Assembly (NCBI RefSeq): GCF_000473895.1
Contig: NZ_ASSJ01000055.1
Span: forward strand, 1 to 64,000
Source: Rubidibacter lacunae KORDI 51-2
GTDB taxonomy: Bacteria > Cyanobacteriota > Cyanobacteriia > Cyanobacteriales > Rubidibacteraceae
DNA length: 64,000 nucleotides
Direction of reading: 5' to 3'
Below the pieces are notes generated by a model, which was not told the origin of the DNA, ran no database searches, and saw only the letters and a program-made list of their open reading frames with translations. Made by a program: the position numbers and the translations under genes. This document shows positions 1-64,000 of the stretch, one piece after another. Numbering within the stretch: the first letter of the stretch is position 1; every line of letters begins with the position of its first letter.

Positions 1-187
1 GGCTGTGCGCTTGTTGCAGAATTAGCGGGGAAAAGTCAGGGCTAGCCGGGCGAATCAGCCACACCTTGGTGTATGCTTCATCGCCCTATACCGATATCTC
101 GGCTGGATCGGGCACCGGCGGAGACCAAGCCGAAATGTAGTCTGCACATCGCTGCTCCCAGAGGTTGCTAATAGGGGGCTCGGAAGA
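1..187. other. left edge, no gene recognised
   Basis: I see no supportable coding region, RNA gene or repeat here. The stretch ends at the terminal inverted repeat of the IS3-family element that begins at 188. Confidence 0.5.
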
Positions 188-217
188 TGTCAACCTTTTT
201 GGACACGTGAATTTTAG

Positions 218-1360
218 TTAATGTAGTTTTGCCACCTCCTTGGCTGCACTCAGGGTGGGGAAGTTAACACCCGTTTCGGTCTCGATGCTGCCGTCCTCTC
301 GATAGAGCGGGTTGATTGCCACCACTTGCGGCGGCAGTTTGATTCGCGGGCGCCCACCCACGAATCGTTCCGGATGCGCCTCGTATGCCGCGCTCATGAC
401 CGCCTCCCGTTGCGCAGCTAACTCTCGATAGCGCTGGGTGAACACCTGTGCTGGCGTGAACCCCTCCAAGGCACTGTGATGATGGCTGAAGTTGTACCAC
501 TCGAAGTAGTCTTGGCACCACTGCTCCGCATGCGCATAGTGCTCGAACCGTCCGGGGTAGTCGGGTTGATACTTCAGGGTTTTGAACTGGCTCTCACTGA
601 AGGGGTTGTCATTGCTCACTCTCGGCCGGCTATGACTGGCCGTTGCTCCCATCTCACCGATGACCTCGAGGAAGCGCCGGGCAATCATGGGCGAGCCGCG
701 GTCTTGGTGAATGGTCCGACCACCCAGCGCATGGGGATAGCGCGCCATCGCCTCGCGCATCAGTTGGTGCGACAGGGCGCTGTTCTCCTTGCACGACAGC
801 ATCCACGCCAAGGCGAAACGACTGAACAAATCGATAATCACGTACAGCGATAGGTAGACTCCCTTCTGGCTCAGCGCCAACTTGGTGATATCCCACGTCC
901 AGACCTGATTCGGGGCGGTTGCCACCAGTCTGGGCACGGCATGCTTCTGTGCCGGTCGCTGCTGACGCCGCTCGCCACTTTGCCCCTGCTCCCGCAGCAC
1001 ACGGTACATCGTGCTGACCAAGCAGAAATAGCGACCGCGCTCCAGCAGCTCCATGTACACCTGAGACGGAGGCTGGTCGCAAAACTCCTCGCTGTTGAGG
1101 GTTGCTAACACCTGCGCTCGCTCGCTCGAGCTCAAGGCACGGGGTTGTCGCGGTTTCGGAGCTTCATCACCTTGACCGGTTGGTGCGACCCTTGAGGTCG
1201 CTTTGCCGGCATAAAAACTGCTGCGGTTCAGGTCCAGATGCTGGCAGGCCAGGCTCAAAGGTAGCCGCTCGGGCTTGTGGTCGCGGAGTATCTTCATGCG
1301 TCGCCCTCGCTCTCCTGGTGCGCGAGCATCGCCAAGGCTTTTTTTTGTAGGGCTAGGCAA
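218..1360 (-). CDS. IS3-family transposase OrfB (DDE integrase domain)
   Basis: This is the catalytic half of the IS3 transposase, which cuts and joins element ends. The N-terminal 60-140 region resembles the HTH_21 segment of OrfB proteins. The rve/DDE core follows, with D157 (WTWDITKL), D220 (HQDRGS) and E256 (NPFSESQF) spaced as expected. The reading frame starts inside orfA, and OrfB is normally made as an OrfAB fusion by -1 frameshifting. An A8 run on the coding strand in the overlap puts the ribosome exactly into this frame. Its own ATG at 1360 sits just upstream of the slippery run, so independent initiation is less likely. The frame is uninterrupted at 380 codons, slightly longer than the roughly 280-300 residue core because it includes the overlap. 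Confidence 0.9.
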   Translation of the reverse strand: MPSPTKKSLGDARAPGERGRRMKILRDHKPERLPLSLACQHLDLNRSSFYAGKATSRVAPTGQGDEAPKPRQPRALSSSERAQVLATLNSEEFCDQPPSQVYMELLERGRYFCLVSTMYRVLREQGQSGERRQQRPAQKHAVPRLVATAPNQVWTWDITKLALSQKGVYLSLYVIIDLFSRFALAWMLSCKENSALSHQLMREAMARYPHALGGRTIHQDRGSPMIARRFLEVIGEMGATASHSRPRVSNDNPFSESQFKTLKYQPDYPGRFEHYAHAEQWCQDYFEWYNFSHHHSALEGFTPAQVFTQRYRELAAQREAVMSAAYEAHPERFVGGRPRIKLPPQVVAINPLYREDGSIETETGVNFPTLSAAKEVAKLH

Positions 1361-1716
1361 TCATCCTTGAGCTGGAGCTGATGCTCGAGTCGTTGAATCT
1401 TCTTCTCCAACGCGGCAATCTGGCGCTGCTCGCTGGTGAGTTGGGGTTTGGGACCTGGAGCTGTCTTGGACAGGGAGGCGATGCCGCCTTGCTCGCACTC
1501 GCGACGCCATTGCTGAATTTGGTTGTGGTAAAGCTTTTCGCGCCGCAGCAAACTCCCCAGTTCGCCGTGTTGGCAAGCGTTAGCTTCCTGGACAATCCGT
1601 AGCTTGTACTCGGCGCTGAAGGTGCGACGGGTCCGCTTCTCGAGGGCGGGCTCGGGTTTGACTTGGTTATCGGGCAGGGGGTCGGTGGCAGGCTTAGGCA
1701 TGATGGTGTTCTCCAA
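1294..1716 (-). CDS. IS3-family OrfA (HTH DNA-binding protein)
   Basis: This is the DNA-binding regulatory half of the IS3 transposase. Residues about 28-75 form the transposase_8 helix-turn-helix (FSAEYKLRIVQEA, then a second helix ending IQQWRREC). Residues about 95-125 form the leucine-zipper-like coiled coil (IAALEKKIQRLEHQLQ) used for multimerisation. It overlaps orfB by 67 bp. Near its C-terminus the codons read CAA AAA AAA GCC, the slippery stretch where ribosomes shift back by one nucleotide to produce OrfAB. An alternative 126-residue frame over the same DNA is a shadow. Confidence 0.88.
   Translation of the reverse strand: MENTIMPKPATDPLPDNQVKPEPALEKRTRRTFSAEYKLRIVQEANACQHGELGSLLRREKLYHNQIQQWRRECEQGGIASLSKTAPGPKPQLTSEQRQIAALEKKIQRLEHQLQLKDDCLALQKKALAMLAHQESEGDA
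1339..1346 (-). promoter_or_regulatory. programmed -1 ribosomal frameshift site (A8G)
   Basis: Eight T residues on the + strand give AAAAAAAAG on the coding strand inside the orfA/orfB overlap. Sliding back by one nucleotide here converts the orfA frame (Gln-Lys-Lys-Ala) into the orfB frame (Lys-Lys-Ser-Leu). This is the arrangement known for IS3-family elements. The function is inferred from position and family precedent. Confidence 0.7.
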
Positions 1717-1787
1717 GAGTAACCCGCCCTCAAATCTCTGTTATCTCTGCAAGTGTCTGTCTAGTCCCAGGTTGACACAGAGGGGGC

Positions 1788-1956
1788 TAGCCTGGATTAT
1801 TCACGAAGATTTTGACGAAGCCTCAAACCCTTGCTCTGACTAGGCTCCAATGTACTTCGTATAGAAACGCACTGTCATTGAGCGAAAAAGTCTGCAAGCC
1901 TTGCACGGCAAAAGGTTTAGGGTCTCCGCATAAGAGTTCATGAATAATCCAGGCTA
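1788..1956. repeat. inverted repeat pair, probable MITE or IS remnant
   Basis: Arms at 1788-1807 and 1937-1956 are inverted copies matching at 19 of 20 positions (TAGCCTGGATTATTCACGAA against TAGCCTGGATTATTCATGAA). They enclose about 130 bp. The pair starts 10 bp beyond the IS3 element. The small minus-strand ORF across it (1823-2038) resembles nothing I know and includes the arm itself. This looks like the ends of a deleted transposon. Confidence 0.6.
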
Positions 1957-3168
1957 GAGCATCAGTGACAAGATAAGCAATCTCGCGATTTGTCAAGCCC
2001 CATATATGGAGTATTGAAAGGACATTGCTCCCAAACATGCTCTAGAGCCCCAAATGCTGGACTCGTAAGTACATTTGATTGCTAGGCTTGGATACCTTGC
2101 ACAGCAGCATGTTCGGCATATCTGAAAAGTCCTTGACAAAGGGACTTCGGCCTTAACTTGTCACGGATGGGGCTAGAGAGACTCAACGCGCGCGCTAGCG
2201 CAAAGACCCAATCTTTCGGTGCGTATGTTCAAGCTCCGATAACGAGAGCGTTGAGCGTTTGCCTGCACGTAATGTGGGTGCCGGTGAGGTAATAGGGGGA
2301 GGTTAAAGTCAGCACCAGCAAGAGTTGAAATTTCTACCATGAAAGTTTTCAGCTCAGAACCTTATCTCAAGAAAGCGATAAAGCAACTTTCAAAATAAAA
2401 TTGTGGAGACAGCTCAACAAGGATTCAGGCTTCGTGGCTGGAACTTCAGTTCTATGGACTAAACCTATGTACTAAAGTCAAGCTCAAGCATCGCCTCAAA
2501 TGAAGAAATGTTTCAACGACTGGCATGCCTTGATGAATCTCAACTATAGTTAATAACTATCCAGTATATAACTTTGGAGTGACCATAATCTCTAACGCAT
2601 CCTTAAGATTGAGGGGTGTTAGTCAAACAATTCAGTCAGAGGTTGACTGCTAAGGGTATGCCCAGCTATATAAAAGTCATGCCAGACTTACAAGAGCACC
2701 TCGGTTAATTCGCTCAAGACCGAAGGTCGGCACGGTAGCAAGAGCAATTCAGCCGCTGATGCGCCACAATCCAGAAATTTTTTGAGGTGCCCACAAGAAG
2801 GTTTCCCAGGTTTTTTCTGTCGCTATAGAGCATGTACAAAAAAACATGTCACCTGACTCTTCAAACAACTTCTCAAACTTCTGTCCTTATCTAGCTCTCT
2901 TTCAGGACTTTAGAGAAAACAATAAAAAGTGGCCGTATCTTCTGAAGAAAATTGAAAAGTCGAACTATTTAGGACCTTTTCGGGCAGTTCCTTAGGGTAG
3001 AGCTAACACCCAGTCTTGGTTTGTTAAGAATAACTTGATAAATTGTAATATTGGGTTGTGCTGGACAACCCCGGCTTCAGTGAGTGGTGATAATTAGGTG
3101 GAGTTTTATTGGCACATACCACCCTGGGCGCAACTCTCCAGTTTGCAAATGGAAAGTAAAGAGAAACT
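1957..3168. other. AT-rich non-coding stretch
   Basis: About 1.2 kb without a convincing gene on either strand. It is AT-richer than the region right of 10.5 kb and contains no HIP1 octamer. I recognise no tRNA, riboswitch or CRISPR repeat. Confidence 0.5.
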
Positions 3169-3380
3169 GGTTGACTGACAAAACTTCTGAGAAAACCGCA
3201 TCGTGGGGGCTCCAGCTCCAGGAGGGCAGCACATCCAGAAGCATTTGCTGGCGGAGCTTCGGAGCTTCTTGGATCCTTCCCACAGCAGCCACTGCGATCA
3301 CGGAGATCTCCAGGCATGAGGTGAAAACCGCTCCTGGAGGGAGTCCTGGTGATTCCGGGCAGACTTTTGTCAGTCAATCA
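3169..3380. mobile_element. MITE-like inverted-repeat element (GACTGACA family)
   Basis: Left arm 3169-3197 begins GGTTGACTGACAAAACTTC. The right arm ending at 3380, reverse complemented, begins GATTGACTGACAAAAGTC. The left arm matches the ends of the decayed IS at 59495-59982 (GGCTGACTGACACATCTCTG), which suggests a non-autonomous derivative. The 212 bp interior is not coding. It lies just upstream of the four-gene cassette that starts at 3472. Confidence 0.55.
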
Positions 3381-3471
3381 GAAAGAGGGGTGGATATAAC
3401 AAACGAGGGTAGATAGTTGATTGCTCTACAACAAAGAGTTCAAGAGCTCAATCTTACATAGGGAATAGACC

Positions 3472-4458
3472 ATGAAAACCTTAGTCGAATATTTTCAAGA
3501 AGAAAGACAAGGACTTAAGAAAAAATTGAAGGAGGCATTAACGATTGAAAAAGTTGTGGAAATAGTCCGATATGAAATCAGCAAGCTTGCAGATATATCT
3601 GGTGATTATATTAACGGATTAACCCCTTTGCAAGGACGTGTTGCCATAGGGCAACTAACAGTGCTAAGCGTATCTCTTGAGCAGTTGGTTGTATTCAGAG
3701 AAAGTAGAGCATCAGAGTCCACAACGAAAAGAAATGAAGCTTCACCTTCACCATTCGGTAATGAAGAAAGCAAGGCAAGTATAGAGAGAGCTCTTGCAAG
3801 TACTTGGGGGAGCACTTTAGGAAGTACTGCTGCAACAGTCGGAACCGCATTTATAATAGGAACCGTGTCTAACTTTGCTATACCATTGTTGCTAGCTTCG
3901 GCAGCATTAGGGGGTGTGACTGTTGGGAGTATTGTAGAAATAGCTAAAGACCGTCAAAAAACTAGGCTATTAGACAAAAACAATGACCTAAAGATGGAAA
4001 CCCCAGCACTTGATTTAATGGATGTTGAACATCTATTAACAGAGTTAGAAAAGCAACTAAAAGGGATTGATCGAGACATTTCCAAGTATAGTGAACCAAA
4101 GCCACCACCAGAACCAACGATAGAAAATCATCGTGACATTTTAGAATTTCTGCAAAATCTTATGGGCGATGCTCATTTTGAGAAAAGCTCACTTCCTGGT
4201 TATACGCGTAAACGAATTGATCAGCTTCCAACAATTTTAAGGAAGTATCAGATCAGAGCTGAGTTTTTTGAATTAAATCAAGGAGAGAAGCATCCAACCC
4301 AAGAACAAGAAGAAATGTTTGAGTTTGAACCCAGTCTCGATCCAAATATTAAAGATTATGTCACTCTTGTTCCTGCTCTGGTCAAAGAGGAGAATATGTT
4401 ATCTCAAGGACGTGTCATCAAACCTGTCTCGAAAACAGTTGACAACAATGAGAGTTAG
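3472..4458 (+). CDS. GrpE-like C-terminal domain protein with membrane hairpin
   Basis: First gene of a four-gene + strand cassette; 328 residues. The N-terminus (1-75) is helical. Residues about 113-155 are a Gly/Ala/Ser-rich hydrophobic segment long enough for a membrane hairpin (seen as VGTAFIIGTVSNFAIPLLLA). A Lys/Glu-rich helix follows. Residues about 250-323 resemble the C-terminal beta domain of GrpE: a leucine-rich helix, then a hydrophobic-acidic strand leading to LDPN, then VTLVP, then LSQGRVIKP, compared with FDPN, V..VP and GYkLngRVlRPA in GrpE. The neighbour is an Hsp70-like ATPase, the natural partner of GrpE. Nucleotide-exchange activity and membrane location are inferences. 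No HIP1 site lies in the gene, which is AT-richer than the core genome and is probably transferred. Confidence 0.6.
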   Translation: MKTLVEYFQEERQGLKKKLKEALTIEKVVEIVRYEISKLADISGDYINGLTPLQGRVAIGQLTVLSVSLEQLVVFRESRASESTTKRNEASPSPFGNEESKASIERALASTWGSTLGSTAATVGTAFIIGTVSNFAIPLLLASAALGGVTVGSIVEIAKDRQKTRLLDKNNDLKMETPALDLMDVEHLLTELEKQLKGIDRDISKYSEPKPPPEPTIENHRDILEFLQNLMGDAHFEKSSLPGYTRKRIDQLPTILRKYQIRAEFFELNQGEKHPTQEQEEMFEFEPSLDPNIKDYVTLVPALVKEENMLSQGRVIKPVSKTVDNNES

Positions 4459-4550
4459 AATAAGTAAGTTGTAACGAATAGAACAAGCAAGATGTAACGA
4501 ATTAAAGAAGACAGTTCGTTTTGGATGTGAATAATCAAGAGGTATACATC

Positions 4551-6506
4551 ATGAGTGAAGAAAATATTGTCAAGGTCATAGGTTTTGATTTAGGGCATGG
4601 AGAGTTTTCATTGACAGAGGTTTCGATGCAATTGGGGCAAGAGCCGCAAACCATCGAAATCAACAATAAAGCTTCTCAAATTACTGCTGTCGGCAAAAAC
4701 AAGGATGGTAAGACAATAATTGGAAATAGTGCGATCATGCAAAGGGATATGCAAAGCTTTGATATTTGTTTTAAACAAAATCCTCTGACTAGCTCGGAGT
4801 CAAACAAAAGATCTATTCATGACTTTGTTAAAGCAGTCTACAAAAAGTTGATTGAGGGTCGATATGTTGAAGATCCTAGCAACACCTATTTCTTTGTTGG
4901 TTGTCCTTCAGGTTGGCAAGCAGAAGCAGTAAGAGATTATCAGATGATGATGATTGAAGCTATGCTTAAAAACGTGACTATAGTTAGAGAATCTCGTGCA
5001 GCTCTGATGCACGCTAAAGAAATCAAGAAAATTAGACCATCTGAATTGACCAAGTCGGTTCTAGTCATTGATATTGGCTCATCTACGACGGATTTTACTT
5101 GGGTAATAAACGAAAATGATAACCCCATAGACTATGGCAAAAATCTAGGGGCTTCGCTTATTGACAAAGCAATTTTTGAACGGACTCTAAATGCTCATGC
5201 TCAAAGAGCAGAGTTAGAGGTAATCTTTAAGCAATATCCTGTATACCTGCGTCGTTGTGAATTTGCTTGCCGTATTAATAAAGAAGTGTATTTTCAAAAT
5301 CCTGATGCTTATGCATATGGCGATACTGATGTTACAGCAGCTTATGAACATGTCCAACGTATGTACGAATTTATGCCAAAAGTCAATGGTCCAATAATGG
5401 AAGAAATACTTAATGAATCGATGCAAGAACTGGGAGGAAAAAGCTGGAAATCCACCTTCAGAGATCATTTGCGTGCAGTAAAACAAGAGTTAGAGTATCG
5501 ACAGATTGAGCCGAGTAAAATTCTGCTCACAGGTGGCGCCTCCAGAATGGACTTTATTACTACTATATGTGATAACATTTTTCCCGATTCACCTTGGATA
5601 AGAGATGTCGAACCTGAATTTGCTATTGCTAGAGGGCTAGCTCGTTGGGGGCGAATTGATATCAACACAAAAAGTTTTAGCAATGAAGCTAATCAAATCC
5701 TTGATCGCGATTTAAGTGGTATTGTGGAAAAACACATTGAAACCTTACTCGAAAATCAAGCAAAAAAAATAGCGGCTGGTGCTGTTAATAAAGGACTAAA
5801 ACCATTACTAATTCAATGGCGTGACAACGAAATTTCAACATTAGAAGAGCTTGAATCTAAAGTCAATCAAGAAATAGAAGACTGGTTAAATGGAGTTGAA
5901 GCAAGCGATATCATCACATCGGAACTAAATAATTGGTTACCCATTGTTAGCAAAGAAGTAGAAGATCGGCTTTCCGATCTATATGAGGAATATGCCCTCA
6001 GTAGAGCTGCCTTGGGCATAACTAAATTTCAACTTAACCCCAAAACTGAAGAAATCTCAAGCTCGATCTTTATTAAAGAGGCAGTTATTGATATCGATAC
6101 TCAAACATACACCCATGGAGTTGGGACTGGGGCTGCCCTAGGAGGAGCATTGGGAGCTATAGGTGGAGGTGGGGTTGTTGCTTTGATTACGGCAGAGATA
6201 CTTGCAGGACCTGTGGGATGGGCTGCTTTGGGTGTCGGTTTGCTTGGTGCAGCTTTGGGCGCAAGCGCAAATGCTAAAACAGTGACCCAAGTGACTAAAC
6301 AAGAAAGAAGAGATTTGTCTGAGCAAGATATTGACGAAGAGGTAAAGAAACAGAGAGAGCATTTATCTCAAGAACTTCAAAAAAGATTTAGCGTCGATTC
6401 AGAGCTAAAGAAACAGCTGCTGCAAAAAATGAGCCGGGTTCTAGAGGATGCCATAAAAGAAAAGGTGGATAAGGCTAGATTACTGATTGCTAGTGATGAT
6501 ATCTAG
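4551..6506 (+). CDS. Hsp70/actin-fold ATPase with C-terminal glycine-zipper hairpin
   Basis: Second gene of the cassette; 651 residues from the ATG at 4551, chosen because AAGAGGT sits about 7 bases upstream. A TTG ten codons earlier would also be open. The Hsp70/actin nucleotide-binding motifs are visible: phosphate-1 VIGFDLGHGE (about 9-18), phosphate-2 LVIDIGSSTTDF (about 171-182) and adenosine motif ILLTGGASRM (about 324-333), followed by PEFAIARGLARW. The canonical beta-sandwich substrate-binding domain is absent. Instead there are long charged helices (about 380-490), a Gly/Ala-rich hydrophobic hairpin (about 523-574) and a charged coiled-coil tail. It may be a membrane-tethered, non-canonical Hsp70. 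Downstream is a HerA-like ATPase. It is not a housekeeping DnaK. Confidence 0.8.
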   Translation: MSEENIVKVIGFDLGHGEFSLTEVSMQLGQEPQTIEINNKASQITAVGKNKDGKTIIGNSAIMQRDMQSFDICFKQNPLTSSESNKRSIHDFVKAVYKKLIEGRYVEDPSNTYFFVGCPSGWQAEAVRDYQMMMIEAMLKNVTIVRESRAALMHAKEIKKIRPSELTKSVLVIDIGSSTTDFTWVINENDNPIDYGKNLGASLIDKAIFERTLNAHAQRAELEVIFKQYPVYLRRCEFACRINKEVYFQNPDAYAYGDTDVTAAYEHVQRMYEFMPKVNGPIMEEILNESMQELGGKSWKSTFRDHLRAVKQELEYRQIEPSKILLTGGASRMDFITTICDNIFPDSPWIRDVEPEFAIARGLARWGRIDINTKSFSNEANQILDRDLSGIVEKHIETLLENQAKKIAAGAVNKGLKPLLIQWRDNEISTLEELESKVNQEIEDWLNGVEASDIITSELNNWLPIVSKEVEDRLSDLYEEYALSRAALGITKFQLNPKTEEISSSIFIKEAVIDIDTQTYTHGVGTGAALGGALGAIGGGGVVALITAEILAGPVGWAALGVGLLGAALGASANAKTVTQVTKQERRDLSEQDIDEEVKKQREHLSQELQKRFSVDSELKKQLLQKMSRVLEDAIKEKVDKARLLIASDDI

Positions 6507-6560
6507 ACCGCATCAAGCTCCCCACATTTCCATTCAACCAAACAGCATTAATTTAATGTA

Positions 6561-9269
6561 ATGATTGAAAGTGAGTTGTCTCCGCCTCAACTGGAACTAG
6601 CAATGGCAAATGCCATATCAATTTCTTTGCTATACACCTTGGGGCGGAAATATTTAGATATTCCATTAGATAAGGGCAAATATATTCGACCAGAATCGCC
6701 TCTAGCACGAAGCAGTGAAAGCTTTGATGGTATAGAGTTTTTACGGTTAGAAATGGTGGGTGACTCTAGTGATTCTTTATTCAATGACCCATTGATGGCT
6801 TTGCAAACAGCTTTAGCCTCTTGCCATCACCCCAAACATTGCACATTAATTTTTATTGTTTCTAGTGATGGAAATAATACTCACATTTACTTAGGTATTC
6901 GTCGTAGTGATCATACTGACTATCTAACCAAAGATTTCGTCAAGAATGTGGGTAATTTCCTGGAAGGAAATTGGTCTGGCACAAAGCTTGTTCCATGTTA
7001 TCCAGAAAGCTCAGAATTTCAAACTCGTATTATCAATCCTTTAAACAAAAACTTGAGGTATATTAATGCTTTAACAGGGATTCCTTCCCTGAAAGCAGGG
7101 GAAAATCCTGGTTATCCTCAAAGCTTGGATCGTTTGATTACTGGGTTACGTGGCTCACCGTTTATGTACATGATTGTAGCTGAGCCAATGGACCAAGGAG
7201 ATGTCAATCAGGCGATTCATCAACTCCGAGAATTAATGGGAAGAGTGCATTCTCTAAGTAAGGTTACTTCGAATGAAACCTTTTCTGAAAATATCTCCGA
7301 AGCCCTGGGAAGAACAGAAAGTTTTGGGAAATCAGTCGCTGATGGAATAAATTTCAATGAAGCTCAATCAGATCAAAAAATTAAGGATATCATTAATTTG
7401 GTCAGCGCTGGGACTCTTGCTGTCGGAGCATTCTTTCCTCCTGCCGAGTTACTGATTGAAGTAGGCTTAGGCGCTTTGCTCCTTAAGGATTTTACACCAA
7501 CGAAACAAAAATCTTCGGGGATGAGCTCAACAATTACTGATAGTTTTGGTGAAAGCCTCTCTACAACAACTACCTTGGGAAAAGGTTTGGCACGGGCTTT
7601 TGGTCGGGAGTATATCAATACTCATGCTGAGGCAGCAAAAAGAATAGTTGAGAGGTACTTGAATCGCTTTGAGGAATCTCGTGCCTTAGGGTGTTGGAAT
7701 GTAGGTATTTACTTGTTGGCTGAAGAGCCGAATGTTGCACAGCAAGGAGCTATCCAACTCAAAGCTTTACTGAGTGGTGAACAAAGCTTTTTTGAACCGA
7801 TCCGTGTTCACAATCTGAGCCCAGGAAATGGAGAGGGGTGGAGACATGCCGTTCGCAAAGCTTTGCAGGAGTTTTGCCAACCTAGTTTAACACTTGTAAC
7901 GCCTAATAATCAAACCCCCCTTGTCCATCCTCTCGGCACCCCTTTTAACCATCTAACAACACCACTGAATGTTAAAGAGTTGGCATTACTTGTTAACATC
8001 CCTCAACGAGAAATACCTGGTGTAAAAGTGATGGCTAGCGCTAGTTTTAGCCTCAATCCTCCAACTATCGAGGACAATGATATTATTTTGGGGTATTTAT
8101 TAGAAGGCGGCAAACAAACAGGTTTAAACTATGGCATTCCCAAAAAAACCTTGGCAAAGCATGGCTTGGTCACTGGAATTACTGGGAGCGGAAAAACAAG
8201 CACTTGCCAGAAGCTTTTGAGTGAGTTACACCAAGAAAAGATTCCTCTATTAGTTATCGAGCCTGCCAAAACAGAGTATGTTGACTGGGCAATGGAGCTA
8301 AACAAAACCTTGCCGCAAGAAAAACATATTGCAGTTTATATGCCTGGTGTTAAGACTTGGCGTGGCATTGTGCTAAAAGAACAACTGGTTCTTAACCCTT
8401 TTGATGTTGTCTGGCTGCATAATAATACTCCTCAGGTTCTACCTCACATTGATCGGCTAAAGTCTATTTTAAATGCTGCTTTTCCCATGCAGGAAGTCTT
8501 ACCTATCATTCTTGAAGAGCTGATATTTGATGCCTACAATCACCATGGATGGCTAGATGATGAGTTGCCGCCTCTTAGTACCTCTCGCCCAACCTTCAGT
8601 CAATTGCGAAATAAAGTAGGAGATGTTGTCAAAAGTTTGGGATATGAAACAAAAATAACTGCTAATCTCACTGCTGCTTTGACGGCCCGCATACAGAGTT
8701 TTCGTCGAGGATGGAAAAAGCAATTATTTGATCGGACTCCATCGACTAAATGGAACAAGATTTTTGATCGTCCAGCAATCATAAACCTTTCTCATCTGGG
8801 AGATGATGCTGACAAAGCCTTTACTATGGCAATTCTATTGAATTTCCTTTACGAATACCGCCAAGCTCAATATGAGTTAGGGATTAAACAGCAACCTCTC
8901 TTTCATTTAACAGTAATCGAAGAAGCTCATCGAATTCTATCAAATGTTAGGGCGAGTTCTTTAGAGCAAGCAAGCCCCCAAGGCAAAGTAGCTGAGATGT
9001 TTTCCAATATTCTTTCAGAAATCCGCGCATATGGTGAAGGGTTTCTGATCGTAGATCAAGTACCATCTCGACTTATTCCTGACGTTGTTAAAAACACTAA
9101 TCTTAAGATTGTCCACCGCTTAGTTGCTTCTGATGACCGAGATTCTATGAGTACTGCAATGGCACTAACTTTAGAACAAACAAACATAATAAATCGCTTG
9201 CGTCCAGGACAATCAATCATCTATGGAGAACAAGACGACTTGGCAGCTTGGGTGCAAATATCTAAGTGA
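6561..9269 (+). CDS. HerA/FtsK-like ATPase (DUF87-type) with N-terminal extension
   Basis: Third gene of the cassette; 902 residues. The C-terminal third is a RecA-fold motor of the HerA/FtsK/VirB4 clade: Walker A GITGSGKT (539-546), the following strand VIEPAKTEY (565-573), Walker B LTVIEEAH (783-790), sensor-like IVDQVPSRL and the arginine-finger strand NTNLKIVHRL (845-854). Such ATPases form hexamers that pump or remodel DNA, or act as motors in defence systems. The first 500 residues match nothing I can name. They contain a hydrophobic segment at about 278-308 (LVSAGTLAVGAFF and VGLGALLL), the third such segment in three consecutive proteins. DNA binding and any nuclease partner are not visible. 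Confidence 0.8.
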   Translation: MIESELSPPQLELAMANAISISLLYTLGRKYLDIPLDKGKYIRPESPLARSSESFDGIEFLRLEMVGDSSDSLFNDPLMALQTALASCHHPKHCTLIFIVSSDGNNTHIYLGIRRSDHTDYLTKDFVKNVGNFLEGNWSGTKLVPCYPESSEFQTRIINPLNKNLRYINALTGIPSLKAGENPGYPQSLDRLITGLRGSPFMYMIVAEPMDQGDVNQAIHQLRELMGRVHSLSKVTSNETFSENISEALGRTESFGKSVADGINFNEAQSDQKIKDIINLVSAGTLAVGAFFPPAELLIEVGLGALLLKDFTPTKQKSSGMSSTITDSFGESLSTTTTLGKGLARAFGREYINTHAEAAKRIVERYLNRFEESRALGCWNVGIYLLAEEPNVAQQGAIQLKALLSGEQSFFEPIRVHNLSPGNGEGWRHAVRKALQEFCQPSLTLVTPNNQTPLVHPLGTPFNHLTTPLNVKELALLVNIPQREIPGVKVMASASFSLNPPTIEDNDIILGYLLEGGKQTGLNYGIPKKTLAKHGLVTGITGSGKTSTCQKLLSELHQEKIPLLVIEPAKTEYVDWAMELNKTLPQEKHIAVYMPGVKTWRGIVLKEQLVLNPFDVVWLHNNTPQVLPHIDRLKSILNAAFPMQEVLPIILEELIFDAYNHHGWLDDELPPLSTSRPTFSQLRNKVGDVVKSLGYETKITANLTAALTARIQSFRRGWKKQLFDRTPSTKWNKIFDRPAIINLSHLGDDADKAFTMAILLNFLYEYRQAQYELGIKQQPLFHLTVIEEAHRILSNVRASSLEQASPQGKVAEMFSNILSEIRAYGEGFLIVDQVPSRLIPDVVKNTNLKIVHRLVASDDRDSMSTAMALTLEQTNIINRLRPGQSIIYGEQDDLAAWVQISK

Positions 9270-9288
9270 TTTTTCTGTTTGTTATTGA

Positions 9289-9936
9289 ATGAAAGTAGTA
9301 GAGGGCTTAATGGCTTATTCTTGGGAAAACGAAGGTCAAAACTTAGAAGCAAACTCGGCAGAACTATCAGAGCCTCTCACCTTGTCCATTGAGGAAGGTG
9401 TTGAGAGGCTTGGTTCTTCTGAAATCAGTCAGTTTGAAGCTGGTGAGTTGATCGTAAACGCAGAGATTGCTGAATACCTCAATACTTTACCTCCTACTCA
9501 CCTGGAAAATATTTGTACCATCAAGTATGAGCCCAAACCTAAGTCTGAATCTTCAGCTGAAATCAAAGGCACCATCAAGTTAAGGCTGCCTGGTATTGAA
9601 GGATGGGTATCAGCAAAATCATCCCCAGAACAATCGGTAGAAAGTTTTCGCGAAAATCTTACATATGAAGTAGGTTTAAAAGTCTATTTTGATGTTCTAG
9701 TAACTAGACTAGAACTCGAAGCCAAATGGTCAGATATACATCACAGGAGTTTGGAACAATTCGTCAAGGGTGGATTTGGTTTGATCTCTGAACGTAGTCT
9801 GCAAGGCAAGGCTGAGGACTTTGCGGAAACATATACTGTATACAGATTAGACTCTGATAAACTTCTAGCTTGCAGTAATGAGAAGTATGAATTTATGAGA
9901 GAGGAAATATTTTATGGTCGTGAATACCATTCTTGA
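9289..9936 (+). CDS. unrecognised 215-residue protein of the Hsp70/HerA cassette
   Basis: Fourth and last gene of the cassette, 19 bases after the HerA-like stop, so it is almost certainly co-transcribed. It is acidic and soluble, with no signal peptide, membrane segment or metal motif. It has an Asn/Glu-rich N-terminus and a central beta-rich stretch (GTIKLRLPGIEGWVS). The start may instead be ATG 9310, which has GAGGG six bases upstream. I do not recognise it. Position makes it a candidate effector or adaptor, but nothing in the sequence proves that. The deleted IS3 copy begins 39 bases downstream. Confidence 0.6.
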   Translation: MKVVEGLMAYSWENEGQNLEANSAELSEPLTLSIEEGVERLGSSEISQFEAGELIVNAEIAEYLNTLPPTHLENICTIKYEPKPKSESSAEIKGTIKLRLPGIEGWVSAKSSPEQSVESFRENLTYEVGLKVYFDVLVTRLELEAKWSDIHHRSLEQFVKGGFGLISERSLQGKAEDFAETYTVYRLDSDKLLACSNEKYEFMREEIFYGREYHS

Positions 9937-9975
9937 CTATGAGAAGGTGGTAGGTAAGGATTCAGGTGCGGAAGA

Positions 9976-10227
9976 TGTCAACCTTTTTGGACACGTGAAT
10001 TTCAGTTAATGTAGTTTTGCCACCTCCTTGGCTGCACTCAGGGTGGGGAAGTTAACACCCGTTTCGGTTTCGATGCTGCCCTCCTCTTCTCGAGGGCGGG
10101 CTCGGGTTTGACTTGGTTATCGGGCAGGGGGTCGGTGGCAGGCTTAGGCATGATGGTGTTCTCCAAGAGTAACCCGCCCTCAAATCTCTGTTATCTCTGC
10201 AAGTGTCTGTCTAGTCCCAGGTTGACA
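9976..10227 (-). mobile_element. internally deleted copy of the IS3 element (252 bp MITE)
   Basis: The first about 115 bp match 188-305 and the last about 140 bp match 1637-1777 almost exactly. The join falls at a CTCTCG/TTCTCG microhomology, so about 1.3 kb including nearly all of both transposase genes is missing. It keeps both terminal repeats and could be moved by the full copy. It lies in the same orientation as the full copy, so the pair brackets the cassette at 3472-9936. Confidence 0.88.
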
Positions 10228-10529
10228 CAGAGGGGGGAGGTCTAGGTTAGCATGTTTCAAAATAGCTATTTTTCGACTTTACAAGCTTTCGATGTACTAT
10301 GATCTAACACTCTTCTAGTTTAGGTAAGTCCCCCCTGTTGGAAACGCAAACACTGATCGCGTTTGGTCTTGAAGCTCGAACGTGGTATAGATCTTCAAGC
10401 AGTTGAGTCTGGGAATCACCGTCTCATTTCTGATATCCTGGAGCAGTCGAACAAGCAGCTAGTTGGAGAGTTTAGATGAAGCAATCCTCTCCTCATCAAG
10501 TTGCTTGAAATTTTGGAGTACAAACTGTT
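10228..10529. other. intergenic region upstream of the RTX/curlin-like gene
   Basis: About 300 bp with no gene. It presumably contains the promoter of the 10530 gene, but I cannot single out convincing -35/-10 boxes. Confidence 0.4.
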
Positions 10530-12128
10530 ATGCTCGGCGCAGCTGCAATCCCACAATTTAATATCCAAGAAGTGTTTATCTTTGAGGGTGAAGAGAACCA
10601 AGTTTCGCAAACTATAAATCAAACTATATTCTTTTTAGGGGTTACACCATCAGCTCTAGAGAGTTCACCACTGGCCCAGTTCTTTATCCAAGACGAGTTT
10701 GACTTGGGCAACGAAAACCAGATCGAACAAGGGATCGAACAAACAGCACCGGTTATTCCACTATTCCCAAATCGACTGGATAGCGATATTTCAGATCCCT
10801 TCTCTTTGGAAGTCGATCGCTTTCTAAATGCGGATGAAAGCCTAGACTCCTTACAGTTTGTCTCCCAGGAAGCGGATGTATTAGGAAACGAGAATGAGGT
10901 CGTTCAGGAAACTCAGCAAGAGTTGGTCATTCCTTTCGCGATCGATCTCGGGCTGGCCAACGGATCGAACGACTTCTTGGATGGAGGAATCGAAGACTTA
11001 GCGGCAACGATCTCGGACTCTGGAGTTCTCGACGCACTTCAGTTCGGCATCCAAGAGATCCTTATTGAAGGAGACGGAAACGTCATCCGGCAGCAGATCG
11101 ATCAAATACTTATATCCCTTATTGTCTTAGACGAAGCAGACATTGCAAGCTTGTCCGAATCCGCGGGCAGTCCCACCCAGTTTGCCATTCAAGAAACATT
11201 TGCTGGTGAAGAGGCAGGGCTGGCGAATGATAACGCGATCGCGCAAAGTGGCACGCAAACGATTTTCTTCGAACCCCTTGGGGTCGCTGGCGAGATCGAA
11301 ACTAGCACGGGCCGCGAGTTAAATGATGCCGAATTGGACATCGACAACTTTATTGCCACTATTCTAGGCCAAACCCAAATAGACTCGGTTCAAACAACCG
11401 CTCAACGCGCGACCCCAACCGGAAATGGCAGCCAGCAGGTGCAAGAAGCCAACCAAGAGTTGATTGTTGAGGGTCCCAAGCCACTGGTATTTGGTACGTT
11501 AGCGAATGATGATATCGAGCCGGGCCGGAACCTTGACGTCAACGGCTTCGGCGATTTCGTCTTCGCAGGCAGCGGTGCAGACTTAATCGATCTCACGGGG
11601 GTATCCCCAGAGGTCGAGCGGCTAGATTTCTTAGATATTCCCAGCAACATGCGCCTCTTTGGGGGGTCTGGCGATGACGAGATATTCACTAATAGCGGCG
11701 ATCGCGCTTTCGGCGGCAGCGGCAACGATATCCTCGACGCCTCCGCCGGGAGCGGCGGGAACCGTCTCTACGGTGGGGACGGTTCGGACACCCTGATCGG
11801 ATTGAATGACGATCGCCTGCTTGGCGGTGCTGGAGACGATCGTCTCTTCGTTGTCGGCACGGGCGACAACCTCCTCACTGGCGGCCCCGGCCGCGATCGC
11901 TTCTGGATCGCGAATGCGGCACTCCCCACTGCACCTAGCACGATTACTGACTTCACTGTAGATGTAGATGAAATCGGGATTGGTGGCTTGGGTATTGGCT
12001 TTAGCGACCTCAGCTTGCGCCAGGAGGGCGAGAACGTCGCGATCGGCGCTCTCGGGCAAGATTTGGCAGTCTTACTCAATAGCGAGCTTGACGCTCTCAA
12101 TGCGAGTGCATTTACTTTTGAAAACTAG
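10530..12128 (+). CDS. RTX-type exoprotein with six curlin-like repeats
   Basis: The N-terminal two thirds (about 1-315) contain six spaced copies of a motif approximating QFxIQE-x4-GxxNxxxQxxxQ, for example QFNIQEVFIFEGEENQVSQ and QFGIQEILIEGDGNVIRQQ. The GxxNxxxQ core recalls curlin repeats of amyloid fibre proteins. The C-terminal third (about 340-490) has glycine-aspartate RTX nonapeptides (GGSGDDEIF, GGSGNDILD, GGDGSDTLI, GGAGDDRLF, GGPGRDRFW), which bind calcium and mark type I secreted proteins. There is no Sec signal, and a TGA just upstream in frame fixes the start at 10530, which fits type I export. It could be a cell-surface or sheath protein. No secretion genes are adjacent. Confidence 0.75.
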   Translation: MLGAAAIPQFNIQEVFIFEGEENQVSQTINQTIFFLGVTPSALESSPLAQFFIQDEFDLGNENQIEQGIEQTAPVIPLFPNRLDSDISDPFSLEVDRFLNADESLDSLQFVSQEADVLGNENEVVQETQQELVIPFAIDLGLANGSNDFLDGGIEDLAATISDSGVLDALQFGIQEILIEGDGNVIRQQIDQILISLIVLDEADIASLSESAGSPTQFAIQETFAGEEAGLANDNAIAQSGTQTIFFEPLGVAGEIETSTGRELNDAELDIDNFIATILGQTQIDSVQTTAQRATPTGNGSQQVQEANQELIVEGPKPLVFGTLANDDIEPGRNLDVNGFGDFVFAGSGADLIDLTGVSPEVERLDFLDIPSNMRLFGGSGDDEIFTNSGDRAFGGSGNDILDASAGSGGNRLYGGDGSDTLIGLNDDRLLGGAGDDRLFVVGTGDNLLTGGPGRDRFWIANAALPTAPSTITDFTVDVDEIGIGGLGIGFSDLSLRQEGENVAIGALGQDLAVLLNSELDALNASAFTFEN

Positions 12129-12442
12129 TGCGATCGTGACTTGGAGAATTCCGCTATTCCTTCCAAAGCAAGCTGAAAGGCACCTCATTGCTTTAGAAAA
12201 CGCTTACGGAATAACAAGCGTCTACTTCAGGTACAGCTATCGTCAGTGAAACCGATCTCACTCGGCTCTACGGCAAAAACGTACATCAAGAACTTGCTCT
12301 ATCCGCTTGTTTCTGATGAATTTGACAAGAAGCCTCCTGCTAGGCAACCAGTAAACTCTCTTTTCCTTTAAGAGTGACGGGAGGATCCTCTGAGCTGCCG
12401 TCAATACTTTGCAATAACTCCAGCATCAGAGGTTCAGTCCTT
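12129..12442. other. intergenic region, nothing recognised
   Basis: About 310 bp between the RTX gene stop and the first palindromic repeat. I see no gene, RNA or clear terminator. Confidence 0.4.
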
Positions 12443-12519
12443 GCTGACTGACACAAGTGCCTCAAGCCATGCAAGCTTGTGGCGAGATTTTAGGGGTCTC
12501 AGGAGTTGTGTCAGTCAGC
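12443..12519 (+). repeat. 77 bp palindromic MITE, copy A
   Basis: The arms are perfect inverted 14-mers, GCTGACTGACACAA at 12443-12456 and its complement at 12506-12519. The arm sequence matches the ends of the decayed IS at 59495-59982. Related copies lie at 29806, 44168 and 61034. The small ORF starting at 12457 inside it is not credible. Confidence 0.8.
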
Positions 12520-12558
12520 CGGGGGTTTGACTTGGATAAGCAGGCTCTTGCCAAAATA

Positions 12559-12768
12559 GGGTTTGCTGAAAAAGTCCACAAAACGAATTTAGGAGGCAGA
12601 GAGCTTATGGAATCTGGCTTTTACCATCTAGCCCCAGCTTTTTGCCTCGGATTCTCGGCCCAAGTGCAAGGGTTTTGAGGCTCTGGTGCCTATAACCTTG
12701 CACTTTTCTGGAATAGAAAACGCTGAGATCCTTTCATTGCATGGATTCCAGCCTTTTTCAGCAAGCCC
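12559..12768. mobile_element. 210 bp MITE with 6 bp target duplication
   Basis: Terminal inverted repeats GGGTTTGCTGAAAAAGT (12559-12575) and GGGCTTGCTGAAAAAGG (complement of 12752-12768) match at 15 of 17 positions. The element is flanked on both sides by AAAATA (12553-12558 and 12769-12774), a perfect 6 bp target-site duplication. The interior does not code. No full-length relative is present in the window. Confidence 0.85.
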
Positions 12769-13096
12769 AAAATAGCTTCAGTGCCTATAGAAAAGTGGCG
12801 ATTTTGTCAACGATCTGGATCGCCATTTGAACCCGTGGCGATCGCTTCGTTTAGATTCCAACCCTAAGAAATTGCTCGATCCCTTGTTTGTAGGGGACAA
12901 AACTTTTCTGCAAAGGTCGATGAGTTATTCGGACATCCCTATTACCTAAATCAACGAAGGGGTTTCTTGAAACATCGTTGCTAGTTTTTGATGCAAGTTT
13001 GTAGACTGCTTCCAGTTGCGAACAAAGCTCGCTCGTTCGGCTAGCGAGGGCAACATCTGCTCTAGCTCACAATCACTAAACGAAGTGGAGAAAACC

Positions 13097-13417
13097 ATGA
13101 AAAAGCTCGCCCTTGGACTTATGACGCTGGCAACGGTCGGATTGACTGCAACCCCTGCATTGGCTGGGGGAGGTGACAGCGGTACCGTTCAAACAACGAC
13201 CCAAGAATCGATTGTGACCGGTGACGGAAACACGACCTATCAGCGCAGCGAGCAAATTCAACAAAGCGTGCGCGATCGCTCTAGCGGTGACAGTGCTGTT
13301 ATCCAGGATGCTTATCAATCCTGCGACGTTTATGGTAACAGTAGCACTTGCGTACAAGAGCAGCGACAAATCGATCGGCGCGCGCGCACCAGCCGCAAAC
13401 GTTCTCGCTCTCGCTAG
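13097..13417 (+). CDS. small secreted Gln/Asn-rich protein with curlin-like motif
   Basis: 106 residues from the ATG at 13097, chosen because the signal peptide starts there and AAGTGGAG lies upstream; an in-frame upstream ATG at 13016 would bury it. Residues 1-24 are a Sec signal (basic MKK, hydrophobic core, cleavage after ATPALA). The mature part has the pattern TQESIVTGDGNTTYQRSEQ and a degenerate second copy around QDAYQSCDVYGNSSTCVQ. This is the same GxxNxxxQ layout as in the protein at 10530. Two cysteines are in the second copy. The C-terminus is strongly basic (Arg/Lys/Ser). A structural surface or fibre protein is an inference. Confidence 0.6.
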   Translation: MKKLALGLMTLATVGLTATPALAGGGDSGTVQTTTQESIVTGDGNTTYQRSEQIQQSVRDRSSGDSAVIQDAYQSCDVYGNSSTCVQEQRQIDRRARTSRKRSRSR

Positions 13418-13631
13418 AAAGATTAAACTGCCTTCGAAGCAGGACGCTTGATTCTCTCCTCGCGATCGCGAATAGAAAGAAATGCGTGCTTGATGGCACG
13501 CAGACTGGGAGACGGTGGCAGATAGAACGAGACAGTTTTCTCGGACTTAATTCTGCCACCTTCCTTCAGATTAGACTTGCCCAGGAGTTTGAGTAAGATA
13601 TTCCACGAAGGATTGAAATTGATGAAGTAAC

Positions 13632-13970
13632 ATGCCGCTCTATAAACAATTTCTGTTCCCGCTCGCAGTGGCAGTTTTGGCCACTGGAGCGCAAGTCAGT
13701 GCCAGCGAGATCGATATTGAAGCGGGTGACGTCAGAATCAGCATCGATGGTAATAGCAGTACGATCGACACCGGGAACACGCGGGTGGGTTCTCCCACAC
13801 CGCCATCCCATCGCCGTTTGCCCGCCCCATTGGGGACCCGGCCGCTCAAACCTCCTGTGATTCTTCCCTGCACTGGCAACGAGGTCAGTACTATCCGACA
13901 AAGCACGAGGGTCAATCGCTCCGGTCAATACAGTCGCCAGAGCAGCAGCATCCGCACTATTTGTCGATAA
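13632..13970 (+). CDS. small secreted protein, unknown
   Basis: 112 residues. Residues 1-24 look like a Sec signal (MPLYKQFLFPLAVAVLATGA followed by QVSAS). The mature part begins with an acidic beta-like stretch (EIDIEAGDVRISIDGNSS), then a Pro-rich linker, then a Ser/Arg/Gln-rich end with two cysteines in the whole mature chain. It lies in the same direction as the neighbouring small secreted proteins and shares the Gly-Asn and Gln-rich character, so it may be part of the same surface set. I recognise no family. Confidence 0.5.
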   Translation: MPLYKQFLFPLAVAVLATGAQVSASEIDIEAGDVRISIDGNSSTIDTGNTRVGSPTPPSHRRLPAPLGTRPLKPPVILPCTGNEVSTIRQSTRVNRSGQYSRQSSSIRTICR

Positions 13971-14007
13971 TCGAAAGCCAACAAATCAGGACATGAGGAT
14001 ATCAACC

Positions 14008-14385
14008 ATGACGCTGAAGCGAATTTATCTGGGAAGTCTCGTATCGTTGGGATCGTTGCTTTTCTGTTGCATTCCCGAACCTGTTGTGGCTCAGTGCGTT
14101 CAATCTGACATATCCGTTCAAATGAATGTCAGCCGCAATCCGAATACCCAACGCCGTAATCGCGTCAATTTTGACAACGAAGGAACGTGCTCGGGCAATT
14201 CGAGCACTACAACTGGCGTGCAGGTCAATGTTGGTGGCGACGGACCCGTCCGTCAAGAGCGGAACGTCCGCCACAAGCTTCGCGGAGGTGAAGGTAATCC
14301 AACGGGTGTGAACGGTCCGACAGTAAACGTACGCAGTAATGTTGGGGTTGATGTCCGCAATCCAGCAGACGACCTCTTAGACTAG
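14008..14385 (+). CDS. small secreted Asn/Gly-rich protein, unknown
   Basis: 125 residues from the ATG at 14008; a start five codons upstream (13993) is also open. A Sec signal ends near VVAQ (MTLKRIYLGSLVSLGSLLFC is the basic plus hydrophobic part). The mature chain is rich in Asn, Val and Gly, with valine-alternating strands such as VQVNVGGDGPVRQ and VNVRSNVGVDVRN, and has two cysteines. The GDGPVRQ segment resembles the GDGNxxxQ core of the gene at 13097. It is the third small secreted protein in a row. Confidence 0.5.
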   Translation: MTLKRIYLGSLVSLGSLLFCCIPEPVVAQCVQSDISVQMNVSRNPNTQRRNRVNFDNEGTCSGNSSTTTGVQVNVGGDGPVRQERNVRHKLRGGEGNPTGVNGPTVNVRSNVGVDVRNPADDLLD

Positions 14386-14658
14386 CCGAACCACAATCCC
14401 AAGTGCACTTCCTACAATTCAGAGGAAAAGAAGTCCGACCTCTTGCTCGATCGCCGCGCACCAACAACAACCTCCGAGCACGTCTCGGTCAGAGGCGATC
14501 GCAACGCCAGTTGTGAAAAGAAACTATTGGCGAAGTGTTTTTTTTGCAATTTGATGGTTGTAAATTAGCAGTGGCGTGTGAGTGTATCCGAGCAAGAGAT
14601 TTACTTTCGGGCGGAGAATCACTCTCATTCACATTTATTATCTGGGGAGCTTAAAACG

Positions 14659-15126
14659 ATGTTTGGCCTGCGCGCCGATCGAACTCTACTTTTATTGGTA
14701 ACGGCTTCATTTGCCGGAATTTGGCTGAATGGTACTCCCGTCCCGATTTCGGGAGCAACATCGGCGATCGCGCGACCGTTTCCTGCCGAGGCAGCCTCTC
14801 GTCAAAGCCTAACGATAGTAGTCAGCCCAGATACCTTACGGGAACCGCTCTTGCTTAAGGTTCGAGCTCAAGATTCGACTACAACGCTTTCGGGGCAAGT
14901 GGAACTCGACGGTCGTTCCTTATTTGAGGTTTTCGGCAGTAACGGAATTCTGCTCGACTTGTCCCCTCACTTGCAGCGCGGTCGTAATGCGCTCTCTCTG
15001 AAGGGACGCTATACTCCTGCCTCAGCTGGGGTCCGCGTTGAATTGATCGGACGTGGCATTCAAGCCAGCCAGCAAGTGTCGGGAAATGGCATCTTCGACA
15101 GCGAGGTCGTCATCGAAGTCCGCTGA
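14659..15126 (+). CDS. secreted protein, unknown (beta-rich)
   Basis: 155 residues from the ATG at 14659, preferred because GGGGAGC lies 8-9 bases upstream; a GTG 27 codons earlier is open but would hide the signal. The N-terminus has a basic stretch, a hydrophobic core (TLLLLVTASFAGIWL) and an Ala-rich cleavage region near AEAAS. The rest alternates polar and hydrophobic residues (LTIVVSPDTLREPLLLKVRA), suggesting a small beta sandwich, and ends in IEVR. I recognise no family. It lies in the secreted-protein cluster. Confidence 0.5.
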   Translation: MFGLRADRTLLLLVTASFAGIWLNGTPVPISGATSAIARPFPAEAASRQSLTIVVSPDTLREPLLLKVRAQDSTTTLSGQVELDGRSLFEVFGSNGILLDLSPHLQRGRNALSLKGRYTPASAGVRVELIGRGIQASQQVSGNGIFDSEVVIEVR

Positions 15127-15671
15127 CTTGAAAACACGAACCTCGCTCGAATACATTCGGACCTCTCCAACTTCACGGCCGATCTCCAGTTCCCATTCCT
15201 TTGGCAAACTTGCTGCGAGTTCGGTGGATGCGGGAGTAGTGGATGCCATCTATCAATAAACGAGCAATTCTAGAGATCGACGTCATTTTTACAATGCGCT
15301 AGATAGCAAGATCCTTACTGGAAATGGCTTTTCGGGATCGCGATGTAGTTGCATTTCTTAATAGTTGCGAATTCTTACGAAAAGCGTCCGTATTCTCAAC
15401 TAAAGGGTTTGTAGCGACTAAACTACGAACCCTTGATGGTTGATTCACTCTTGGCAAGAGTTGCTGCAGATGATTCCATCGAGCTAACGTATATTCAGTA
15501 CTAAAAATGTTTGCCCGCAAAGGGAATCTCGCGCGGTTTACTTAAGAACTCTGGTAGGTCGATCGGTGAAAGCGCAAATAAAGCTCAAAACTGAGTAAAG
15601 TTTCGAGCAGCCGCTCGACCGACGCAGATCGAACGCAACCGATTCGAGCAGACCTAAGGAGGAGTTGTCTC
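15127..15671. other. 545 bp intergenic region
   Basis: No gene is supportable. Only the last bases are interpretable: AAGGAGGAG at about 15656-15664 is the ribosome-binding site of the gene at 15672. Confidence 0.4.
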
Positions 15672-16739
15672 ATGCGAAATTCATTCATTGTGGGATTGGC
15701 AGGGGTAGGGCTGTTAGTATTGGCACCCGAGCTGACACCACCCGCGCGCGCTCAACGTGTTGTAAACGTCGAGCCGGCAATCGACAGTCAGGACGTGTCG
15801 CCGACCACGTCTATCTCGGGGTTGTTTCGCACTCCGGGAGAGACAACCGTCGATCCGAGAACGGTGAAAGTGTTTGTGAATGACACCGATGTCACCGGTC
15901 GGAGCACGATCGACCCCAACTTCTTTAGCTACAAACCCGATTCGCCGCTGCCTAGTGGCGAGAACAACGTGCGGGTTACCTACCAAGGTAACGGCGGAGA
16001 AAAACGCACGGTGCGCTGGAATTTCACCGTCCGAAAGCCAGCCGAGCAATTAGATATTGACTCGGTAACGCACAATGCTGCTAGTGAAGCCCTGGGGGCG
16101 GGTGCAACATTCTTGGTCACGATTGAAGGGACGCCCGGAGCGCGCGGGTCGGTATTGCTGGTAACGAGCGATCGCGTCCGCACGTTACCAGCCCAGGAAG
16201 TTTCATCGGGCATCTATGTAGCAACGCTAGCTGTCGGTCAGAACGACAATTTTGATGGCGGCGTAGCTGTCGGTCGTTTGACCAGCGACGGTCAGGTGTT
16301 GAATGCAGCGGCACCAGAATCGGTACAATTCAGCGGCGCGACGGCGGCTTTAGAGGGTCCGTTAGTCGAGGCAGGTGATGCGGGCGATAGCAGCGACGAA
16401 ACAGCGGATTCGCCAGACACCTTCCCGTTGCGTCCCGCATTCACCAGTCACACTAACGGCGATTCTGTCCGCGGGGGGTTCACGATCGTCGGGCAAACAC
16501 AGCCCAATGCAACGGTTGCAATCGAGGCCGATGCCAGCCGACCTTTGTTCGGCGGACTAGCAAGCCTGAATGAGGATCGCTTGGTTGATACCGAAGTTAT
16601 TGCCGACGATAACGGCAAGTTTCGAGTGCAAGTGCCGCAAGCATCTACCGGTAGCGGCACCCGCTATACCGTTCGCGCAACCGCATCCAAAGACGGGACG
16701 CAGAGCCAGGTAACTCAGATCACACTAGTTGCCGACTGA
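15672..16739 (+). CDS. secreted protein with Ig-like beta domains
   Basis: 355 residues with a strong Shine-Dalgarno (AAGGAGGAG). Residues 1-27 are a Sec signal ending ARA. Residues about 28-125 look like a Big/Ig-like adhesin module (a Pro-Thr start, paired strands, YKPDSPLPSGENNVRVTY). A second beta region spans about 130-220. A low-complexity acidic Ser/Asp linker (about 235-255) precedes a further Ig-like repeat (FTSHTNGDSVRGGFTIVG, NATVAIEAD, then a strand region ending the chain). The last module resembles bacterial Ig/Big domains of extracellular proteins. It probably acts in the periplasm or at the surface. No enzyme motif is seen. Confidence 0.55.
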   Translation: MRNSFIVGLAGVGLLVLAPELTPPARAQRVVNVEPAIDSQDVSPTTSISGLFRTPGETTVDPRTVKVFVNDTDVTGRSTIDPNFFSYKPDSPLPSGENNVRVTYQGNGGEKRTVRWNFTVRKPAEQLDIDSVTHNAASEALGAGATFLVTIEGTPGARGSVLLVTSDRVRTLPAQEVSSGIYVATLAVGQNDNFDGGVAVGRLTSDGQVLNAAAPESVQFSGATAALEGPLVEAGDAGDSSDETADSPDTFPLRPAFTSHTNGDSVRGGFTIVGQTQPNATVAIEADASRPLFGGLASLNEDRLVDTEVIADDNGKFRVQVPQASTGSGTRYTVRATASKDGTQSQVTQITLVAD

Positions 16740-16974
16740 GCCCGTGCCGACCGATCTTCCCTGTCTACCTCCTCTATGTTCCGCTCTGTTGCAGGGTTGG
16801 GCAACTCACTTCGTGCTAATTGTCAGCCGTTCGCCTGCCCAGCGACCTCTATGCCAAGCTCGCCGTTGGGGTTCGACCTTATTGCACCTACCCATATTAC
16901 CGGCCAACCCGCAGTTGGATGCTGTGGGCTGGCTCCCATCGGCGGGCGACAGTTTGGTAGAGCGATCGCGTCCG

Positions 16975-18348
16975 TCAACTAGTGACAGCCGCAACGGCGC
17001 GATCGCTAGTTGGACTGAGGACGGTCATCCGCACGCCGGTGGCTGGTGCTAGCGTTACCCCGCGCCGACTGGGCAGCACAGGTTCCGGTTCGGCTAGCTC
17101 GAAGTTGACGTGTAGCATCAGCATGGCCAGGACGAGTTTCATTTCCGTCAGCGCGAGGGCGTAGCCAATGCAGCGTCGGCTGCCGCCTCCAAAGGGCAAA
17201 AACTCACCCGGACCGTACTGTCGGTCTAGGAAGCGCTCGGGGCAGAACCGTTCGGGGTCGGGATACAGGTCGGGATTGCGGTGCGCCAGGTAAATGCACG
17301 GCACGAGGATGCTGCCATTGGGGTACTCGCGATCGCCGATAGTAGCGGCTTGGGTGAGGATGCGCGGCACGGCAATCGGCACGACTGGATAGATGCGCAG
17401 TGCCTCGTTGCAGACGGCGCTTAGGTAAGGCGCGCGGGCGATCGCGCTAGGGTCGGGGTCGGGACCGAGAGCCTTTAGTTCGTCAAGGAGCTGGGTGCGC
17501 ACCGACGGGTCGCGATGCACCCAGTAGCAAGCCCACGCCAGAGCTGTTGCCGTTGTTTCGTGACCGGCGACCAACAACGTCAGCAATTCGTCGACAATTT
17601 CCACATCGTCAAGGGGCATGCCCTCCTCATCGCGCGCCTGGAGCAACATCGTCAAGATGTCGTCCCCAGAAAAGTCCCCATGCTGGCGGCGCGCGTCGAT
17701 TTCCACTTGCAACATGCTGCGGGTGCGCTCGCGTCGCCGCACGAATTGACCCCACGGACTCCACGCACCGAGATCTTGGCGCAAGAAGCGCAAGAAAACA
17801 ATGGCAGCTCCCGCTGGCGAACGGTTGATGTCCAACCATTGCAGCAGTTCGGTTTCGGCGCGTTCGTCGCTCAACCCGAAAACGGCGCGAATGATAACGC
17901 GCAGGGTAATCGTCTGCATCAGCTGGCGTGCGATAACCCGATCGCCAGCGTTGAGTTGGCTGTAGACGTCGCGGGCGATCTGGCAGATAAGGTTGCCATA
18001 GGCGCGCATACGCTCGCCATGGAAAGGCGGCATCAATAGCTTGCGCGCGCGTTTGTGGGGAGCGCCGTCGAGCAGCAAGATGGAGTTATCGCCAAAGAAA
18101 TCGCTCAGGAAGGCGTTAATCCTACCCGAGAGGCTGCGATCGGGACCGAGGGCGAAGATCTCCTGGATGGCACTCGGATCGGAACACATTACAAACGGCA
18201 CATTGCCCCCAGCAGCAATCTTGGTGCTGAAGCAGTGCCCGAACCGAGCTGCGGCGCGATCGAGGTAGCCAAAGGGATCGGCAATCCACTGCAATTGTTG
18301 CACCGGGCGCGGCGTGCGCGGTCCGGGTGGGAGAACGGTAGGCATCAT
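16975..18348 (-). CDS. cytochrome P450, CYP110-like
   Basis: Heme-thiolate monooxygenase of 457 residues. Hallmarks are visible: the I-helix AGHETTATA (oxygen activation), the ExxR motif NEALR, the PERF region (FCPERFLD) and the heme loop FLPFGGGSRRCIG with the axial Cys at about 393. The overall layout (short N-terminus, PGPRTPRPVQ start) resembles the CYP110 family common in cyanobacteria, whose members oxidise fatty acids, alkanes or terpenes. The substrate cannot be read from sequence. There is no membrane anchor. It is monocistronic, and no redox partner is adjacent. Confidence 0.9.
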   Translation of the reverse strand: MMPTVLPPGPRTPRPVQQLQWIADPFGYLDRAAARFGHCFSTKIAAGGNVPFVMCSDPSAIQEIFALGPDRSLSGRINAFLSDFFGDNSILLLDGAPHKRARKLLMPPFHGERMRAYGNLICQIARDVYSQLNAGDRVIARQLMQTITLRVIIRAVFGLSDERAETELLQWLDINRSPAGAAIVFLRFLRQDLGAWSPWGQFVRRRERTRSMLQVEIDARRQHGDFSGDDILTMLLQARDEEGMPLDDVEIVDELLTLLVAGHETTATALAWACYWVHRDPSVRTQLLDELKALGPDPDPSAIARAPYLSAVCNEALRIYPVVPIAVPRILTQAATIGDREYPNGSILVPCIYLAHRNPDLYPDPERFCPERFLDRQYGPGEFLPFGGGSRRCIGYALALTEMKLVLAMLMLHVNFELAEPEPVLPSRRGVTLAPATGVRMTVLSPTSDRAVAAVTS

Positions 18349-18642
18349 GGGTTGGTAACGGGAGAATAGTTTTTCGCCTTAATCTACCTTACTGAGGACA
18401 GGTGCCCCTGCTTTCGCGCCGGACTATCCCCCACCCTTACTGCCAAGCAATCTGCTCGACCGCCGGCCGCAGAACAACTGTTGGTCCGGGCGTGCCGCCC
18501 GTGGTTCGTCCCGGCCTCAGTTCGCAACGCCGAGAATAAGCAATTACCAGTAGTAATTGCCGGACCGATCGCAAAATATGGGAAGCAGACGGACGCAACC
18601 GTCAGTCGGCTGACCCCATTCCACCTCCTGTCCTAAGACACA
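18349..18642. other. intergenic region between P450 and pyrFE
   Basis: Divergent promoter region of about 290 bp. A short inverted repeat, CAATTACTAGTA/TAGTAATTGC-like, lies around 18540-18562. No defined operator is recognised. Confidence 0.35.
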
Positions 18643-20070
18643 ATGAGTTTTGCCGAGACGTTAAACCGCGCGATCGCCCGGAACAACAGCCTGCTCGCGA
18701 TCGGACTCGATCCCAACCCTGAGCTGCTGCCGCCGGGCACCGACTGGCTGGCACACCTGCAGGCGATCGTCGAACAAACTTACGATCGCGCTTGTGCGTA
18801 CAAGCTTTCGTTGGGACTCTATCTAGCGCAAGGTGCGGCGGGCATGGACTTGTTAACGCAGGTGCTGGCGGCGATTCCCGACGACATGCCGACGATCCTC
18901 GATGCCAAACACGGCGATCTCAATGCCAGCTCGTATGTTGCCGAAACTGCCTTCGCAACGTGGGGCATTGATGCCATCACGGTAACGCCTTACGCCGGCC
19001 AAGACGCGATCGCGCCGTTTCTGCTGTACTCGAACCACGCCGTGTTCGTGCTCTGCCACACCTCCAATCCCACGGCGGCTGAAATTCAGGACTATCCGGC
19101 AACGCGATCGCCTGACATCGAGCCGCTGTATTTAGAAGTCGTACGGGCGGCTCGGGGTTGGGGCACGCACGAACAGGTAGCGCTGGAGGTGGGGACGACC
19201 GACCCGGCGGTGCTCGCGGCCGTGCGATCGCTCGCTCCCGAGCGCTGGATTTTGGTGCGGAGCTTGTGGTCGCTGGCGGATGTATCGCCGTTGCTTAAAG
19301 CCGGTCTCGATCGCTATGGCAGCGGGTTGCTCGTTCCCGCGCCAGTAGATGTGCTGGCAGGTCCGGACGTCGGACGTGAGGTGGCGGCCCTCAACGAGAC
19401 GATCGCGCAATCGCGTGCCGAGGCAACCCGCGCCGAGCTGCGCTGCGAGCTTTGGCAACCGGACGTGTGTTTGCTGGTCTCGCGACCGCACCAGCAGCTG
19501 ATCTTGCAGTTGTTCGACCTGGATTGCTTTTTGTTCGGCAACTTCGTGCAAGCCTCGGGAGAGCGGTTTGCCTACTACATAGACCTACGCAAAGCCATCT
19601 CCAATCCAGAAGTGTTCCAGCTGATGCTTCACGCCTATGCCGAACTGCTGCGACCGCTGGAGTTCGATCGCATTGCGGGCATTCCCTACGGCGCACTGCC
19701 GACGGCAACCGGTTTGTCGCTGTACCTGCAGCAACCGATGATCTATCCGCGCAAAGAGGTGAAAGCCCACGGTACCCGTCGCGCGATCGAAGGGCATTTT
19801 TTGCCGGGGGAAACAGCCGTCGTCGTGGACGACATCCTGATTAGCGGCAAAAGTGCGATCGAGGGCGCGCAGAAACTAGAAGCGGCGGGGTTGAAGGTTC
19901 GCGACATCGTCGTGTTCGTGGACCACGGTCGCGGCGTCGGCGCTCGCCTCGAAAATTGTGGCTACAAGGCTCATGCTGTCTTGACTCTGGAGGCGATCGC
20001 GGAAACCTTGCTCGCTGCCGGCCGCATCAATGCCGACCAACACTGCGCCCTGACGAGCGAAATAGCCTAG
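18643..20070 (+). CDS. pyrF-pyrE: fused OMP decarboxylase / orotate phosphoribosyltransferase
   Basis: Performs the last two steps of de novo UMP synthesis: orotate + PRPP to OMP, then decarboxylation. The N-terminal half (1-about 270) is a long-form (PyrF type 2) decarboxylase with LAIGLDPN and the catalytic D-x-K-x-x-D in LDAKHGDLN (D87, K89, D92). The C-terminal half (about 285-475) is the phosphoribosyltransferase with the PRPP loop VVVDDILISGKSA (393-405). The order PyrF then PyrE is the reverse of the eukaryotic UMPS fusion and is known from cyanobacteria. No frame break is present. Confidence 0.93.
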   Translation: MSFAETLNRAIARNNSLLAIGLDPNPELLPPGTDWLAHLQAIVEQTYDRACAYKLSLGLYLAQGAAGMDLLTQVLAAIPDDMPTILDAKHGDLNASSYVAETAFATWGIDAITVTPYAGQDAIAPFLLYSNHAVFVLCHTSNPTAAEIQDYPATRSPDIEPLYLEVVRAARGWGTHEQVALEVGTTDPAVLAAVRSLAPERWILVRSLWSLADVSPLLKAGLDRYGSGLLVPAPVDVLAGPDVGREVAALNETIAQSRAEATRAELRCELWQPDVCLLVSRPHQQLILQLFDLDCFLFGNFVQASGERFAYYIDLRKAISNPEVFQLMLHAYAELLRPLEFDRIAGIPYGALPTATGLSLYLQQPMIYPRKEVKAHGTRRAIEGHFLPGETAVVVDDILISGKSAIEGAQKLEAAGLKVRDIVVFVDHGRGVGARLENCGYKAHAVLTLEAIAETLLAAGRINADQHCALTSEIA

Positions 20071-20123
20071 GCAGTCGAACGGCCATTCCGCGCAATTGCC
20101 AGTGCGGTGGCTAACACTTGCGC

Positions 20124-22433
20124 CTACGAACTCCCGCGGTCGAGACCGCGCGCGAGCAGGCGAAGTTGCTGATGCAGGAAGTCCGCATTTGGTACCACGC
20201 CGCCGTAGCGCCAGCTCGAATAAGCCGTGCAGATATCCGCGATCGCCTCAGCAAGTGCCGCTTCAAGCTGCGGAGACACCCCGCGCGCGTACTCCCGCGG
20301 CGTTTGTGCCGGATGCTTGGCATATCCTCGCATTGCTAGCAGCTGCAACATGCGCCGATACAGCCGCTCGGCTGGATGCAGCCGTGACAGATAGCGGCGG
20401 AAACGCCATGCCTGCACTTGCTGCCCAACAAACCAGCTCAGCCAGCCGAGCGCGAGCGCGCCCGTCAGTCCGACAAATGCACCGCCCCACCCGCGCGTCA
20501 TCAGCCGCCACACCGCCGACACCGCCCAGGCCAGACCCGAGGCGATCGCACTCCAAACGTCGGCAACAATCGCTGTCAGCGGCGGCGGCAGCCAGCCGGC
20601 CACCCAATGCCAGAATTGACGCAGTACGCCAAAGGTTTGTACTTCATCTGCCGACGGCGGAATAATCTCGTGTCCCGGAATCGCGTCGAATGCTAGCCAG
20701 CCGTGACCGGGAAAATACACCTCGGTTATGGCGTAAGCATCGGTGTTGCGCACGACGTAGAGACCCGTGAACGGATTGAACTGTCCCGGTCCAAACCCCG
20801 TCGCCAGTCGCGCCGGGATCCCCAGCGATCGCAACATTACCGTCAGCGTCGTGGCAAAGTGATCGGGGTAGCCGCCACCGTACGCAAACAAGAAGGCATC
20901 GACGACATCGTCTCCCTCGCTCAGAAACGGGAGATCCGGCAGGAGTTCGTAATTCTGCTTGAGTGCTTGTGCCAGGTACAGCGCTTGTTCGTAGGGTGCG
21001 ACGAGTGGTTGCTCCGACTGGGCCAGCAGTTCTTCCGCCCGCGCACGCACGCGCGCCTTAATGGCAGGTGGCACCTCCATATAGCGATCGTTGAAGTGGC
21101 GCGGATAGTCGGTGCTGGCTTGCCGCAATGCCGTGCGATCGCGGATGGGCACCTGCGAAATGACCGTGTAGGTTAACCCGTCGGGCAACGGGAGCGGCGA
21201 GCGCAAGCCGTGGTTGGGATCGAGGGCAATCTCGCGGGTCGGGAAAAACACCGACTCGGGCAGCGACTGTGCCGGAATGACATTGGGCAAATCGGCGGTG
21301 ACTGCGTAGGTTTGCACCACCCGTCGGGTCTGCGCCTCCGTCGGCCGGGGGAGGGTCAGCCGGAAACGATACGTCCATGGCGGGCGCTCTAGGTCTGAGG
21401 TTAGCTCTTCGGTTTTGGAAATCTCCCAACCCTGACCGGTATAGCGATCGAATGCCAGCACCCGCGCCCACCCGCGGGCTTGCGAGCGCACGCGCATCAC
21501 CACACGCGGTTCGAGGCGTCCGCGTAGGTTTTGGTTGATGCGATCGGCAAATCCGTAGTAGTAGGTCGGATTAAGCGGGCCTGCGCCGGAGGCGCGATTG
21601 AGATATTCGTTTGCGCCGAGTCCACTTCCCAGGTCGCCGGGGTTGACGTAACCGGGATTGGTGGTGACGCGTGCCTCGGAGTCGAAGCCGCGATCGCTGA
21701 CATCCGACGGCGCGCCCACGGACAGGGGCTGCAGCTGGTAGCCCGGAAACCGCGGCATCACCGCGAAAATTCCCAGCCCCAGCCCCAACACCATCAGCAA
21801 CAACACGCCCAACTGCTGCGGTGCTAGGGGCGATTGCATCCGGGCTGCCGGGGATTCTGGCTTGCGACCGGCAAACCAGCGCGTCTCCAGCCCCAACCGC
21901 GATCGATAATCGAGGACAAGGACCGGCAGCGCGGCGACCAAAAAGGTAAGGAGCGCGGGTGCAAAAACCAGCGTTTCCGACAACGTACCCGCTACTCCAA
22001 GCAAAATCAGTCCGATGACCATCGAATAGCCTAGGTCTTTGCGGCGCGGCAGATCGAAGTTGTGCAGAATCTGCAGGTGGATGAGCAGCTCCGCCAGCAC
22101 CAAGCGCGTGTCATTAAGGCTGGCAAGCAAACGTCCAAAAAACGTCACCGTCGCCACCAGCATCCCGATCGAGATCGCGAACTTCGTGGAGACGTTGCGA
22201 TCGCGCCGGCGCAGCCAGCTCCAGTACGCCCCCACGCAGCTGGCCGGCACCGCCCACAGAGCCGTGGACGTTCCCGCCGCCAGGTCGGTCGCACCGATGC
22301 CAATGGCCACGAGTACTTGGACCATCACGCGCAGCGGGATGGATTCCTCGGGGATGGGAGGCGGGAGAGTCGCCAAACGGCGGCGCAGCGAGGTAAAACC
22401 GGTCGGGCGCTGAGAGCCTCGAGCAGCAGTCAT
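20124..22433 (-). CDS. TgpA-like membrane protein with degenerate transglutaminase domain
   Basis: About 769 residues from the ATG at 22433; an upstream in-frame ATG at 22493 is open but starts in non-conserved sequence. The N-terminal part (DUF3488-like) has about six membrane segments, then a periplasmic region with the transglutaminase-like core, then one more membrane helix and a C-terminal DUF4129-like tail (ERLYRRMLQLLAMRGY). The core aligns as GYPDHFATTLTVMLRSLGIP where active enzymes have GxCxxFA, so Pro replaces the nucleophile Cys. NTDAYAITEVYFPG has Tyr where the catalytic His normally sits. It is probably a non-catalytic homologue. Confidence 0.85.
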   Translation of the reverse strand: MTAARGSQRPTGFTSLRRRLATLPPPIPEESIPLRVMVQVLVAIGIGATDLAAGTSTALWAVPASCVGAYWSWLRRRDRNVSTKFAISIGMLVATVTFFGRLLASLNDTRLVLAELLIHLQILHNFDLPRRKDLGYSMVIGLILLGVAGTLSETLVFAPALLTFLVAALPVLVLDYRSRLGLETRWFAGRKPESPAARMQSPLAPQQLGVLLLMVLGLGLGIFAVMPRFPGYQLQPLSVGAPSDVSDRGFDSEARVTTNPGYVNPGDLGSGLGANEYLNRASGAGPLNPTYYYGFADRINQNLRGRLEPRVVMRVRSQARGWARVLAFDRYTGQGWEISKTEELTSDLERPPWTYRFRLTLPRPTEAQTRRVVQTYAVTADLPNVIPAQSLPESVFFPTREIALDPNHGLRSPLPLPDGLTYTVISQVPIRDRTALRQASTDYPRHFNDRYMEVPPAIKARVRARAEELLAQSEQPLVAPYEQALYLAQALKQNYELLPDLPFLSEGDDVVDAFLFAYGGGYPDHFATTLTVMLRSLGIPARLATGFGPGQFNPFTGLYVVRNTDAYAITEVYFPGHGWLAFDAIPGHEIIPPSADEVQTFGVLRQFWHWVAGWLPPPLTAIVADVWSAIASGLAWAVSAVWRLMTRGWGGAFVGLTGALALGWLSWFVGQQVQAWRFRRYLSRLHPAERLYRRMLQLLAMRGYAKHPAQTPREYARGVSPQLEAALAEAIADICTAYSSWRYGGVVPNADFLHQQLRLLARGLDRGSS

Positions 22434-22542
22434 GGCAAGATGGCAAGCAATGTCGTTGCGAGTCGTTGCAAGCGCCGGCGAGCGGGCAAGCAATTCTTAT
22501 AATGGCGGTAGTTTCGCAAAACAGCCCGTACGTAAAGCCGGC

Positions 22543-23019
22543 ATGGATATTGACGCGCAAATTCAGGTTCTCGTCGCCGATGCCCCGCAAGATGGCAGTC
22601 ATATGCCTCGCGCGATCGCCGAGGCAATCGGTCCGATTCTGGCGCGCTATGCCCGCCTGCTGGCTAGCGAACACTATTACATTCTGCAGACCCTCGATCG
22701 CGGCGACTGGTTGTTGACAACCGTCCGCAGCCGCACTCAACCTGGAGTTGAGAAGCGCCTCGTTTATGCCTTTGCCAAGCGCGAGGATGCCATATGCTCG
22801 CAGCCGAACGCAGATATGAAGGTTGTGGCGCTGTCGGTGCCTGTGGTCGAGGTAATTTGGCGGCTAACAGCAATGCAATCCGTCGACAGCATTATTTTCT
22901 TCGACAAGCCGGGCAACTTTCAGTCCGGCACCGAGGTGCAACGCGATCGCCTGCAAACCGACATCCGCTCGGAGCTGGAGCGCTGGCAGGCGTCGCAGGT
23001 TCCATCAAACTTAGCCTGA
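22543..23019 (+). CDS. conserved cyanobacterial-type protein of unknown function
   Basis: 158 residues from the ATG at 22543 (MDIDAQIQVLVADAPQ). This start excludes a low-quality upstream extension. The chain is predicted soluble: an N-terminal helix (AIAEAIGPILARYAR), beta strands (YYILQTLDRGDWLLTTV), and a charged helix at the end (RDRLQTDIRSELERW). The sequence looks like a small conserved protein of cyanobacteria rather than anything enzymatic; no active-site motif is visible. It is read divergently from the TgpA-like gene, 110 bp away. Confidence 0.55.
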   Translation: MDIDAQIQVLVADAPQDGSHMPRAIAEAIGPILARYARLLASEHYYILQTLDRGDWLLTTVRSRTQPGVEKRLVYAFAKREDAICSQPNADMKVVALSVPVVEVIWRLTAMQSVDSIIFFDKPGNFQSGTEVQRDRLQTDIRSELERWQASQVPSNLA

Positions 23020-23103
23020 ACCACCTGGCGAGTTCTTTTTCCAGCGCGATCGCTGGCGCGAGTGCTTCCTTCCGACCGTTGTTATGTAACTTCGAGCGAT
23101 CCG

Positions 23104-23601
23104 ATGTCCAACTCGTCCGTTCGCCGCTTGGACCCACGCGATAGTTATCCTTGTCCCATTTGCCACCGCGGTGAAACGCAAGCAATGCCCTTGATGGAAG
23201 ATGCCTTCGCTTGCAGTTTCTGCCAGCACATCTTCACGGCAGATCTCGATCGGCAGATTCTCAAACTAGCCGACAGCCAAGTTCCGCTCAGCTGGTACTG
23301 GCACGGGCGCGGCTGGCGTGGCGTCCGGCACGGCGGATCGGAGATGAGCTGGAGCTACGCGATCGCGGCGCTAGTCTTCGTGGGGTTGCCGCCGACGATC
23401 GTCGGGACAGCAGCCTATTTGTTCCCGTCGGACCCGAGCAGCGCGCTGGCGTGGCTGCCAGTTGTCTGGACGATCCTGACGCTAGTACTGCACGCAGCCT
23501 GCATGGTCTGGCTGATGATGGAGTACTACCAATTTCCGATTGTGGCGCACCTACGCGCGGTATTGCGGCAGTCGCCCGGTCGGCGTTCGTGGCAGTTGTA
23601 G
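23104..23601 (+). CDS. membrane protein with N-terminal zinc ribbon
   Basis: 165 residues from the ATG at 23104. The N-terminus has two CxxC knuckles, CPICHRGE and CSFCQHIF, spaced 20 residues apart, which fits a zinc ribbon. Two hydrophobic helices follow (AIAALVFVGLPPTIVGTAAY and the stretch from VVWTILTLVL to VWLMM). The last residues are basic. I place it as a conserved cyanobacterial small membrane protein without known function. It follows the 22543 gene on the same strand. Confidence 0.55.
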   Translation: MSNSSVRRLDPRDSYPCPICHRGETQAMPLMEDAFACSFCQHIFTADLDRQILKLADSQVPLSWYWHGRGWRGVRHGGSEMSWSYAIAALVFVGLPPTIVGTAAYLFPSDPSSALAWLPVVWTILTLVLHAACMVWLMMEYYQFPIVAHLRAVLRQSPGRRSWQL

Positions 23602-23787
23602 GTTGCCCTAGCTAGCGCTGGACGCCCCGTTTAATCCGTTTTTTTGGAAGGGGGCTCGTGAGCGATCGACTTAAAGATGGGTGGCGATCGCGGGGTAACC
23701 ATTCGCCGAGAGGATTGGCGGCCGTTCGCCAAAGCGATAGGATGATTTGAGTATTTCCAGCTTTAATATCGCCTCCGCACGCCGCTG

Positions 23788-24543
23788 ATGCTGTCTACCC
23801 TGTTTGCCGACTTTCGCATTATCTTCGAACGCGACCCGGCCGCGCGCAATTGGCTAGAAGTCTTGTTGTGCTACCCCGGTTTGCAAGCGCTGATCTTTCA
23901 CCGCTGCGCCCACTGGCTATCCACGTTGGGTCTACCGTTAATCCCCCGCTTAATTTCGCAGCTCTCGCGATCGCTGACCGGGATCGAGATTCACCCCGGC
24001 GCGCAAATCGGCAGGGGCGTGTTTATCGATCACGGGATGGGCGTCGTTATCGGCGAGACAGCGATCGTCGGCGATTATTGTTTGATTTATCAGGGCGTGA
24101 CCCTTGGTGGCACCGGAAAAGAAATAGGCAAGCGCCACCCGACGCTCGGCGAGTGCGTAGTGGTGGGTGCGGGCGCGAAGGTGCTTGGCAATATTCAAAT
24201 CGGCGACAACGTGCGGATCGGTGCGGGGTCGGTAGTGTTACGCGGCGTACCCTCGGATTGCACGGTGGTAGGCGTTCCGGGCCGGGTGGTGCACCGCTCG
24301 GGCGTGCAGGTGAACCCGCTAGAGCACGGCAGCTTACCGGATTCTGAGGCGTCGGCTATTCGAGTGCTGTTAGATCGCATCGAATCTCTCGAGCAGCAGG
24401 TAAAGGAACTGCGCAGCCTTCAATCGCCGAAGGAAGAATTGGTCGGCAATTGCGTGACTACCGAGCGCAATGAGCCACAGCAGCCAGCTTGCCGTTTGCG
24501 AGACCGCGAGATCCAGGAGTTTCTTGACGGTTCGGGTATCTGA
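23788..24543 (+). CDS. cysE: serine O-acetyltransferase
   Basis: Transfers acetyl from acetyl-CoA to L-serine, the first committed step of cysteine synthesis. The protein has 251 residues: an N-terminal helical domain ([17 protein letters not shown]), then the left-handed beta helix made of hexapeptide repeats ([37 protein letters not shown], then [20 protein letters not shown]). The catalytic His in HGMG and the GKRHPTLGE turn are present. The C-terminal tail beyond about 185 is longer than in the minimal enzyme and includes a coiled coil ([15 protein letters not shown]). Confidence 0.92.
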
Positions 24544-24677
24544 CCGGAGTCAGCCGCCTGCTTGGTTCGTCGCGTGAGGTAGGATTTCGATGCGGCAAGC
24601 TGCCGCAGAGCGAACTGGAGTAACAACACAGCTGCCAAGTTGTGCGCGATTGCCTCAACTCATCCCCGATGCTCGCC

Positions 24678-25598
24678 ATGACCGAGACGAATCCCCCCAG
24701 TCCGACCTTACTGCACCATCCGGACACGCTTTGGGAGACTGTCCGGCAGCGACAGGTGAGTGCGAAGGCTAGCGGAGCGTTGCAGTCGCTGCCGACGACG
24801 ACCGCGATTGTCGAGCAGGACGGGATCGAATTTGTTGTGCGGGTTTTGGCGGCGATCGCGCGCAAAGAACGAGCAACGCAGGTGCAGCGTCAGTCCCGAG
24901 CGGATAGCAAGCCCTTCGATCCGTTTTTGCCTTACGAACGCGACCTATTCGTAATGGATATTTCGGCAACGCACGTGTGTTTGCTCAACAAGTTCAACGT
25001 CGTTGACGGACACCTGCTGATCGTGACGCGAGCCTACGAGGAGCAAGCTAGCTGGCTGAGCGATCGCGACTGGGAAGCAACTCGGGCGTGCCTGGCGGAA
25101 GCCCCGGGACTGGCGTTCTATAATTCCGGTCCGGTGGCGGGGGCAAGTCAGCAACACAAGCATTTGCAAGTCGTACCGCTGCCGCTCGGTCCGGGTGGCG
25201 CCGATTTGCCAATTGCCGGGGCAATCGCGGCGGCTGTGCCAGCTGGTAGCTCCGAGGCGATCGCGCGCAGTCCTTTGCTGCCGTTTGCCCACTCGCTTGC
25301 GTTTCTGCCAGCAGGTGCAACAGTAGCGACGATGCAGGCACGATATCGTCAGGCGATCGCGGCGATCGATGGAGAACGGGAAGCGGCAATGCCGCCGCCG
25401 CACAATTTGCTGTTGACGCGGGACTGGTTAATGGTGGTCCCCCGCACGCATGCAGAGTACCAGGGCATTCCGGTCAACGCCTTGGGGTTTGCCGGAACGC
25501 TATTCGCGCGCAATCGCGCGCAATTCGAGTTGCTCCGCACCCTCGGTCCGCGGTCGGTCCTGCAGGCGGTCTCTCGCCCACTGCAAGCGGTCGATTGA
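24678..25598 (+). CDS. Ap4A phosphorylase (ATP adenylyltransferase, HIT superfamily)
   Basis: Splits diadenosine tetraphosphate with phosphate to ADP and ATP. The histidine-triad-like motif is QQHKHLQVVPLPLG (H-x-H-x-Q), preceded by the substrate strand LAFYNSGPVAGAS. The upstream half has LNKFNVVDGHLLIVTR, typical of the family. The length of about 306 residues fits bacterial/yeast APA2-type enzymes. The start is uncertain: ATG 24669 and 24678 are both possible with no clear ribosome-binding site. The C-terminus contains the DUF4922-like segment (LLTRDWLMVVPR). Confidence 0.88.
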   Translation: MTETNPPSPTLLHHPDTLWETVRQRQVSAKASGALQSLPTTTAIVEQDGIEFVVRVLAAIARKERATQVQRQSRADSKPFDPFLPYERDLFVMDISATHVCLLNKFNVVDGHLLIVTRAYEEQASWLSDRDWEATRACLAEAPGLAFYNSGPVAGASQQHKHLQVVPLPLGPGGADLPIAGAIAAAVPAGSSEAIARSPLLPFAHSLAFLPAGATVATMQARYRQAIAAIDGEREAAMPPPHNLLLTRDWLMVVPRTHAEYQGIPVNALGFAGTLFARNRAQFELLRTLGPRSVLQAVSRPLQAVD

Positions 25599-25669
25599 GG
25601 GGCAAGCGATCGCCAGGATCTGCAGCAACCTTGCTTCACCTAACCTTTAGCCAAGAGCGGCAACCGCGC

Positions 25670-27940
25670 TTAGATTGTGCTGTCGATCGCGATCGGTCGA
25701 GTTGGGTTGTCTGCTCGTACCACCCGCCCGATCGCCCGAGCACTGTCGTAACCAGCTGCTTGAAGGGCATCCAGACAGTCCGAAACGCGATCGCCCGGCA
25801 CCGCTCCAAGCAGACCGCCGGCAGTCTGCGGGTCGAACAGCAGCTGAAATTGGGGCAGTTGGCGCACGGCATCGGTACAGCGCGCGAAGCGCGCGACTTC
25901 AGCATTTTGGGGGTGCAGCGAACTCGTTGCTCCCGACCGCACGGCCGCGATCGCGCCGGGCAAAAACGACACGCAATCGAGATCGATCTCGGCTCCCACT
26001 GCAGCATTAGTTGCAGACCCGCGCAGCATCTCGTGTAGGTGACCGAGTAAGCCGAAGCCGGTTACGTCTGTTAATGCCGCAGCACCGTGGGCGCGGAAGC
26101 AGTCCGCCGCTACCCGGTTCGACATCAGCATTGAGGCGATCGCCTCATCGATCCAGCGCCCGCGCGTGAGTCGCTGCAAGTGGGCGGCAAACAGCGCGCC
26201 CGTCCCGATCGCTTTGGTCGATATCAACACCTGACCGGCTTGCAAGCCGCCCTTCCGCAACACTGCATCCTCGGGCACGAGACCGTTACACGCCAGTCCA
26301 AATGCTAGCTCGCTGCCTTCCGTGGAGTGACCGCCCACGAGCGCGGCGTTGCAATCGCTCAACACCTCTAATGAACCTGCCAGCAGTTGGTAGAGCACTT
26401 CTTCGGTCTTGGCCGGCGTCCCATGGGGAACGGTCGCGATCGCCAACGCGCTTTGCGGCGCTGCTCCCATGGCGAACAAGTCGCTGAGGCAGTGGTTGGC
26501 CGCAATCTGCCCGAAGACAAACGGGTCGCTGACAAGGCTGCGAAAGTAATCGACCGTATGGGCGATCGCGTAACCGGTGGGGATGCGGGCGATCGCGGCG
26601 TCGTCTGGAGCTTCCAAGCCAATCGCAATGTCCGGGCGATCGACCGCTTCCAGGCGTTGCAAGACCCGCCCTAGCGTTCTGCTGCCGACCTTCGAACCGC
26701 AACCCGCACAGTACATGTGCCGCAAGTCCGCGTTCGCCGGCACGGACGCCAACCCCGGAGCAGACGATGCGGTCATCGCGGGCAGGTGCTCGAATTGCTC
26801 CATGAAACGGCGGTCGATACGATCCTTCCAAACCCACAACCAGCGAGCGTGCCAGCCCAACCCCGCCCACGACGCGATCGCGCTGCGGTCGCCGGTACCG
26901 ATCAAGCTCAAGTAACGCCGCTGCGGAACGAACGGACGGGCCGGGCGGACTTGCAAACAGCGCCGCAGGTTCTCAAATAACGGTCGTCCTTGCCGCACGG
27001 CAAACACGCCGGCTTTCGGCCGCGGCCGATCGCGCATGGTGGCAATGTCGCCAGCTGCAAAGACGCGGGGGTGGGACACCGATTGCAGCGTGTCGCCCAC
27101 GAGAACGAAGCCGCGGGCGTCCGTTGCCAATCCCGACGCTGCTACCCATGCTGGCGCCGAGGCCTGCGTTACCCAGAACGCGCGATCGCAGTCCGCCGTC
27201 AACCCCGACGCGCATACAACTTTGTCCGGGAAGATTTCCCGAACGTCTTCATTCAGGTGGATGTGTGCGCCGCGTGCGGTCAGGATGCGCTGCAAGCGAT
27301 CGCCCACCCAACGACTGTGCTCTTTCAAAAGCACCTTGCCGCGATGGAACAAATGGAGTTCCAGGCGATCTTGGGACTGGCCGGCGGATTGCAACACCTC
27401 GTGCAGGCGGTGTTGGACATTTAGGGCTAGTTCCACGCCGCCCGCACCGCCCCCGACAATCGCAAGGCGCCAAAGACTATCAGGTTGTGCGGCAACCTCG
27501 GCAAGTAGTTGCTCCCACGCCCCCAGAAACTGCGGCACGGGTTTGATGGGAATGGCATGCTCGGCGGCACCGGGGACGGCGGCAGCAACAGGCGTACTGC
27601 CAATATCGACCGACAGCCAATCGAACGCAACGGGCGGGCGGCGATCGCAGAGGATGCGTTGCGCCTCCAGATCGAGACCGATCGCGCGCGTCCGATAAAA
27701 CTGCGCGCCAGCAAACTCGGCCAAGCGGCGCAGGTCGATGTGGGCCTCGTCGTAGCCGTAAAACCCAGCTACGTAACCCGGCAACATGCCCGAGTACGGC
27801 GTGTGAGTGACGTCACTAATTAACGTCAATCGAACGCCCGGCAGCGGTTGCATCCCAAACATCCGCAGCGCGATCGCGTGGCTGTGGCCGCCGCCGATCA
27901 ACACGAGATCGCTGGCAACCGGCGTACTGCTATCCTGCAT
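25670..27940 (-). CDS. selD: NADH-dehydrogenase-like flavoprotein fused to selenide, water dikinase
   Basis: 756 residues in two parts. Residues 1-about 360 form a two-dinucleotide-fold oxidoreductase (FAD motif VLIGGGHSHA, second GGGAGGVELA, FAAGDIATM near the FAD end). Residues about 405-756 form SelD, which makes selenophosphate from selenide and ATP: CAGCGSKVG with the catalytic Cys/Lys region, then PDDAAIARI, HTVDYFRSLVSDPF and GGHSTEGSELAFG. The fusion is known in cyanobacteria and other bacteria. It supports selenouridine in tRNA or selenocysteine. The flavoprotein may supply the reduced selenium or redox control, but this is inferred. Confidence 0.92.
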   Translation of the reverse strand: MQDSSTPVASDLVLIGGGHSHAIALRMFGMQPLPGVRLTLISDVTHTPYSGMLPGYVAGFYGYDEAHIDLRRLAEFAGAQFYRTRAIGLDLEAQRILCDRRPPVAFDWLSVDIGSTPVAAAVPGAAEHAIPIKPVPQFLGAWEQLLAEVAAQPDSLWRLAIVGGGAGGVELALNVQHRLHEVLQSAGQSQDRLELHLFHRGKVLLKEHSRWVGDRLQRILTARGAHIHLNEDVREIFPDKVVCASGLTADCDRAFWVTQASAPAWVAASGLATDARGFVLVGDTLQSVSHPRVFAAGDIATMRDRPRPKAGVFAVRQGRPLFENLRRCLQVRPARPFVPQRRYLSLIGTGDRSAIASWAGLGWHARWLWVWKDRIDRRFMEQFEHLPAMTASSAPGLASVPANADLRHMYCAGCGSKVGSRTLGRVLQRLEAVDRPDIAIGLEAPDDAAIARIPTGYAIAHTVDYFRSLVSDPFVFGQIAANHCLSDLFAMGAAPQSALAIATVPHGTPAKTEEVLYQLLAGSLEVLSDCNAALVGGHSTEGSELAFGLACNGLVPEDAVLRKGGLQAGQVLISTKAIGTGALFAAHLQRLTRGRWIDEAIASMLMSNRVAADCFRAHGAAALTDVTGFGLLGHLHEMLRGSATNAAVGAEIDLDCVSFLPGAIAAVRSGATSSLHPQNAEVARFARCTDAVRQLPQFQLLFDPQTAGGLLGAVPGDRVSDCLDALQAAGYDSARAIGRVVRADNPTRPIAIDSTI

Positions 27941-28097
27941 GACACCGCCTGGGACCCCGTCCTCCGAGCCCCACGGAAAATAACGTCAGGTAAAAGCGTA
28001 GCGAACGCCGTCCGCCCGCGCTGCACCCACCGGACCGCAAAACCCGCCAGGTGTTAAGATTGATTAAGAAAAACTAAGAAGCTTATACTTTTCAGGA

Positions 28098-28790
28098 ATG
28101 TCGTTCGGTATTAGCCAAGAGCCCTTATTGCGCCCTAAACAATCAGAATTAGATATTCAAGACCTACGCGGCTTGCTGCAGGTTCGACTGCAACTTGGAA
28201 CCGTGCAGCTGCACTCCGCATTCTATACGCGCGTCGACCAAGCGCTGCTGCTCTGGAGTTCGATCGCGATCGCGATTTTCGCTACCGCTCAGTTCTCCCC
28301 CCTTAGTTGGGTGTTTCAAGCCTACCTTTGGACGGCTTTGACGATAACAGGCACGATAATCGTGGCAACCCTAACTCGTTTCTGGGCGCGAGTCGAGCAG
28401 CTGTCTTGGGTCGTTCGCATGTGGGGGCTGCTGACGATCTCGGGCGTCGTCCTGACCGATCTCGGCATCTTCCTAGGGTGGGGGATTGTTTTGATGAATC
28501 TTTGCCCTCTGTGGTTTGGTATTGTCGCCCTGGGCTATTTCTTCACGGGTATCGGCCTGCGATCGCGAACGTTTCTGGGCATCGGCAGCATTCATTTGCT
28601 TGCCATCTCCCTGCTGCCGCTCGTTCTGGGCTGGCAGTTCCTCTTTACCGGCCTTGTCATTGGGGGCAGCCTGGTGTTGCTATCGGAATTGCAATGGGAC
28701 ATGCGTCCTCCGGTCGAGTCTCCCACTCTCAGCGCATCCGAACGGCAGTTCAACCGCCAGCAGCATCACCGTCGCCAAGCATCTGTTTAA
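28098..28790 (+). CDS. multi-spanning membrane protein, conserved cyanobacterial type
   Basis: 230 residues with a soluble N-terminus (about 1-45), then about six hydrophobic helices, for example LLLWSSIAIAIFATAQF, LWTALTITGTIIVATL, LLTISGVVLTDLGIFLGWG and LLAISLLPLVLGWQFLFTGL. The C-terminus is polar and Gln/His-rich (QFNRQQHHRRQASV). No transporter signature is visible. The start ATG lies 22 bp after an A/T-rich promoter-like stretch. Function unknown. Confidence 0.55.
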   Translation: MSFGISQEPLLRPKQSELDIQDLRGLLQVRLQLGTVQLHSAFYTRVDQALLLWSSIAIAIFATAQFSPLSWVFQAYLWTALTITGTIIVATLTRFWARVEQLSWVVRMWGLLTISGVVLTDLGIFLGWGIVLMNLCPLWFGIVALGYFFTGIGLRSRTFLGIGSIHLLAISLLPLVLGWQFLFTGLVIGGSLVLLSELQWDMRPPVESPTLSASERQFNRQQHHRRQASV

Positions 28791-29194
28791 GATGACAAGA
28801 CATTAAGCGGATTGAATCGAAACTTGTACTTTTTTGTCGTTCTCTCATCTTTAGCCGGCGCTTCTTGTTTGACAGGGGTAGGGTAAAGATATGAAGGTAC
28901 GCGCGCCCAAGGCAGAAAGAGATACAAGGTAGAAAGAGATACAAGCTCGCCCTATCGGGACTTTTGCTGTTTGACTCGATCGAGTTCCTCCGAAGGAGAA
29001 CGGCGCCAGGAGGAAGGGAGAAGAATATTTTGCATGTGGGATGCGTGCCACCAAGCCCATTGCTGGAAGTTGGAACGTTTCAACGTTTAGTAGGGCAAAT
29101 GGTTGAGCTGCTGAAGTTCGGGGTTTTTGCCGTTTCCCCCGATTTGTGACTTCGAAGGGAGTGCGAAACCACTCAATAGAACAGTCTGACGGAG
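28791..29194. other. intergenic region with a 17 bp tandem duplication
   Basis: No gene supported. The 17-mer beginning GGCAGAAAGAGATACAA (28911) is followed at once by a second copy, GGTAGAAAGAGATACAA (28928-28944), differing at one base. Its role is unknown. Confidence 0.45.
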
Positions 29195-29626
29195 TCAATT
29201 CACTGACGGGTTCCGCTTGCTCGGCAAGTCGGCAAAGCTTAACCCAACATTAGATGGTAGGGGGAACTCCTCTGCCATCTTTTGTAGATTCAGCGCGATA
29301 AAATCTGTTTTAGCTGCCATAATGAAATCGTTTTGATGCAGTCCACCGATCGCGTGAGTCCACCAAGTTACGGTCACTTTCCCCCATTCGGTTAGCAACA
29401 CCGGATGATGCCCGGCTTCCTCGGCGATCGCACCAACGAAAAGGGTAAAAGATAGCGCATTCGTGAAATTCCGAAACCGATAGATCCTCTGTAGATGTAG
29501 TTCCCCATCGTCTTCAACTACTTGCCATTCAGGGATTTGCGGGGTCAAGCTTGCAATCTCCACCGAGCTCAAGCGCGGGGAATTTCCGGAACAGGGAATG
29601 CATGTTTGTTGTGTCAAATCTTTCAT
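29195..29626 (-). CDS. pterin-4a-carbinolamine dehydratase (DCoH/PhhB family)
   Basis: 143 residues from the ATG at 29626; an upstream open frame to 29728 is not conserved-looking. The family dehydrates 4a-hydroxytetrahydropterin, or in bacteria without aromatic hydroxylase may have other roles, such as RuBisCO-linked functions in carboxysome or cyanobacterial clusters. The hallmark is EAGHHPVLLTEWGKVTVTWW with the His pair, and THAIGGLHQNDFIMAAK follows. The N-terminus carries CIPCSG. It is longer than the minimal about 100-residue dehydratase by the N- and C-terminal tails. Confidence 0.85.
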   Translation of the reverse strand: MKDLTQQTCIPCSGNSPRLSSVEIASLTPQIPEWQVVEDDGELHLQRIYRFRNFTNALSFTLFVGAIAEEAGHHPVLLTEWGKVTVTWWTHAIGGLHQNDFIMAAKTDFIALNLQKMAEEFPLPSNVGLSFADLPSKRNPSVN

Positions 29627-30213
29627 TATGCTGCTTGAATAGAGAAGTAGTTGTGATAGTTTAGCGCAACTCTTGAGATGTCGTCTCAGGCGCAATTTCG
29701 AGTGGAGTTCCGAGGATGTCTTGCCCAAAACTCGGTTCTCTGGGTGCAGTTCTAGCAGTCAGTTGCCGCAACCTGGGACAGCCCGGCTAGAAGTATTTTC
29801 CCCTTTCTGACTTACACAAGCGCTTCAAGCCACGCAAGTTCTTGGTGAGATTTCAGGGGTTTCAGGAGATGTGTCCGTCAGCTAGGTATTTGCCTCTGAC
29901 TGGGTAGCTGTCGACACACCCACTGGATCCATCCTCAGCGAGTTGGGAGCGGTCACGCGTTTTGGCTTCGACATAATTAGCTCGCGAGTGGAATTATCAT
30001 AGTGAGAATAGTGGGAGGAGCGTCAGCCAATGCAATGACCGCTTACTATCTTTGACGCGGCATTACTGCAGGGATTCACCGAGGCGTTCGCCGACTTCAG
30101 GTTCCTGACTGAAAATGGAATTCCCCTCACGGCTTGCGGTCGGGCGATCGCCGAGTTTTTTGCTGCAGGCGGGCGGGATTGCATGTAACGCTGCCGATCG
30201 CAGGAGGTTCCCC
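29627..30213. other. intergenic region with one MITE copy
   Basis: About 590 bp. It contains the palindromic MITE at 29806-29883 and otherwise no coding signal. Confidence 0.4.
29806..29883 (+). repeat. 77 bp palindromic MITE, copy B
   Basis: Runs from TCTGACTTACACAAGCG to ATGTGTCCGTCAGC and aligns end to end with copy A (12443-12519) at about four positions in five, same orientation. The right arm, reverse complemented, reads GCTGACGGACACATCTCCTG, close to the ends of the decayed IS at 59495-59982. Confidence 0.7.
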
Positions 30214-30438
30214 GTGCGCGATTTTTTGTTGGGCGCGATCGCCCTGACGCTGGCAAGCTGTGCGGTTCTGTCACAGCGTCCGAGCGACTCGCGATACGAA
30301 ATTCCGGACGAGCAAACGGTTGAGGAAAACGAAAGCGGCGTCCTTGCCGATATTGAAGACAAGATCGAGCAAGATCTGGATGCGTCGCAGGAGCAGATCC
30401 AGCAAGCTACCGACGAACTCGGTGCTGCAACGGATTAA
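30214..30438 (+). CDS. small lipoprotein
   Basis: 74 residues from a GTG at 30214, with a perfect AGGAGG five bases upstream; the longer frame from 30115 has no such site. Residues 1-15 (VRDFLLGAIALTLASC) are a lipoprotein signal ending in a lipobox (LASC, Cys at 16), then a short acidic coiled coil (IEDKIEQDLDASQEQIQQ). It is likely anchored in the inner or outer membrane. Function unknown. It precedes the S2P-like protease by 83 bp on the same strand. Confidence 0.6.
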   Translation: MRDFLLGAIALTLASCAVLSQRPSDSRYEIPDEQTVEENESGVLADIEDKIEQDLDASQEQIQQATDELGAATD

Positions 30439-30521
30439 CCCGGTCGGGCGATCGCCTGCCCGTAGCGATGCGGCGGGGTCGTCTATGCTGGGAAGCAATC
30501 CCTAGCGCGGAGGGCTGGTAG

Positions 30522-31751
30522 GTGGGAGCAAACTGGCGAATCGGAACGCTTTTTGGCATTCCGCTCTATGTCAATGCATCGTGGTTTCTCATTCTGGCGT
30601 TCGTTACCTTTGCGAATGCGGCAAATGCAAACGCGAAAGGGTGGGTGACCGAGAGCAATCCTTTGCTCGGTTGGGCAATCGGGTTCGCGATTGCCTTGTT
30701 GTTATTTGGGTCGGTGCTTCTTCACGAGCTAGGACACAGCCTCGTGGCTAAGGCTCAAGGCATTCCCGTGCAGTCGATTACTCTGTTTCTGTTCGGCGGT
30801 ATTGCTACGATCGATCGCGAATCCGAGACTCCTGGCAAAGCCTTTCAGGTGGCGATCGCGGGTCCGGTAGTGAGTTTGAGCTTGGGCGGCATGTTCTTCG
30901 CGCTGGCACTGGCGTCAAACGCAACCGCGTTGCAGCCATTCGTCCTCGACCTGGCGCGGATCAATTTGGTACTGGGGCTATTTAATTTAATTCCGGGCAT
31001 GCCGCTCGATGGCGGTCAGGTGCTCAAAGCCGCGCTCTGGAAGCTGACAGGCGATCGCCTGCGGGCAGCACGCTGGGCGGCTGCCTCGGGACAAACGTTG
31101 GGGCTGCTGGCAATCGCGTTGGGATTGTTCGCATCCCTGGTCGGCGGGTCATTCGCAACGCTGTGGATTGCTGCTATCGGCTGGTTCGTGTTCCAGAATG
31201 CCGGCCGCTACCAGCGCGTGACGGCATTGCAGGAAATCTTGCTTCAGATTGCTGCGGCCGACACCATGACCCGCAAGCTGCGCGTTCTCGACGCCACGCA
31301 AACCCTACGCGAGTTTGCCGATACGGTTATTCTGGACGACAAATTGCAGTCCCGGCCGCTGTATGCAGCCTCTGACGGTCGCTACCGCGGCGCGATTGTC
31401 GTCTCCGATCTACAGGCGATCGCGCGCGCGGACTGGGAGCACCTGACCTTAGCCGACATCGCACGGCCGTTAGAAAGCGTGCCGTCCATTGCCGAAAAGG
31501 CAACACTCGCGGATGTCGTCTTGGCGCTCGACGCAACGACCGATCCGCACATCACGGTGCTTTCGCCGGCCGGCACGCTGGCGGGCACGATCGATCGCGG
31601 CGACGTCGTGCGGGCGATCGCGGATGCGGGGGGGTGGTCGGCAAGCCCGGAAGACATCGCACGGATCCAGGCGGAGCGTGCTTTTCCGCCAACGCTAAAA
31701 CTGGTTGCCCTGGCGCGCGCAACTTGTGACATCGCCGCTCGGTCCGAGTAA
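30522..31751 (+). CDS. site-2-protease family metallopeptidase with CBS pair
   Basis: Intramembrane zinc protease (M50). HELGH is within LLHELGHSLVAKAQG, with the third ligand in NLIPGMPLDGGQVLKAAL, both within an about 230-residue membrane domain. The C-terminal part (about 250-400) looks like paired CBS domains (a regulatory nucleotide-sensing module). The start is GTG 30522 with GGAGG about 8 bases upstream. S2P-CBS proteins are widespread in cyanobacteria and archaea. The substrate, perhaps an anti-sigma factor or small membrane protein, is not visible. Confidence 0.88.
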   Translation: MGANWRIGTLFGIPLYVNASWFLILAFVTFANAANANAKGWVTESNPLLGWAIGFAIALLLFGSVLLHELGHSLVAKAQGIPVQSITLFLFGGIATIDRESETPGKAFQVAIAGPVVSLSLGGMFFALALASNATALQPFVLDLARINLVLGLFNLIPGMPLDGGQVLKAALWKLTGDRLRAARWAAASGQTLGLLAIALGLFASLVGGSFATLWIAAIGWFVFQNAGRYQRVTALQEILLQIAAADTMTRKLRVLDATQTLREFADTVILDDKLQSRPLYAASDGRYRGAIVVSDLQAIARADWEHLTLADIARPLESVPSIAEKATLADVVLALDATTDPHITVLSPAGTLAGTIDRGDVVRAIADAGGWSASPEDIARIQAERAFPPTLKLVALARATCDIAARSE

Positions 31752-32081
31752 CGGGCCTTCCCAATGGGAAGCTCCGACCACCGGGCCGCGAATCTGGCAA
31801 CCTAGGCATATAGCAGCCGCCAATTCAGTTAGGGCAGCTCGCTGCGTCCAGCAATTGCCTCTTGGACGGTGTTTGTCTCAACCCCAATGAGGATTGCTAT
31901 ACGCACCGGACAGCGAGCAGCAATTGGGCGCAAAGCATTTCGGGCATGTCTGTTGCGATCGCGTGCCTACCCCTTATTGAGCGTTGCTATATTTTGCGAA
32001 TTGATTAACTTCGGCTCAAGAGTCGCTGCCTTCCTCTGCTTTCTCCTCTTGGCGGCGAACGAGAGCCAGTGCGGGGGGAAA
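31752..32081. other. intergenic region, nothing recognised
   Basis: 330 bp between the convergent protease gene and pstB. No repeat, RNA or convincing terminator is seen. Confidence 0.4.
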
Positions 32082-32879
32082 TCAGCCGAAACGACCGCTG
32101 ACGTAATCCTGAGTAGATTGCTCTTGTGGGTTTTCGAAGATCTCTCGCGTGCGATTGAACTCCACTAAGTAGCCGCGCTTCCCACCGGTCTCGGTAGCCC
32201 GCGCATTAAAGAACGCGGTCATGTCCGCCACGCGCGTTGCTTGCTGCATGTTGTGCGTGACGATGATGATGCTGTAATCCTGCTTGAGTTCGTGAATCAG
32301 CTCCTCTACCTTCAGCGTCGAGATCGGGTCGAGTGCCGAGCAAGGCTCGTCCATCAACACCACGTCTGGTTTCACCGCGATCGTCCGGGCGATGCACAAG
32401 CGCTGCTGCTGACCCCCTGACAGCGATAGACCGTTCTCCTGCAGCTTATCTTTGACTTCATCCCACAGCGCCGCGCGTCGCAGCGAGTCTTCGACGAGAT
32501 CGTCCATACTCCCCTCGTGACCGACGATGCGCGGACCGTAGGCGATGTTGTCGTAAATCGACTTCGGGAATGGATTTGGACGCTGGAAGACCATCCCAAT
32601 GCGGCGGCGTACCTGAACGGCATCAACGCTTGAATCGTAAAGGTCGATGTCGTGGTAGTAAATCTTGCCGTCAATGTGGAAGCCATCGATCAAGTCGTTG
32701 AGGCGGTTAAAGCAGCGCAGCAACGTACTTTTGCCGCAGCCCGAGGGTCCGATAAAAGCCGTTACCTGTTTCTGGGGGACCTCTAATACCACTTGCTCGA
32801 CTGCCAGGAATTTCCCATAGTAAATGTCGAGCTTTTCAGTTCTGAAAACAGGCTTCTCGGCGTTACCGTTCGAGGTCAT
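32082..32879 (-). CDS. pstB: phosphate ABC transporter ATPase PstB
   Basis: Energises high-affinity phosphate uptake. The ABC motor has Walker [11 protein letters not shown]-loop region [13 protein letters not shown], signature LSGGQQQRL and Walker [14 protein letters not shown]. The 265-residue length is typical of PstB. Start ATG 32879. Last gene of the pstS-pstC-pstA-pstB operon, 92 bp after pstA. Confidence 0.96.
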
Positions 32880-32971
32880 AGTCTTGGTCTCTCATTAAGA
32901 TCGACGTTTGCGTCAGGATGGCTTGAGATCGAGCGTTTCATGCTTGCTGGCGAGCCAGAGCGGATGGCTAT

Positions 32972-33856
32972 CTAGCGACCCCGCGTTGCCAACCGCGATA
33001 ATATGCTCGTCAATAGCACCAACAATACCAAAATCAGCGACGCCGCCCATGCCAACTCTTGCTGGTCTTTGAACGGAACGATCGCGAAGTTATACACCAG
33101 CACCGCCAACGACGGCGTCGGCTCCATCACGCCTTGAACCCAGAAGAAGCTGAACAATGCCGTGAAAATTAGCGGGGCCGTCTCGCCGGCTGCCCGCGCG
33201 ATCGCCAGGGTCACGCCGGTCAAGATTGCCGAAGTCGCTGCCGGTATCACCACCTTTAGTACCGTGGCATAGTCCGATGCACCTAAGCCTACTGACGCCC
33301 AGCGCACCTCTTGGGATACCAATTGAAGTGCCTCATCGGTTGTGCGCACGATCGTCGGCAACATCAGCACGGATAGGGCCACGCCCCCCGCGATCGCCGA
33401 GAAGGTACCCGTTACGATCACGACCAAACCATAGGCAAAAATGCCGGCAATAATCGACGGCACGCCGCTGAGCACGTTCGTGCCAAAGCGAATCCAGCGT
33501 GCGGTGCGCGGATTGCTGAACTCCGAGAGGTACACTGCTGCCAATATGCCTACGGGTACGCTAATCCCCGAGGCGATCGCCAGTAGGACAATCGTCCCGA
33601 CGATCGCGTTGGCGATCCCGCCCCCTTGCAAACCAGCTGCCGGTGGCAATTGGGTGAACAAGTCGAGGTTGAGGCGTGCGCCACCCTTAATCAATACGTA
33701 GATCAAAACTGCAAAGAGCGGCAGCAACACAATTGCCATAAACAGCCCCGATAGGACCGTCATTGCCATGCCAAACAAGGAAGACTTGTCGGTTTTGCGT
33801 TGGAGGCTGGCCAGTGTAAGCGGAGCTGATGTTGCTTCGAGATTGGGGGATGCCAC
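32972..33856 (-). CDS. pstA: phosphate ABC transporter permease PstA
   Basis: Six-helix permease of the Pst phosphate importer, 294 residues. The EAA-like loop is visible (RWASVGLGASDYATVLKVVI). The start is GTG 33856, with AGGAGG 12-13 bases upstream on the coding strand. The membrane core begins after residue 25. It lies 68 bp downstream of pstC. Confidence 0.94.
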   Translation of the reverse strand: MASPNLEATSAPLTLASLQRKTDKSSLFGMAMTVLSGLFMAIVLLPLFAVLIYVLIKGGARLNLDLFTQLPPAAGLQGGGIANAIVGTIVLLAIASGISVPVGILAAVYLSEFSNPRTARWIRFGTNVLSGVPSIIAGIFAYGLVVIVTGTFSAIAGGVALSVLMLPTIVRTTDEALQLVSQEVRWASVGLGASDYATVLKVVIPAATSAILTGVTLAIARAAGETAPLIFTALFSFFWVQGVMEPTPSLAVLVYNFAIVPFKDQQELAWAASLILVLLVLLTSILSRLATRGR

Positions 33857-33924
33857 GGTCTGCTCGACCTCCTAAAGACAAACGGCAGCCGCCGCGAACG
33901 GCAATACCTACCGAGAAGAGCGAC

Positions 33925-34878
33925 TTAAAACTTTTTCACCTGACGGACGATAGACTCGGCCAGGACATTGACAACAAACGTGAGCGCGAACAGGACTAAG
34001 CCAGCATACATGAGTGCTGCTACCTGCAATCCCGATGCTTCTGCAAATTGGTTCGCGATCAGCGAGGCGATCGTATTAGCCGGTGCAAACAGGGATGCAC
34101 TAAGCCGGTTGGAGTTACCAACGAGCATCGTTACAGCCATCGTTTCGCCCATGGCGCGTCCCAATGCCAGCATGATGCCGCCCACGATTCCGGAAAACGC
34201 GGCTGGAAGCAAGACTCGGAAGATCGTGCCCCAGCGGGTTGCACCCAGGCCCAAAGAAGCTTGCCGCAACTCTGGCGGTAGCTGCGCCAGCGAGTCGCGC
34301 GAAATCGCAATGATTATCGGGAGGACCATGATCGACAACACGATCGAGGCGGGAAACATCCCCGGTCCGGCCGGTGGCGTACTGAACAGGGGAAACCATC
34401 CGAAGGAATCGTGCAAAAACTGTTGGAACGGCCGTAAGAGTGGAATCAGTACGAAGATCCCCCACAGGCCGTACACGACACTCGGAATCGCTGCGAGCAA
34501 TTCGACGAGGAACACCAGTGGCGTCCGCACGGCCTTGGGCATGAAGTCTTCGCTCAAGAAAATTGCCGAGCCGATGCCCAGAGGAATCGCAAAAAATAGC
34601 GCGATCGCGCTGTTGATGAGCGTTCCGGCAATCATCGGCAGCGCGCCGTAGTCGTCTTGAACGGGGTTCCAAGCACTTCTGAAGATAAAACCAAGCCCGA
34701 AAGCACCGATTGCCGGCAGGGCGCGTTGGATAATCAGCACGCCGATGGCAAGGATCACGAAGGCGATGCTATAGGCAAAAATGCGGGTAGTCCACAAGAA
34801 GCCGCGGTCGAGGTTGAGCTCGATGGCAGCGCGGCGCGGCAACTGGAACGTATTTTTGGGCGCGGGGGGGGCGTTCAT
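33925..34878 (-). CDS. pstC: phosphate ABC transporter permease PstC
   Basis: Partner permease of PstA, 317 residues from the ATG at 34878 (MNAPPAPKNTF); a TTG nine codons earlier is open but unlikely. It has about six membrane helices and the EAA-like loop RQASLGLGATRWGTIFRVLL. The long periplasmic loop (RPFQQFLHDSFGWFPLF) is typical. It is separated from pstS by 104 bp that contain a long hairpin. Confidence 0.94.
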   Translation of the reverse strand: MNAPPAPKNTFQLPRRAAIELNLDRGFLWTTRIFAYSIAFVILAIGVLIIQRALPAIGAFGLGFIFRSAWNPVQDDYGALPMIAGTLINSAIALFFAIPLGIGSAIFLSEDFMPKAVRTPLVFLVELLAAIPSVVYGLWGIFVLIPLLRPFQQFLHDSFGWFPLFSTPPAGPGMFPASIVLSIMVLPIIIAISRDSLAQLPPELRQASLGLGATRWGTIFRVLLPAAFSGIVGGIMLALGRAMGETMAVTMLVGNSNRLSASLFAPANTIASLIANQFAEASGLQVAALMYAGLVLFALTFVVNVLAESIVRQVKKF

Positions 34879-34947
34879 GGTAAATACGCGAGCGTCAAGA
34901 TCCAACAGGTCGTAGCAACCCCTAGCCAGCGTGGCTCGGGTCGCAGT

Positions 34948-34976
34948 TTGGGAGCCGCGCGCCGCGCGGCTCCCAA
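34948..34976 (-). promoter_or_regulatory. long perfect hairpin between pstS and pstC
   Basis: A 14 bp perfect inverted repeat (TTGGGAGCCGCGCG and complement, one base between) lies about 7 nt past the pstS stop. No U-run follows on the transcript, so it is not a standard terminator. Such hairpins often protect the binding-protein mRNA and damp downstream expression. That role is an inference. Confidence 0.6.
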
Positions 34977-34982
34977 CAAGCT

Positions 34983-36113
34983 TTACTTGACGACAATCTC
35001 GTAGTCCGGAGAAAGGACATCAGCCGCAGCAGCGACGCGCTCCCGCACGTTTTGCGGCAGCGGGATGTAGCCCAACTCCGGCGCAATGTCCTGGCCTTGA
35101 TTCAACCCGAATTCGATCGTGGCTTCTATGGATTTTGCCGTGTCGGGATCCTCATAGGACCCGTAAACCAACATCCAGGTGTACGTCACGATTGGGTAAG
35201 AGTCAGCTCCTTCGGGATCGGTGATGAAGGCGCGCAGGTTGTCGGGAAGCTCCACAGCCGCTAGCGTCAGAGAGGCAGATTCGTCGCTAGGCAGGATGAA
35301 GTTACCTTCCTGGTTTTCGAGGGCTGCAAACGGCACCTCATTGAGCTTGGCGTAAGCATACTCGATGTAGCCGATCGCGCCCGGAGTCTGGGTGATTTGT
35401 GCGGTTACGCCTTCATTGCCTTTCGCACCGACGCCGGTCGGCCAGTCAACCGACTTGCCCTCGCCGATCTTCTCCGACCAATCGGAGCTGATCGCGCTCA
35501 AATGCTTGGTGAAGACGCCCGTGGTGCCGCTGCCATCGGAGCGATAAACGACCGTAATCTGCTGGTCGGGCAGCTCGACATCGGGGTTGTCGGCTGCGAT
35601 CGCGGGATCGTTCCACTTCGTAATCTCGCCGAGCAGAATGCCGGTATAGTTGTCGCGCGAGAGATTCAAGCCGCTCTCGACGCCCGGAACATTGTATGCG
35701 AGCACGACGCTACCCGCAGTCATCGGCAGCAGAATCGTACCGCGCTCGATCGCCGCCATTTCTTCATCGGTCATGGCGACATCGCTCGCACCGAAGTCCA
35801 CCGTTCCCTGAGTGAATTGTTCGACGCCTGCCCCACTCCCAACAGACTGGTAGTTAACTTGCAGTTCTGATTGAGCGTTACTGAATTCTTGGAACCAGCG
35901 CTGATAAAGCGGAGCCGGGAACGATGCACCTGCACCATTGAGGGCAATATTGCTGGAAAGAGCCAGCTCGGTAATGGCTCCGTCCGCCGAAGCACTCTCA
36001 GAGGTACTGCCAGAGTTGCCGTCCGATTCCGGATCGGAACCGCCGCAGGAAACCAGGCCGGCGGCAAGGAGCGCAGCGGCCCCAAAAACGAACTTGGAGT
36101 TGAGTTTCTGCAT
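34983..36113 (-). CDS. pstS: phosphate-binding lipoprotein PstS
   Basis: Periplasmic phosphate receptor, 376 residues from the ATG at 36113, chosen because AAAGGA lies 8 bases upstream; a GTG two codons earlier would sit too close. Residues 1-22 are a lipoprotein signal ending VSCGG. Phosphate-contact motifs are present: NGAGASFPAPLYQRW, VGSGAGVEQF and YRSDGSGTTGVFTK. A Gly/Ser/Asp linker follows the lipidated Cys. Expression is probably Pho-controlled, as a Pho box lies about 95-110 bp upstream. Confidence 0.95.
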   Translation of the reverse strand: MQKLNSKFVFGAAALLAAGLVSCGGSDPESDGNSGSTSESASADGAITELALSSNIALNGAGASFPAPLYQRWFQEFSNAQSELQVNYQSVGSGAGVEQFTQGTVDFGASDVAMTDEEMAAIERGTILLPMTAGSVVLAYNVPGVESGLNLSRDNYTGILLGEITKWNDPAIAADNPDVELPDQQITVVYRSDGSGTTGVFTKHLSAISSDWSEKIGEGKSVDWPTGVGAKGNEGVTAQITQTPGAIGYIEYAYAKLNEVPFAALENQEGNFILPSDESASLTLAAVELPDNLRAFITDPEGADSYPIVTYTWMLVYGSYEDPDTAKSIEATIEFGLNQGQDIAPELGYIPLPQNVRERVAAAADVLSPDYEIVVK

Positions 36114-36207
36114 CGTCACAATCCTTTAGGTTTCAGTTGCTAGGGTTATGTTAATGCGCGTGTTCTTGCCCGAGCGCGGCCAATCGCGCTAGCAGCATAC
36201 CTTCAAA

Positions 36208-36226
36208 TAGTAAAGGCAAGGTTAAG
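36208..36226 (-). promoter_or_regulatory. Pho box upstream of pstS
   Basis: On the coding strand the sequence reads CTTAACCT, three bases, CTTTACTA: two 8-mers starting 11 bp apart, close to the cyanobacterial SphR/PhoB repeat PyTTAAPyPy. This predicts induction of the pst operon in low phosphate. I see no third clear repeat. Confidence 0.6.
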
Positions 36227-36834
36227 TAATGCTGCCACACCTCGCTAACACGGTTGGCGGGATTCCGAAGACTCCAGTCAACAATTAGCATCGGTGCTTA
36301 ATGCGAGCAAATACTTACGCGCGATTTTCCGTGACAGTAACACGACTTACCCAGCCCGGGCAATCGTTTAGAACGAGCGAGTGATATCGCGCTCGGGCAG
36401 GTGCCCGAGCGCGCTTGCTTGACGGCATTATTTCTGAAACGTTGTCAGTGCAGAAACTGCAACATTCAAATTAAACAACGAGCTTAGCTAGTCCTGCACA
36501 GTGAGGGTCGGCCCGGGTGCATGACCCGCCCCTAGCTATGCTCAAAACTCAGCACGAGTATCACAACTTTCGGACTAGCCGAGCATTCCGGTCGATCTAG
36601 CATGGGTGATGGTTGCTCTCGGCCGACAAGGACCGCAACCGCGGTCGCTGGATACGATGTCTTGGGTGGGAGCTCGTGGGTGCGTCGAGTCGCGAGGGCG
36701 GTTACCACTCTTGCTTGGTAAGGAACCGAGTTCGATGAGGGTTCGATCGGGGTTCGATGCGGTCCCTACAATGTTGTAGTGATTGTCAAAACGTTGCTCC
36801 GAGCGATCGCGCGTCGACCTGAATCGCCTCCATC
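36227..36834. other. divergent intergenic region between pstS and map
   Basis: About 600 bp. It holds a GC-rich hairpin at 36389-36412 (GCGCTCGGGC, loop AGGT, complement) without a T-run. No gene or other signal is identified. Confidence 0.45.
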
Positions 36835-37698
36835 ATGAAGAACCTTTTATCAAATTTATTTTTCGCGGGTGCCAAATCTGCCGGTAGTACCAAAGCCGAT
36901 CCTGCAGACGGTTATGTTTTGCGATCGCGGCGGCGCGGGATCGAAACCAAGTCTCCGGAAGGGATTGCTGCCATGCGTCGATCGGCGCGCATTGTGGCAA
37001 TAGTTCTTAAGGAAATTGCCGAGCGCGTCGAGCCTGGAATGACGACAGCAGACCTCGATGACTATGCAGAGAAACGCATCCGTGCTCTGGGGGCAGTCCC
37101 CAGTTTCAAGGGCTACTACGGATTCCCCGCTTCGATTTGCATTTGCATTAATAATGAAGTCGTCCACGGCATCCCCAGCCGCAAGAAACGCATTTGCGCC
37201 GGCGATTTGCTTAAGGTCGACACGGGCGCGTATCAAAGCGGTTTCCACGGCGACTCCTGCATTACGATCGCTGTCGGCAAGGTGCGTCCGGAGGCACGTC
37301 GCTTGCTGGAAATCGCCGAGCGCGCCCTTTACGCAGGCATCGATCGAGTCAAACCGGGCAATCGCCTGCTCGATATCGCCGGCGCTATTGAAGACGTCGT
37401 CAGGGCAACCGGCTACAGCATTGTCGAGGACTTTACCGGTCACGGCGTCGGGCGCAACCTGCACGAGGAGCCCGCCGTGTTCCACCACCGCACCCATCGG
37501 TTACCCAACGTCAAGCTGCGGCCCGGCATGACCCTGGCGATCGAGCCGATCGTCAATGCCGGCTCTAAAGTCACGCGGACGCTGCAAGATCGCTGGACGG
37601 TAGTGACGGCAGACAACAGTCTGTCCGCGCAGTTCGAGCACACCGTCCTCGTCACCGAGAGCGGCTGCGACATTCTGACCGATCGCGCCGCCGTATGA
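36835..37698 (+). CDS. map: methionine aminopeptidase
   Basis: Removes the N-terminal methionine of new proteins. 287 residues. The metal ligands are visible in [16 protein letters not shown] (two Asp), [12 protein letters not shown] (His) and the Glu in [12 protein letters not shown] and the QFEHTVLVT end. The N-terminal about 35 residues ([17 protein letters not shown]) are an extension rich in small residues with no typical signal. It may change targeting. It overlaps rsmG by 4 bp (ATGA). Confidence 0.93.
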
Positions 37699-38471
37699 GC
37701 CGGGTTGGAACCGTGTCGATCGCCGCACCCGATGCTCCGGATCCTCTCCTGCCCGAGCCGAACGAGCTGTGGCAGGAAACTTGCGACTGGCAGCCCGATG
37801 CCGCTCAAGCACAACTCCTGCAAGCACTTTATGCTCGGACGATCGCGGTCAACCGCCAGCTCAATCTCACGCGCATTATCTCGCCAGAGGACTTCTGGGA
37901 AAAGCACCTATGGGATTCGCTGCGGGCGATCGCGCCGTTGGGGTGGTTGAACGCGGGTGCTACCGCTCCCGCGATCGTCGATATCGGGACGGGTGGCGGG
38001 TTTCCCGGCCTGCCGATAGCGATCGCGGTTCCTCAGGCGACGGTTGCGCTGAACGACGCCACGCGCAAGAAGCTGGCGTTTCTGGACGGGCTCGTCGCGC
38101 AACTCGGGTTGGAGAACGTCCGGACGCTCGCCGGGCGCGCGGAGGCGATCGGACACCATCCCGGTCACCGGGCTCGTTACGACGCTGCCATGGTGCGGGC
38201 AGTCGGACCGCCATCGGTGTGTGCTGAATACGGGCTGCCGCTACTCAAAATCGGCGGCACGGCGGTGCTGTATCGCGGCCGCTGGAGCAACGCCGACACC
38301 GAGGCACTGCGCCCGGCGCTTGCGCAACTCGGCGGCGAGCTGGTCGAGATTGCTGCTTACAAAACGCCTCTGAGCCGTAGCAATCGCCATTGCCTTTACG
38401 TGCGCAAACGCGCCAAAACTCCTTCTGCCTTCCCCCGCGCGATCGGAATTCCCACCAAAACCCCACTGTGA
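37695..38471 (+). CDS. rsmG: 16S rRNA m7G527 methyltransferase
   Basis: Methylates G527 of 16S rRNA using S-adenosylmethionine. 258 residues. Rossmann core with motif [15 protein letters not shown] and the downstream [16 protein letters not shown]. The N-terminal helical part resembles GidB. The start overlaps the map stop (ATGA), so translational coupling is likely. Confidence 0.93.
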
Positions 38472-38526
38472 GCTCGCGGAAGATGCAGCCTGCAGCCAAA
38501 CCTACTTCTATACATTGCCGGCGAGA

Positions 38527-39161
38527 ATGCTGTTGGAGATTAAGAACGGGGACATAGACGGTCGAGCTGCTGCTGCAGGCAGGTGCCAACCCCAATGCTG
38601 TCGATCCGGACTGTCGATCCGGTTGGCGATCCCCCACTCCTCTTAGCGGTCTTGCAAGGTCACGTGGGGGTAGTCGAAACCTTACTCGCTGCTAGTGCAG
38701 ATGCCAATGCCAGCAATGAACGCGAAACTTCATTGGGCTCCGCGATCGCCCGAGGTCAGACCGAACTCGTCCGCATCCTTCTGGCAGCTGGGGCGAACCC
38801 CAATACGCACATGCCTAAAGGTATGACCGGGTTTATGCGTGCCTGCGATGGGAACGATGCAGCGGTTGTGCAACTCTTGTTGGAGCCGAAGCCGAACTGA
38901 ATGCGCTCGCTCGCGCGGGTTGCGACGGCCTTGATGTGGGTGGCACATCGCAGGCACTTAGAGGCAATGGCGGCCCTGCTCCAAACCGGTCGCGTAGAGG
39001 TGGATCGCGCCAATCTTCGCGGTCACACTGCGCTCGTGCTGGCCGAGTTCAACCGCTATCCCCGCGCGGTGTCCTTACTTGGAAAAGCCGGTGCGAACCG
39101 CCCGCCCACTCCCGACCCGCTTACCGCCGAGCCTCTGACTGAGAGCGCCAAGTTGACTTAG
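38527..39161 (+). pseudogene. ankyrin-repeat gene broken by frameshifts
   Basis: Ankyrin helices are readable in three different + frames one after another: the N-terminal MLLEIKNGDIDG, then TVELLLQAGANPNAVD, then PPLLLAVLQGHVGVVETLL and ELVRILLAAGANPNTH, then AEAELNALARAG and ATALMWVAHRRHLEAMAALL. Each switch needs a 1-2 bp change. Intact frames survive only as 105- and 86-codon pieces (38583-38900 and 38901-39161). The original would have been an about 200-residue protein-binding ankyrin protein. Confidence 0.75.
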
Positions 39162-39176
39162 TGCCGGCGTTCGAAA

Positions 39177-39656
39177 TCATTGCCGATCGGGAGCGTCGTT
39201 TACAGGCTTGAGCATCAGCAGCGACTGCGTGCGGAACCCCAAACGCTCGTACAAGGACAGAGCCGGCTGGTTGTCGGCAAACACCTGCAGGCCGACTTGG
39301 CGATCGCCGCGCGCGCGCGCCCACGCTAGCACTTCTGCTAACAGCAGAGTACCAATCCCCCGACGTCGATGATCGGCTGCAACATACAACAAAAAAAGAT
39401 GCGTGTAGCGATCGCCGCTGACTTGGTCTACGGCCGTTCCCGCCCACGCACAGGCCGCGGGCGCTGCCGCTGTGGTCACGACCCACCACAGGGGCGTCTG
39501 CGGGCTCCAGTAACGCTCGACAGTCTGCGCCAGGTGCGAGAAGTCTTGTAGGTCCGGGAACAGTTCCTCGTAGGTCTGCTGCATGAATTTCACCAGCAGC
39601 GCGCGATCGCGTCCGGAACCCGAGCGGAGGTGATAACCAAACGGCAGCGATGGCAC
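39177..39656 (-). CDS. GNAT-family acetyltransferase
   Basis: 159 residues, acetyl-CoA dependent. The motif A region is visible as LFLLYVAADHRRRGIGTLLL, then the second conserved segment VFADNQPALSLYERLGF. The N-terminal part has FMQQTYEELFPDL. The substrate is not deducible. It lies convergent with the broken ankyrin gene, 15 bp from its end. Confidence 0.85.
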   Translation of the reverse strand: MPSLPFGYHLRSGSGRDRALLVKFMQQTYEELFPDLQDFSHLAQTVERYWSPQTPLWWVVTTAAAPAACAWAGTAVDQVSGDRYTHLFLLYVAADHRRRGIGTLLLAEVLAWARARGDRQVGLQVFADNQPALSLYERLGFRTQSLLMLKPVNDAPDRQ

Positions 39657-39662
39657 TGAGCT

Positions 39663-39848
39663 CTATGACCGCGCGGTTAGTGCGGCCGCACCCCCGAGCC
39701 CGCTTGCCGTCCCGACCTCTGTTTCGACAGGAGCAGGAGCCAGCATGTCACCGGGGAGGAAGATGCGGGCACTGACAGCAACGAGGGCGATGACGAACAC
39801 TAACACGACCAGCAGCGGCGCGATATAAGCGCGGAAGAATTGCATCAT
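39663..39848 (-). CDS. small single-span membrane protein
   Basis: About 61 residues from the ATG at 39848 (a start 10 codons upstream at 39878 is also open). It has one hydrophobic helix (IAPLLVVLVFVIALVAVSA) followed by a proline- and alanine-rich end. The size and layout look like a conserved small cyanobacterial membrane protein. Function unknown. Confidence 0.45.
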   Translation of the reverse strand: MMQFFRAYIAPLLVVLVFVIALVAVSARIFLPGDMLAPAPVETEVGTASGLGGAAALTARS

Positions 39849-40138
39849 GACAGGGGCAATAAATAGGTAAGCGAACAAGCGATCGCTCAGCGACCGGCTG
39901 CGGCATCCGGCAAAGTGGTACTGGGGATTAGTGTAGCCGGGGATGTCGGAGACGACACCGCAATCGCCACAGGGGGAGATTCCCGCTTGGGGAGTTCGTC
40001 AGAACACTGGCAGGCGATGTCGATTTCGCTCGGTGGGCGAAGCATCTCCGCACGTCAGATAATGGATGCAAGCTACGGATCGGCCTGCAATTAATCTCGC
40101 GACTAGTCTCGCAACCAATCCGTTACTGTGCGTGCATC

Positions 40139-40696
40139 ATGACCGACCGACCGACCGACTCACTACCCTCCGAGCTGCCCGAGATCGCCCAGCTCGGCGA
40201 TCCGAGATTGCGTCGAGTGGCTTCTTCTGTCAGCGATCCGGGCGCGCCGGATGTGCAAGCGCTCGTTAGAACCTTGCTTGAGACGATGACGGCTGCTCAT
40301 GGGGTCGGTATCGCTGCCCCGCAGATTTCCGTCCTGCAGCGGCTAGTTATCGTTGCCTCGCGCCCGACATTGCGGTACCCGCATGCTCCACAAATGGATC
40401 CAACACCGATGCTCAACCCACGCTTGCTGGCACGATCGCCTGACACCAAGCGCGGGTGGGAAGGATGCTTGAGCGTGCCGGGGATGCGCGGCATCGTCGC
40501 TCGCGCCGTTGCGATCGAGGTCGAGTACTGCGATTGCACTGGGACCTTGCAACGCCAGGAGCTAACCGGTTTCGTCGCGCGCATCTTCCAGCACGAACTC
40601 GATCACCTGGATGGCATCCTTTACGTCGATCGTCTCGCCAGCACCCGAGATCTTTACACCGAGAGGGAATACCTACGCCAACTCGAACGCGCGTGA
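40139..40696 (+). CDS. def: peptide deformylase
   Basis: Removes the N-formyl group of nascent proteins. 185 residues. All three motifs are present: GVGIAAPQ, EGCLSVPG (metal Cys) and QHELDHLDG (metal His pair). Start ATG 40139, with no strong ribosome-binding site visible. The N-terminal tail (DRPTDSLPSELPEIAQL) is typical of bacterial Def. Confidence 0.94.
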   Translation: MTDRPTDSLPSELPEIAQLGDPRLRRVASSVSDPGAPDVQALVRTLLETMTAAHGVGIAAPQISVLQRLVIVASRPTLRYPHAPQMDPTPMLNPRLLARSPDTKRGWEGCLSVPGMRGIVARAVAIEVEYCDCTGTLQRQELTGFVARIFQHELDHLDGILYVDRLASTRDLYTEREYLRQLERA

Positions 40697-40722
40697 CGGT
40701 CGGCCGGGCAAACCAGTTACGG

Positions 40723-41385
40723 GGTTAAGGGTCGAGCAGCTCCGATACTGATGCGGCTAGGGGCGGCGTGTCGACGGCGAAGCACACTTGAAAGAGTGCT
40801 TCGTGGGTGCCGTTGCTAAAATCCTTTCAATCGCGTCGAGGATGTCGTTTAGGTAGTCCGATTCTGACGCGATCGCGATGCCATAAGATTGCACCTGAAA
40901 CGGCTAGCCCACCTGCAGCGCTCTAGTTGGGTTTGGTCGAGCGCGCTAGCAATCGCACATTACAGCAGCGGCAAATCTTTTACCACTGCATCGATGCAGC
41001 CCGCACACAGGGACTGCAGAGCATGCAGCTCCGAGGAAAAGTTTTGTACTCGCACGTTCGGTTGTGCCACCAACACCCGTGCGGCAGTCGTTCCTGCGTC
41101 TACACCAACCGTTTGTCCGATCGACTCCTCAGCCGATCGAGGACCGCGTCGGGGATTGTCGTGGCGATCGCTAGTCCGGCTCGCATGCAAGGGCGCGAGT
41201 AGTCTACTCGGGAGGCACGCTCCGGCGAAATCGTGAACGCGCCACCGGCAGCATCAGCGTGATACAGGGTGCTAGCGTCGGTATCACGCTATCGAACGGA
41301 TGCGGAGGATAGTCGATCTCGAAATCGGCAACTTCGGCGATCGCGTTGAGAAGCTCGATATCGATCGCTATCGTCAATGGACTAT
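40723..41385 (-). pseudogene. polar amino-acid ABC binding protein (SBP_bac_3), decayed
   Basis: Pieces of a type 3 substrate-binding protein can be read on the minus strand in successive frames: DIELLNAIAEVADFEIDY, FDSVIPTLA, FTISPERA, GQTVGVDAGTTAARVLV, then LCAGCIDAVVKDLPLL. The order matches GlnH-type proteins, but the frames do not join and stops intervene. No signal peptide remains. The C-terminal stop falls at 40723. Confidence 0.6.
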
Positions 41386-41593
41386 CACTGCACGTAATGC
41401 TAGTCCGGCTAAGGTCATCGGCGTAGTTCCGATAGAAGCTTGGAGGCGATCGCCGCGGCTATTCCCACAACCTGCTAGCGACCCATGTCAAATCAACTAC
41501 CCTTGCACCCAATACTCTGCACCAGACGGAATGGAGAACCTTCGACAATAGACCGTCCGTTCGCGCCCGACTTCCCGCAAAGCTTGCGCATTC

Positions 41594-42580
41594 CTAAGGT
41601 AGGGATTGCAGTGCTTGACGCGTACAAGCTGACAACCGGGGTTCTTCTAGTAAACCAATGCGATCGAACGCCACGCGCCGCCAAACCGTATTGCCGTTAG
41701 CGCGCAATTGGTCGAGGTTTTCGAGAATGGACTCAACAATCGGCGTAATGTGGCTGCAGTTGGCCCCTTCGGTCGTGTAAATCGCAGACTGGACGGCGAT
41801 CGTATCGACGGGTTCCGACTGCCAACTGTAGGTTGTTCTCGGTAATGTCCGCGGCTCGTACAAGTCGCTCAGAAACTCGTCGTTAGCAATGGCCTCGAGC
41901 GCGATCGGCACTAGCTTGATGCCTTGAGTGGAGTCGATTTCTTCTTGGAGGAGTCGAGCGGGGGCGCCAACAACGAAGAACATGGCGTCGATCTCGCCAT
42001 CGAGTAAGGCGTCGATCGCTCGGCGGTTTTCTAGGACGATGAGTTCGGCCGGAGTCACGTTGGCTTGAAGTAACAACAGCGTCGATGTTATGAACGTGCC
42101 ACTTCCTGATTCGCCCACGGCGACAAGCTTGCCGGTCAGGTCGGCGAAGGAATTAATCCCCTCGCGCGCCAGTAAGTGAACCTGTTCGTCGTAGAGCGGC
42201 AGTACGAGTCGTAAAGCATCGATATTTTCGTCGATAACCGGATCCTCGTTGCGGATGAGAGTCAGGTAAGCAGTGACATCGCGCTGGCTGAGCCCGAGGA
42301 CAATACTGTTGTAGCGGTCGATCGCAACGATGTTATCGAGAGAACCGGTGGACGGAATCACGTCGAGGTCGAGATCGGTAGTGGTGAGATCGACCAACAC
42401 CTCTAGGTCGCGGGCAATTTCGTAGTAGTTGCCGGCTTCACTGCCAGTAATGATGGTGACTTCAGCACGAGCCGGTCCCTGTGCTTTCACAACCGCCGGC
42501 ACGATCGCCTGACTGGTCGCAATTGCCACCGCCATCCCGAGGGCACACAACAGCCACGTAACTAGCGATTTTCGTCTCAT
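41594..42580 (-). CDS. TAXI-family TRAP transporter solute-binding protein
   Basis: 328 residues. Residues 1-34 are a Sec signal (basic start, VTWLLCALGMAVAIATS, cleavage near KAQG). The mature N-terminus (TIITGSEAGNYYEIARDL) and the VAVGESGSGTF and GEIDAMFFVVGAPA motifs define the TAXI group. Partners (fused membrane subunits) are absent in the window. The ligand, possibly glutamate or another acid, is not determinable. Confidence 0.88.
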   Translation of the reverse strand: MRRKSLVTWLLCALGMAVAIATSQAIVPAVVKAQGPARAEVTIITGSEAGNYYEIARDLEVLVDLTTTDLDLDVIPSTGSLDNIVAIDRYNSIVLGLSQRDVTAYLTLIRNEDPVIDENIDALRLVLPLYDEQVHLLAREGINSFADLTGKLVAVGESGSGTFITSTLLLLQANVTPAELIVLENRRAIDALLDGEIDAMFFVVGAPARLLQEEIDSTQGIKLVPIALEAIANDEFLSDLYEPRTLPRTTYSWQSEPVDTIAVQSAIYTTEGANCSHITPIVESILENLDQLRANGNTVWRRVAFDRIGLLEEPRLSACTRQALQSLP

Positions 42581-43090
42581 GCTCTCAACCTATAACAACG
42601 CACCATCAATTCCATGAAGTCGTTCCATAGTGATCGCTACCCGAATTTAGGATCGACGGATCCGTCAGATTGGGGGACGGATTCTTTAGTTCCGAGATTG
42701 GTATAAATTTTCGTTAAGTATATGCGCGATCGCCACCGTGATGGGGAAGCGGGCGACCTGCTCAACCGCATGGCTGACAAGTGGCTAACCGGCACAGGAG
42801 GCTGCCGGGACGCGATCTAAGTTCGCCTGAGACTCGAACTTGCCTCAAGCTAAGAGACTGACACGACTGGGTTTGGCGCGACGGGACAACCGCGTGGGTG
42901 AGGGTCACTGGTCGCTGTATTGTTGAGATTTCGGCAGGGTGGTATGGACGTTCGGCTCCAGAAACTCGATCGCTTCGCCCTGCACTTGGATATGAAACCC
43001 TGCACTTGAGCATTTGGACGTTGGAGAAACGCTGGATTTAGACAAGCAGAACGGGTAGTTAAACTAGGTTTTAGCGTGCAATAGCTCACT
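42581..43090. other. intergenic region, nothing recognised
   Basis: About 510 bp upstream of the Uma2 gene. No gene, RNA or repeat is supported. Confidence 0.4.
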
Positions 43091-43786
43091 ATGACAACCT
43101 ATTTTCGCCGCCCAAAATTCACAATTCCTCCTCTGGAAAATGGCGATCGACTCTCACGTTTGGAGTTCGAGCGCCGCTATCAAGCGATGCCAGATGTCAA
43201 AAAGGCAGAATTGATTGAGGGAATTGTTTTCTTGGCGTCTCCCCTCCGCTTCGAGCCGCACGCTGAACCTCACGCAGACCTCATTGGATGGCTGTGGATG
43301 TATGAAGTTGCAACACCTGGAGTACGTTTGGGGAACAACCCAACAGTCCGATTGGATCGAGATAATGAACTGCAGCCCGATGCAGTTTTGCGGCTAGATG
43401 CACGCGCAGGCGGCCAGTCCCAGATTAGCGAAGACGGTTACATCGAGGGCGCGCCAGAGTTGGTTGCTGAAATTTCAGCCAGCACAGCCAGCATTGACTT
43501 GGGCGATAAGTTGCGCGTTTATCGACGGAGTGGCGTTAAAGAGTATTTGGTTTGGCAAGTTTTTGACGAACGAATTGACTGGTTTCTTCTTGATGGAGAA
43601 GACTACATCGAGCTCAATAGCGACGAAGAGGGAGTGATACGAAGTTGCACCTTCCCTGGACTTTGGCTATCTCAACAGTCTGCGATCGTCGGAGATATGT
43701 CGCAGGTTGTTTTGGTCCTAGAGAAAGGGCTGGCCTCTCCCGATCACCAAGCTTTAATTGCATCAATGGAACAACCTGGAGGGTAG
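43091..43786 (+). CDS. Uma2-family (DUF820) PD-(D/E)XK-fold protein
   Basis: 231 residues. DUF820 proteins are abundant in cyanobacteria and share the restriction-endonuclease fold. The core is visible as ELQPDAVLR (catalytic Asp), APELVAEISAS (Glu) and the VKEYLVWQV strand with a lysine. The cellular role is unknown, as for the family. The N-terminal helix (LSRLEFERRYQAM) and LIEGIVFLASP are standard. The Uma2 gene is isolated. Confidence 0.85.
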   Translation: MTTYFRRPKFTIPPLENGDRLSRLEFERRYQAMPDVKKAELIEGIVFLASPLRFEPHAEPHADLIGWLWMYEVATPGVRLGNNPTVRLDRDNELQPDAVLRLDARAGGQSQISEDGYIEGAPELVAEISASTASIDLGDKLRVYRRSGVKEYLVWQVFDERIDWFLLDGEDYIELNSDEEGVIRSCTFPGLWLSQQSAIVGDMSQVVLVLEKGLASPDHQALIASMEQPGG

Positions 43787-44974
43787 TACGGTCGCGCTAA
43801 AGTGATGCCTAACTATATGCTAGAGTTGCTAGGATCCGAGCATGTAGTGACTGCAATTTAACCGGCACTAGTTAAAGATTCGACGCTTAATATAAAACCG
43901 CTGCGGCGATAGCGATCGCCCCACACCGATCGCCCCACACCGATCGCTCCCACTAAAATTTCGAGTTCGGTTTGTATCGGGACTTCCTATCCTCAAGCTC
44001 GGCAGTAGCACTAAAGAGATATTCATGTGGTGTAGTAATGAATGAAATTCCACAACCAGCCAATGCGTTCGGACAGAAACTTAGCACAAGCTAAACTCCG
44101 CCACACAAACCGTCAAAGCTGCTGGCGCAAGATACAGTTGAAGCTCGATATAGCTGGTCTTGCCTTGGCTAACTGACAAATTTCCAGGAACCTCTGTAAA
44201 CTTGCCACGAGCTTACATGGTTTTAGGCACTTGTGTCAGTCGGGGTCTTACTTTTCTGGTTAGTGAAGACCTGATAGCATTTGGAGGGCAGCACGCCTCG
44301 ATATCGGCTTCCCAGTCATCGCTATAGGAAACGGAAAAACTTTAGATTTGCCGAGAGAATTAACGCTCAGAGCACTTCAGCACGCTTGCGATCTCGCGAA
44401 CCGAGGTGGGCGCAGAGATTTCTCGGTTTGGACATCGAGCACCAGCCAGACCCAAAGCTTATTGCCTATGCCGTAAACAAACAACCACATTTAGTCACCT
44501 TGCATTTTAGAGAGGTTCTTTAGGTACACTAAAGCCGTGCGCTGAATGTGCAGCTTTGACATTGACGTAATCCCTAAGCCATTGCTCGGAAGCCCTTACG
44601 GCTCGGATAATTCCAAACATGGAAACGCGCTCCATCATCAGTGATGCGGCGAGTGCGCGGGCAGCATCAAAGGTCTTGTAGCTTGGACTCTAGACAAACT
44701 GGTTGCCTCCCTGCCCATTGAGAAGGCGCGGTTTGCCCATGTGGATATGACCATTCTTAACCGCGGACCGAGCTTGGCAAGCGGGCACTGAGCCAAGGAG
44801 TGAACGGGATGACTTCCAGGACATCCAAGCAAACCTATCATTAAGACTTGGGCTTTAACAACTCCTCTACTGAGAAGATTCACACACTTCAGATTCACAA
44901 ATTACTTCCCATCGGTCATCCAAAATTTGGAATTTGTAATATTTCTGCCAAAGCTGTAACACTGCCTGCCGCTA
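43787..44974. other. gene-poor accessory spacer
   Basis: About 1.2 kb. It holds three tandem 14 bp copies of CGATCGCCCCACAC-like sequence (43913-43953), MITE copy C, and no convincing gene. ORFs around 44281-44523 and 44638-44898 have no recognisable content. Confidence 0.5.
44168..44243 (-). repeat. 77 bp palindromic MITE, copy C (inverted)
   Basis: Reverse complement of this stretch reads CGACTGACACAAGTGCCTA and ends CAAATTTGTCAGTTAGC; it aligns along its length with copy A. Orientation is opposite to copies A and B. Confidence 0.65.
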
Positions 44975-45008
44975 TTTTTAATGATTCTCATTTTTTAATG
45001 ATTCTCAT
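44975..45008. promoter_or_regulatory. tandem palindromic boxes (2 x 17 bp)
   Basis: Two perfect 17-mers, each TTTTTAATGATTCTCAT, are joined head to tail. Each holds the dyad AATGA-TTC-TCATT, which matches 11 of 13 bases of the Fur core AATGATAATCATT. They lie about 65 bp upstream of the promoter of the ParA-fusion operon. They could be Fur sites or an autoregulatory operator or partition site. The choice is open. Confidence 0.55.
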
Positions 45009-45071
45009 TCAAGAGAAACTATTATCTTGGATCGACTTGCATACTTAATCATATGTATTATTTCACTTGTA

Positions 45072-45099
45072 TTGTCAGTTAGGTAAATGGGTGTATACT
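45072..45099 (+). promoter_or_regulatory. sigma-70-type promoter of the nuclease-ParA operon
   Basis: TTGTCA (45072-45077), a 16 bp spacer, then TATACT (45094-45099). It stands 42 bp before the first ATG at 45142 and is the only close match in this stretch. Confidence 0.55.
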
Positions 45100-45141
45100 G
45101 TTCACCAGTGCAAATAGAGCGCCAGTTGTATACAAGCTTCG

Positions 45142-46575
45142 ATGGCAAATTTTAAGGAAGAAATCGCCGATTTACTATTCCAAGTCCGGAAAGACTGCAG
45201 TGAGAGCGCTCTAGAAAGTGAGTTTGTTAAGCCTCTGCTTCGTTTACTTGGATACTCAGAAAGTGACTGGAGCGAACAAGCATATGCAGGTAAGTGCAGG
45301 ATTGACTTCCTCATTGCAACTCAACGTCCTGCGCTTACACAGCATTTTTTGATCGTCGAAGTCAAGGCACCCCGTAAGTCGACATCTAACGGACTTTGGC
45401 AACTTCACCGCTATCTTCGGATTACTGGCTCGGTTTTCGGACTGTTAACTAATGGCTTAAGCCTTAAGGTTCTCTACAATCATAATGGAGAGGTTTGCGA
45501 GCTCCTAACATTAGACAAAAATAGTTTGCATAAACAATCCGATATTTTTCGAGGATTGCTGTGCAAACATTCTTGTGAGCGAGTTGTGGAGCGATTCGAG
45601 CACAGCAACAGGAAAGTGCATGCGTTTGTATTGAGCAGACTGTTAGCCGTCCTAGGTGACAGCCAGCCATTACTTGCCTTAAAATACAAGCAAAACCCAA
45701 ACAGAGAGGGAGGTTCGGGAATGATCGTCACTGTTTTCAACAACAAAGGTGGTGTAGGTAAAACTACTCTTACATTGAATTTGGGGGCAGCACTCAATCG
45801 CCTTGGTAAGCGAGTACTGCTCATTGACATAGACCCGCAAGCCAACCTCACTCAAGGTCTGGGTGTCGACCCTCTCTCTGACGTGGAAAAAGCTGGCAAG
45901 ATGGATGTGGGCGATCTTCTTTTGAAAGCCAAAGTCAAGGTAGATGAGGTTGCAATCTTGAAGCGCTGGAAGGCTACCGAGCTCTCAATTGTTCCCAGCC
46001 ATATACGACTTAGTTATAAGGAGCCCGACCTACTTGGCACTATTGATGTGGACAATGTCTTAGCCAAGAAGTTAAAGGAGTACAAAAACAACTACGATTT
46101 TGTCCTTATCGATCCCCCTCCTTCTTTTGGAAAGGTTAACAACATTTCACTGATGGCTTCTGACAGTGTCCTGATTCCTACACAACTTGCTCCTTACCCA
46201 ATTCGCGCTTTGGAGTACGTGATGGATAGAGCTTTTGCTGTGGACGATGCCAGAGAAAAACCCCTGAATATACTGGGTATCGCCGTAAGTATGTTCAGCC
46301 GCGCCTCAAGCAAGGTCAATGATGAGATGCGCCAAGAGATTTATCGGATGCTTGGGAACGATCCACGCCGTAAAGAGGTAGGGCTTTTACCTGAATCAAC
46401 CTGGATCCCTCAACTGAATGTTGTCTCAACAAACTCCCTGCATGGCAAGCCCTTAAGCGAGTTTGAGTTTGACGAAAGTTTGCCGACTAAGGACAGAGAT
46501 GCTGCTTTGGATGCACTATCATGCTACAAAAACTTAGCCAAGCATTTATTAGTGGCATGCGAACCTGGCCGTTAA
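45142..46575 (+). CDS. HsdR-N/PD-(D/E)XK domain fused to ParA ATPase
   Basis: 477 residues in two parts. Residues 1-about 180 resemble the type I restriction HsdR N-terminal nuclease-like domain: SEFVKPLLRLLGY (E27), CRIDFLIA (D55) and FLIVEVKAPRK (E73, K75), the E..D..ExK signature. Residues about 194-477 are ParA/Soj: deviant Walker A KGGVGKTT (202-209), LLIDIDPQANLTQGL and FVLIDPPPS. The gap between the parts carries GGGAGG followed after 7 bases by ATG 45721 in frame, so ParA alone might also be made. It is followed at once by a ParB-like gene. No HIP1 octamer occurs in either gene, which suggests transfer. The fusion could be a plasmid-partition gene, or a defence system. Confidence 0.85.
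   Translation: MANFKEEIADLLFQVRKDCSESALESEFVKPLLRLLGYSESDWSEQAYAGKCRIDFLIATQRPALTQHFLIVEVKAPRKSTSNGLWQLHRYLRITGSVFGLLTNGLSLKVLYNHNGEVCELLTLDKNSLHKQSDIFRGLLCKHSCERVVERFEHSNRKVHAFVLSRLLAVLGDSQPLLALKYKQNPNREGGSGMIVTVFNNKGGVGKTTLTLNLGAALNRLGKRVLLIDIDPQANLTQGLGVDPLSDVEKAGKMDVGDLLLKAKVKVDEVAILKRWKATELSIVPSHIRLSYKEPDLLGTIDVDNVLAKKLKEYKNNYDFVLIDPPPSFGKVNNISLMASDSVLIPTQLAPYPIRALEYVMDRAFAVDDAREKPLNILGIAVSMFSRASSKVNDEMRQEIYRMLGNDPRRKEVGLLPESTWIPQLNVVSTNSLHGKPLSEFEFDESLPTKDRDAALDALSCYKNLAKHLLVACEPGR
45706..45723 (+). promoter_or_regulatory. internal ribosome-binding site and ATG (ParA-only start)
   Basis: GAGGGAGGT ends seven bases before ATG 45721, in frame, exactly at the domain junction. It suggests a second, nuclease-free ParA product. 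No such site is expected by chance at this place, but this is unproven. Confidence 0.5.
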
Positions 46576-46590
46576 AGGAGGCCCAACACT

Positions 46591-47424
46591 ATGGATAGAG
46601 CAGAACGGCAGCAGCGAATCATTGAGTATTTGAAAATCAGACCACTCAATCGCGGCCAGGTCGAAACAGAGCTGCTTAAGGTGCCGAATCGAGATGCTGT
46701 TACGATCCCCGAACCTCGCCGCATTGTTTTGAGGAAAAGCTTACAAGAGCAAGAAGTCAACTTGCTGCCGATTGTTATTCGTCGGATAGAGCCTGATGAA
46801 GAAGAGCGAGAGTATGAGGTTGTTTTCGGTGAGGACTGGGTGATTCTTGCAGAAGAACTAAATATAGAACGCATGTGGGCTTTAGTCTTCGATTTGACTG
46901 ATGAGCAAGTCGAGGTTGCACGTGCTGAAATGGCTGAATTACATAGAGGAGAAGTTGTTGACGATGTTAGTATCCCTGCTGTCCCGGCACCTTCAGGGCT
47001 AACGCTTACCCAAGTCGATGCCCTTTTGCATCAGCGGCTGGAGCAACACGATAAAGCACTTCGAGATGAGATTGGAGAGCTTACACAAATTGTGAAATCT
47101 CTTGCCGGTAGCAGCTTCGCTGGCTCTACCAAGCCTTTATCTGGGTCGAGTGAGTCACTGACAGAAGCATTCGCAAGTCTTGCTCGGCAAGTTGAAGCTG
47201 GCCTGGCTGCAGGCAATCTCTCTGTCAACCTTTCAATTACTACGATTTCTAAAGTTGAACCTCCAGGAATCAAAGAATACAGAGAACTTTTTGATGTAAT
47301 GACAGTAGCAAGTCTCAAATCGTATGCCAGTAAGCATGGGATCGGTCTTGCCGGTGCAAAAAAGAAGGCGGAAATACTTGAGAGAATGATTGAATGGTGT
47401 CAGCAAAGCATTGGCTCGCAATAG
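46591..47424 (+). CDS. ParB/sulfiredoxin-like protein with C-terminal SAP/Rho-N-like helix pair
   Basis: 277 residues. AAAGGAGG, which overlaps the end of the ParA fusion gene, is the ribosome-binding site. Residues about 40-112 resemble the ParB N-terminal fold (NLLPIVIRRIEPDEE, YEVVFGEDWVILAEELNI, then ALVFDLTDEQVEVARAEM). Residues about 139-175 form a coiled coil, 176-190 a Ser/Gly linker. Residues about 232-268 (ELFDVMTVASLKSYASKHGI, then KKKAEILERMI) look like a Rho-N/SAP helical DNA-binding module. A classical ParB HTH is not seen. The gene is partner to the ParA fusion. Confidence 0.65.
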   Translation: MDRAERQQRIIEYLKIRPLNRGQVETELLKVPNRDAVTIPEPRRIVLRKSLQEQEVNLLPIVIRRIEPDEEEREYEVVFGEDWVILAEELNIERMWALVFDLTDEQVEVARAEMAELHRGEVVDDVSIPAVPAPSGLTLTQVDALLHQRLEQHDKALRDEIGELTQIVKSLAGSSFAGSTKPLSGSSESLTEAFASLARQVEAGLAAGNLSVNLSITTISKVEPPGIKEYRELFDVMTVASLKSYASKHGIGLAGAKKKAEILERMIEWCQQSIGSQ

Positions 47425-47660
47425 CGGTACACATTCTTGCTCGAGTTTGAGTTGACGGGACTGGAAGTTGACGACCCTTTCTTCACAACAAGGTTTTCGA
47501 TTGGGCGACATCGATCGCTTTCCGTCCTGGCTTGCTCTCAAACAGGGCGTTAGGGGCGTTGGTGCGGCTTCTTTGTTTGGTGCGTCCCTAAACGTCGAAT
47601 CCGTCTAAGCCCACTGGCCGGTCGCGGTAGACTGGCGGGGTCGTCACTCCCTACATTGCG

Positions 47661-48218
47661 ATGAGCCTGGGTTCCGAGCCGCCAAAACTGCTCAAAGAGC
47701 GCCTGTTCTATCAAGGGCGCAAGTTTCGCTACGAAGTCAACACCTATTGCTTGCCCAATGGCGCAAGCGGTGACTGGGAGTGCATTCGGCATCCCGGTGG
47801 AGCGCTAGCAGTCCCCGTGACGCCTGACGGACAGCTCGTATTGGTGCGGCAATATCGCTTCACGGTCAAGGGACGATTGTTGGAATTCCCTGCAGGTACC
47901 GTCGAAGTCAACGAAGACCCTGCCGAGACAATCCGCCGCGAAATCGAAGAAGAAACCGGCTACCGCGCCCATCAATGGCGATCGCTCGGCAAATTCGTCC
48001 TCTGCCCAGGCTACTCTGACGAGTACATCTACGCCTTCCTAGCCCAGCAACTCGAAAAACTCGACCTGCCGCCCGCCCAAGACGAAGACGAAGATATCGA
48101 AGTCGTGCTGATGTCGCCCCAGGAGTTCGAAGCAATCGTCTGTACCGGCGAACAAAACGTCGACGCAAAATCTATCGCCAGCTACTTTATGGCGAAACCG
48201 CTCTTGGGGCTAAGCTGA
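47661..48218 (+). CDS. NUDIX hydrolase (ADP-ribose pyrophosphatase-like)
   Basis: 185 residues. The NUDIX box is [20 protein letters not shown] followed by TGY, matching the GX5EX7REUXEEXGU signature. [20 protein letters not shown] before it is typical of ADP-ribose/NADH-type hydrolases. Likely splits ADP-ribose to AMP and ribose 5-phosphate. It is read in the same direction as the photolyase gene 76 bp downstream. Confidence 0.9.
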
Positions 48219-48294
48219 GGCATCGTACTGGGGCATCGTGTGCATTCGCAACATCGCGATCGCATTGATTCTCCTCAACCTAACCCTCGACCTC

Positions 48295-49725
48295 ATGTCC
48301 GACTCGATCCTCTTCTGGCACCGCCGCGATCTCCGTACCTGTGACAACGCCGGACTGACTGCTGCCCGCGAATTGAGTGCGAAAACCATCGGCGTGTTTT
48401 GCCTCGATCCGCAGATTCTAGAGCGCGACGACATCGCCCCCGCACGGGTCAAGTACATGCTCGGTTGCTTGCAAGAGCTGCAACAAAGCTACAAGTTTTC
48501 CGGCAGCCAACTGCTCGTACTGCACGCCCCCCCCGTACAGGCAATTCCCCAATTGGCCGACGCCTTGGGCGCGCGCGCGGTGGTGTGGAATTCGGACGTG
48601 GAACCGTATGCGAGGGATCGCGACGAATGCGTCCGAGTTGCCCTCAAAGAAAAAGGTATCGCCGTCCGCAATTGTTGGGATCAACTGCTCCACGCACCGG
48701 GTGAAATTCGCACCAAATCTGGCAACGATCCCTACACGGTCTACACGCCGTTTTGGAAAAGCTGGCGGCAACAAGCAAAAGCCTCTCCATTTGCCGACTT
48801 AGACCATGCCGAGGGCTTGAGCGATCGCGAGCAAGAGATTGCTAGAGACTGTGGCGCGATCGCGCTCCCAACTACTGAAGATCTAGGCTTTAACTGGGAA
48901 GGCGACCTGCCGATCGCGCCCGGAACTCGGGCAGCACACGATCGCCTCGAAGCGTTCCGGGCAACAGCTTTAGACGAGTACGACGAGCAACGCAACCTGC
49001 CGGCAGTTGACGGCACATCTCGTTTAAGTGCGGCCTTGAAATTTGGGGCGATCGGGATACGAACGGTTTGGGAAGTTGCCGCAGAAAGCCTGAGTCAAGC
49101 GCGCAGCGACGAGACGCGATCGAACATTAATGCGTGGCAACAAGAACTAGCCTGGCGCGAGTTCTATCAACACGCCCTGTACTTCTTTCCAAATCTTGCC
49201 GACGGACCCTATCGCGAACCGTTCAACCACTTTCCCTGGGACGACGATCGCGATCGCTTCCAAGCCTGGTGCGAAGGTAAAACCGGCTACCCGATAGTCG
49301 ATGCCGCCATGCGGCAACTCAATGCTACGGGTTGGATGCACAACCGCTGCCGGATGATCGTCGCCAGCTTCTTGACTAAAGACCTCATTCTCGACTGGCG
49401 CTGGGGTGAGAAATACTTCATGCAACGCCTTGTTGATGGCGATCTGGCTGCTAACAATGGCGGCTGGCAATGGAGCGCCTCCAGCGGGATGGATCCGAAA
49501 CCGCTGCGGATCTTCAATCCCTATACCCAGGCCCAGAAATTCGATGCTGACGGCGAGTATATTCGCACGTGGTTGCCGGAACTCAGCTCGCTCGACACCG
49601 GACAGTTGCTATCCGGAACGATCTCTCAATACGAACGCGATCGCTGCGGATACCCGATGCCTATCGTCGATCACAAGCAGCAACAAAACGAATTCAAGCA
49701 ACGCTATAAAGCCATCAAGAACTAA
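48295..49725 (+). CDS. phrA: deoxyribodipyrimidine photolyase
   Basis: Light-driven repair of cyclobutane dimers. 476 residues from the ATG at 48295 ([14 protein letters not shown]). An upstream ATG at 48238 is open but adds 19 non-conserved residues. The N-terminal alpha/beta antenna domain and the C-terminal FAD domain are present; the end [20 protein letters not shown] and [10 protein letters not shown] is the classical FAD-site signature, with the conserved Trp triad region. The gene probably codes for a CPD photolyase of the cyanobacterial type with an 8-HDF-like antenna. Confidence 0.93.
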
Positions 49726-49884
49726 CCGGGCACGCGGGTGCGGGCTGTGATTGTAGCGATTCGGTTGTAGCGATCGAGTGAAGCGATCGCGGGGACTAAT
49801 TCTCCAAAAATAACGAAAAATTTAGCGATAACGCTCGCGGCGCAGCATGTGGACTGGCGAGACATGGTGTGCCACCCGAGCGCA

Positions 49885-50559
49885 TCAAACTTCCGCCCAT
49901 TTGCGCATTAAGTTCGCAAACGCCTTGCTGAGAATATCGAAATCCCGGGTCTTGCCCGACTGCTTGAACAACGACTGCCGCACCGTGTCCAATTCGAACA
50001 GCACCTCGCGATCGTTCGCGTCCCGCACCAAACTTTGTACCCACGTCACCGCCACTAAGCGCACGCCCTCGGTTAATTCTTCAACCCGGTGCAAGTTGGT
50101 CGATGGATAGATCGCCATCGACCCTGCCGGTAGCTTGAACGCCTGTTGTCCGCGCGAGTCTTCGATAACCAATTCCCCACCTGCATACTCAGACGGTTCG
50201 TTCAGAAACAGCGTTACCGAAATATCCGTTCGCATCGGACCATTGGGTCCGCTCATGATCGTGTTGTCTACATGACTGCCGTAGGACATACCCGGGGCGT
50301 AGCGAGCGATCAGCGGCGGCCGCACTATCTTCGGCCGCGCGGCCATCTGAAACACGTTGTTGCGAGCGATCGCCCGCGACACCGAATCGATCGCACCTCG
50401 CGCTGATTCGGTGTCGCTTTTGAGCTGCGTGTTGTTTTTGACCAGCTTGGCATGCCAGCCTGCTGTCAACTTGCCATCGACAAAGGTTTCCTTGTCGAGC
50501 TGGCCGACGATTTGTTGCAGCTCCTCGCCGCTGAGAACATTCCCGATGCAGAGAATCAT
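49885..50559 (-). CDS. piuC: PKHD-type Fe(II)/2-oxoglutarate dioxygenase
   Basis: 224 residues, PiuC/YbiX-like hydroxylase. The iron ligands are in YGSHVDNTIM (His-x-Asp) and TNLHRVEELTEG (His). The 2-oxoglutarate arginine is in the EGVRLVAVTW segment. The family is linked to iron uptake. The divergent neighbour FutA, an iron-binding protein, fits this. Start ATG 50559 (MILCIGNVLSGEEL). The gap between the two is 425 bp. Confidence 0.9.
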   Translation of the reverse strand: MILCIGNVLSGEELQQIVGQLDKETFVDGKLTAGWHAKLVKNNTQLKSDTESARGAIDSVSRAIARNNVFQMAARPKIVRPPLIARYAPGMSYGSHVDNTIMSGPNGPMRTDISVTLFLNEPSEYAGGELVIEDSRGQQAFKLPAGSMAIYPSTNLHRVEELTEGVRLVAVTWVQSLVRDANDREVLFELDTVRQSLFKQSGKTRDFDILSKAFANLMRKWAEV

Positions 50560-50984
50560 GGCTAACTATCCGCAAATGCTGGAAGCGGCCCGGATTGCCA
50601 AAAAATTGGCGCAGTAAACGGCCGCGCGATCGCTGACGACTAACGGGTAGGCTAGCATGCGCGATTTCGGATCGGCTGGCCTCCCACAGGCATTCGCAGA
50701 AGTATTCACCGTCCAATAGCTTAGTGCAAAGCAGTTTCAACCTCTTGTAGCCGCAAATAAGGAGAGCTCCCACTGGTGAATAATGTGGGCAATAGATTTC
50801 ACTGCCAAGAGAGGCGAATGCGAACTGTTCAGATGAGAACTAATGTCAATCTCTATGCTACATTGTTGGACGGACTGAGCCGAAAGCTAGCAGCTATCCT
50901 GATTGCGAATTGATTCGGGGCGGGCGATCGCCCCGCGCAGCAGCGATCGCGGCATTTCAACAATTGGAGTTTTGACAAGCAGCC
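50560..50984. other. divergent region between piuC and futA
   Basis: 425 bp. It is the expected place for a Fur site, but I found no box I would defend. No gene is supported. Confidence 0.4.
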
Positions 50985-52034
50985 ATGAGCAAACTGACGC
51001 GACGGGCATTTTTGGGGGGAAGTACGGCAGTCGCAGCGATCGCGGCTGGTCAGGTGAGTCGCGTTCGTCCGAGCCTGGCGCAAGCCAATGCCATCAATCT
51101 TTATTCCTCGCGCCATTACGATACCGACGCTCGTCTGTACGAGGATTTCACCCTCCAGACCGGCATTCGAGTCAACCTTTTAGAAGGAAAAGCCGACGAA
51201 CTAATCGAACGTATCCGCAGTGAAGGTCGCAACAGCCCCGCCGATCTACTCTTCACCGTCGATGCCGCACGACTCTGGCGCGCCGAGCAAGCAGGGATCT
51301 TCGCGTCAGTCTCCTCGGAAATCCTAGATAAGAGCATCCCCAGCAATCTGCGCCATCCAGAAGGACTGTGGTTCAGCCTTACGAAGCGGGCCCGGGTAGT
51401 AGTACACAACACCAGTGTCGATCCGTCGCAACTATCGACTTACGAAGACTTAGCTGCACCGCAATGGCAGGGCAGGCTGGCCGTCCGCTCATCTGGCAAT
51501 GTCTACAACCAGTCCCTGGTTGCCTCGCTAGTCGAGCACTTGGGCGAGAGCGCCACGGAAGACTGGTGCCGAGGCATTGTTGCGAACATGGCCTTTCCAC
51601 CGCGCGGGGGCGACATGGATCAAATCAAAGCGGCGGCGTCCGGACGCGCTCAACTGGCATTGGCCAACACCTACTACCTGTCGCGGTTCGCACCGGGGCG
51701 GGCAGCCGCCAATGCGGACGTGTTCGATCGTGTTAAGGTTTTCTTCCCGAACCAGCAGGACCGAGGCACCCATGTCAATGTCAGCGGTGGTGGTGTGACT
51801 AAAACTGCCCCCAACCGCGAGGGCGCGATACGTTTTCTGGAGTACCTCGTCAGCCCATCTGCCCAAGCCATCTTCGCTCAAGGCAACAGCGAGTACCCAG
51901 TCGTGCCCAACGTGCCGCTCGACCCAGTCGTAGCCCGCTTTGGCGACTTCAAGGAAGATCCGGTCAACGTCGCCATCCTCGGTCGCAACAACCCATCTGC
52001 TGTGCAAATCATGAACCGCGCGGGATGGCGCTAA
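50985..52034 (+). CDS. futA: iron(III) ABC transporter substrate-binding protein
   Basis: 349 residues. The Tat-type signal TRRAFLGGS is followed by an Ala-rich hydrophobic core and cleavage near SLAQA. The start of the mature protein (INLYSSRHYDTDARLYEDF) and LLEGKADELIERI are FutA/IdiA signatures; the tyrosines after RHYD and later coordinate iron. FutA binds ferric iron in the periplasm and hands it to FutB/FutC, which are not in the window. Confidence 0.93.
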   Translation: MSKLTRRAFLGGSTAVAAIAAGQVSRVRPSLAQANAINLYSSRHYDTDARLYEDFTLQTGIRVNLLEGKADELIERIRSEGRNSPADLLFTVDAARLWRAEQAGIFASVSSEILDKSIPSNLRHPEGLWFSLTKRARVVVHNTSVDPSQLSTYEDLAAPQWQGRLAVRSSGNVYNQSLVASLVEHLGESATEDWCRGIVANMAFPPRGGDMDQIKAAASGRAQLALANTYYLSRFAPGRAAANADVFDRVKVFFPNQQDRGTHVNVSGGGVTKTAPNREGAIRFLEYLVSPSAQAIFAQGNSEYPVVPNVPLDPVVARFGDFKEDPVNVAILGRNNPSAVQIMNRAGWR

Positions 52035-52629
52035 GCAGCCATCTCAGAGATGCGTGCTGCCTGTCGGGTGACTCGTTATGTTACCCGGATGAACTGCACT
52101 GCAAGCTGTGGCAGTCAATGCCGACCCGCTTAAATCGAACCAAAAACCTCGATTTAAGCAGCCGATCGCTGCGAACAACAGAACGGCGAAACATTCGGTT
52201 CGCCATTGCGGGTGATGCCGCCCAACATAAGAGCAAGTCATCACCGGGGTGCGATCTCAACTGGGGTCCGACAAGCACTGAATCGCTGCCGACCGCAAAG
52301 GAACGCAAACGCTCGTTTAGCTTTGAGGAGCTTGTTCGAGCATCTCAAAGCTGGAGCGGCAGCTGGCCTCTTGCACTATCACTCTAGGGAAGGCTTTAGA
52401 AGTCATCGAACTCCCCTTAATAAGGCTATTTGGGGTTTCTGTATGACACGCCAAATGAGGCTTCCAAGTATTTTGCTAGAGGTCTAGTGCATCGGGATTT
52501 CCGTTCAGGAGATCGTCCGTGCGTTCAATTCTGATGCCATTCTCGATAGCCAAAGTCGAACTTGCGGCAGTGAGAGCAATGCTTGGATCCACCTAACGCA
52601 GGGCAATCGCGTTGGAGTAACTAAGGCGC
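52035..52629. other. intergenic region with a dispersed repeat
   Basis: About 600 bp. It holds a stem-loop at 52319-52352 (AGCTTTGAGGAGCTTGTTCG arms) and the dispersed repeat at 52368-52484. Confidence 0.45.
52368..52484 (+). repeat. 117 bp dispersed repeat, copy 1
   Basis: Aligns without gaps to 60818-60934; by eye about three positions in four agree, better at the right end (TGACACGCCAAA and TCCAAGTATTTTGC identical). The frame reading MTRQMRLPSIL is open in both copies, which suggests remains of a coding element. Not seen elsewhere in the window. Confidence 0.6.
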
Positions 52630-53547
52630 TTAGGGCAACTCGACGGACGTCGGCTTTGCAATATGCGGCAGACCCCAACCGAGTTTCTCCCGCAACACGC
52701 GGAAGAACTCCGGCGGCTGAAGGCGAATGAAATTAGCTGAATAGGGTGCTTTCTCCAAACAGACCCGATCTTCAGGCATGACGTAGCTGCCGCCGTTGCC
52801 ATCGACCACCATAACCAACGGATGCGGGGTTGCCGGGTCGATCGTAACTGGAGACAACTCGGAAAATACTAGCGCCCGCGACGCTAACGAATGCGGACAA
52901 ATTGGCGCAAGTTGCAATACCGGTACATCGGGTGTCAGAACCGGACCCCCCGCACTCAGCGAGTATGCCGTCGAGCCCGTCGGCGTCGAAACAATGACGC
53001 CATCGGCAGCAATGTCTACAGGGGCATGATTGCCTACCGCAACCTCGAAGTGGCACATACTCGTCATCGGCTCGCGATGCAACACCAGTTCGTTGAGCGA
53101 CAGAGCTTCCCAACGCAGAATGTCTTGGCGGAAGAGACGAACGACAATCATCGTGCGTTCTTCAACGCGGTAGTCGCCTGCAAGTACTTGTTCGAGGGCG
53201 TGATGGAGCTGGCTAAGATAAATTTCGGTGAGGAAGCCCATGTGCCCGGTATTTACCGTGAGTAACGGAATGTTACAAGGCGCGATTTGGCGGAATGCAG
53301 CCAAAACAGTTCCGTCGCCGCCGAGGACGATTGCGAAGTCGATGCTGTCGTCGAAGCCGGGCGGCACGAGCCGATCGATGCGCGTCAAACACACCGGACT
53401 TTCGGGGCACGAGTAACCGAGGATCCCCCCAAAGCCAGTGGTAACAACCACCTTGCAACCGCGCGCAACGAGCTTGTCTTGCAGTTCTTTGGCAACCCGA
53501 CAGGCAACGGGTTTGATGTCGTTGTAAATAATGCCGACTTTGGGCAC
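52630..53547 (-). CDS. nadK: NAD kinase
   Basis: Phosphorylates NAD to NADP. 305 residues from a GTG at 53547 (encoding [13 protein letters not shown]), because the upstream ATG at 53634 only adds a basic tail. The GGDGT nucleotide loop is in [11 protein letters not shown], followed by [10 protein letters not shown] and [15 protein letters not shown]. This is the typical cyanobacterial NadK with the IIYND beginning. Confidence 0.92.
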
Positions 53548-53848
53548 GATCCGAGCCCTACGAGAGCGAGTGGTGGCAGGAAACCGTTTGATGATTTTAA
53601 CCGGCTGCCGGACGACGTGCATCGATCGCGCCAATCCGGTACCGAGATCGCACGTGCAAGATTGTTAGCGATCGCTAGCACCTAAGCCGGAACTCACCGA
53701 CGGCAGATCGTCAGTTGGAACGGGCTGGAACATCCTGCAATCCCTGTGAAACGAACTTATATGCCAACATTTGCGGGGATGAGGAGGCGATCTCGCCTCA
53801 AGGAATGTAGCGCTTCCAGAGTGCGCGTGCTACTCTAGGAAATCGCAC
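53548..53848. other. spacer between nadK and tRNA-Val
   Basis: About 300 bp. No other gene is supported; the tRNA promoter is presumably here. Confidence 0.35.
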
Positions 53849-53922
<74 letters not shown>

Positions 53923-54116
53923 CTCTGCACTGTTGACTCAGTAGGTAAGCAGCTCGCTTTCAAGACTTTTGCCGGATCTTGGCGTGCTCGGATGCATGCT
54001 GTTGAAACGGTCTTCAACAAAAAAAGCACTACTCAAGAGCACCGATCGCCGAGGTCGGAACTGCTTGTGCAGTGCAAGTTTGGGTTTTGTCGATACGAAG
54101 TACCCGAATCGATCGC

Positions 54117-54962
54117 CTAGAAAAAGTTGTCCGGATTGAGACGACCGCGTTGCGGTTGAGTCGCCGGCGTTGGCTCTGCTGGTGTTACCACTGATGCCGG
54201 CGGTGCTCCTTGCGGAAGTCCGGACTGCAAGCGCGTGCCCGTGCCGCCATCTTCAGGTGAGAGAAACGGCGTGAGAGTAATCCCAGCTGATGGCTGGCGT
54301 TGCGGCCGGCCGAAAAGACTGCCGAAATCGCCGAACGACCCGCCGCCAGACCCAGCGAAGGTGTTAATGCCAACGGTTTGTCGTCCTTCATCGGCAGCAA
54401 TCAGATTGTCGAAGACGCGATCGCGTGTGTTGAGTGGGTCCTGTCCGGGCGGGACGGTAAAAACAATCCGGCAGCCCGGAACGTCCTGGGTCGTGGCACA
54501 CACCGTGTCGTAACCGTTCTCGACTCCAGCACGCAACTCCAACAATCCATCGGGACGGTAGCTTTCAAGCCGGTTGCTAATCTCTTCGCAACGACGCTGC
54601 GGCGACCAGCCGCCGCCAAGTTGACGAGGCGTTGCCCATGGATACGCACGGCCTTGTCCCGAGGGTTGGTACATCACCGAATACTGTCCGCGGTCGAACA
54701 TACACACGAAGCGGCGATCGCCATTAGCTGCAGTGGTTGTCACATCCGGATCGTCTTCGGTCTCAACAACCACATCTTCTTCAATCTCGACCGGGGGCGT
54801 ACGGTCGTCGCCAGTGACGACTTGAGCGACTTGGGTAAGGGCAGCAAAGGTGTCATCGAGGTCGCCGAGCGTCAAACCCGACGCGGCTTCAGTATGGGCG
54901 ACAGTCCCGAGTGCCAGGCTAAAGGTAGCTGCAGTGACGATCTTGGCGTGAAGTGCGTGCAT
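54117..54962 (-). CDS. COP23-domain secreted protein
   Basis: 281 residues from the ATG at 54962, chosen by the GAAGGAGA site upstream; the ATG ten codons earlier lacks one. Residues 1-about 25 are a Sec signal (cleavage near HTEA). The COP23 domain (about 80-185) is seen as RRFVCMFDRGQYSVMYQPSG, CEEISNRLESYRPDGL and CATTQDVPGCRIVFTVPPGQ, with four cysteines. COP23-like proteins were named for circadian oscillation in cyanobacteria. The C-terminal tail is Gly/Pro/Thr-rich. Its neighbour is SasA, but this may be coincidence. Confidence 0.82.
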   Translation of the reverse strand: MHALHAKIVTAATFSLALGTVAHTEAASGLTLGDLDDTFAALTQVAQVVTGDDRTPPVEIEEDVVVETEDDPDVTTTAANGDRRFVCMFDRGQYSVMYQPSGQGRAYPWATPRQLGGGWSPQRRCEEISNRLESYRPDGLLELRAGVENGYDTVCATTQDVPGCRIVFTVPPGQDPLNTRDRVFDNLIAADEGRQTVGINTFAGSGGGSFGDFGSLFGRPQRQPSAGITLTPFLSPEDGGTGTRLQSGLPQGAPPASVVTPAEPTPATQPQRGRLNPDNFF

Positions 54963-55223
54963 GGGGGAATCTCCTTCGTCGCGCTTGGTCATTCTACAAG
55001 TATCCTATCGGCTTCAAACCCTTGCCCGCACTAGAGTTGCCTTCCATTGCCATTGCACGAAACTTCAAAAGTGAGCCGCAACCCCATAGCAGTTGAGGAA
55101 CTGGTTCGAACACTGCAGTCCTACAAAGGCGGATCGTCATGACTTCAGCTCTGGAGGTTGGCCAGACGCTCCCTCCCTTGGCTAACTCAACCGTTACTAA
55201 ATCAACTGATTTCGCGCGCGTTT

Positions 55224-56438
55224 CTAGCTCGCTCCCGGTCGTCCCTGGTAAGTCGGCAGCGTGAAATGGAAACAGCTCCCGCCGCGATCGGGCGCGCTAT
55301 CGACCCAAATCCGGCCGTAGTGAGCGCGGACGACCTGACGGCAGAGCGACAGCCCCAAGCCGTAGCCATCTTTAGCAACGTCGCGTTCCAAACGCACGTG
55401 CCCTTCAAAAATATGGTCCTGATTCTCGGAAGGAATCCCAGGTCCGCTGTCGCAGACGCTGACTTGGATCTTTTGGGTCGTGCGGTGCAGAGCCGACAGA
55501 TACACCTCCCCACTCTCCGGCGTGTATTTAACAGCGTTGTCCAGTAAGTTGACCAAGACTTGGCGCGTCAACTCTTCATCCGCGTAAGCGGCGGGCAAAT
55601 CCTGTGGAATATCTCGGTGCACGTTCAGAGATTTTGCCCGAAACGCACTGTCGAACTGTTGCAGTACGTCCTCACAGAGATGCTGCAAGTACACTCTCTG
55701 CGGCTGGATTTGCAGTCCCGCACTTTTGCCCTTAGCTGTTTCCAAGATGTCGGCGATCATGCGGTTCATGATGCGGAACTGATTCTGCGCCTGCTTGTAA
55801 ATCTGCCGCTGTAGCAACTGCCGCGATCGCGAGGCATCGTTCGTGCCGTTGCTGTCGGTGTCGCTCCCGTTTTTCTCGGCGAGCTCGAGAGTTTCGAAGG
55901 CGATCGCGGCAGCAGTTAACGGATTGCGCAAGTCGTGGGCGAGCATTGCCAAGATTTGATCTTTAAAGCGCAATTGCTCGACGAGCTCTTCATTTTCGCG
56001 CTGTAGACGGAAAATCTCGTCCGACAGGCGAATCCACTCCGCAGAGCGCTTGACCGAACCGAGCAACGCGCCGCGCTCGGTCTCGGGATCGTCCTCGTCG
56101 CGATGGTCCCATGCTGCCTGCAGCCAAGTATCCCAGCAGCTTTCGAGCTGGGACAGTAAGTTCAACCCGGCTAAGGTTTGGCGGGGTGGCGGCCAAATGC
56201 GAACTAGCGATGGCGTTGCAACGATCCGGTAGTGCTCGGCCAGATGCGGTTGTTTCTCGACGCCAATGACCTGCAGCCCGAAGGCATTATCCTGCTGCAA
56301 TCTGAGGAGATAATTCTGGATCCGACGCATGGGCTCCTGGGTACGGGAGCGCTCGTCAACGAACAGCAGGAGCTGAAGCGGCACGGGCAACGAGGAAGTC
56401 TGGTGGGCGGTGACTCGGTTATCGTCTGGGATCTGCAC
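55224..56438 (-). CDS. sasA: SasA: KaiC-associated sensor histidine kinase
   Basis: 404 residues. Residues about 17-110 are a KaiB-like sensor domain (LQLLLFVDERSRTQEPMRRI, then FGLQVIGVEKQPHLAEHYRI) that docks on KaiC. Residues about 150-230 are HisKA, with the phosphorylated His168 in MLAHDLRNPLTAAA. The rest is HATPase (VNLLDNAVKYTPESG, then DSGPGIPSE, YGLGLSLCRQVV). SasA passes the clock state to RpaA. rpaA and kaiABC are not in the window. Confidence 0.94.
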   Translation of the reverse strand: MQIPDDNRVTAHQTSSLPVPLQLLLFVDERSRTQEPMRRIQNYLLRLQQDNAFGLQVIGVEKQPHLAEHYRIVATPSLVRIWPPPRQTLAGLNLLSQLESCWDTWLQAAWDHRDEDDPETERGALLGSVKRSAEWIRLSDEIFRLQRENEELVEQLRFKDQILAMLAHDLRNPLTAAAIAFETLELAEKNGSDTDSNGTNDASRSRQLLQRQIYKQAQNQFRIMNRMIADILETAKGKSAGLQIQPQRVYLQHLCEDVLQQFDSAFRAKSLNVHRDIPQDLPAAYADEELTRQVLVNLLDNAVKYTPESGEVYLSALHRTTQKIQVSVCDSGPGIPSENQDHIFEGHVRLERDVAKDGYGLGLSLCRQVVRAHYGRIWVDSAPDRGGSCFHFTLPTYQGRPGAS

Positions 56439-56735
56439 GGCAAACGACTCGAAATCTGGTACAACCGCCGGTGCAGCAGTCGCCCTGGCACTTGAATTTC
56501 ACAAAGTCTTGATAGGCTTTTCTTATTTTAAAGGCTACAATCGCCTCTCCACCGCTTCTTGGCGGCCAAAGCTACCAGAATCTACGTGCAATTCGCAAAC
56601 AACAGTATCACACGCTACAAGTTGGTGGAGGAAACCATCTGTTATGGTGTAAGTAACAATTTTGCAACAATTCTTGCCATTAGTCCTTCTGCTTTTTTGG
56701 AACGCGCTCTCGATCCTTCGCACGGACATTCAGTC
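56439..56735. other. divergent region between sasA and PHP gene
   Basis: About 300 bp; no defined motif recognised. An upstream in-frame extension of the PHP ORF (56559) is not conserved-looking. Confidence 0.35.
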
Positions 56736-57449
56736 ATGAGTGCAACGAGTACGATCCAGTCCCGTTTCTTATCTACAGGTTCTTTAGGCGATCCGCTGGC
56801 TGCGGATGCCCTGCGGCGAGCCTGGGCGACGGTTGACGCCGACAGTTGCCCCCGGCAGTACAACTTTCACCTGCATACGGTTTGCTCTGATGGCAAATTG
56901 GAGCCCGAAGTTCTCATCGAGCAGGCAATTGAGCTGGGTTTGGCAGGGTTGGCAATTACCGATCACCACCGGGTTTCCGGTTTCGGGCGGGCATGGCAGC
57001 GGCTCCAGCAGATTGCGCGCGCCTGCCCCCAGCGATCGCTACCGCATTTGTGGTCGGGCGTGGAAATCAACGGCTGGTTGGATGGAACGGAAGTCCACCT
57101 GCTCGGATATGCGTTCGATCCCGACTGCCGGTTACTATCGCGCTACCTCCAGGGCAGTGCGGTGCCCGTAGTGCAGGCCGTAGAAGTCATCAACGCGCTG
57201 CACGAAGCCGGTGGAATGGTCGTGCTAGCGCATCCAGCACGTTACGGTCGGTCGGTGACCGAGTTGATTCCAGCGGCCGCGAGACTGGGGGTCGACGGCG
57301 TAGAGACTTACTACGCCTACAAGAATCCTATCCCTTGGCAACCGAGCCCGATGCAGACTCGAGTCGTTCGCGAGTTGAGTGCGACCTACGGCCTGTTCGA
57401 TACGTGCGGCACGGACACGCACGGTCCGAGCCTGCTGAGCCGACTTTAG
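56736..57449 (+). CDS. PHP-domain phosphoesterase
   Basis: 237 residues from the ATG at 56736. PHP metal motifs: FHLHTVCSDGKLEPE (HxH and D), LAITDHHRVSG, then GVEIN, HPARYGR and CGTDTHGPSLL. The family includes nucleotide phosphatases and 5'-3' exonucleases (YciV/RnaAM); the substrate is not assignable. The C-terminus ends shortly after GTDTHGPS. An imperfect palindrome (57497-57524) lies between it and glmM. Confidence 0.85.
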   Translation: MSATSTIQSRFLSTGSLGDPLAADALRRAWATVDADSCPRQYNFHLHTVCSDGKLEPEVLIEQAIELGLAGLAITDHHRVSGFGRAWQRLQQIARACPQRSLPHLWSGVEINGWLDGTEVHLLGYAFDPDCRLLSRYLQGSAVPVVQAVEVINALHEAGGMVVLAHPARYGRSVTELIPAAARLGVDGVETYYAYKNPIPWQPSPMQTRVVRELSATYGLFDTCGTDTHGPSLLSRL

Positions 57450-57610
57450 CGACGAGATGCGATCGCCCTAAGGGAACAACCCAGCCGGTCGTGATATCCT
57501 CCACACTGTGTGAGTGTGAGGATTTGTGACAGATGGTAGTATCCCCGCTGCAAAATGGCCGGTCATCTCATGTAAAGCTCGACGAGCGGGACGCGCACGC
57601 TTTCAGCAAT

Positions 57611-58999
57611 ATGGCAACCACGACGTGGGGCACGGTTGCCTTACCCGATGGTTCGCTGTTCGGAACGGACGGCATTCGCGGGAGTGCGGGCGAGTTACTG
57701 AGCGCACCGCTCGCGCTGGCAATCGGTTTTTGGGCGGGGCAGACCTTCCGGGCAGCGGCAGGCACGGCAGGAGCGGTCGTAGTCGGACAGGATTCGCGCA
57801 ATTCCAGCGATATGCTGGCAATGTCGCTGGCAGCGGGACTGACGTCAGCGGGGCTAGAAGTCTGGAACGTCGGGCTTTGTCCGACCCCCTGCGTGGCCCA
57901 TCTCAGCGCGCATACGGAGGCGATAGCGGGCATCGCCATCTCGGCAAGTCATAACCCGCCAGGAGATAACGGGATCAAGTTTTTTGGTCGGGACGGCATG
58001 AAGCTGTCCTCGGCGCTAGCTGCGGAGATCGAGAACGGCATTCGGCATGGGGTCGCCCCAGCGGCCGGCGCGTGGGGGAAGTTTCAGTCGCGACCGGAAC
58101 TGGTGCGGGAATACGTGACAGCGCTGCAGGCAGGATTGCCGTGCAATATCGACCTAAGCGGACAGACGGTCGTGCTGGACCTGGCATGGGGTGCAGCGGT
58201 GGCGATCGGTGCATCGCTTTTTGAGGCATTGGGAGCGGAGGTCGTCTGCTTACACGATCGCGCGGACGGCGATCGCATTAACGTGGGGTGCGGCTCGACT
58301 GATTTGCAAGTCCTCCAGGCGGCGGTGCAGGGACACCGAGCGCAGTTCGGGTTTGCTTTCGACGGAGATGCCGATCGCGTGCTGGCCGTGGACGAGCGCG
58401 GGCGCGCGGTCGATGGCGATTGCATGTTGTATTTGTGGGGCAAGGCGCTTAAGGCACGGGGTTTGTTGCCGGACAATCTGCTGATCGCGACGGTAATGGC
58501 AAACTTGGGCTTCGAACGAGCCTGGACGGACATCGGCGGCACGATGACTCGGACGCCAGTAGGCGATCGTTACGTGCAGGCGCAGATGTGGGAGATGGGA
58601 GCGATGCTGGGCGGCGAGCAGTCCGGACACCTCATCTGCCGGCATTACAGTCACACGGGCGACGGGTTGTTGGCGGCACTACATCTAGCGTGTCTGGTCC
58701 AGGACACCGGGGCGACGCTGGGGGAATTGCGCGATGCAAGCTTCCAGCCCTATCCCCAGGTCCTGAAGAATGTTCGGGTGGAGGATGTCCAACGCCGACG
58801 CAATTGGCAGCAGTGTACGGCGCTGACAGAAGCGATCGCGCATGCTGAAGCTGAGATGGGGGTGGGCGGGCGCGTCCTTGTGCGGGCTTCTGGAACGGAG
58901 CCGGTGTTGCGAGTGATGGTTGAAGCCCACACGGATCGTCTAGCCCGAAAGTGGAGCGATCGCTTGGTGCAGATTGCCCGCGATCGCTTGGTAGTTTAA
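57611..58999 (+). CDS. glmM: phosphoglucosamine mutase
   Basis: Converts glucosamine 6-phosphate to glucosamine 1-phosphate for cell wall synthesis. 462 residues from the ATG at 57611 ([14 protein letters not shown]). A longer frame from 57533 adds 26 non-conserved residues. The catalytic phosphoserine loop is [17 protein letters not shown], the metal loop FDGDADRVL, the sugar-binding GGEQSGHLI and the C-terminal phosphate loop [13 protein letters not shown]. Confidence 0.93.
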
Positions 59000-59494
59000 G
59001 CTCGCCGACGGTCAGGTGGAACTTAACGGGCTTGCCCAAAAAACGGAAAGCGTCAGGCTTTTCCAGCCTAGCCTGCTAATAAAACCGCGCTCGGAGATCC
59101 AAGCTCTGCAGCCAACGCCAACGAATCGAGCTTTTGATATCTCGCAACAGAGGAACTGGGCCTACACCGACCTGCAAATCTGTCGATTTTATACGAAATC
59201 TAGGAACTGCTGCGACAGATGGCGGATCGGGATCGGTTACTCCTTGGGATTGTTTACCTCATCTGTCGTAGACCTTATACAAATTGGTATTACCAACCGA
59301 AAGCTCCAAGCGACGCGGGAAAGGTTAGGAGCCTCATGGGATTCGAAGCTCAGTAAATTAGCTCAGATCTCGAACCCACATGCTCGGAGTCGCACACCTG
59401 GAGAATCGTCATCAAATAACTGCAACCCAGGTCTGACCCCTAAGCGATCGCGATCGCACCTCGGAGGATGGTTGATGACCCTCTGGAATTAACC
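59000..59494. other. intergenic region, nothing recognised
   Basis: About 495 bp downstream of glmM up to the decayed IS. No gene is supported. Confidence 0.4.
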
Positions 59495-59982
59495 AGCTGG
59501 CTGACTGACACATCTCTGAAAACCTCGTTCAGTTATGTCATAGCAGTGAAGGGAGCGAATGCAGGAAACTCAGATTCGAATGTCATGTTTAGCCCGAGCC
59601 ATCTTGGACGCAAAACAGGGCTCGGGGTCAACTGCTGACAGGGGCAGGGGTACGTAGAGAGCTGGCACGCGAATGCGAAGGTTTTCCAAGCAGCGGTGCC
59701 AGCGACGCTGGTAGCCTGGGGTCTACTGGGCGCGACTGCGAACGTGGGCTTCCCAGGCTTTGAGATTCAACGATTCGCTGCCAATGAGACCCAGAACCAT
59801 CCAAGCTAAGGTAATGAGGTGATGCAGATCTTGGTAGCGACAGTACTGTTGCTATCAGGCGAACAGTTGGCGGCAAAAAAGTAGGGGAGGGGGCATGCTC
59901 TCTCAGTGGTATGCAACCCACTTTACTAAGCCGCAAATGATGGCATGACAAGGTTTTCAGGCGTTCTGTCCGTCAGCCAGGT
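59495..59982 (-). mobile_element. decayed insertion sequence, parent of the GACTGACA MITEs
   Basis: Inverted ends: left 59495-59525, AGCTGGCTGACTGACACATC; right, reverse complement of 59952-59982, CCTGGCTGACGGACAGAAC. Both continue as CTCTGAAAACC and GCCTGAAAACC. The interior carries a broken transposase. The ends match those of MITE copies A-D and of the element at 3169-3380. Confidence 0.75.
59580..59900 (-). pseudogene. transposase fragment with in-frame stops
   Basis: Minus-strand reading shows LITLAWMVLGLIGSESLNLK, then AWEAHVRSRAQ, a TAG, then TPGYQRRWHRCLENLRIRV and ALYVPL. This layout resembles DDE transposases of the IS4-like type found in cyanobacteria. Two more stops occur upstream. 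Only about 100 codons remain, without the catalytic residues. Confidence 0.65.
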
Positions 59983-59991
59983 TAGGCACTC

Positions 59992-60540
59992 CTAAGGCTT
60001 TCGCTTGAGGCCAAAGTCCCGCTTCTTGATTTTGGCCATGCGACCATCGGGATGGTGGAAGACCAATCCCTCGATGTCACGCGATCGCAGCCATTCAAGG
60101 AGCCCCTCGAAAGTTCTGGGCACATCCTCGTACCGCTTGGCATCGGCATGAGAGAGTAACTGGTGCTCTTCAAGATCTTCAGGGTTGCCCTGGACCTTCG
60201 GACCGACAAGCTCGTATGTGCCATCGGGGAGCGACTCATCGAAGGCCGCCATGTGCCACTTATTCTCGGGATCGCAGGGTTCGATCTCGATCCAGCCAAC
60301 ACGCTTGCCCGTTACCTCATCGCGATCGGCCTCGATGAAGCCATGCGGTATCGGCTTGCCTTTGCCGACCTCGCGACGCTTGAAGTACTTCCCGGCTTCA
60401 ACTTTGACGCAGGTACCATCGTACTTTCGAGTTGCAATCCCCTCGCCAGCGAATACCCACGCGCAGTCAGGGTGAGCCTCATCGAGGATCTCGCGCATGT
60501 TGTCCGGATTTCTTCGAAACACTGTTGGGATCTTTTTCAT
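59992..60540 (-). CDS. RNA ligase, DUF5565-like
   Basis: 182 residues, covalent nucleotidyltransferase fold. Motif I is ATRKYDGTCVKV with the adenylated Lys39, motif III-like TYELVGPKVQGNP (108-120), motif IV DIEGLVFHH (155-163) and motif V AKIKKRDF (169-176). It starts MKKIPTVFRRN, characteristic of DUF5565. It should join or cap RNA ends using ATP or GTP, as an RNA-repair ligase. No substrate-binding tail remains. It sits next to the decayed IS and contains one HIP1 site. Confidence 0.8.
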   Translation of the reverse strand: MKKIPTVFRRNPDNMREILDEAHPDCAWVFAGEGIATRKYDGTCVKVEAGKYFKRREVGKGKPIPHGFIEADRDEVTGKRVGWIEIEPCDPENKWHMAAFDESLPDGTYELVGPKVQGNPEDLEEHQLLSHADAKRYEDVPRTFEGLLEWLRSRDIEGLVFHHPDGRMAKIKKRDFGLKRKP

Positions 60541-60817
60541 AACCGTCCTTTCTGAGCATAATTATCCCGAATCGACACCCACCCTAACACTCCTAACTGT
60601 TGTGAAGAGTCACTGTTGTGAAGAGTCAGTTTAATGTGTTTAAGTAGGGCGGAATAAAGTAAGTTTTTAGGTATACTATACGCCATCGAATCCCTTTATA
60701 TCCCTAACTTCGAACGATAAAGCGCTTGTGCAATTGACGCGATGAAGAGTTCCGGCGTCAAGGCGACCGTCGGGTTGAGTATCCCCTGCAGCTCCTTATT
60801 TTCGCCGCACTTTAAAA

Positions 60818-60934
60818 CTCTTGCATAATCTCCCTCGGAGAGACTTGAGGAGTTATCGAAAATTCATTAATGAGGCAATTTGGGTTTTCAGTGTGACACG
60901 CCAAACGAGGTATCCAAGTATTTTGCAAGGGGTC
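60818..60934 (+). repeat. 117 bp dispersed repeat, copy 2
   Basis: Counterpart of 52368-52484, same strand and same open frame (reads VTRQTRYPSIL here). The copies are about 8.3 kb apart. Confidence 0.6.
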
Positions 60935-61033
60935 AGTCCTCGCAGTGCTAAATCTAACGATTTGACGTATTTCACCGTCACTAGCTTCTCTAGGTCAGCA
61001 AGCAATCGACTCAGGTGCTAGGAGATTTTCGTT

Positions 61034-61107
61034 CCTGACAGAACCATCTCCTGAAACTCCTGGAATCTTGCCACAGGCTTGCGGGGTTTGAGGCACTTGT
61101 GTCAGCC
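61034..61107 (-). repeat. 77 bp palindromic MITE, copy D (inverted)
   Basis: Reverse complement begins GGCTGACACAAGTGCCTCAA and ends ATGGTTCTGTCAGG. It aligns with copies A-C. It lies about 1 kb from the decayed IS. Confidence 0.65.
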
Positions 61108-61126
61108 AATCAGCTTTCGTCCTATG

Positions 61127-61480
61127 CTAACTCTCGTTGAAGTCTCGTTGGACGAGTTGCTCGCCTTCAGTGGTGATCCATAGTTTGTAGGCATTCGTCA
61201 CGTCCTCATCGCCTTTGGTGATATAGACGGAGTTTCTCACTCCGGTATACCGAAGACCGAGATACCCGCTATCCTGCAAAGGGAGCACATATTCCGCAGG
61301 ATATATCTTGTACACCTCCATATCTTGGCCGTCTGATGCTCTCTGAACACCTTCAATAAAGAAGCATGTTATCCCTCTCTTATTAGGTTTCAGATGAACG
61401 GCGAAACTCTTCTCAGGACTAGTAATGTCCTCTTCGTAGAGGAGCTTCAACAACTGTTTTTGTTGCCATTCAAGAGCCAT
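61127..61480 (-). CDS. unknown 117-residue protein
   Basis: Soluble, mixed alpha/beta (EWQQKQLLKLLYEED, VYKIYPAEYVLPLQ, YKLWITTEGEQLVQ). It is coupled to the small ORF before it (4 bases between stop and ATG). I recognise no family. Confidence 0.5.
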   Translation of the reverse strand: MALEWQQKQLLKLLYEEDITSPEKSFAVHLKPNKRGITCFFIEGVQRASDGQDMEVYKIYPAEYVLPLQDSGYLGLRYTGVRNSVYITKGDEDVTNAYKLWITTEGEQLVQRDFNES

Positions 61481-61484
61481 AGGT

Positions 61485-61697
61485 TCAACCCCAACAAAGT
61501 GTAACTAGTGCTGAGACGTACGCAGCAAGGAGACATGAGCAAGTACGGCGTTGATACATGGCAAACTCGGCGGTTTTCCTCCCTATGAGGCTTAGTTTCC
61601 TGCGGCGTTCGTCTGGATTCTTTTGCTGAGAGACCCCGCTGTCCAGCTCCGCCCGAATCTCCTCATGGTGGGGACCGGCCTCAACCGGTTCTTGCAA
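61485..61697 (-). CDS. possible small membrane protein, coupled upstream ORF
   Basis: 70 residues, charged N-terminal part (HHEEIRAELDSGVSQQKNP) and a hydrophobic end (CLLAAYVSALVTLCW). It stops 4 bases before the ATG of the 61127-61480 gene. The tight junction is the only evidence that it is real. Confidence 0.35.
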   Translation of the reverse strand: MQEPVEAGPHHEEIRAELDSGVSQQKNPDERRRKLSLIGRKTAEFAMYQRRTCSCLLAAYVSALVTLCWG

Positions 61698-62276
61698 CCA
61701 CCTGGTGCACTACTAGACGCTTGCTACATCCATCGAAGTATATCCATCGTACATTTACCCACTTTGGGTATAGCAGTTGCGCCAAGTGAGGAGCGTCGGG
61801 GCTAGCATGAACTGTCTTCAATCAATTCCGACACTGCTAGGTGAAGCTCTGGTCTTGATACACCTACTTCGCGCGGTCAGTCGGGATATTCATCTTAGCA
61901 AGCGCCACCCGCGCGCCACTTAGGTAGATTCCGGGTTCTGAAACGTTGGGCACGAAGACCGCAGTGGCGCAAGACATCTAACACCGAACACTTCGAATGT
62001 GAGCCAAGCCAGGCTCGGAAGGGCGAGAAGATCCAATTCCGACCGTGTCAGCTTTAACGACCCGATAGGTTTGCATAGACTCGCTTGCTGAAAGCATAGC
62101 CTATCGCCCCCCCAACAAGCCAGGCTCTGATGCAACTCCTCAATTGACAAAATAACTGAGGAGAACGGGCGGAGCATAACGCGAAGTGAAATGGGTGGCT
62201 AGGGTTGGCGTTGTTTAAATTTAAATGTGTCGACGATCGGCACTCCGGTTCATGCCGTTGTTAGCCGCTCTACTCA
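61698..62276. other. intergenic region, nothing recognised
   Basis: About 580 bp between the small ORF pair and the end of the PARG-like gene. Only very short ORFs without recognisable content are present. Confidence 0.4.
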
Positions 62277-63347
62277 TCAGTTGCCGTCGGGTGTGCCCCA
62301 CGGGAATGCAGATGCGACCAGTCGATCGACAACTTTCGCAAGTTTGACTCCAGGACGAAACTTAAATCGACTCTTAAGTTGCAACTCATACTCGGCGATC
62401 GAATCTGTTGGATCGGCTCCACAGTAGAATACGATCTCCGAAATTCCAGCTAGCGATGCAGCAATAATTTGAATGGAAATCATCAGCTGCCGATTGCCGC
62501 CGTATGCCCCGCAACCCCAATTACTTGTGTGCAGAACGATTGGATTGGTGAATGAACCTGTATACCCCAAGATGAATGCTCTAAATCCCGAGAAGGCCGT
62601 ACTTAGTGCTTTCTCGATTTCCGATCGCGTGTAGATGCGATTGCCCGTGGAAATCGGTGCCTCGATAGCAAGAATGTTTGACAACTGAGGTGAGTCGATC
62701 GGGTTGATGCTGTCGCGAATCAAGCGATCGCCGGATCGGGCAAACCGTGCTCCGTAGATTTGTCTGGTGTCAATGCTAATGGTTCGCGGTACGGAGCGAA
62801 TGATAATCGGCGTTGGAGCGCCATCTTCAACGGTGCTCGGGCGGAGTCGATCCGCACGCGCTAGCATCAATTCTCGAACGGAGGCTAGAAGTGGGTGCTC
62901 CGCAACCTGGATTTCATCCTGGGCAAACATGAAATGTCCGTAACCACTGAACAGGTCGTGGTAGGCAAAGTTCATGTGACAGTGGTGCGCGTCCCCGACG
63001 GAGTAACGAAAGTAGCCTTTGCTTGCCTTTACTGCGGTTAGCGGCGAATACGGCTGAAAAGCCTCGGGGATCGGGATCTCATTGAAGCGTTCTACCGTTA
63101 CTTCCGCATTAGGGTGGTTGGCCAAAGCTATATCGAAAACCAGCCGCTTTTTCGCGTTTTCAATCTTCGGTGGGTGGGTGCGGAGAAGTTCTGCAGCGGA
63201 AACCCTGTCAAAGGCAATCCGGTGTCTCGATAGTTCGCGGTCAATACGCTTCCGGTCGTCGGTTAGTGAAACTGACGAGGAGGACGCGCCAAAGAGGTTT
63301 AGTAGAGAACGCAGCAATGTAACTTCCTTGTTGCCTAACGACTGCAT
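62277..63347 (-). CDS. PARG-like macrodomain protein, divergent
   Basis: 356 residues. The second half carries the poly(ADP-ribose) glycohydrolase signature: SNWGCGAYGG (275-284), then QLMISIQIIAASLAGI, comparable to GNWGCGAFGG and the following LKALIQILAAA of PARG. Earlier, FAYHDLFSGYGHFMFAQDEI (about 127-146) corresponds to the PARG stretch with GGG and QEEI; Q143-D144-E145 fit QEE, but the glycine loop is SGYG instead of GGG. The protein could remove or read ADP-ribose. Activity is uncertain. It is the third gene of a minus-strand run after an RNA ligase and an unknown gene. Confidence 0.55.
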   Translation of the reverse strand: MQSLGNKEVTLLRSLLNLFGASSSSVSLTDDRKRIDRELSRHRIAFDRVSAAELLRTHPPKIENAKKRLVFDIALANHPNAEVTVERFNEIPIPEAFQPYSPLTAVKASKGYFRYSVGDAHHCHMNFAYHDLFSGYGHFMFAQDEIQVAEHPLLASVRELMLARADRLRPSTVEDGAPTPIIIRSVPRTISIDTRQIYGARFARSGDRLIRDSINPIDSPQLSNILAIEAPISTGNRIYTRSEIEKALSTAFSGFRAFILGYTGSFTNPIVLHTSNWGCGAYGGNRQLMISIQIIAASLAGISEIVFYCGADPTDSIAEYELQLKSRFKFRPGVKLAKVVDRLVASAFPWGTPDGN

Positions 63348-63383
63348 TGAGCTGTGAAGGTTGACTGAGGTCAGCTCAAATAC

Positions 63384-63749
63384 CTAGTTGGATCGTTCCT
63401 TCTTGAAAAGACTGCTAATCATATCCACCAAAGATCTCCTTCTTTTTTCCTTCCACTCCAGGTCTTCAATCCATGAATCGTCACCACGGAAGAACCTGAG
63501 AAAATACTGTTCGGCTTCATCTCGTGAAAAGTCTGCCTGGCAAATCTGAAACAAGCCGGCTTGGTTTCCGAGAGTAAGTGAGAAATCTTTTAAATAATTA
63601 CCGGATATAGAGCAAAGTGTTGTTCCGTCGTCTCGAATTAGCGCGTAGAAGTTGCCAGCAACATCTTCCCATTCATCATGAAAAGAGCGTTGGATGTCCT
63701 TCTCCGTCGGATTGTCTACATAACCGATTGTGTTCGACTGGAGTCTCAT
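63384..63749 (-). CDS. unknown 121-residue protein between RNA ligase and PARG-like gene
   Basis: Soluble mixed protein (DEWEDVAGNFYALIRDDGT, LCSISGNYLKDFSLTLG, then a charged RRRSLVDMISSLFKK end). It starts at ATG 63749, 112 bp after the RNA ligase stop, and ends 36 bp before the PARG-like start. It is likely co-transcribed with both. No family is recognised. Confidence 0.5.
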   Translation of the reverse strand: MRLQSNTIGYVDNPTEKDIQRSFHDEWEDVAGNFYALIRDDGTTLCSISGNYLKDFSLTLGNQAGLFQICQADFSRDEAEQYFLRFFRGDDSWIEDLEWKEKRRRSLVDMISSLFKKERSN

Positions 63750-63860
63750 TATTCAGCGATCGAATTTCATAGATCGAACGATTAGGTTCACGTGCCGCCA
63801 TTCGTTGTACTACCGGAGAAAGGTCTTTGGCGATCGGGAACAACACCTTGTTATTTTGCC

Positions 63861-64000
63861 TTATTCCCAGTACGACTCCCAATTTTCTTGGAATGCCTCT
63901 TTGAGTTTGGTCATGTAGGCGTGTGTTTTTATTTTTAGCATCCAAAGGGTATCAGGTGTGCTGCCACCCTTGCAAACTACCCCTTCAACGACATCGTAGC
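63861..64000 (-). CDS. RNA ligase C-terminal end (partial, cut by window)
   Basis: The last 45 codons of a minus-strand gene. YDVVEGVVCKGG is motif IV (E-G-V-V-x-K) and WMLKIKTHAYMTKL is motif V of the Rnl2/DNA-ligase fold. The rest lies beyond 64000. Another frame on the same DNA (63676-63945) is a shadow. Confidence 0.65.
   Translation of the reverse strand, partial: YDVVEGVVCKGGSTPDTLWMLKIKTHAYMTKLKEAFQENWESYWE

Follow-up and report, generated by a model that had tools for sequence, protein, structure and literature searches.

The DNA analysed here is a window of 64 kb, within which all coordinates are counted, and it contains a cassette of two genes on the forward strand (Table 1). The first gene encodes a nuclease domain fused to a ParA ATPase, and the second a smaller partner protein. 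Their open reading frames lie 15 bp apart, and the second ATG is preceded at 9 nt by a likely ribosome-binding site. The AT-rich stretch upstream of the pair is perhaps part of an inserted island. The pair has a GC content of 0.463 (0.542 for the window). The largest interval between the window's 104 HIP1 sites (43912-47978, 4066 bp) spans both genes, which bears out the claim of a preliminary description of this DNA that the pair is free of HIP1.

Table 1. Features of the cassette and its upstream flank; residue numbers refer to the protein concerned.
Feature	Position	Strand	Basis
AT-rich upstream stretch without convincing gene	43787..45141	.	GC about 0.42-0.49, no HIP1 43912-47978
Nuclease-ParA fusion gene, 477 aa	45142..46575	+	ORF; HSDR_N_2 and AAA_31 matches
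HsdR-N-type PD-(D/E)XK domain, residues 1-150	45142..45591	+	Profile matches; E21/D55/E73/K75/Y91 invariant 60/60
E21 codon, conserved early acid	45202..45204	+	60/60 fusions
D55 codon, catalytic-type aspartate	45304..45306	+	60/60 fusions
E73-V-K75 codons, ExK motif	45358..45366	+	E and K each 60/60
Linker, nuclease to ParA, length varies among relatives	45592..45720	+	Alignment
ParA ATPase domain, residues 194-477	45721..46572	+	AAA_31 at 195-370, E 5.7e-44
ParA-kind Walker A, KGGVGKTT, residues 202-209	45745..45768	+	Each position invariant 60/60
AAGGAGG, likely partner-gene ribosome-binding site	46575..46581	+	Sequence
ParB_N-like partner gene, 277 aa	46591..47424	+	ORF; ParB_N-like gene downstream in 58/59 other full-length fusions
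ParB_N-like core, residues 47-107, Box II position = GEDW	46729..46911	+	ParB_N 0.0023, below cut-off
SAP/Rho_N-like module, residues 237-265, presumed DNA-binding	47299..47385	+	SAP 0.057, below cut-off

Domains of the fusion and its partner

Judged by profile matches and residue conservation, the N-terminal part of the fusion is an HsdR-N-type PD-(D/E)XK domain. The Pfam profile HSDR_N_2 matched the N-terminal 193 residues alone with an E-value of 3.3e-6 (27.6 bits, curated cut-off 25), and residues 1-150 matched both HSDR_N_2 (2e-6) and PDDEXK_3 (1.9e-4), each just over its cut-off. This identity is more than chance, because HSDR_N_2 was also found at E 0.01 or better in 47 of the 48 nuclease domains scanned, and because E21, D55, E73, K75 and Y91 are invariant among 60 aligned full-length fusions. 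The HsdR-N-like domain proposed earlier was recovered, with a PD-(D/E)XK core at the level of profile and invariant residues. The active site proposed with it stands for D55 and E73-x-K75, but not for E27, which occurs in only one of the 60 fusions; the early acid conserved throughout is E21, and 57 fusions keep E25. Purifying selection on the nuclease domain was evident in all 13 pairs tested (dN/dS about 0.06-0.30).

In a PDB profile search the nuclease profile reached HsdR (3h1t) weakly, at E 0.035, behind the designed repeat protein 7ue2 (1.8e-7); this top match was judged spurious because it aligned repeatedly, with a gap beside the ExK stretch. Two single-sequence structure predictions gave mean pLDDT values of 35.5 (an AlphaFold2 model bearing on the nuclease fold) and 38.7, and both were too poor to use or to submit to a fold search.

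ParA-type ATPases are movers of DNA and other cargo. The ParA part of the fusion is complete and carries the KGGVGKTT motif, as had been noted at the outset, with the AAA_31 match and the Walker A residues given in Table 1.

Sequence matches make the partner a ParB_N-like protein whose C-terminal end is weakly SAP-like; it probably binds DNA. In the window's own protein the ParB_N and SAP matches (E 0.0023 and 0.057) are both under the Pfam cut-offs; relatives exceed them, with ParB_N at 8.6e-8 in P0006 and Rho_N at 4.2e-8 in P0004. Among 20 scanned proteins of B1, the class of the window partner, 12 matched ParB_N at 0.05 and nine matched Rho_N, the window's own being absent from the reported Rho_N matches. 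Partners of the second class, B2, match ParB_N over the cut-off, and in a PDB profile search their profile reaches Noc at 4.2e-6. With the B1 profile, Spo0J and ParB come up only at 0.024-0.028; the top match of this profile, a helical apolipoprotein (9.1e-5), was judged a coiled-coil match. The C-terminal modules of the relatives are of SAP/Rho_N or helix-hairpin-helix (HhH) type, and the end module differs among members within B1 as well as within B2. The partner has evolved faster than the nuclease and ParA parts in 13 of 13 pairs.

Several hallmarks of ParB were searched for in the partners. None of 60 partners has GxxR at the conserved glycine that aligns with Box II; in 10 of 43 B2 partners, xxR follows a different glycine located earlier in the sequence. 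The ParA-binding motif LG[RK]GL is likewise found in none of the 60. The profile scan of the window partner revealed neither a central HTH nor a C-terminal dimerisation domain, and neither was among the matches listed (25 of 52 families) for the 20 proteins. These results agree with the preliminary description of a ParB-N-like protein with a Rho-N/SAP-like end and no normal HTH.

Distribution and genomic setting

Across the cyanobacterial phylum, a match to the nuclease domain was present in 64 of 386 genomes, always one per genome, and absent in 322. The earlier reading would have been refuted if the fusion did not recur in other genomes, and the fusion does recur: 58 of the 64 genomes have full-length fusions, and six have broken or split frames. 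The fusions form three divergent classes, which all share E21, D55, E73, K75, Y91 and Walker A without exception. Of the 60 fusions, 59 are followed by a ParB_N-like gene (the window's and 58 of the 59 others); in 57 of those 58 the spacing is -74 to +33 bp, and the frames often overlap or touch. The exception, G011, has no partner next door and has a B1 gene elsewhere in the genome; each of the 60 fusions has a partner gene within the same genome. No genome was seen to combine an intact class 1 fusion with an intact class 2 fusion, although mutual exclusion is not pressed here because only about 1.7 co-occurrences would be expected by chance.

The components are also found apart. G129 has a B1 partner and no nuclease-domain match, in genus g12 a B1 partner is found with no class 1 fusion, and some class 2 ParA-partner pairs lack a nuclease. 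In one tree, these nuclease-free pairs branch off at three or more separate points inside the class that carries the nuclease. As a separate observation, G121 may represent an effector swap, a single broken case in which the nuclease match is below the cut-off.

The position of the cassette is constant across families, unlike that of hopping defence genes, and its occupancy varies. At one site in genus g37, class 2 is found in four genomes (G387, G388, G255 and G390, the last cut by the contig end), class 1 in three (G389, G393 and G157), no cassette in G391 and G392, and other genes in G262. At three loci of family f6 (L114, L116 and L119) ParA-294 and gene c7 flank the cassette, and these two genes are adjacent in six of ten cassette-less f6 genomes fetched. 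A special tie of the cassette to ParA-294 is weakened, since that gene is present in 10 of 11 cassette-less f6 genomes searched and is unlinked in G000.

The immediate neighbours of the window's pair are Uma2 and NUDIX genes, with no HsdM or HsdS among them, and the cassette neighbours resemble housekeeping genes as judged by eye. A defence-island setting was not found: the PADLOC family counts at 1e-10, taken raw, add up to no more than 17 of the 108 adjacent genes scanned, and six of these matches are to PDC-S03, which is also matched by a Uma2-like gene. The preliminary description had further proposed a search for parS-like repeats near such pairs; for the window's pair, none were found in 43780-45200 or 46560-47700. 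The former interval contains two tandem duplications, of 17 and 14 nt, and no inverted repeats by repeat search, and the latter a single inverted pair, 298 nt apart.

Of the nuclease domains, that of the window was used to query plasmid and phage records. None of 72,556 plasmid records matched at 1e-5, and no phage record matched. Some plasmid ParA matches appeared to extend into the N-terminal region; they were rejected as fusions because the three loci read among the matches listed (40 of 4042 records), L058, L059 and L060, contain nuclease-free ParA ORFs, 257, 322 and 336 aa long. A scan of genome contigs with the whole fusion gave one locus, matched over the ParA part only. In viral contigs, the class 1 alignment found 193 relatives, and among the 80 examined only L159 reaches the nuclease domain proper; the B1 alignment and class 2 each gave no match, and the class 3 query gave the contig of L159 itself plus one ParA-only match. 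Class 3 is present on one 58-kb IMG/VR contig, beside HTH/IrrE-type genes and a Rad52-like gene. This contig may be a phage, according to IMG/VR and to our own reading, and gave no match to Terminase_6C. In PADLOC the only matches below E 0.001 were to PDC-M28B, which were not accepted as kinship because they cover the P-loop region of ParA only. Literature searches yielded no description of a nuclease-ParA fusion.

Possible roles of the cassette

The anatomy of the cassette is firm as far as sequence can establish it, and from it we infer a role. Gain, loss and exchange at fixed sites suggest that the cassette takes part in DNA conflict, and we tentatively favour, at somewhat short of an even chance, a two-gene device in which the fusion cuts foreign DNA and the partner steers the cutting. 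The ATP-bound ParA part would dimerise on DNA and pair two nuclease domains, so that cutting would become possible. The partner would contact ParA, and DNA through its C-terminal module, and would therefore set the place and duration of the dimer's stay, with cuts falling on DNA that the partner marks or leaves unprotected. The likeliest target would be phage or other incoming DNA, and a ParA-partner pair lacking the nuclease would probably be a plain positioning device. This role is favoured by the catalytic residues and Walker A kept in 60 of 60 fusions, purifying selection and the coupling to the partner; by the empty sites, class exchange, viral carrier and HIP1-free, AT-rich window copy; and by the fast evolution of the partner, its variable end module and the nuclease-free pairs branching within a class. 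It is disfavoured by mostly non-defence neighbours, a site constant across families, PADLOC matches confined to the P-loop, the lack of a confident structure, a viral contig without a Terminase_6C match and a candidate effector swap (G121) known from one broken case. The earlier proposal that such a pair could destroy DNA lacking its partner, or serve in defence or plasmid competition, is a hypothesis on which the context is divided: the empty sites, the class exchange and the one viral carrier fit it, and the window's nuclease domain without plasmid match, the absence of parS-like repeats beside the window's pair and the few neighbours matching defence models do not.

A more elaborate form of this reading, which we consider rather doubtful, is a surveillance system in which ParA would patrol the nucleoid and act there as a double-strand nuclease gated by ATP, while a ParB-fold adaptor, independent of CTP and with interchangeable ends for sensing DNA, would pick the DNA to be cut; whole cassettes would be swapped at fixed sites, and a phage would carry one in order to compete.

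Cyanobacteria are often polyploid, and ParA and the partner might instead position or segregate chromosome copies, the nuclease trimming or resolving stalled or entangled DNA. Such a maintenance function would fit the single match per genome in 64 genomes, positions stable across families, housekeeping-like neighbours with few matches to defence models, the persistence of nuclease-free pairs and partner ends of a general DNA-binding type. It is nevertheless unlikely, given the 322 of 386 genomes that do without a nuclease-domain match, empty sites within the same genus or family, the exchange of classes at one site and the six of 64 genomes in which the frame is broken or split. Lower still is the probability that the cassette began as a module for partition or exclusion in a temperate phage or integrated element and was domesticated later, its nuclease removing competing replicons. 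The window pair's Uma2 and NUDIX flanks, its lack of adjacent parS-like repeats and the absence of plasmid or phage matches to its own nuclease domain argue against this origin, as does a viral record limited to a single contig without a Terminase_6C match; for it speak that same 58-kb class 3 contig with its regulators and Rad52-like gene, the ParA-plus-partner anatomy and the foreign composition of the window copy. Tight coupling of two genes with often overlapping or touching frames, and a partner gene in the same genome as each of the 60 fusions, adjacent in 59, could also indicate a toxin-antitoxin pair, with the fusion as DNA-damaging toxin and the partner as its antitoxin. We regard this as very improbable: B1 partners occur without a nuclease-domain match (G129) or a class 1 fusion (genus g12), and ParA persists with the partner in the absence of the nuclease, which a pure antitoxin would not need.

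Comparison with known systems

The cassette resembles the ParABS system (ParA ATPase, ParB CTPase and parS) in having a Walker A ParA with a ParB_N-fold partner encoded directly downstream. It differs in the nuclease fused to ParA, in a partner that lacks the Box II GxxR, LG[RK]GL and an HTH but has SAP/Rho_N- or HhH-like terminal modules, and in the absence of parS-like repeats beside the window's pair. With type I restriction it shares the HsdR N-terminal nuclease (PF13588/PF04313), the same domain by profile and catalytic residues; here, however, the nuclease is joined to ParA instead of a restriction helicase, and the window pair's immediate neighbours include no HsdM or HsdS. Carboxysome positioning by McdA-McdB also combines a cyanobacterial ParA-type ATPase with a non-canonical adaptor, a likeness of general design; to our knowledge it involves neither a nuclease nor a ParB-fold adaptor. 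The two-part defence systems of ATPase and nuclease listed in PADLOC share the logic of the cassette, whereas the fusions match only the PDC-M28B P-loop below E 0.001.

Noncanonical ParB-CTPase-fold proteins, in which the ParB fold is joined to other domains, are a further parallel (Kaljevic et al., 2025, PMC12704722). In the part of that paper available to us, the DUF3850 fusion is the only one named as consistently beside parA, and no mention was found of a SAP/Rho_N or HhH fusion adjoining a nuclease-ParA gene. What distinguishes the present cassette is a ParA in one chain with a restriction-type nuclease whose active-site residues are conserved in all three divergent classes. Should the pair cut DNA under the control of ParA, the machinery of partition would serve as sensor and effector, and laboratory cyanobacteria, many of which are polyploid, would gain a defined locus for studying how they distinguish foreign or misplaced DNA from their own.

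Nuclease-ParA fusions in cyanobacterial genomes

Both open reading frames that the preliminary description placed at 45142-47424 are present, in a genome of 4.15 Mb in 99 contigs. The first encodes a fusion protein of 477 aa, in which residues 1-150 match HSDR_N_2 (2e-6) and PDDEXK_3 (1.9e-4); AAA_31, a ParA domain model, covers residues 195-370 (5.7e-44), in agreement with the full ParA read there earlier. Together with its partner gene it forms the cassette, which in the window is AT-rich and, as described before, free of HIP1 sites, of which the window has 104. From these sites and its genes, the window is assigned to the phylum Cyanobacteriota. A short tandem duplication lies upstream of the fusion gene, and another ORF of the window is perhaps foreign by its GC3 (see table).

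A search of 386 genomes of the phylum with the nuclease domain of the window gave matches in 64, at one place each (E 0.001), and the surroundings were fetched in all 63 genomes other than the window's. The suggested search for similar fusions showed that the architecture recurs. Full-length fusions are present in 58 genomes, the window's included, and a partner search detected a second fusion, of class 3, in both G091 and G251, bringing the total to 60 (class 1, n = 15, including the window's; class 2, n = 43; class 3, n = 2). Six further genomes (G060, G121, G080, G013, G300 and G286) have a frame that is broken, split or truncated; the arrangement in G300 is perhaps a genuine split version.

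Residues E21, D55, E73, K75, Y91 and G100 (numbering of the window's fusion) and all residues of the KGGVGKTT motif are invariant across the 60 fusions, and E25 is conserved in 57. Three of the nuclease residues originally named, D55, E73 and K75, are thus borne out, but the fourth, E27, occurs in one fusion only. HSDR_N_2 matches 47 and HSDR_N 46 of 48 nuclease domains scanned at 0.01 (the window's, 46 from the other 59 fusions and a viral one), and a profile of these 48 reaches solved HsdR at 0.035 only. The dN/dS of the domain is about 0.06-0.30 in 13 chosen pairs among closer relatives. Structure predictions (pLDDT 35.5 and 38.7) did not confirm the fold; judged by its sequence, the nuclease domain is real.

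Divergent partner proteins

A ParB_N-like gene lies downstream on the same strand in 58 of the 59 other full-length fusions, at a spacing of -74 to +33 bp in 57 and of 228 bp in one (L110), whose partner contains an internal stop. In the exception, G011, the class 1 fusion (C1:1.19 Mb) is separate from a B1 gene (C1:2.23 Mb). The window's partner (277 aa) starts 15 bp past the fusion gene, with AAGGAGG ahead of it. Its reading as a ParB-N-like protein with a SAP-like end is recovered in kind, but both Pfam matches are below cut-off (ParB_N 0.0023, SAP 0.057).

Partners form three families, B1 (the window's), B2 and B3. ParB_N matches the B2 protein P0006 above cut-off, and the B2 profile reaches Noc (4.2e-6) and ParB (2.6e-4); the B3 protein P0004 has a C-terminal Rho_N above cut-off. 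B1 is more divergent: ParB_N matches 12 of 20 B1 proteins at 0.05, and the B1 profile reaches ParB structures at 0.024-0.028 only. SAP/Rho_N, HhH and third helical end modules, assigned by eye and in some cases with Pfam support, all occur within both B1 and B2. Partner dN/dS is about 0.23-0.75, and partners evolve faster than nuclease and ParA in 13 of 13 pairs. Two further observations concern these families. A stretch of a tail protein (residues 1339-1406 of PDB 9k3a chain B) is hit by the B2 profile at 3.5e-9, a stronger match than to any ParB or Noc structure. In genus g12 (L033, L035-L037 and L040), a B1-type partner with no class 1 ParA stands near a class 2 pair.

PMC12704722 names GxxR and LG[RK]GL as canonical ParB motifs. 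GxxR at the Box II-aligned position and LG[RK]GL each occur in none of 60 partners (58 from other genomes plus those of the window and the viral contig), so the partner, with its predicted ParB-type fold, is not to be classed as a ParB CTPase.

Sites, nuclease-free pairs and carriers

In genus g37, all 10 genomes were read in the stretch beside c4 (desaturase-like by eye), eight of them showing the far flank c47; the table lists what this stretch contains. Repeats of type GAGTCCTNNAGGACTC, short and palindromic, border the g37 cassettes and persist at empty sites (L286-L293, L108, junctions beside c4), and recombination between repeats or flanks could therefore exchange the cassette.

Coordinates and contents of features in the window and in fetched loci
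Location	Coordinates (strand)	Feature
Window	45142-46575 (+)	Fusion gene, class 1
Window	46591-47424 (+)	Partner gene, B1
Window	44975-45008	Tandem duplication, 17 nt
Window	6561-9269	ORF with GC3 0.33 vs 0.63-0.72 in 13 of 16 genes measured
G300, L114	3577-4933 (-)	Nuclease domain (175 aa) and ParA (284 aa) as two overlapping ORFs
G121, L034	4774-7974 (-)	SF1-helicase stretch, one in-frame stop, then class 2 ParA, then B2 partner
G262, L291 (g37, beside c4)	1552-3983	Other genes in the cassette's place: HEC-01A/AbiLi-like ATPase, small gene behind, Uma2-like gene; c47 not in stretch fetched
g37, beside c4		Class 2: G387, G388, G255 and G390 (cut by contig end)
g37, beside c4		Class 1: G389, G393, G157
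g37, beside c4		Empty, 114 or 63 bp only: G391 and G392

ParA-294, a second ParA-family gene (~294 aa), is oriented head to head relative to the cassette in many genomes (L099, L102, L116, L119, L041, L044, L046 and others). In three loci of family f6 (L114, L116 and L119) the cassette separates ParA-294 from gene c7; in two others (L110 and L120) it is found on the far side of c7. Where f6 genomes have no nuclease-domain match, ParA-294 adjoins c7 in 6 of 10 fetched (97 to 1068 bp apart), and ParA-294 is present in 10 of 11 cassette-less f6 genomes searched. Two genomes from the family of the window, G159 and G374, carry the NUDIX-photolyase pair without the cassette.

A nuclease-free class 2 ParA (about 285-290 aa) lies beside a ParB_N-like gene in G111, G123, G011, G213 and G247 (partner recognised by Pfam in the last), and beside a shortened partner in G151. 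These pairs are read as probable nuclease losses, because their ParAs branch inside nuclease-bearing class 2 in at least three places on the ParA tree (one FastTree, midpoint-rooted, no support values printed). In G121, the helicase stretch matches AAA_11 and AAA_12 above cut-off and its start gives a weak nuclease match, to MTES_1575 and DUF559, both below cut-off. This is a possible effector swap, seen only in G121, where the class 1 pair is broken too.

One IMG/VR contig of 58 kb encodes a fusion of class 3 with its partner (P0003 and P0004) and also bears one HTH/IrrE and one Rad52-like gene; the fusion shares 58 percent identity with the two chromosomal class 3 fusions. A terminase-like ORF was read by eye in L217 of this contig, a region that phrog_2 matches at 3.5e-28, but phrog_2 also matches 13 of 14 cellular controls, and Terminase_6C has no match in the contig. 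Searches with the nuclease domain of the window as the only query of the three classes gave no match among 50,697 phage records (0.01) or 72,556 plasmid records (1e-5).

Proposed action and comparison with known systems

ParA dimers with bound ATP attach to DNA, and their hydrolysis of ATP is accelerated by a ParB peptide, as is well established and as PMC12462528 describes. In the cassette, an ATP-bound ParA dimer would bring two PD-(D/E)XK domains together, the paired domains could cut both DNA strands, and the partner would limit or aim the cutting. The cassette fits a positioning pair plus an added effector, since a partner gene is present in the genome for all 60 fusions, and ParA and partner also occur without the nuclease.

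As to the target, we lean towards foreign DNA because the distribution is patchy (64 of 386 genomes), some sites are empty, classes are exchanged, effectors appear to have been lost, some frames are broken and one carrier is viral; stable sites, the lack of a match to known systems and the rarity of defence genes among neighbours argue against it. Our confidence is high that the nuclease-ParA plus partner architecture is real and recurrent, and moderate for a defence-like role. The literature searched gave no description of a nuclease-ParA fusion architecture. Neighbours were scanned for 58 pairs, the window's excluded, covering 108 of 116 possible proteins (three of >900 aa were dropped and five were missing at ends); as a raw count, PADLOC families at 1e-10 sum to at most 17 of these 108 immediate neighbours.
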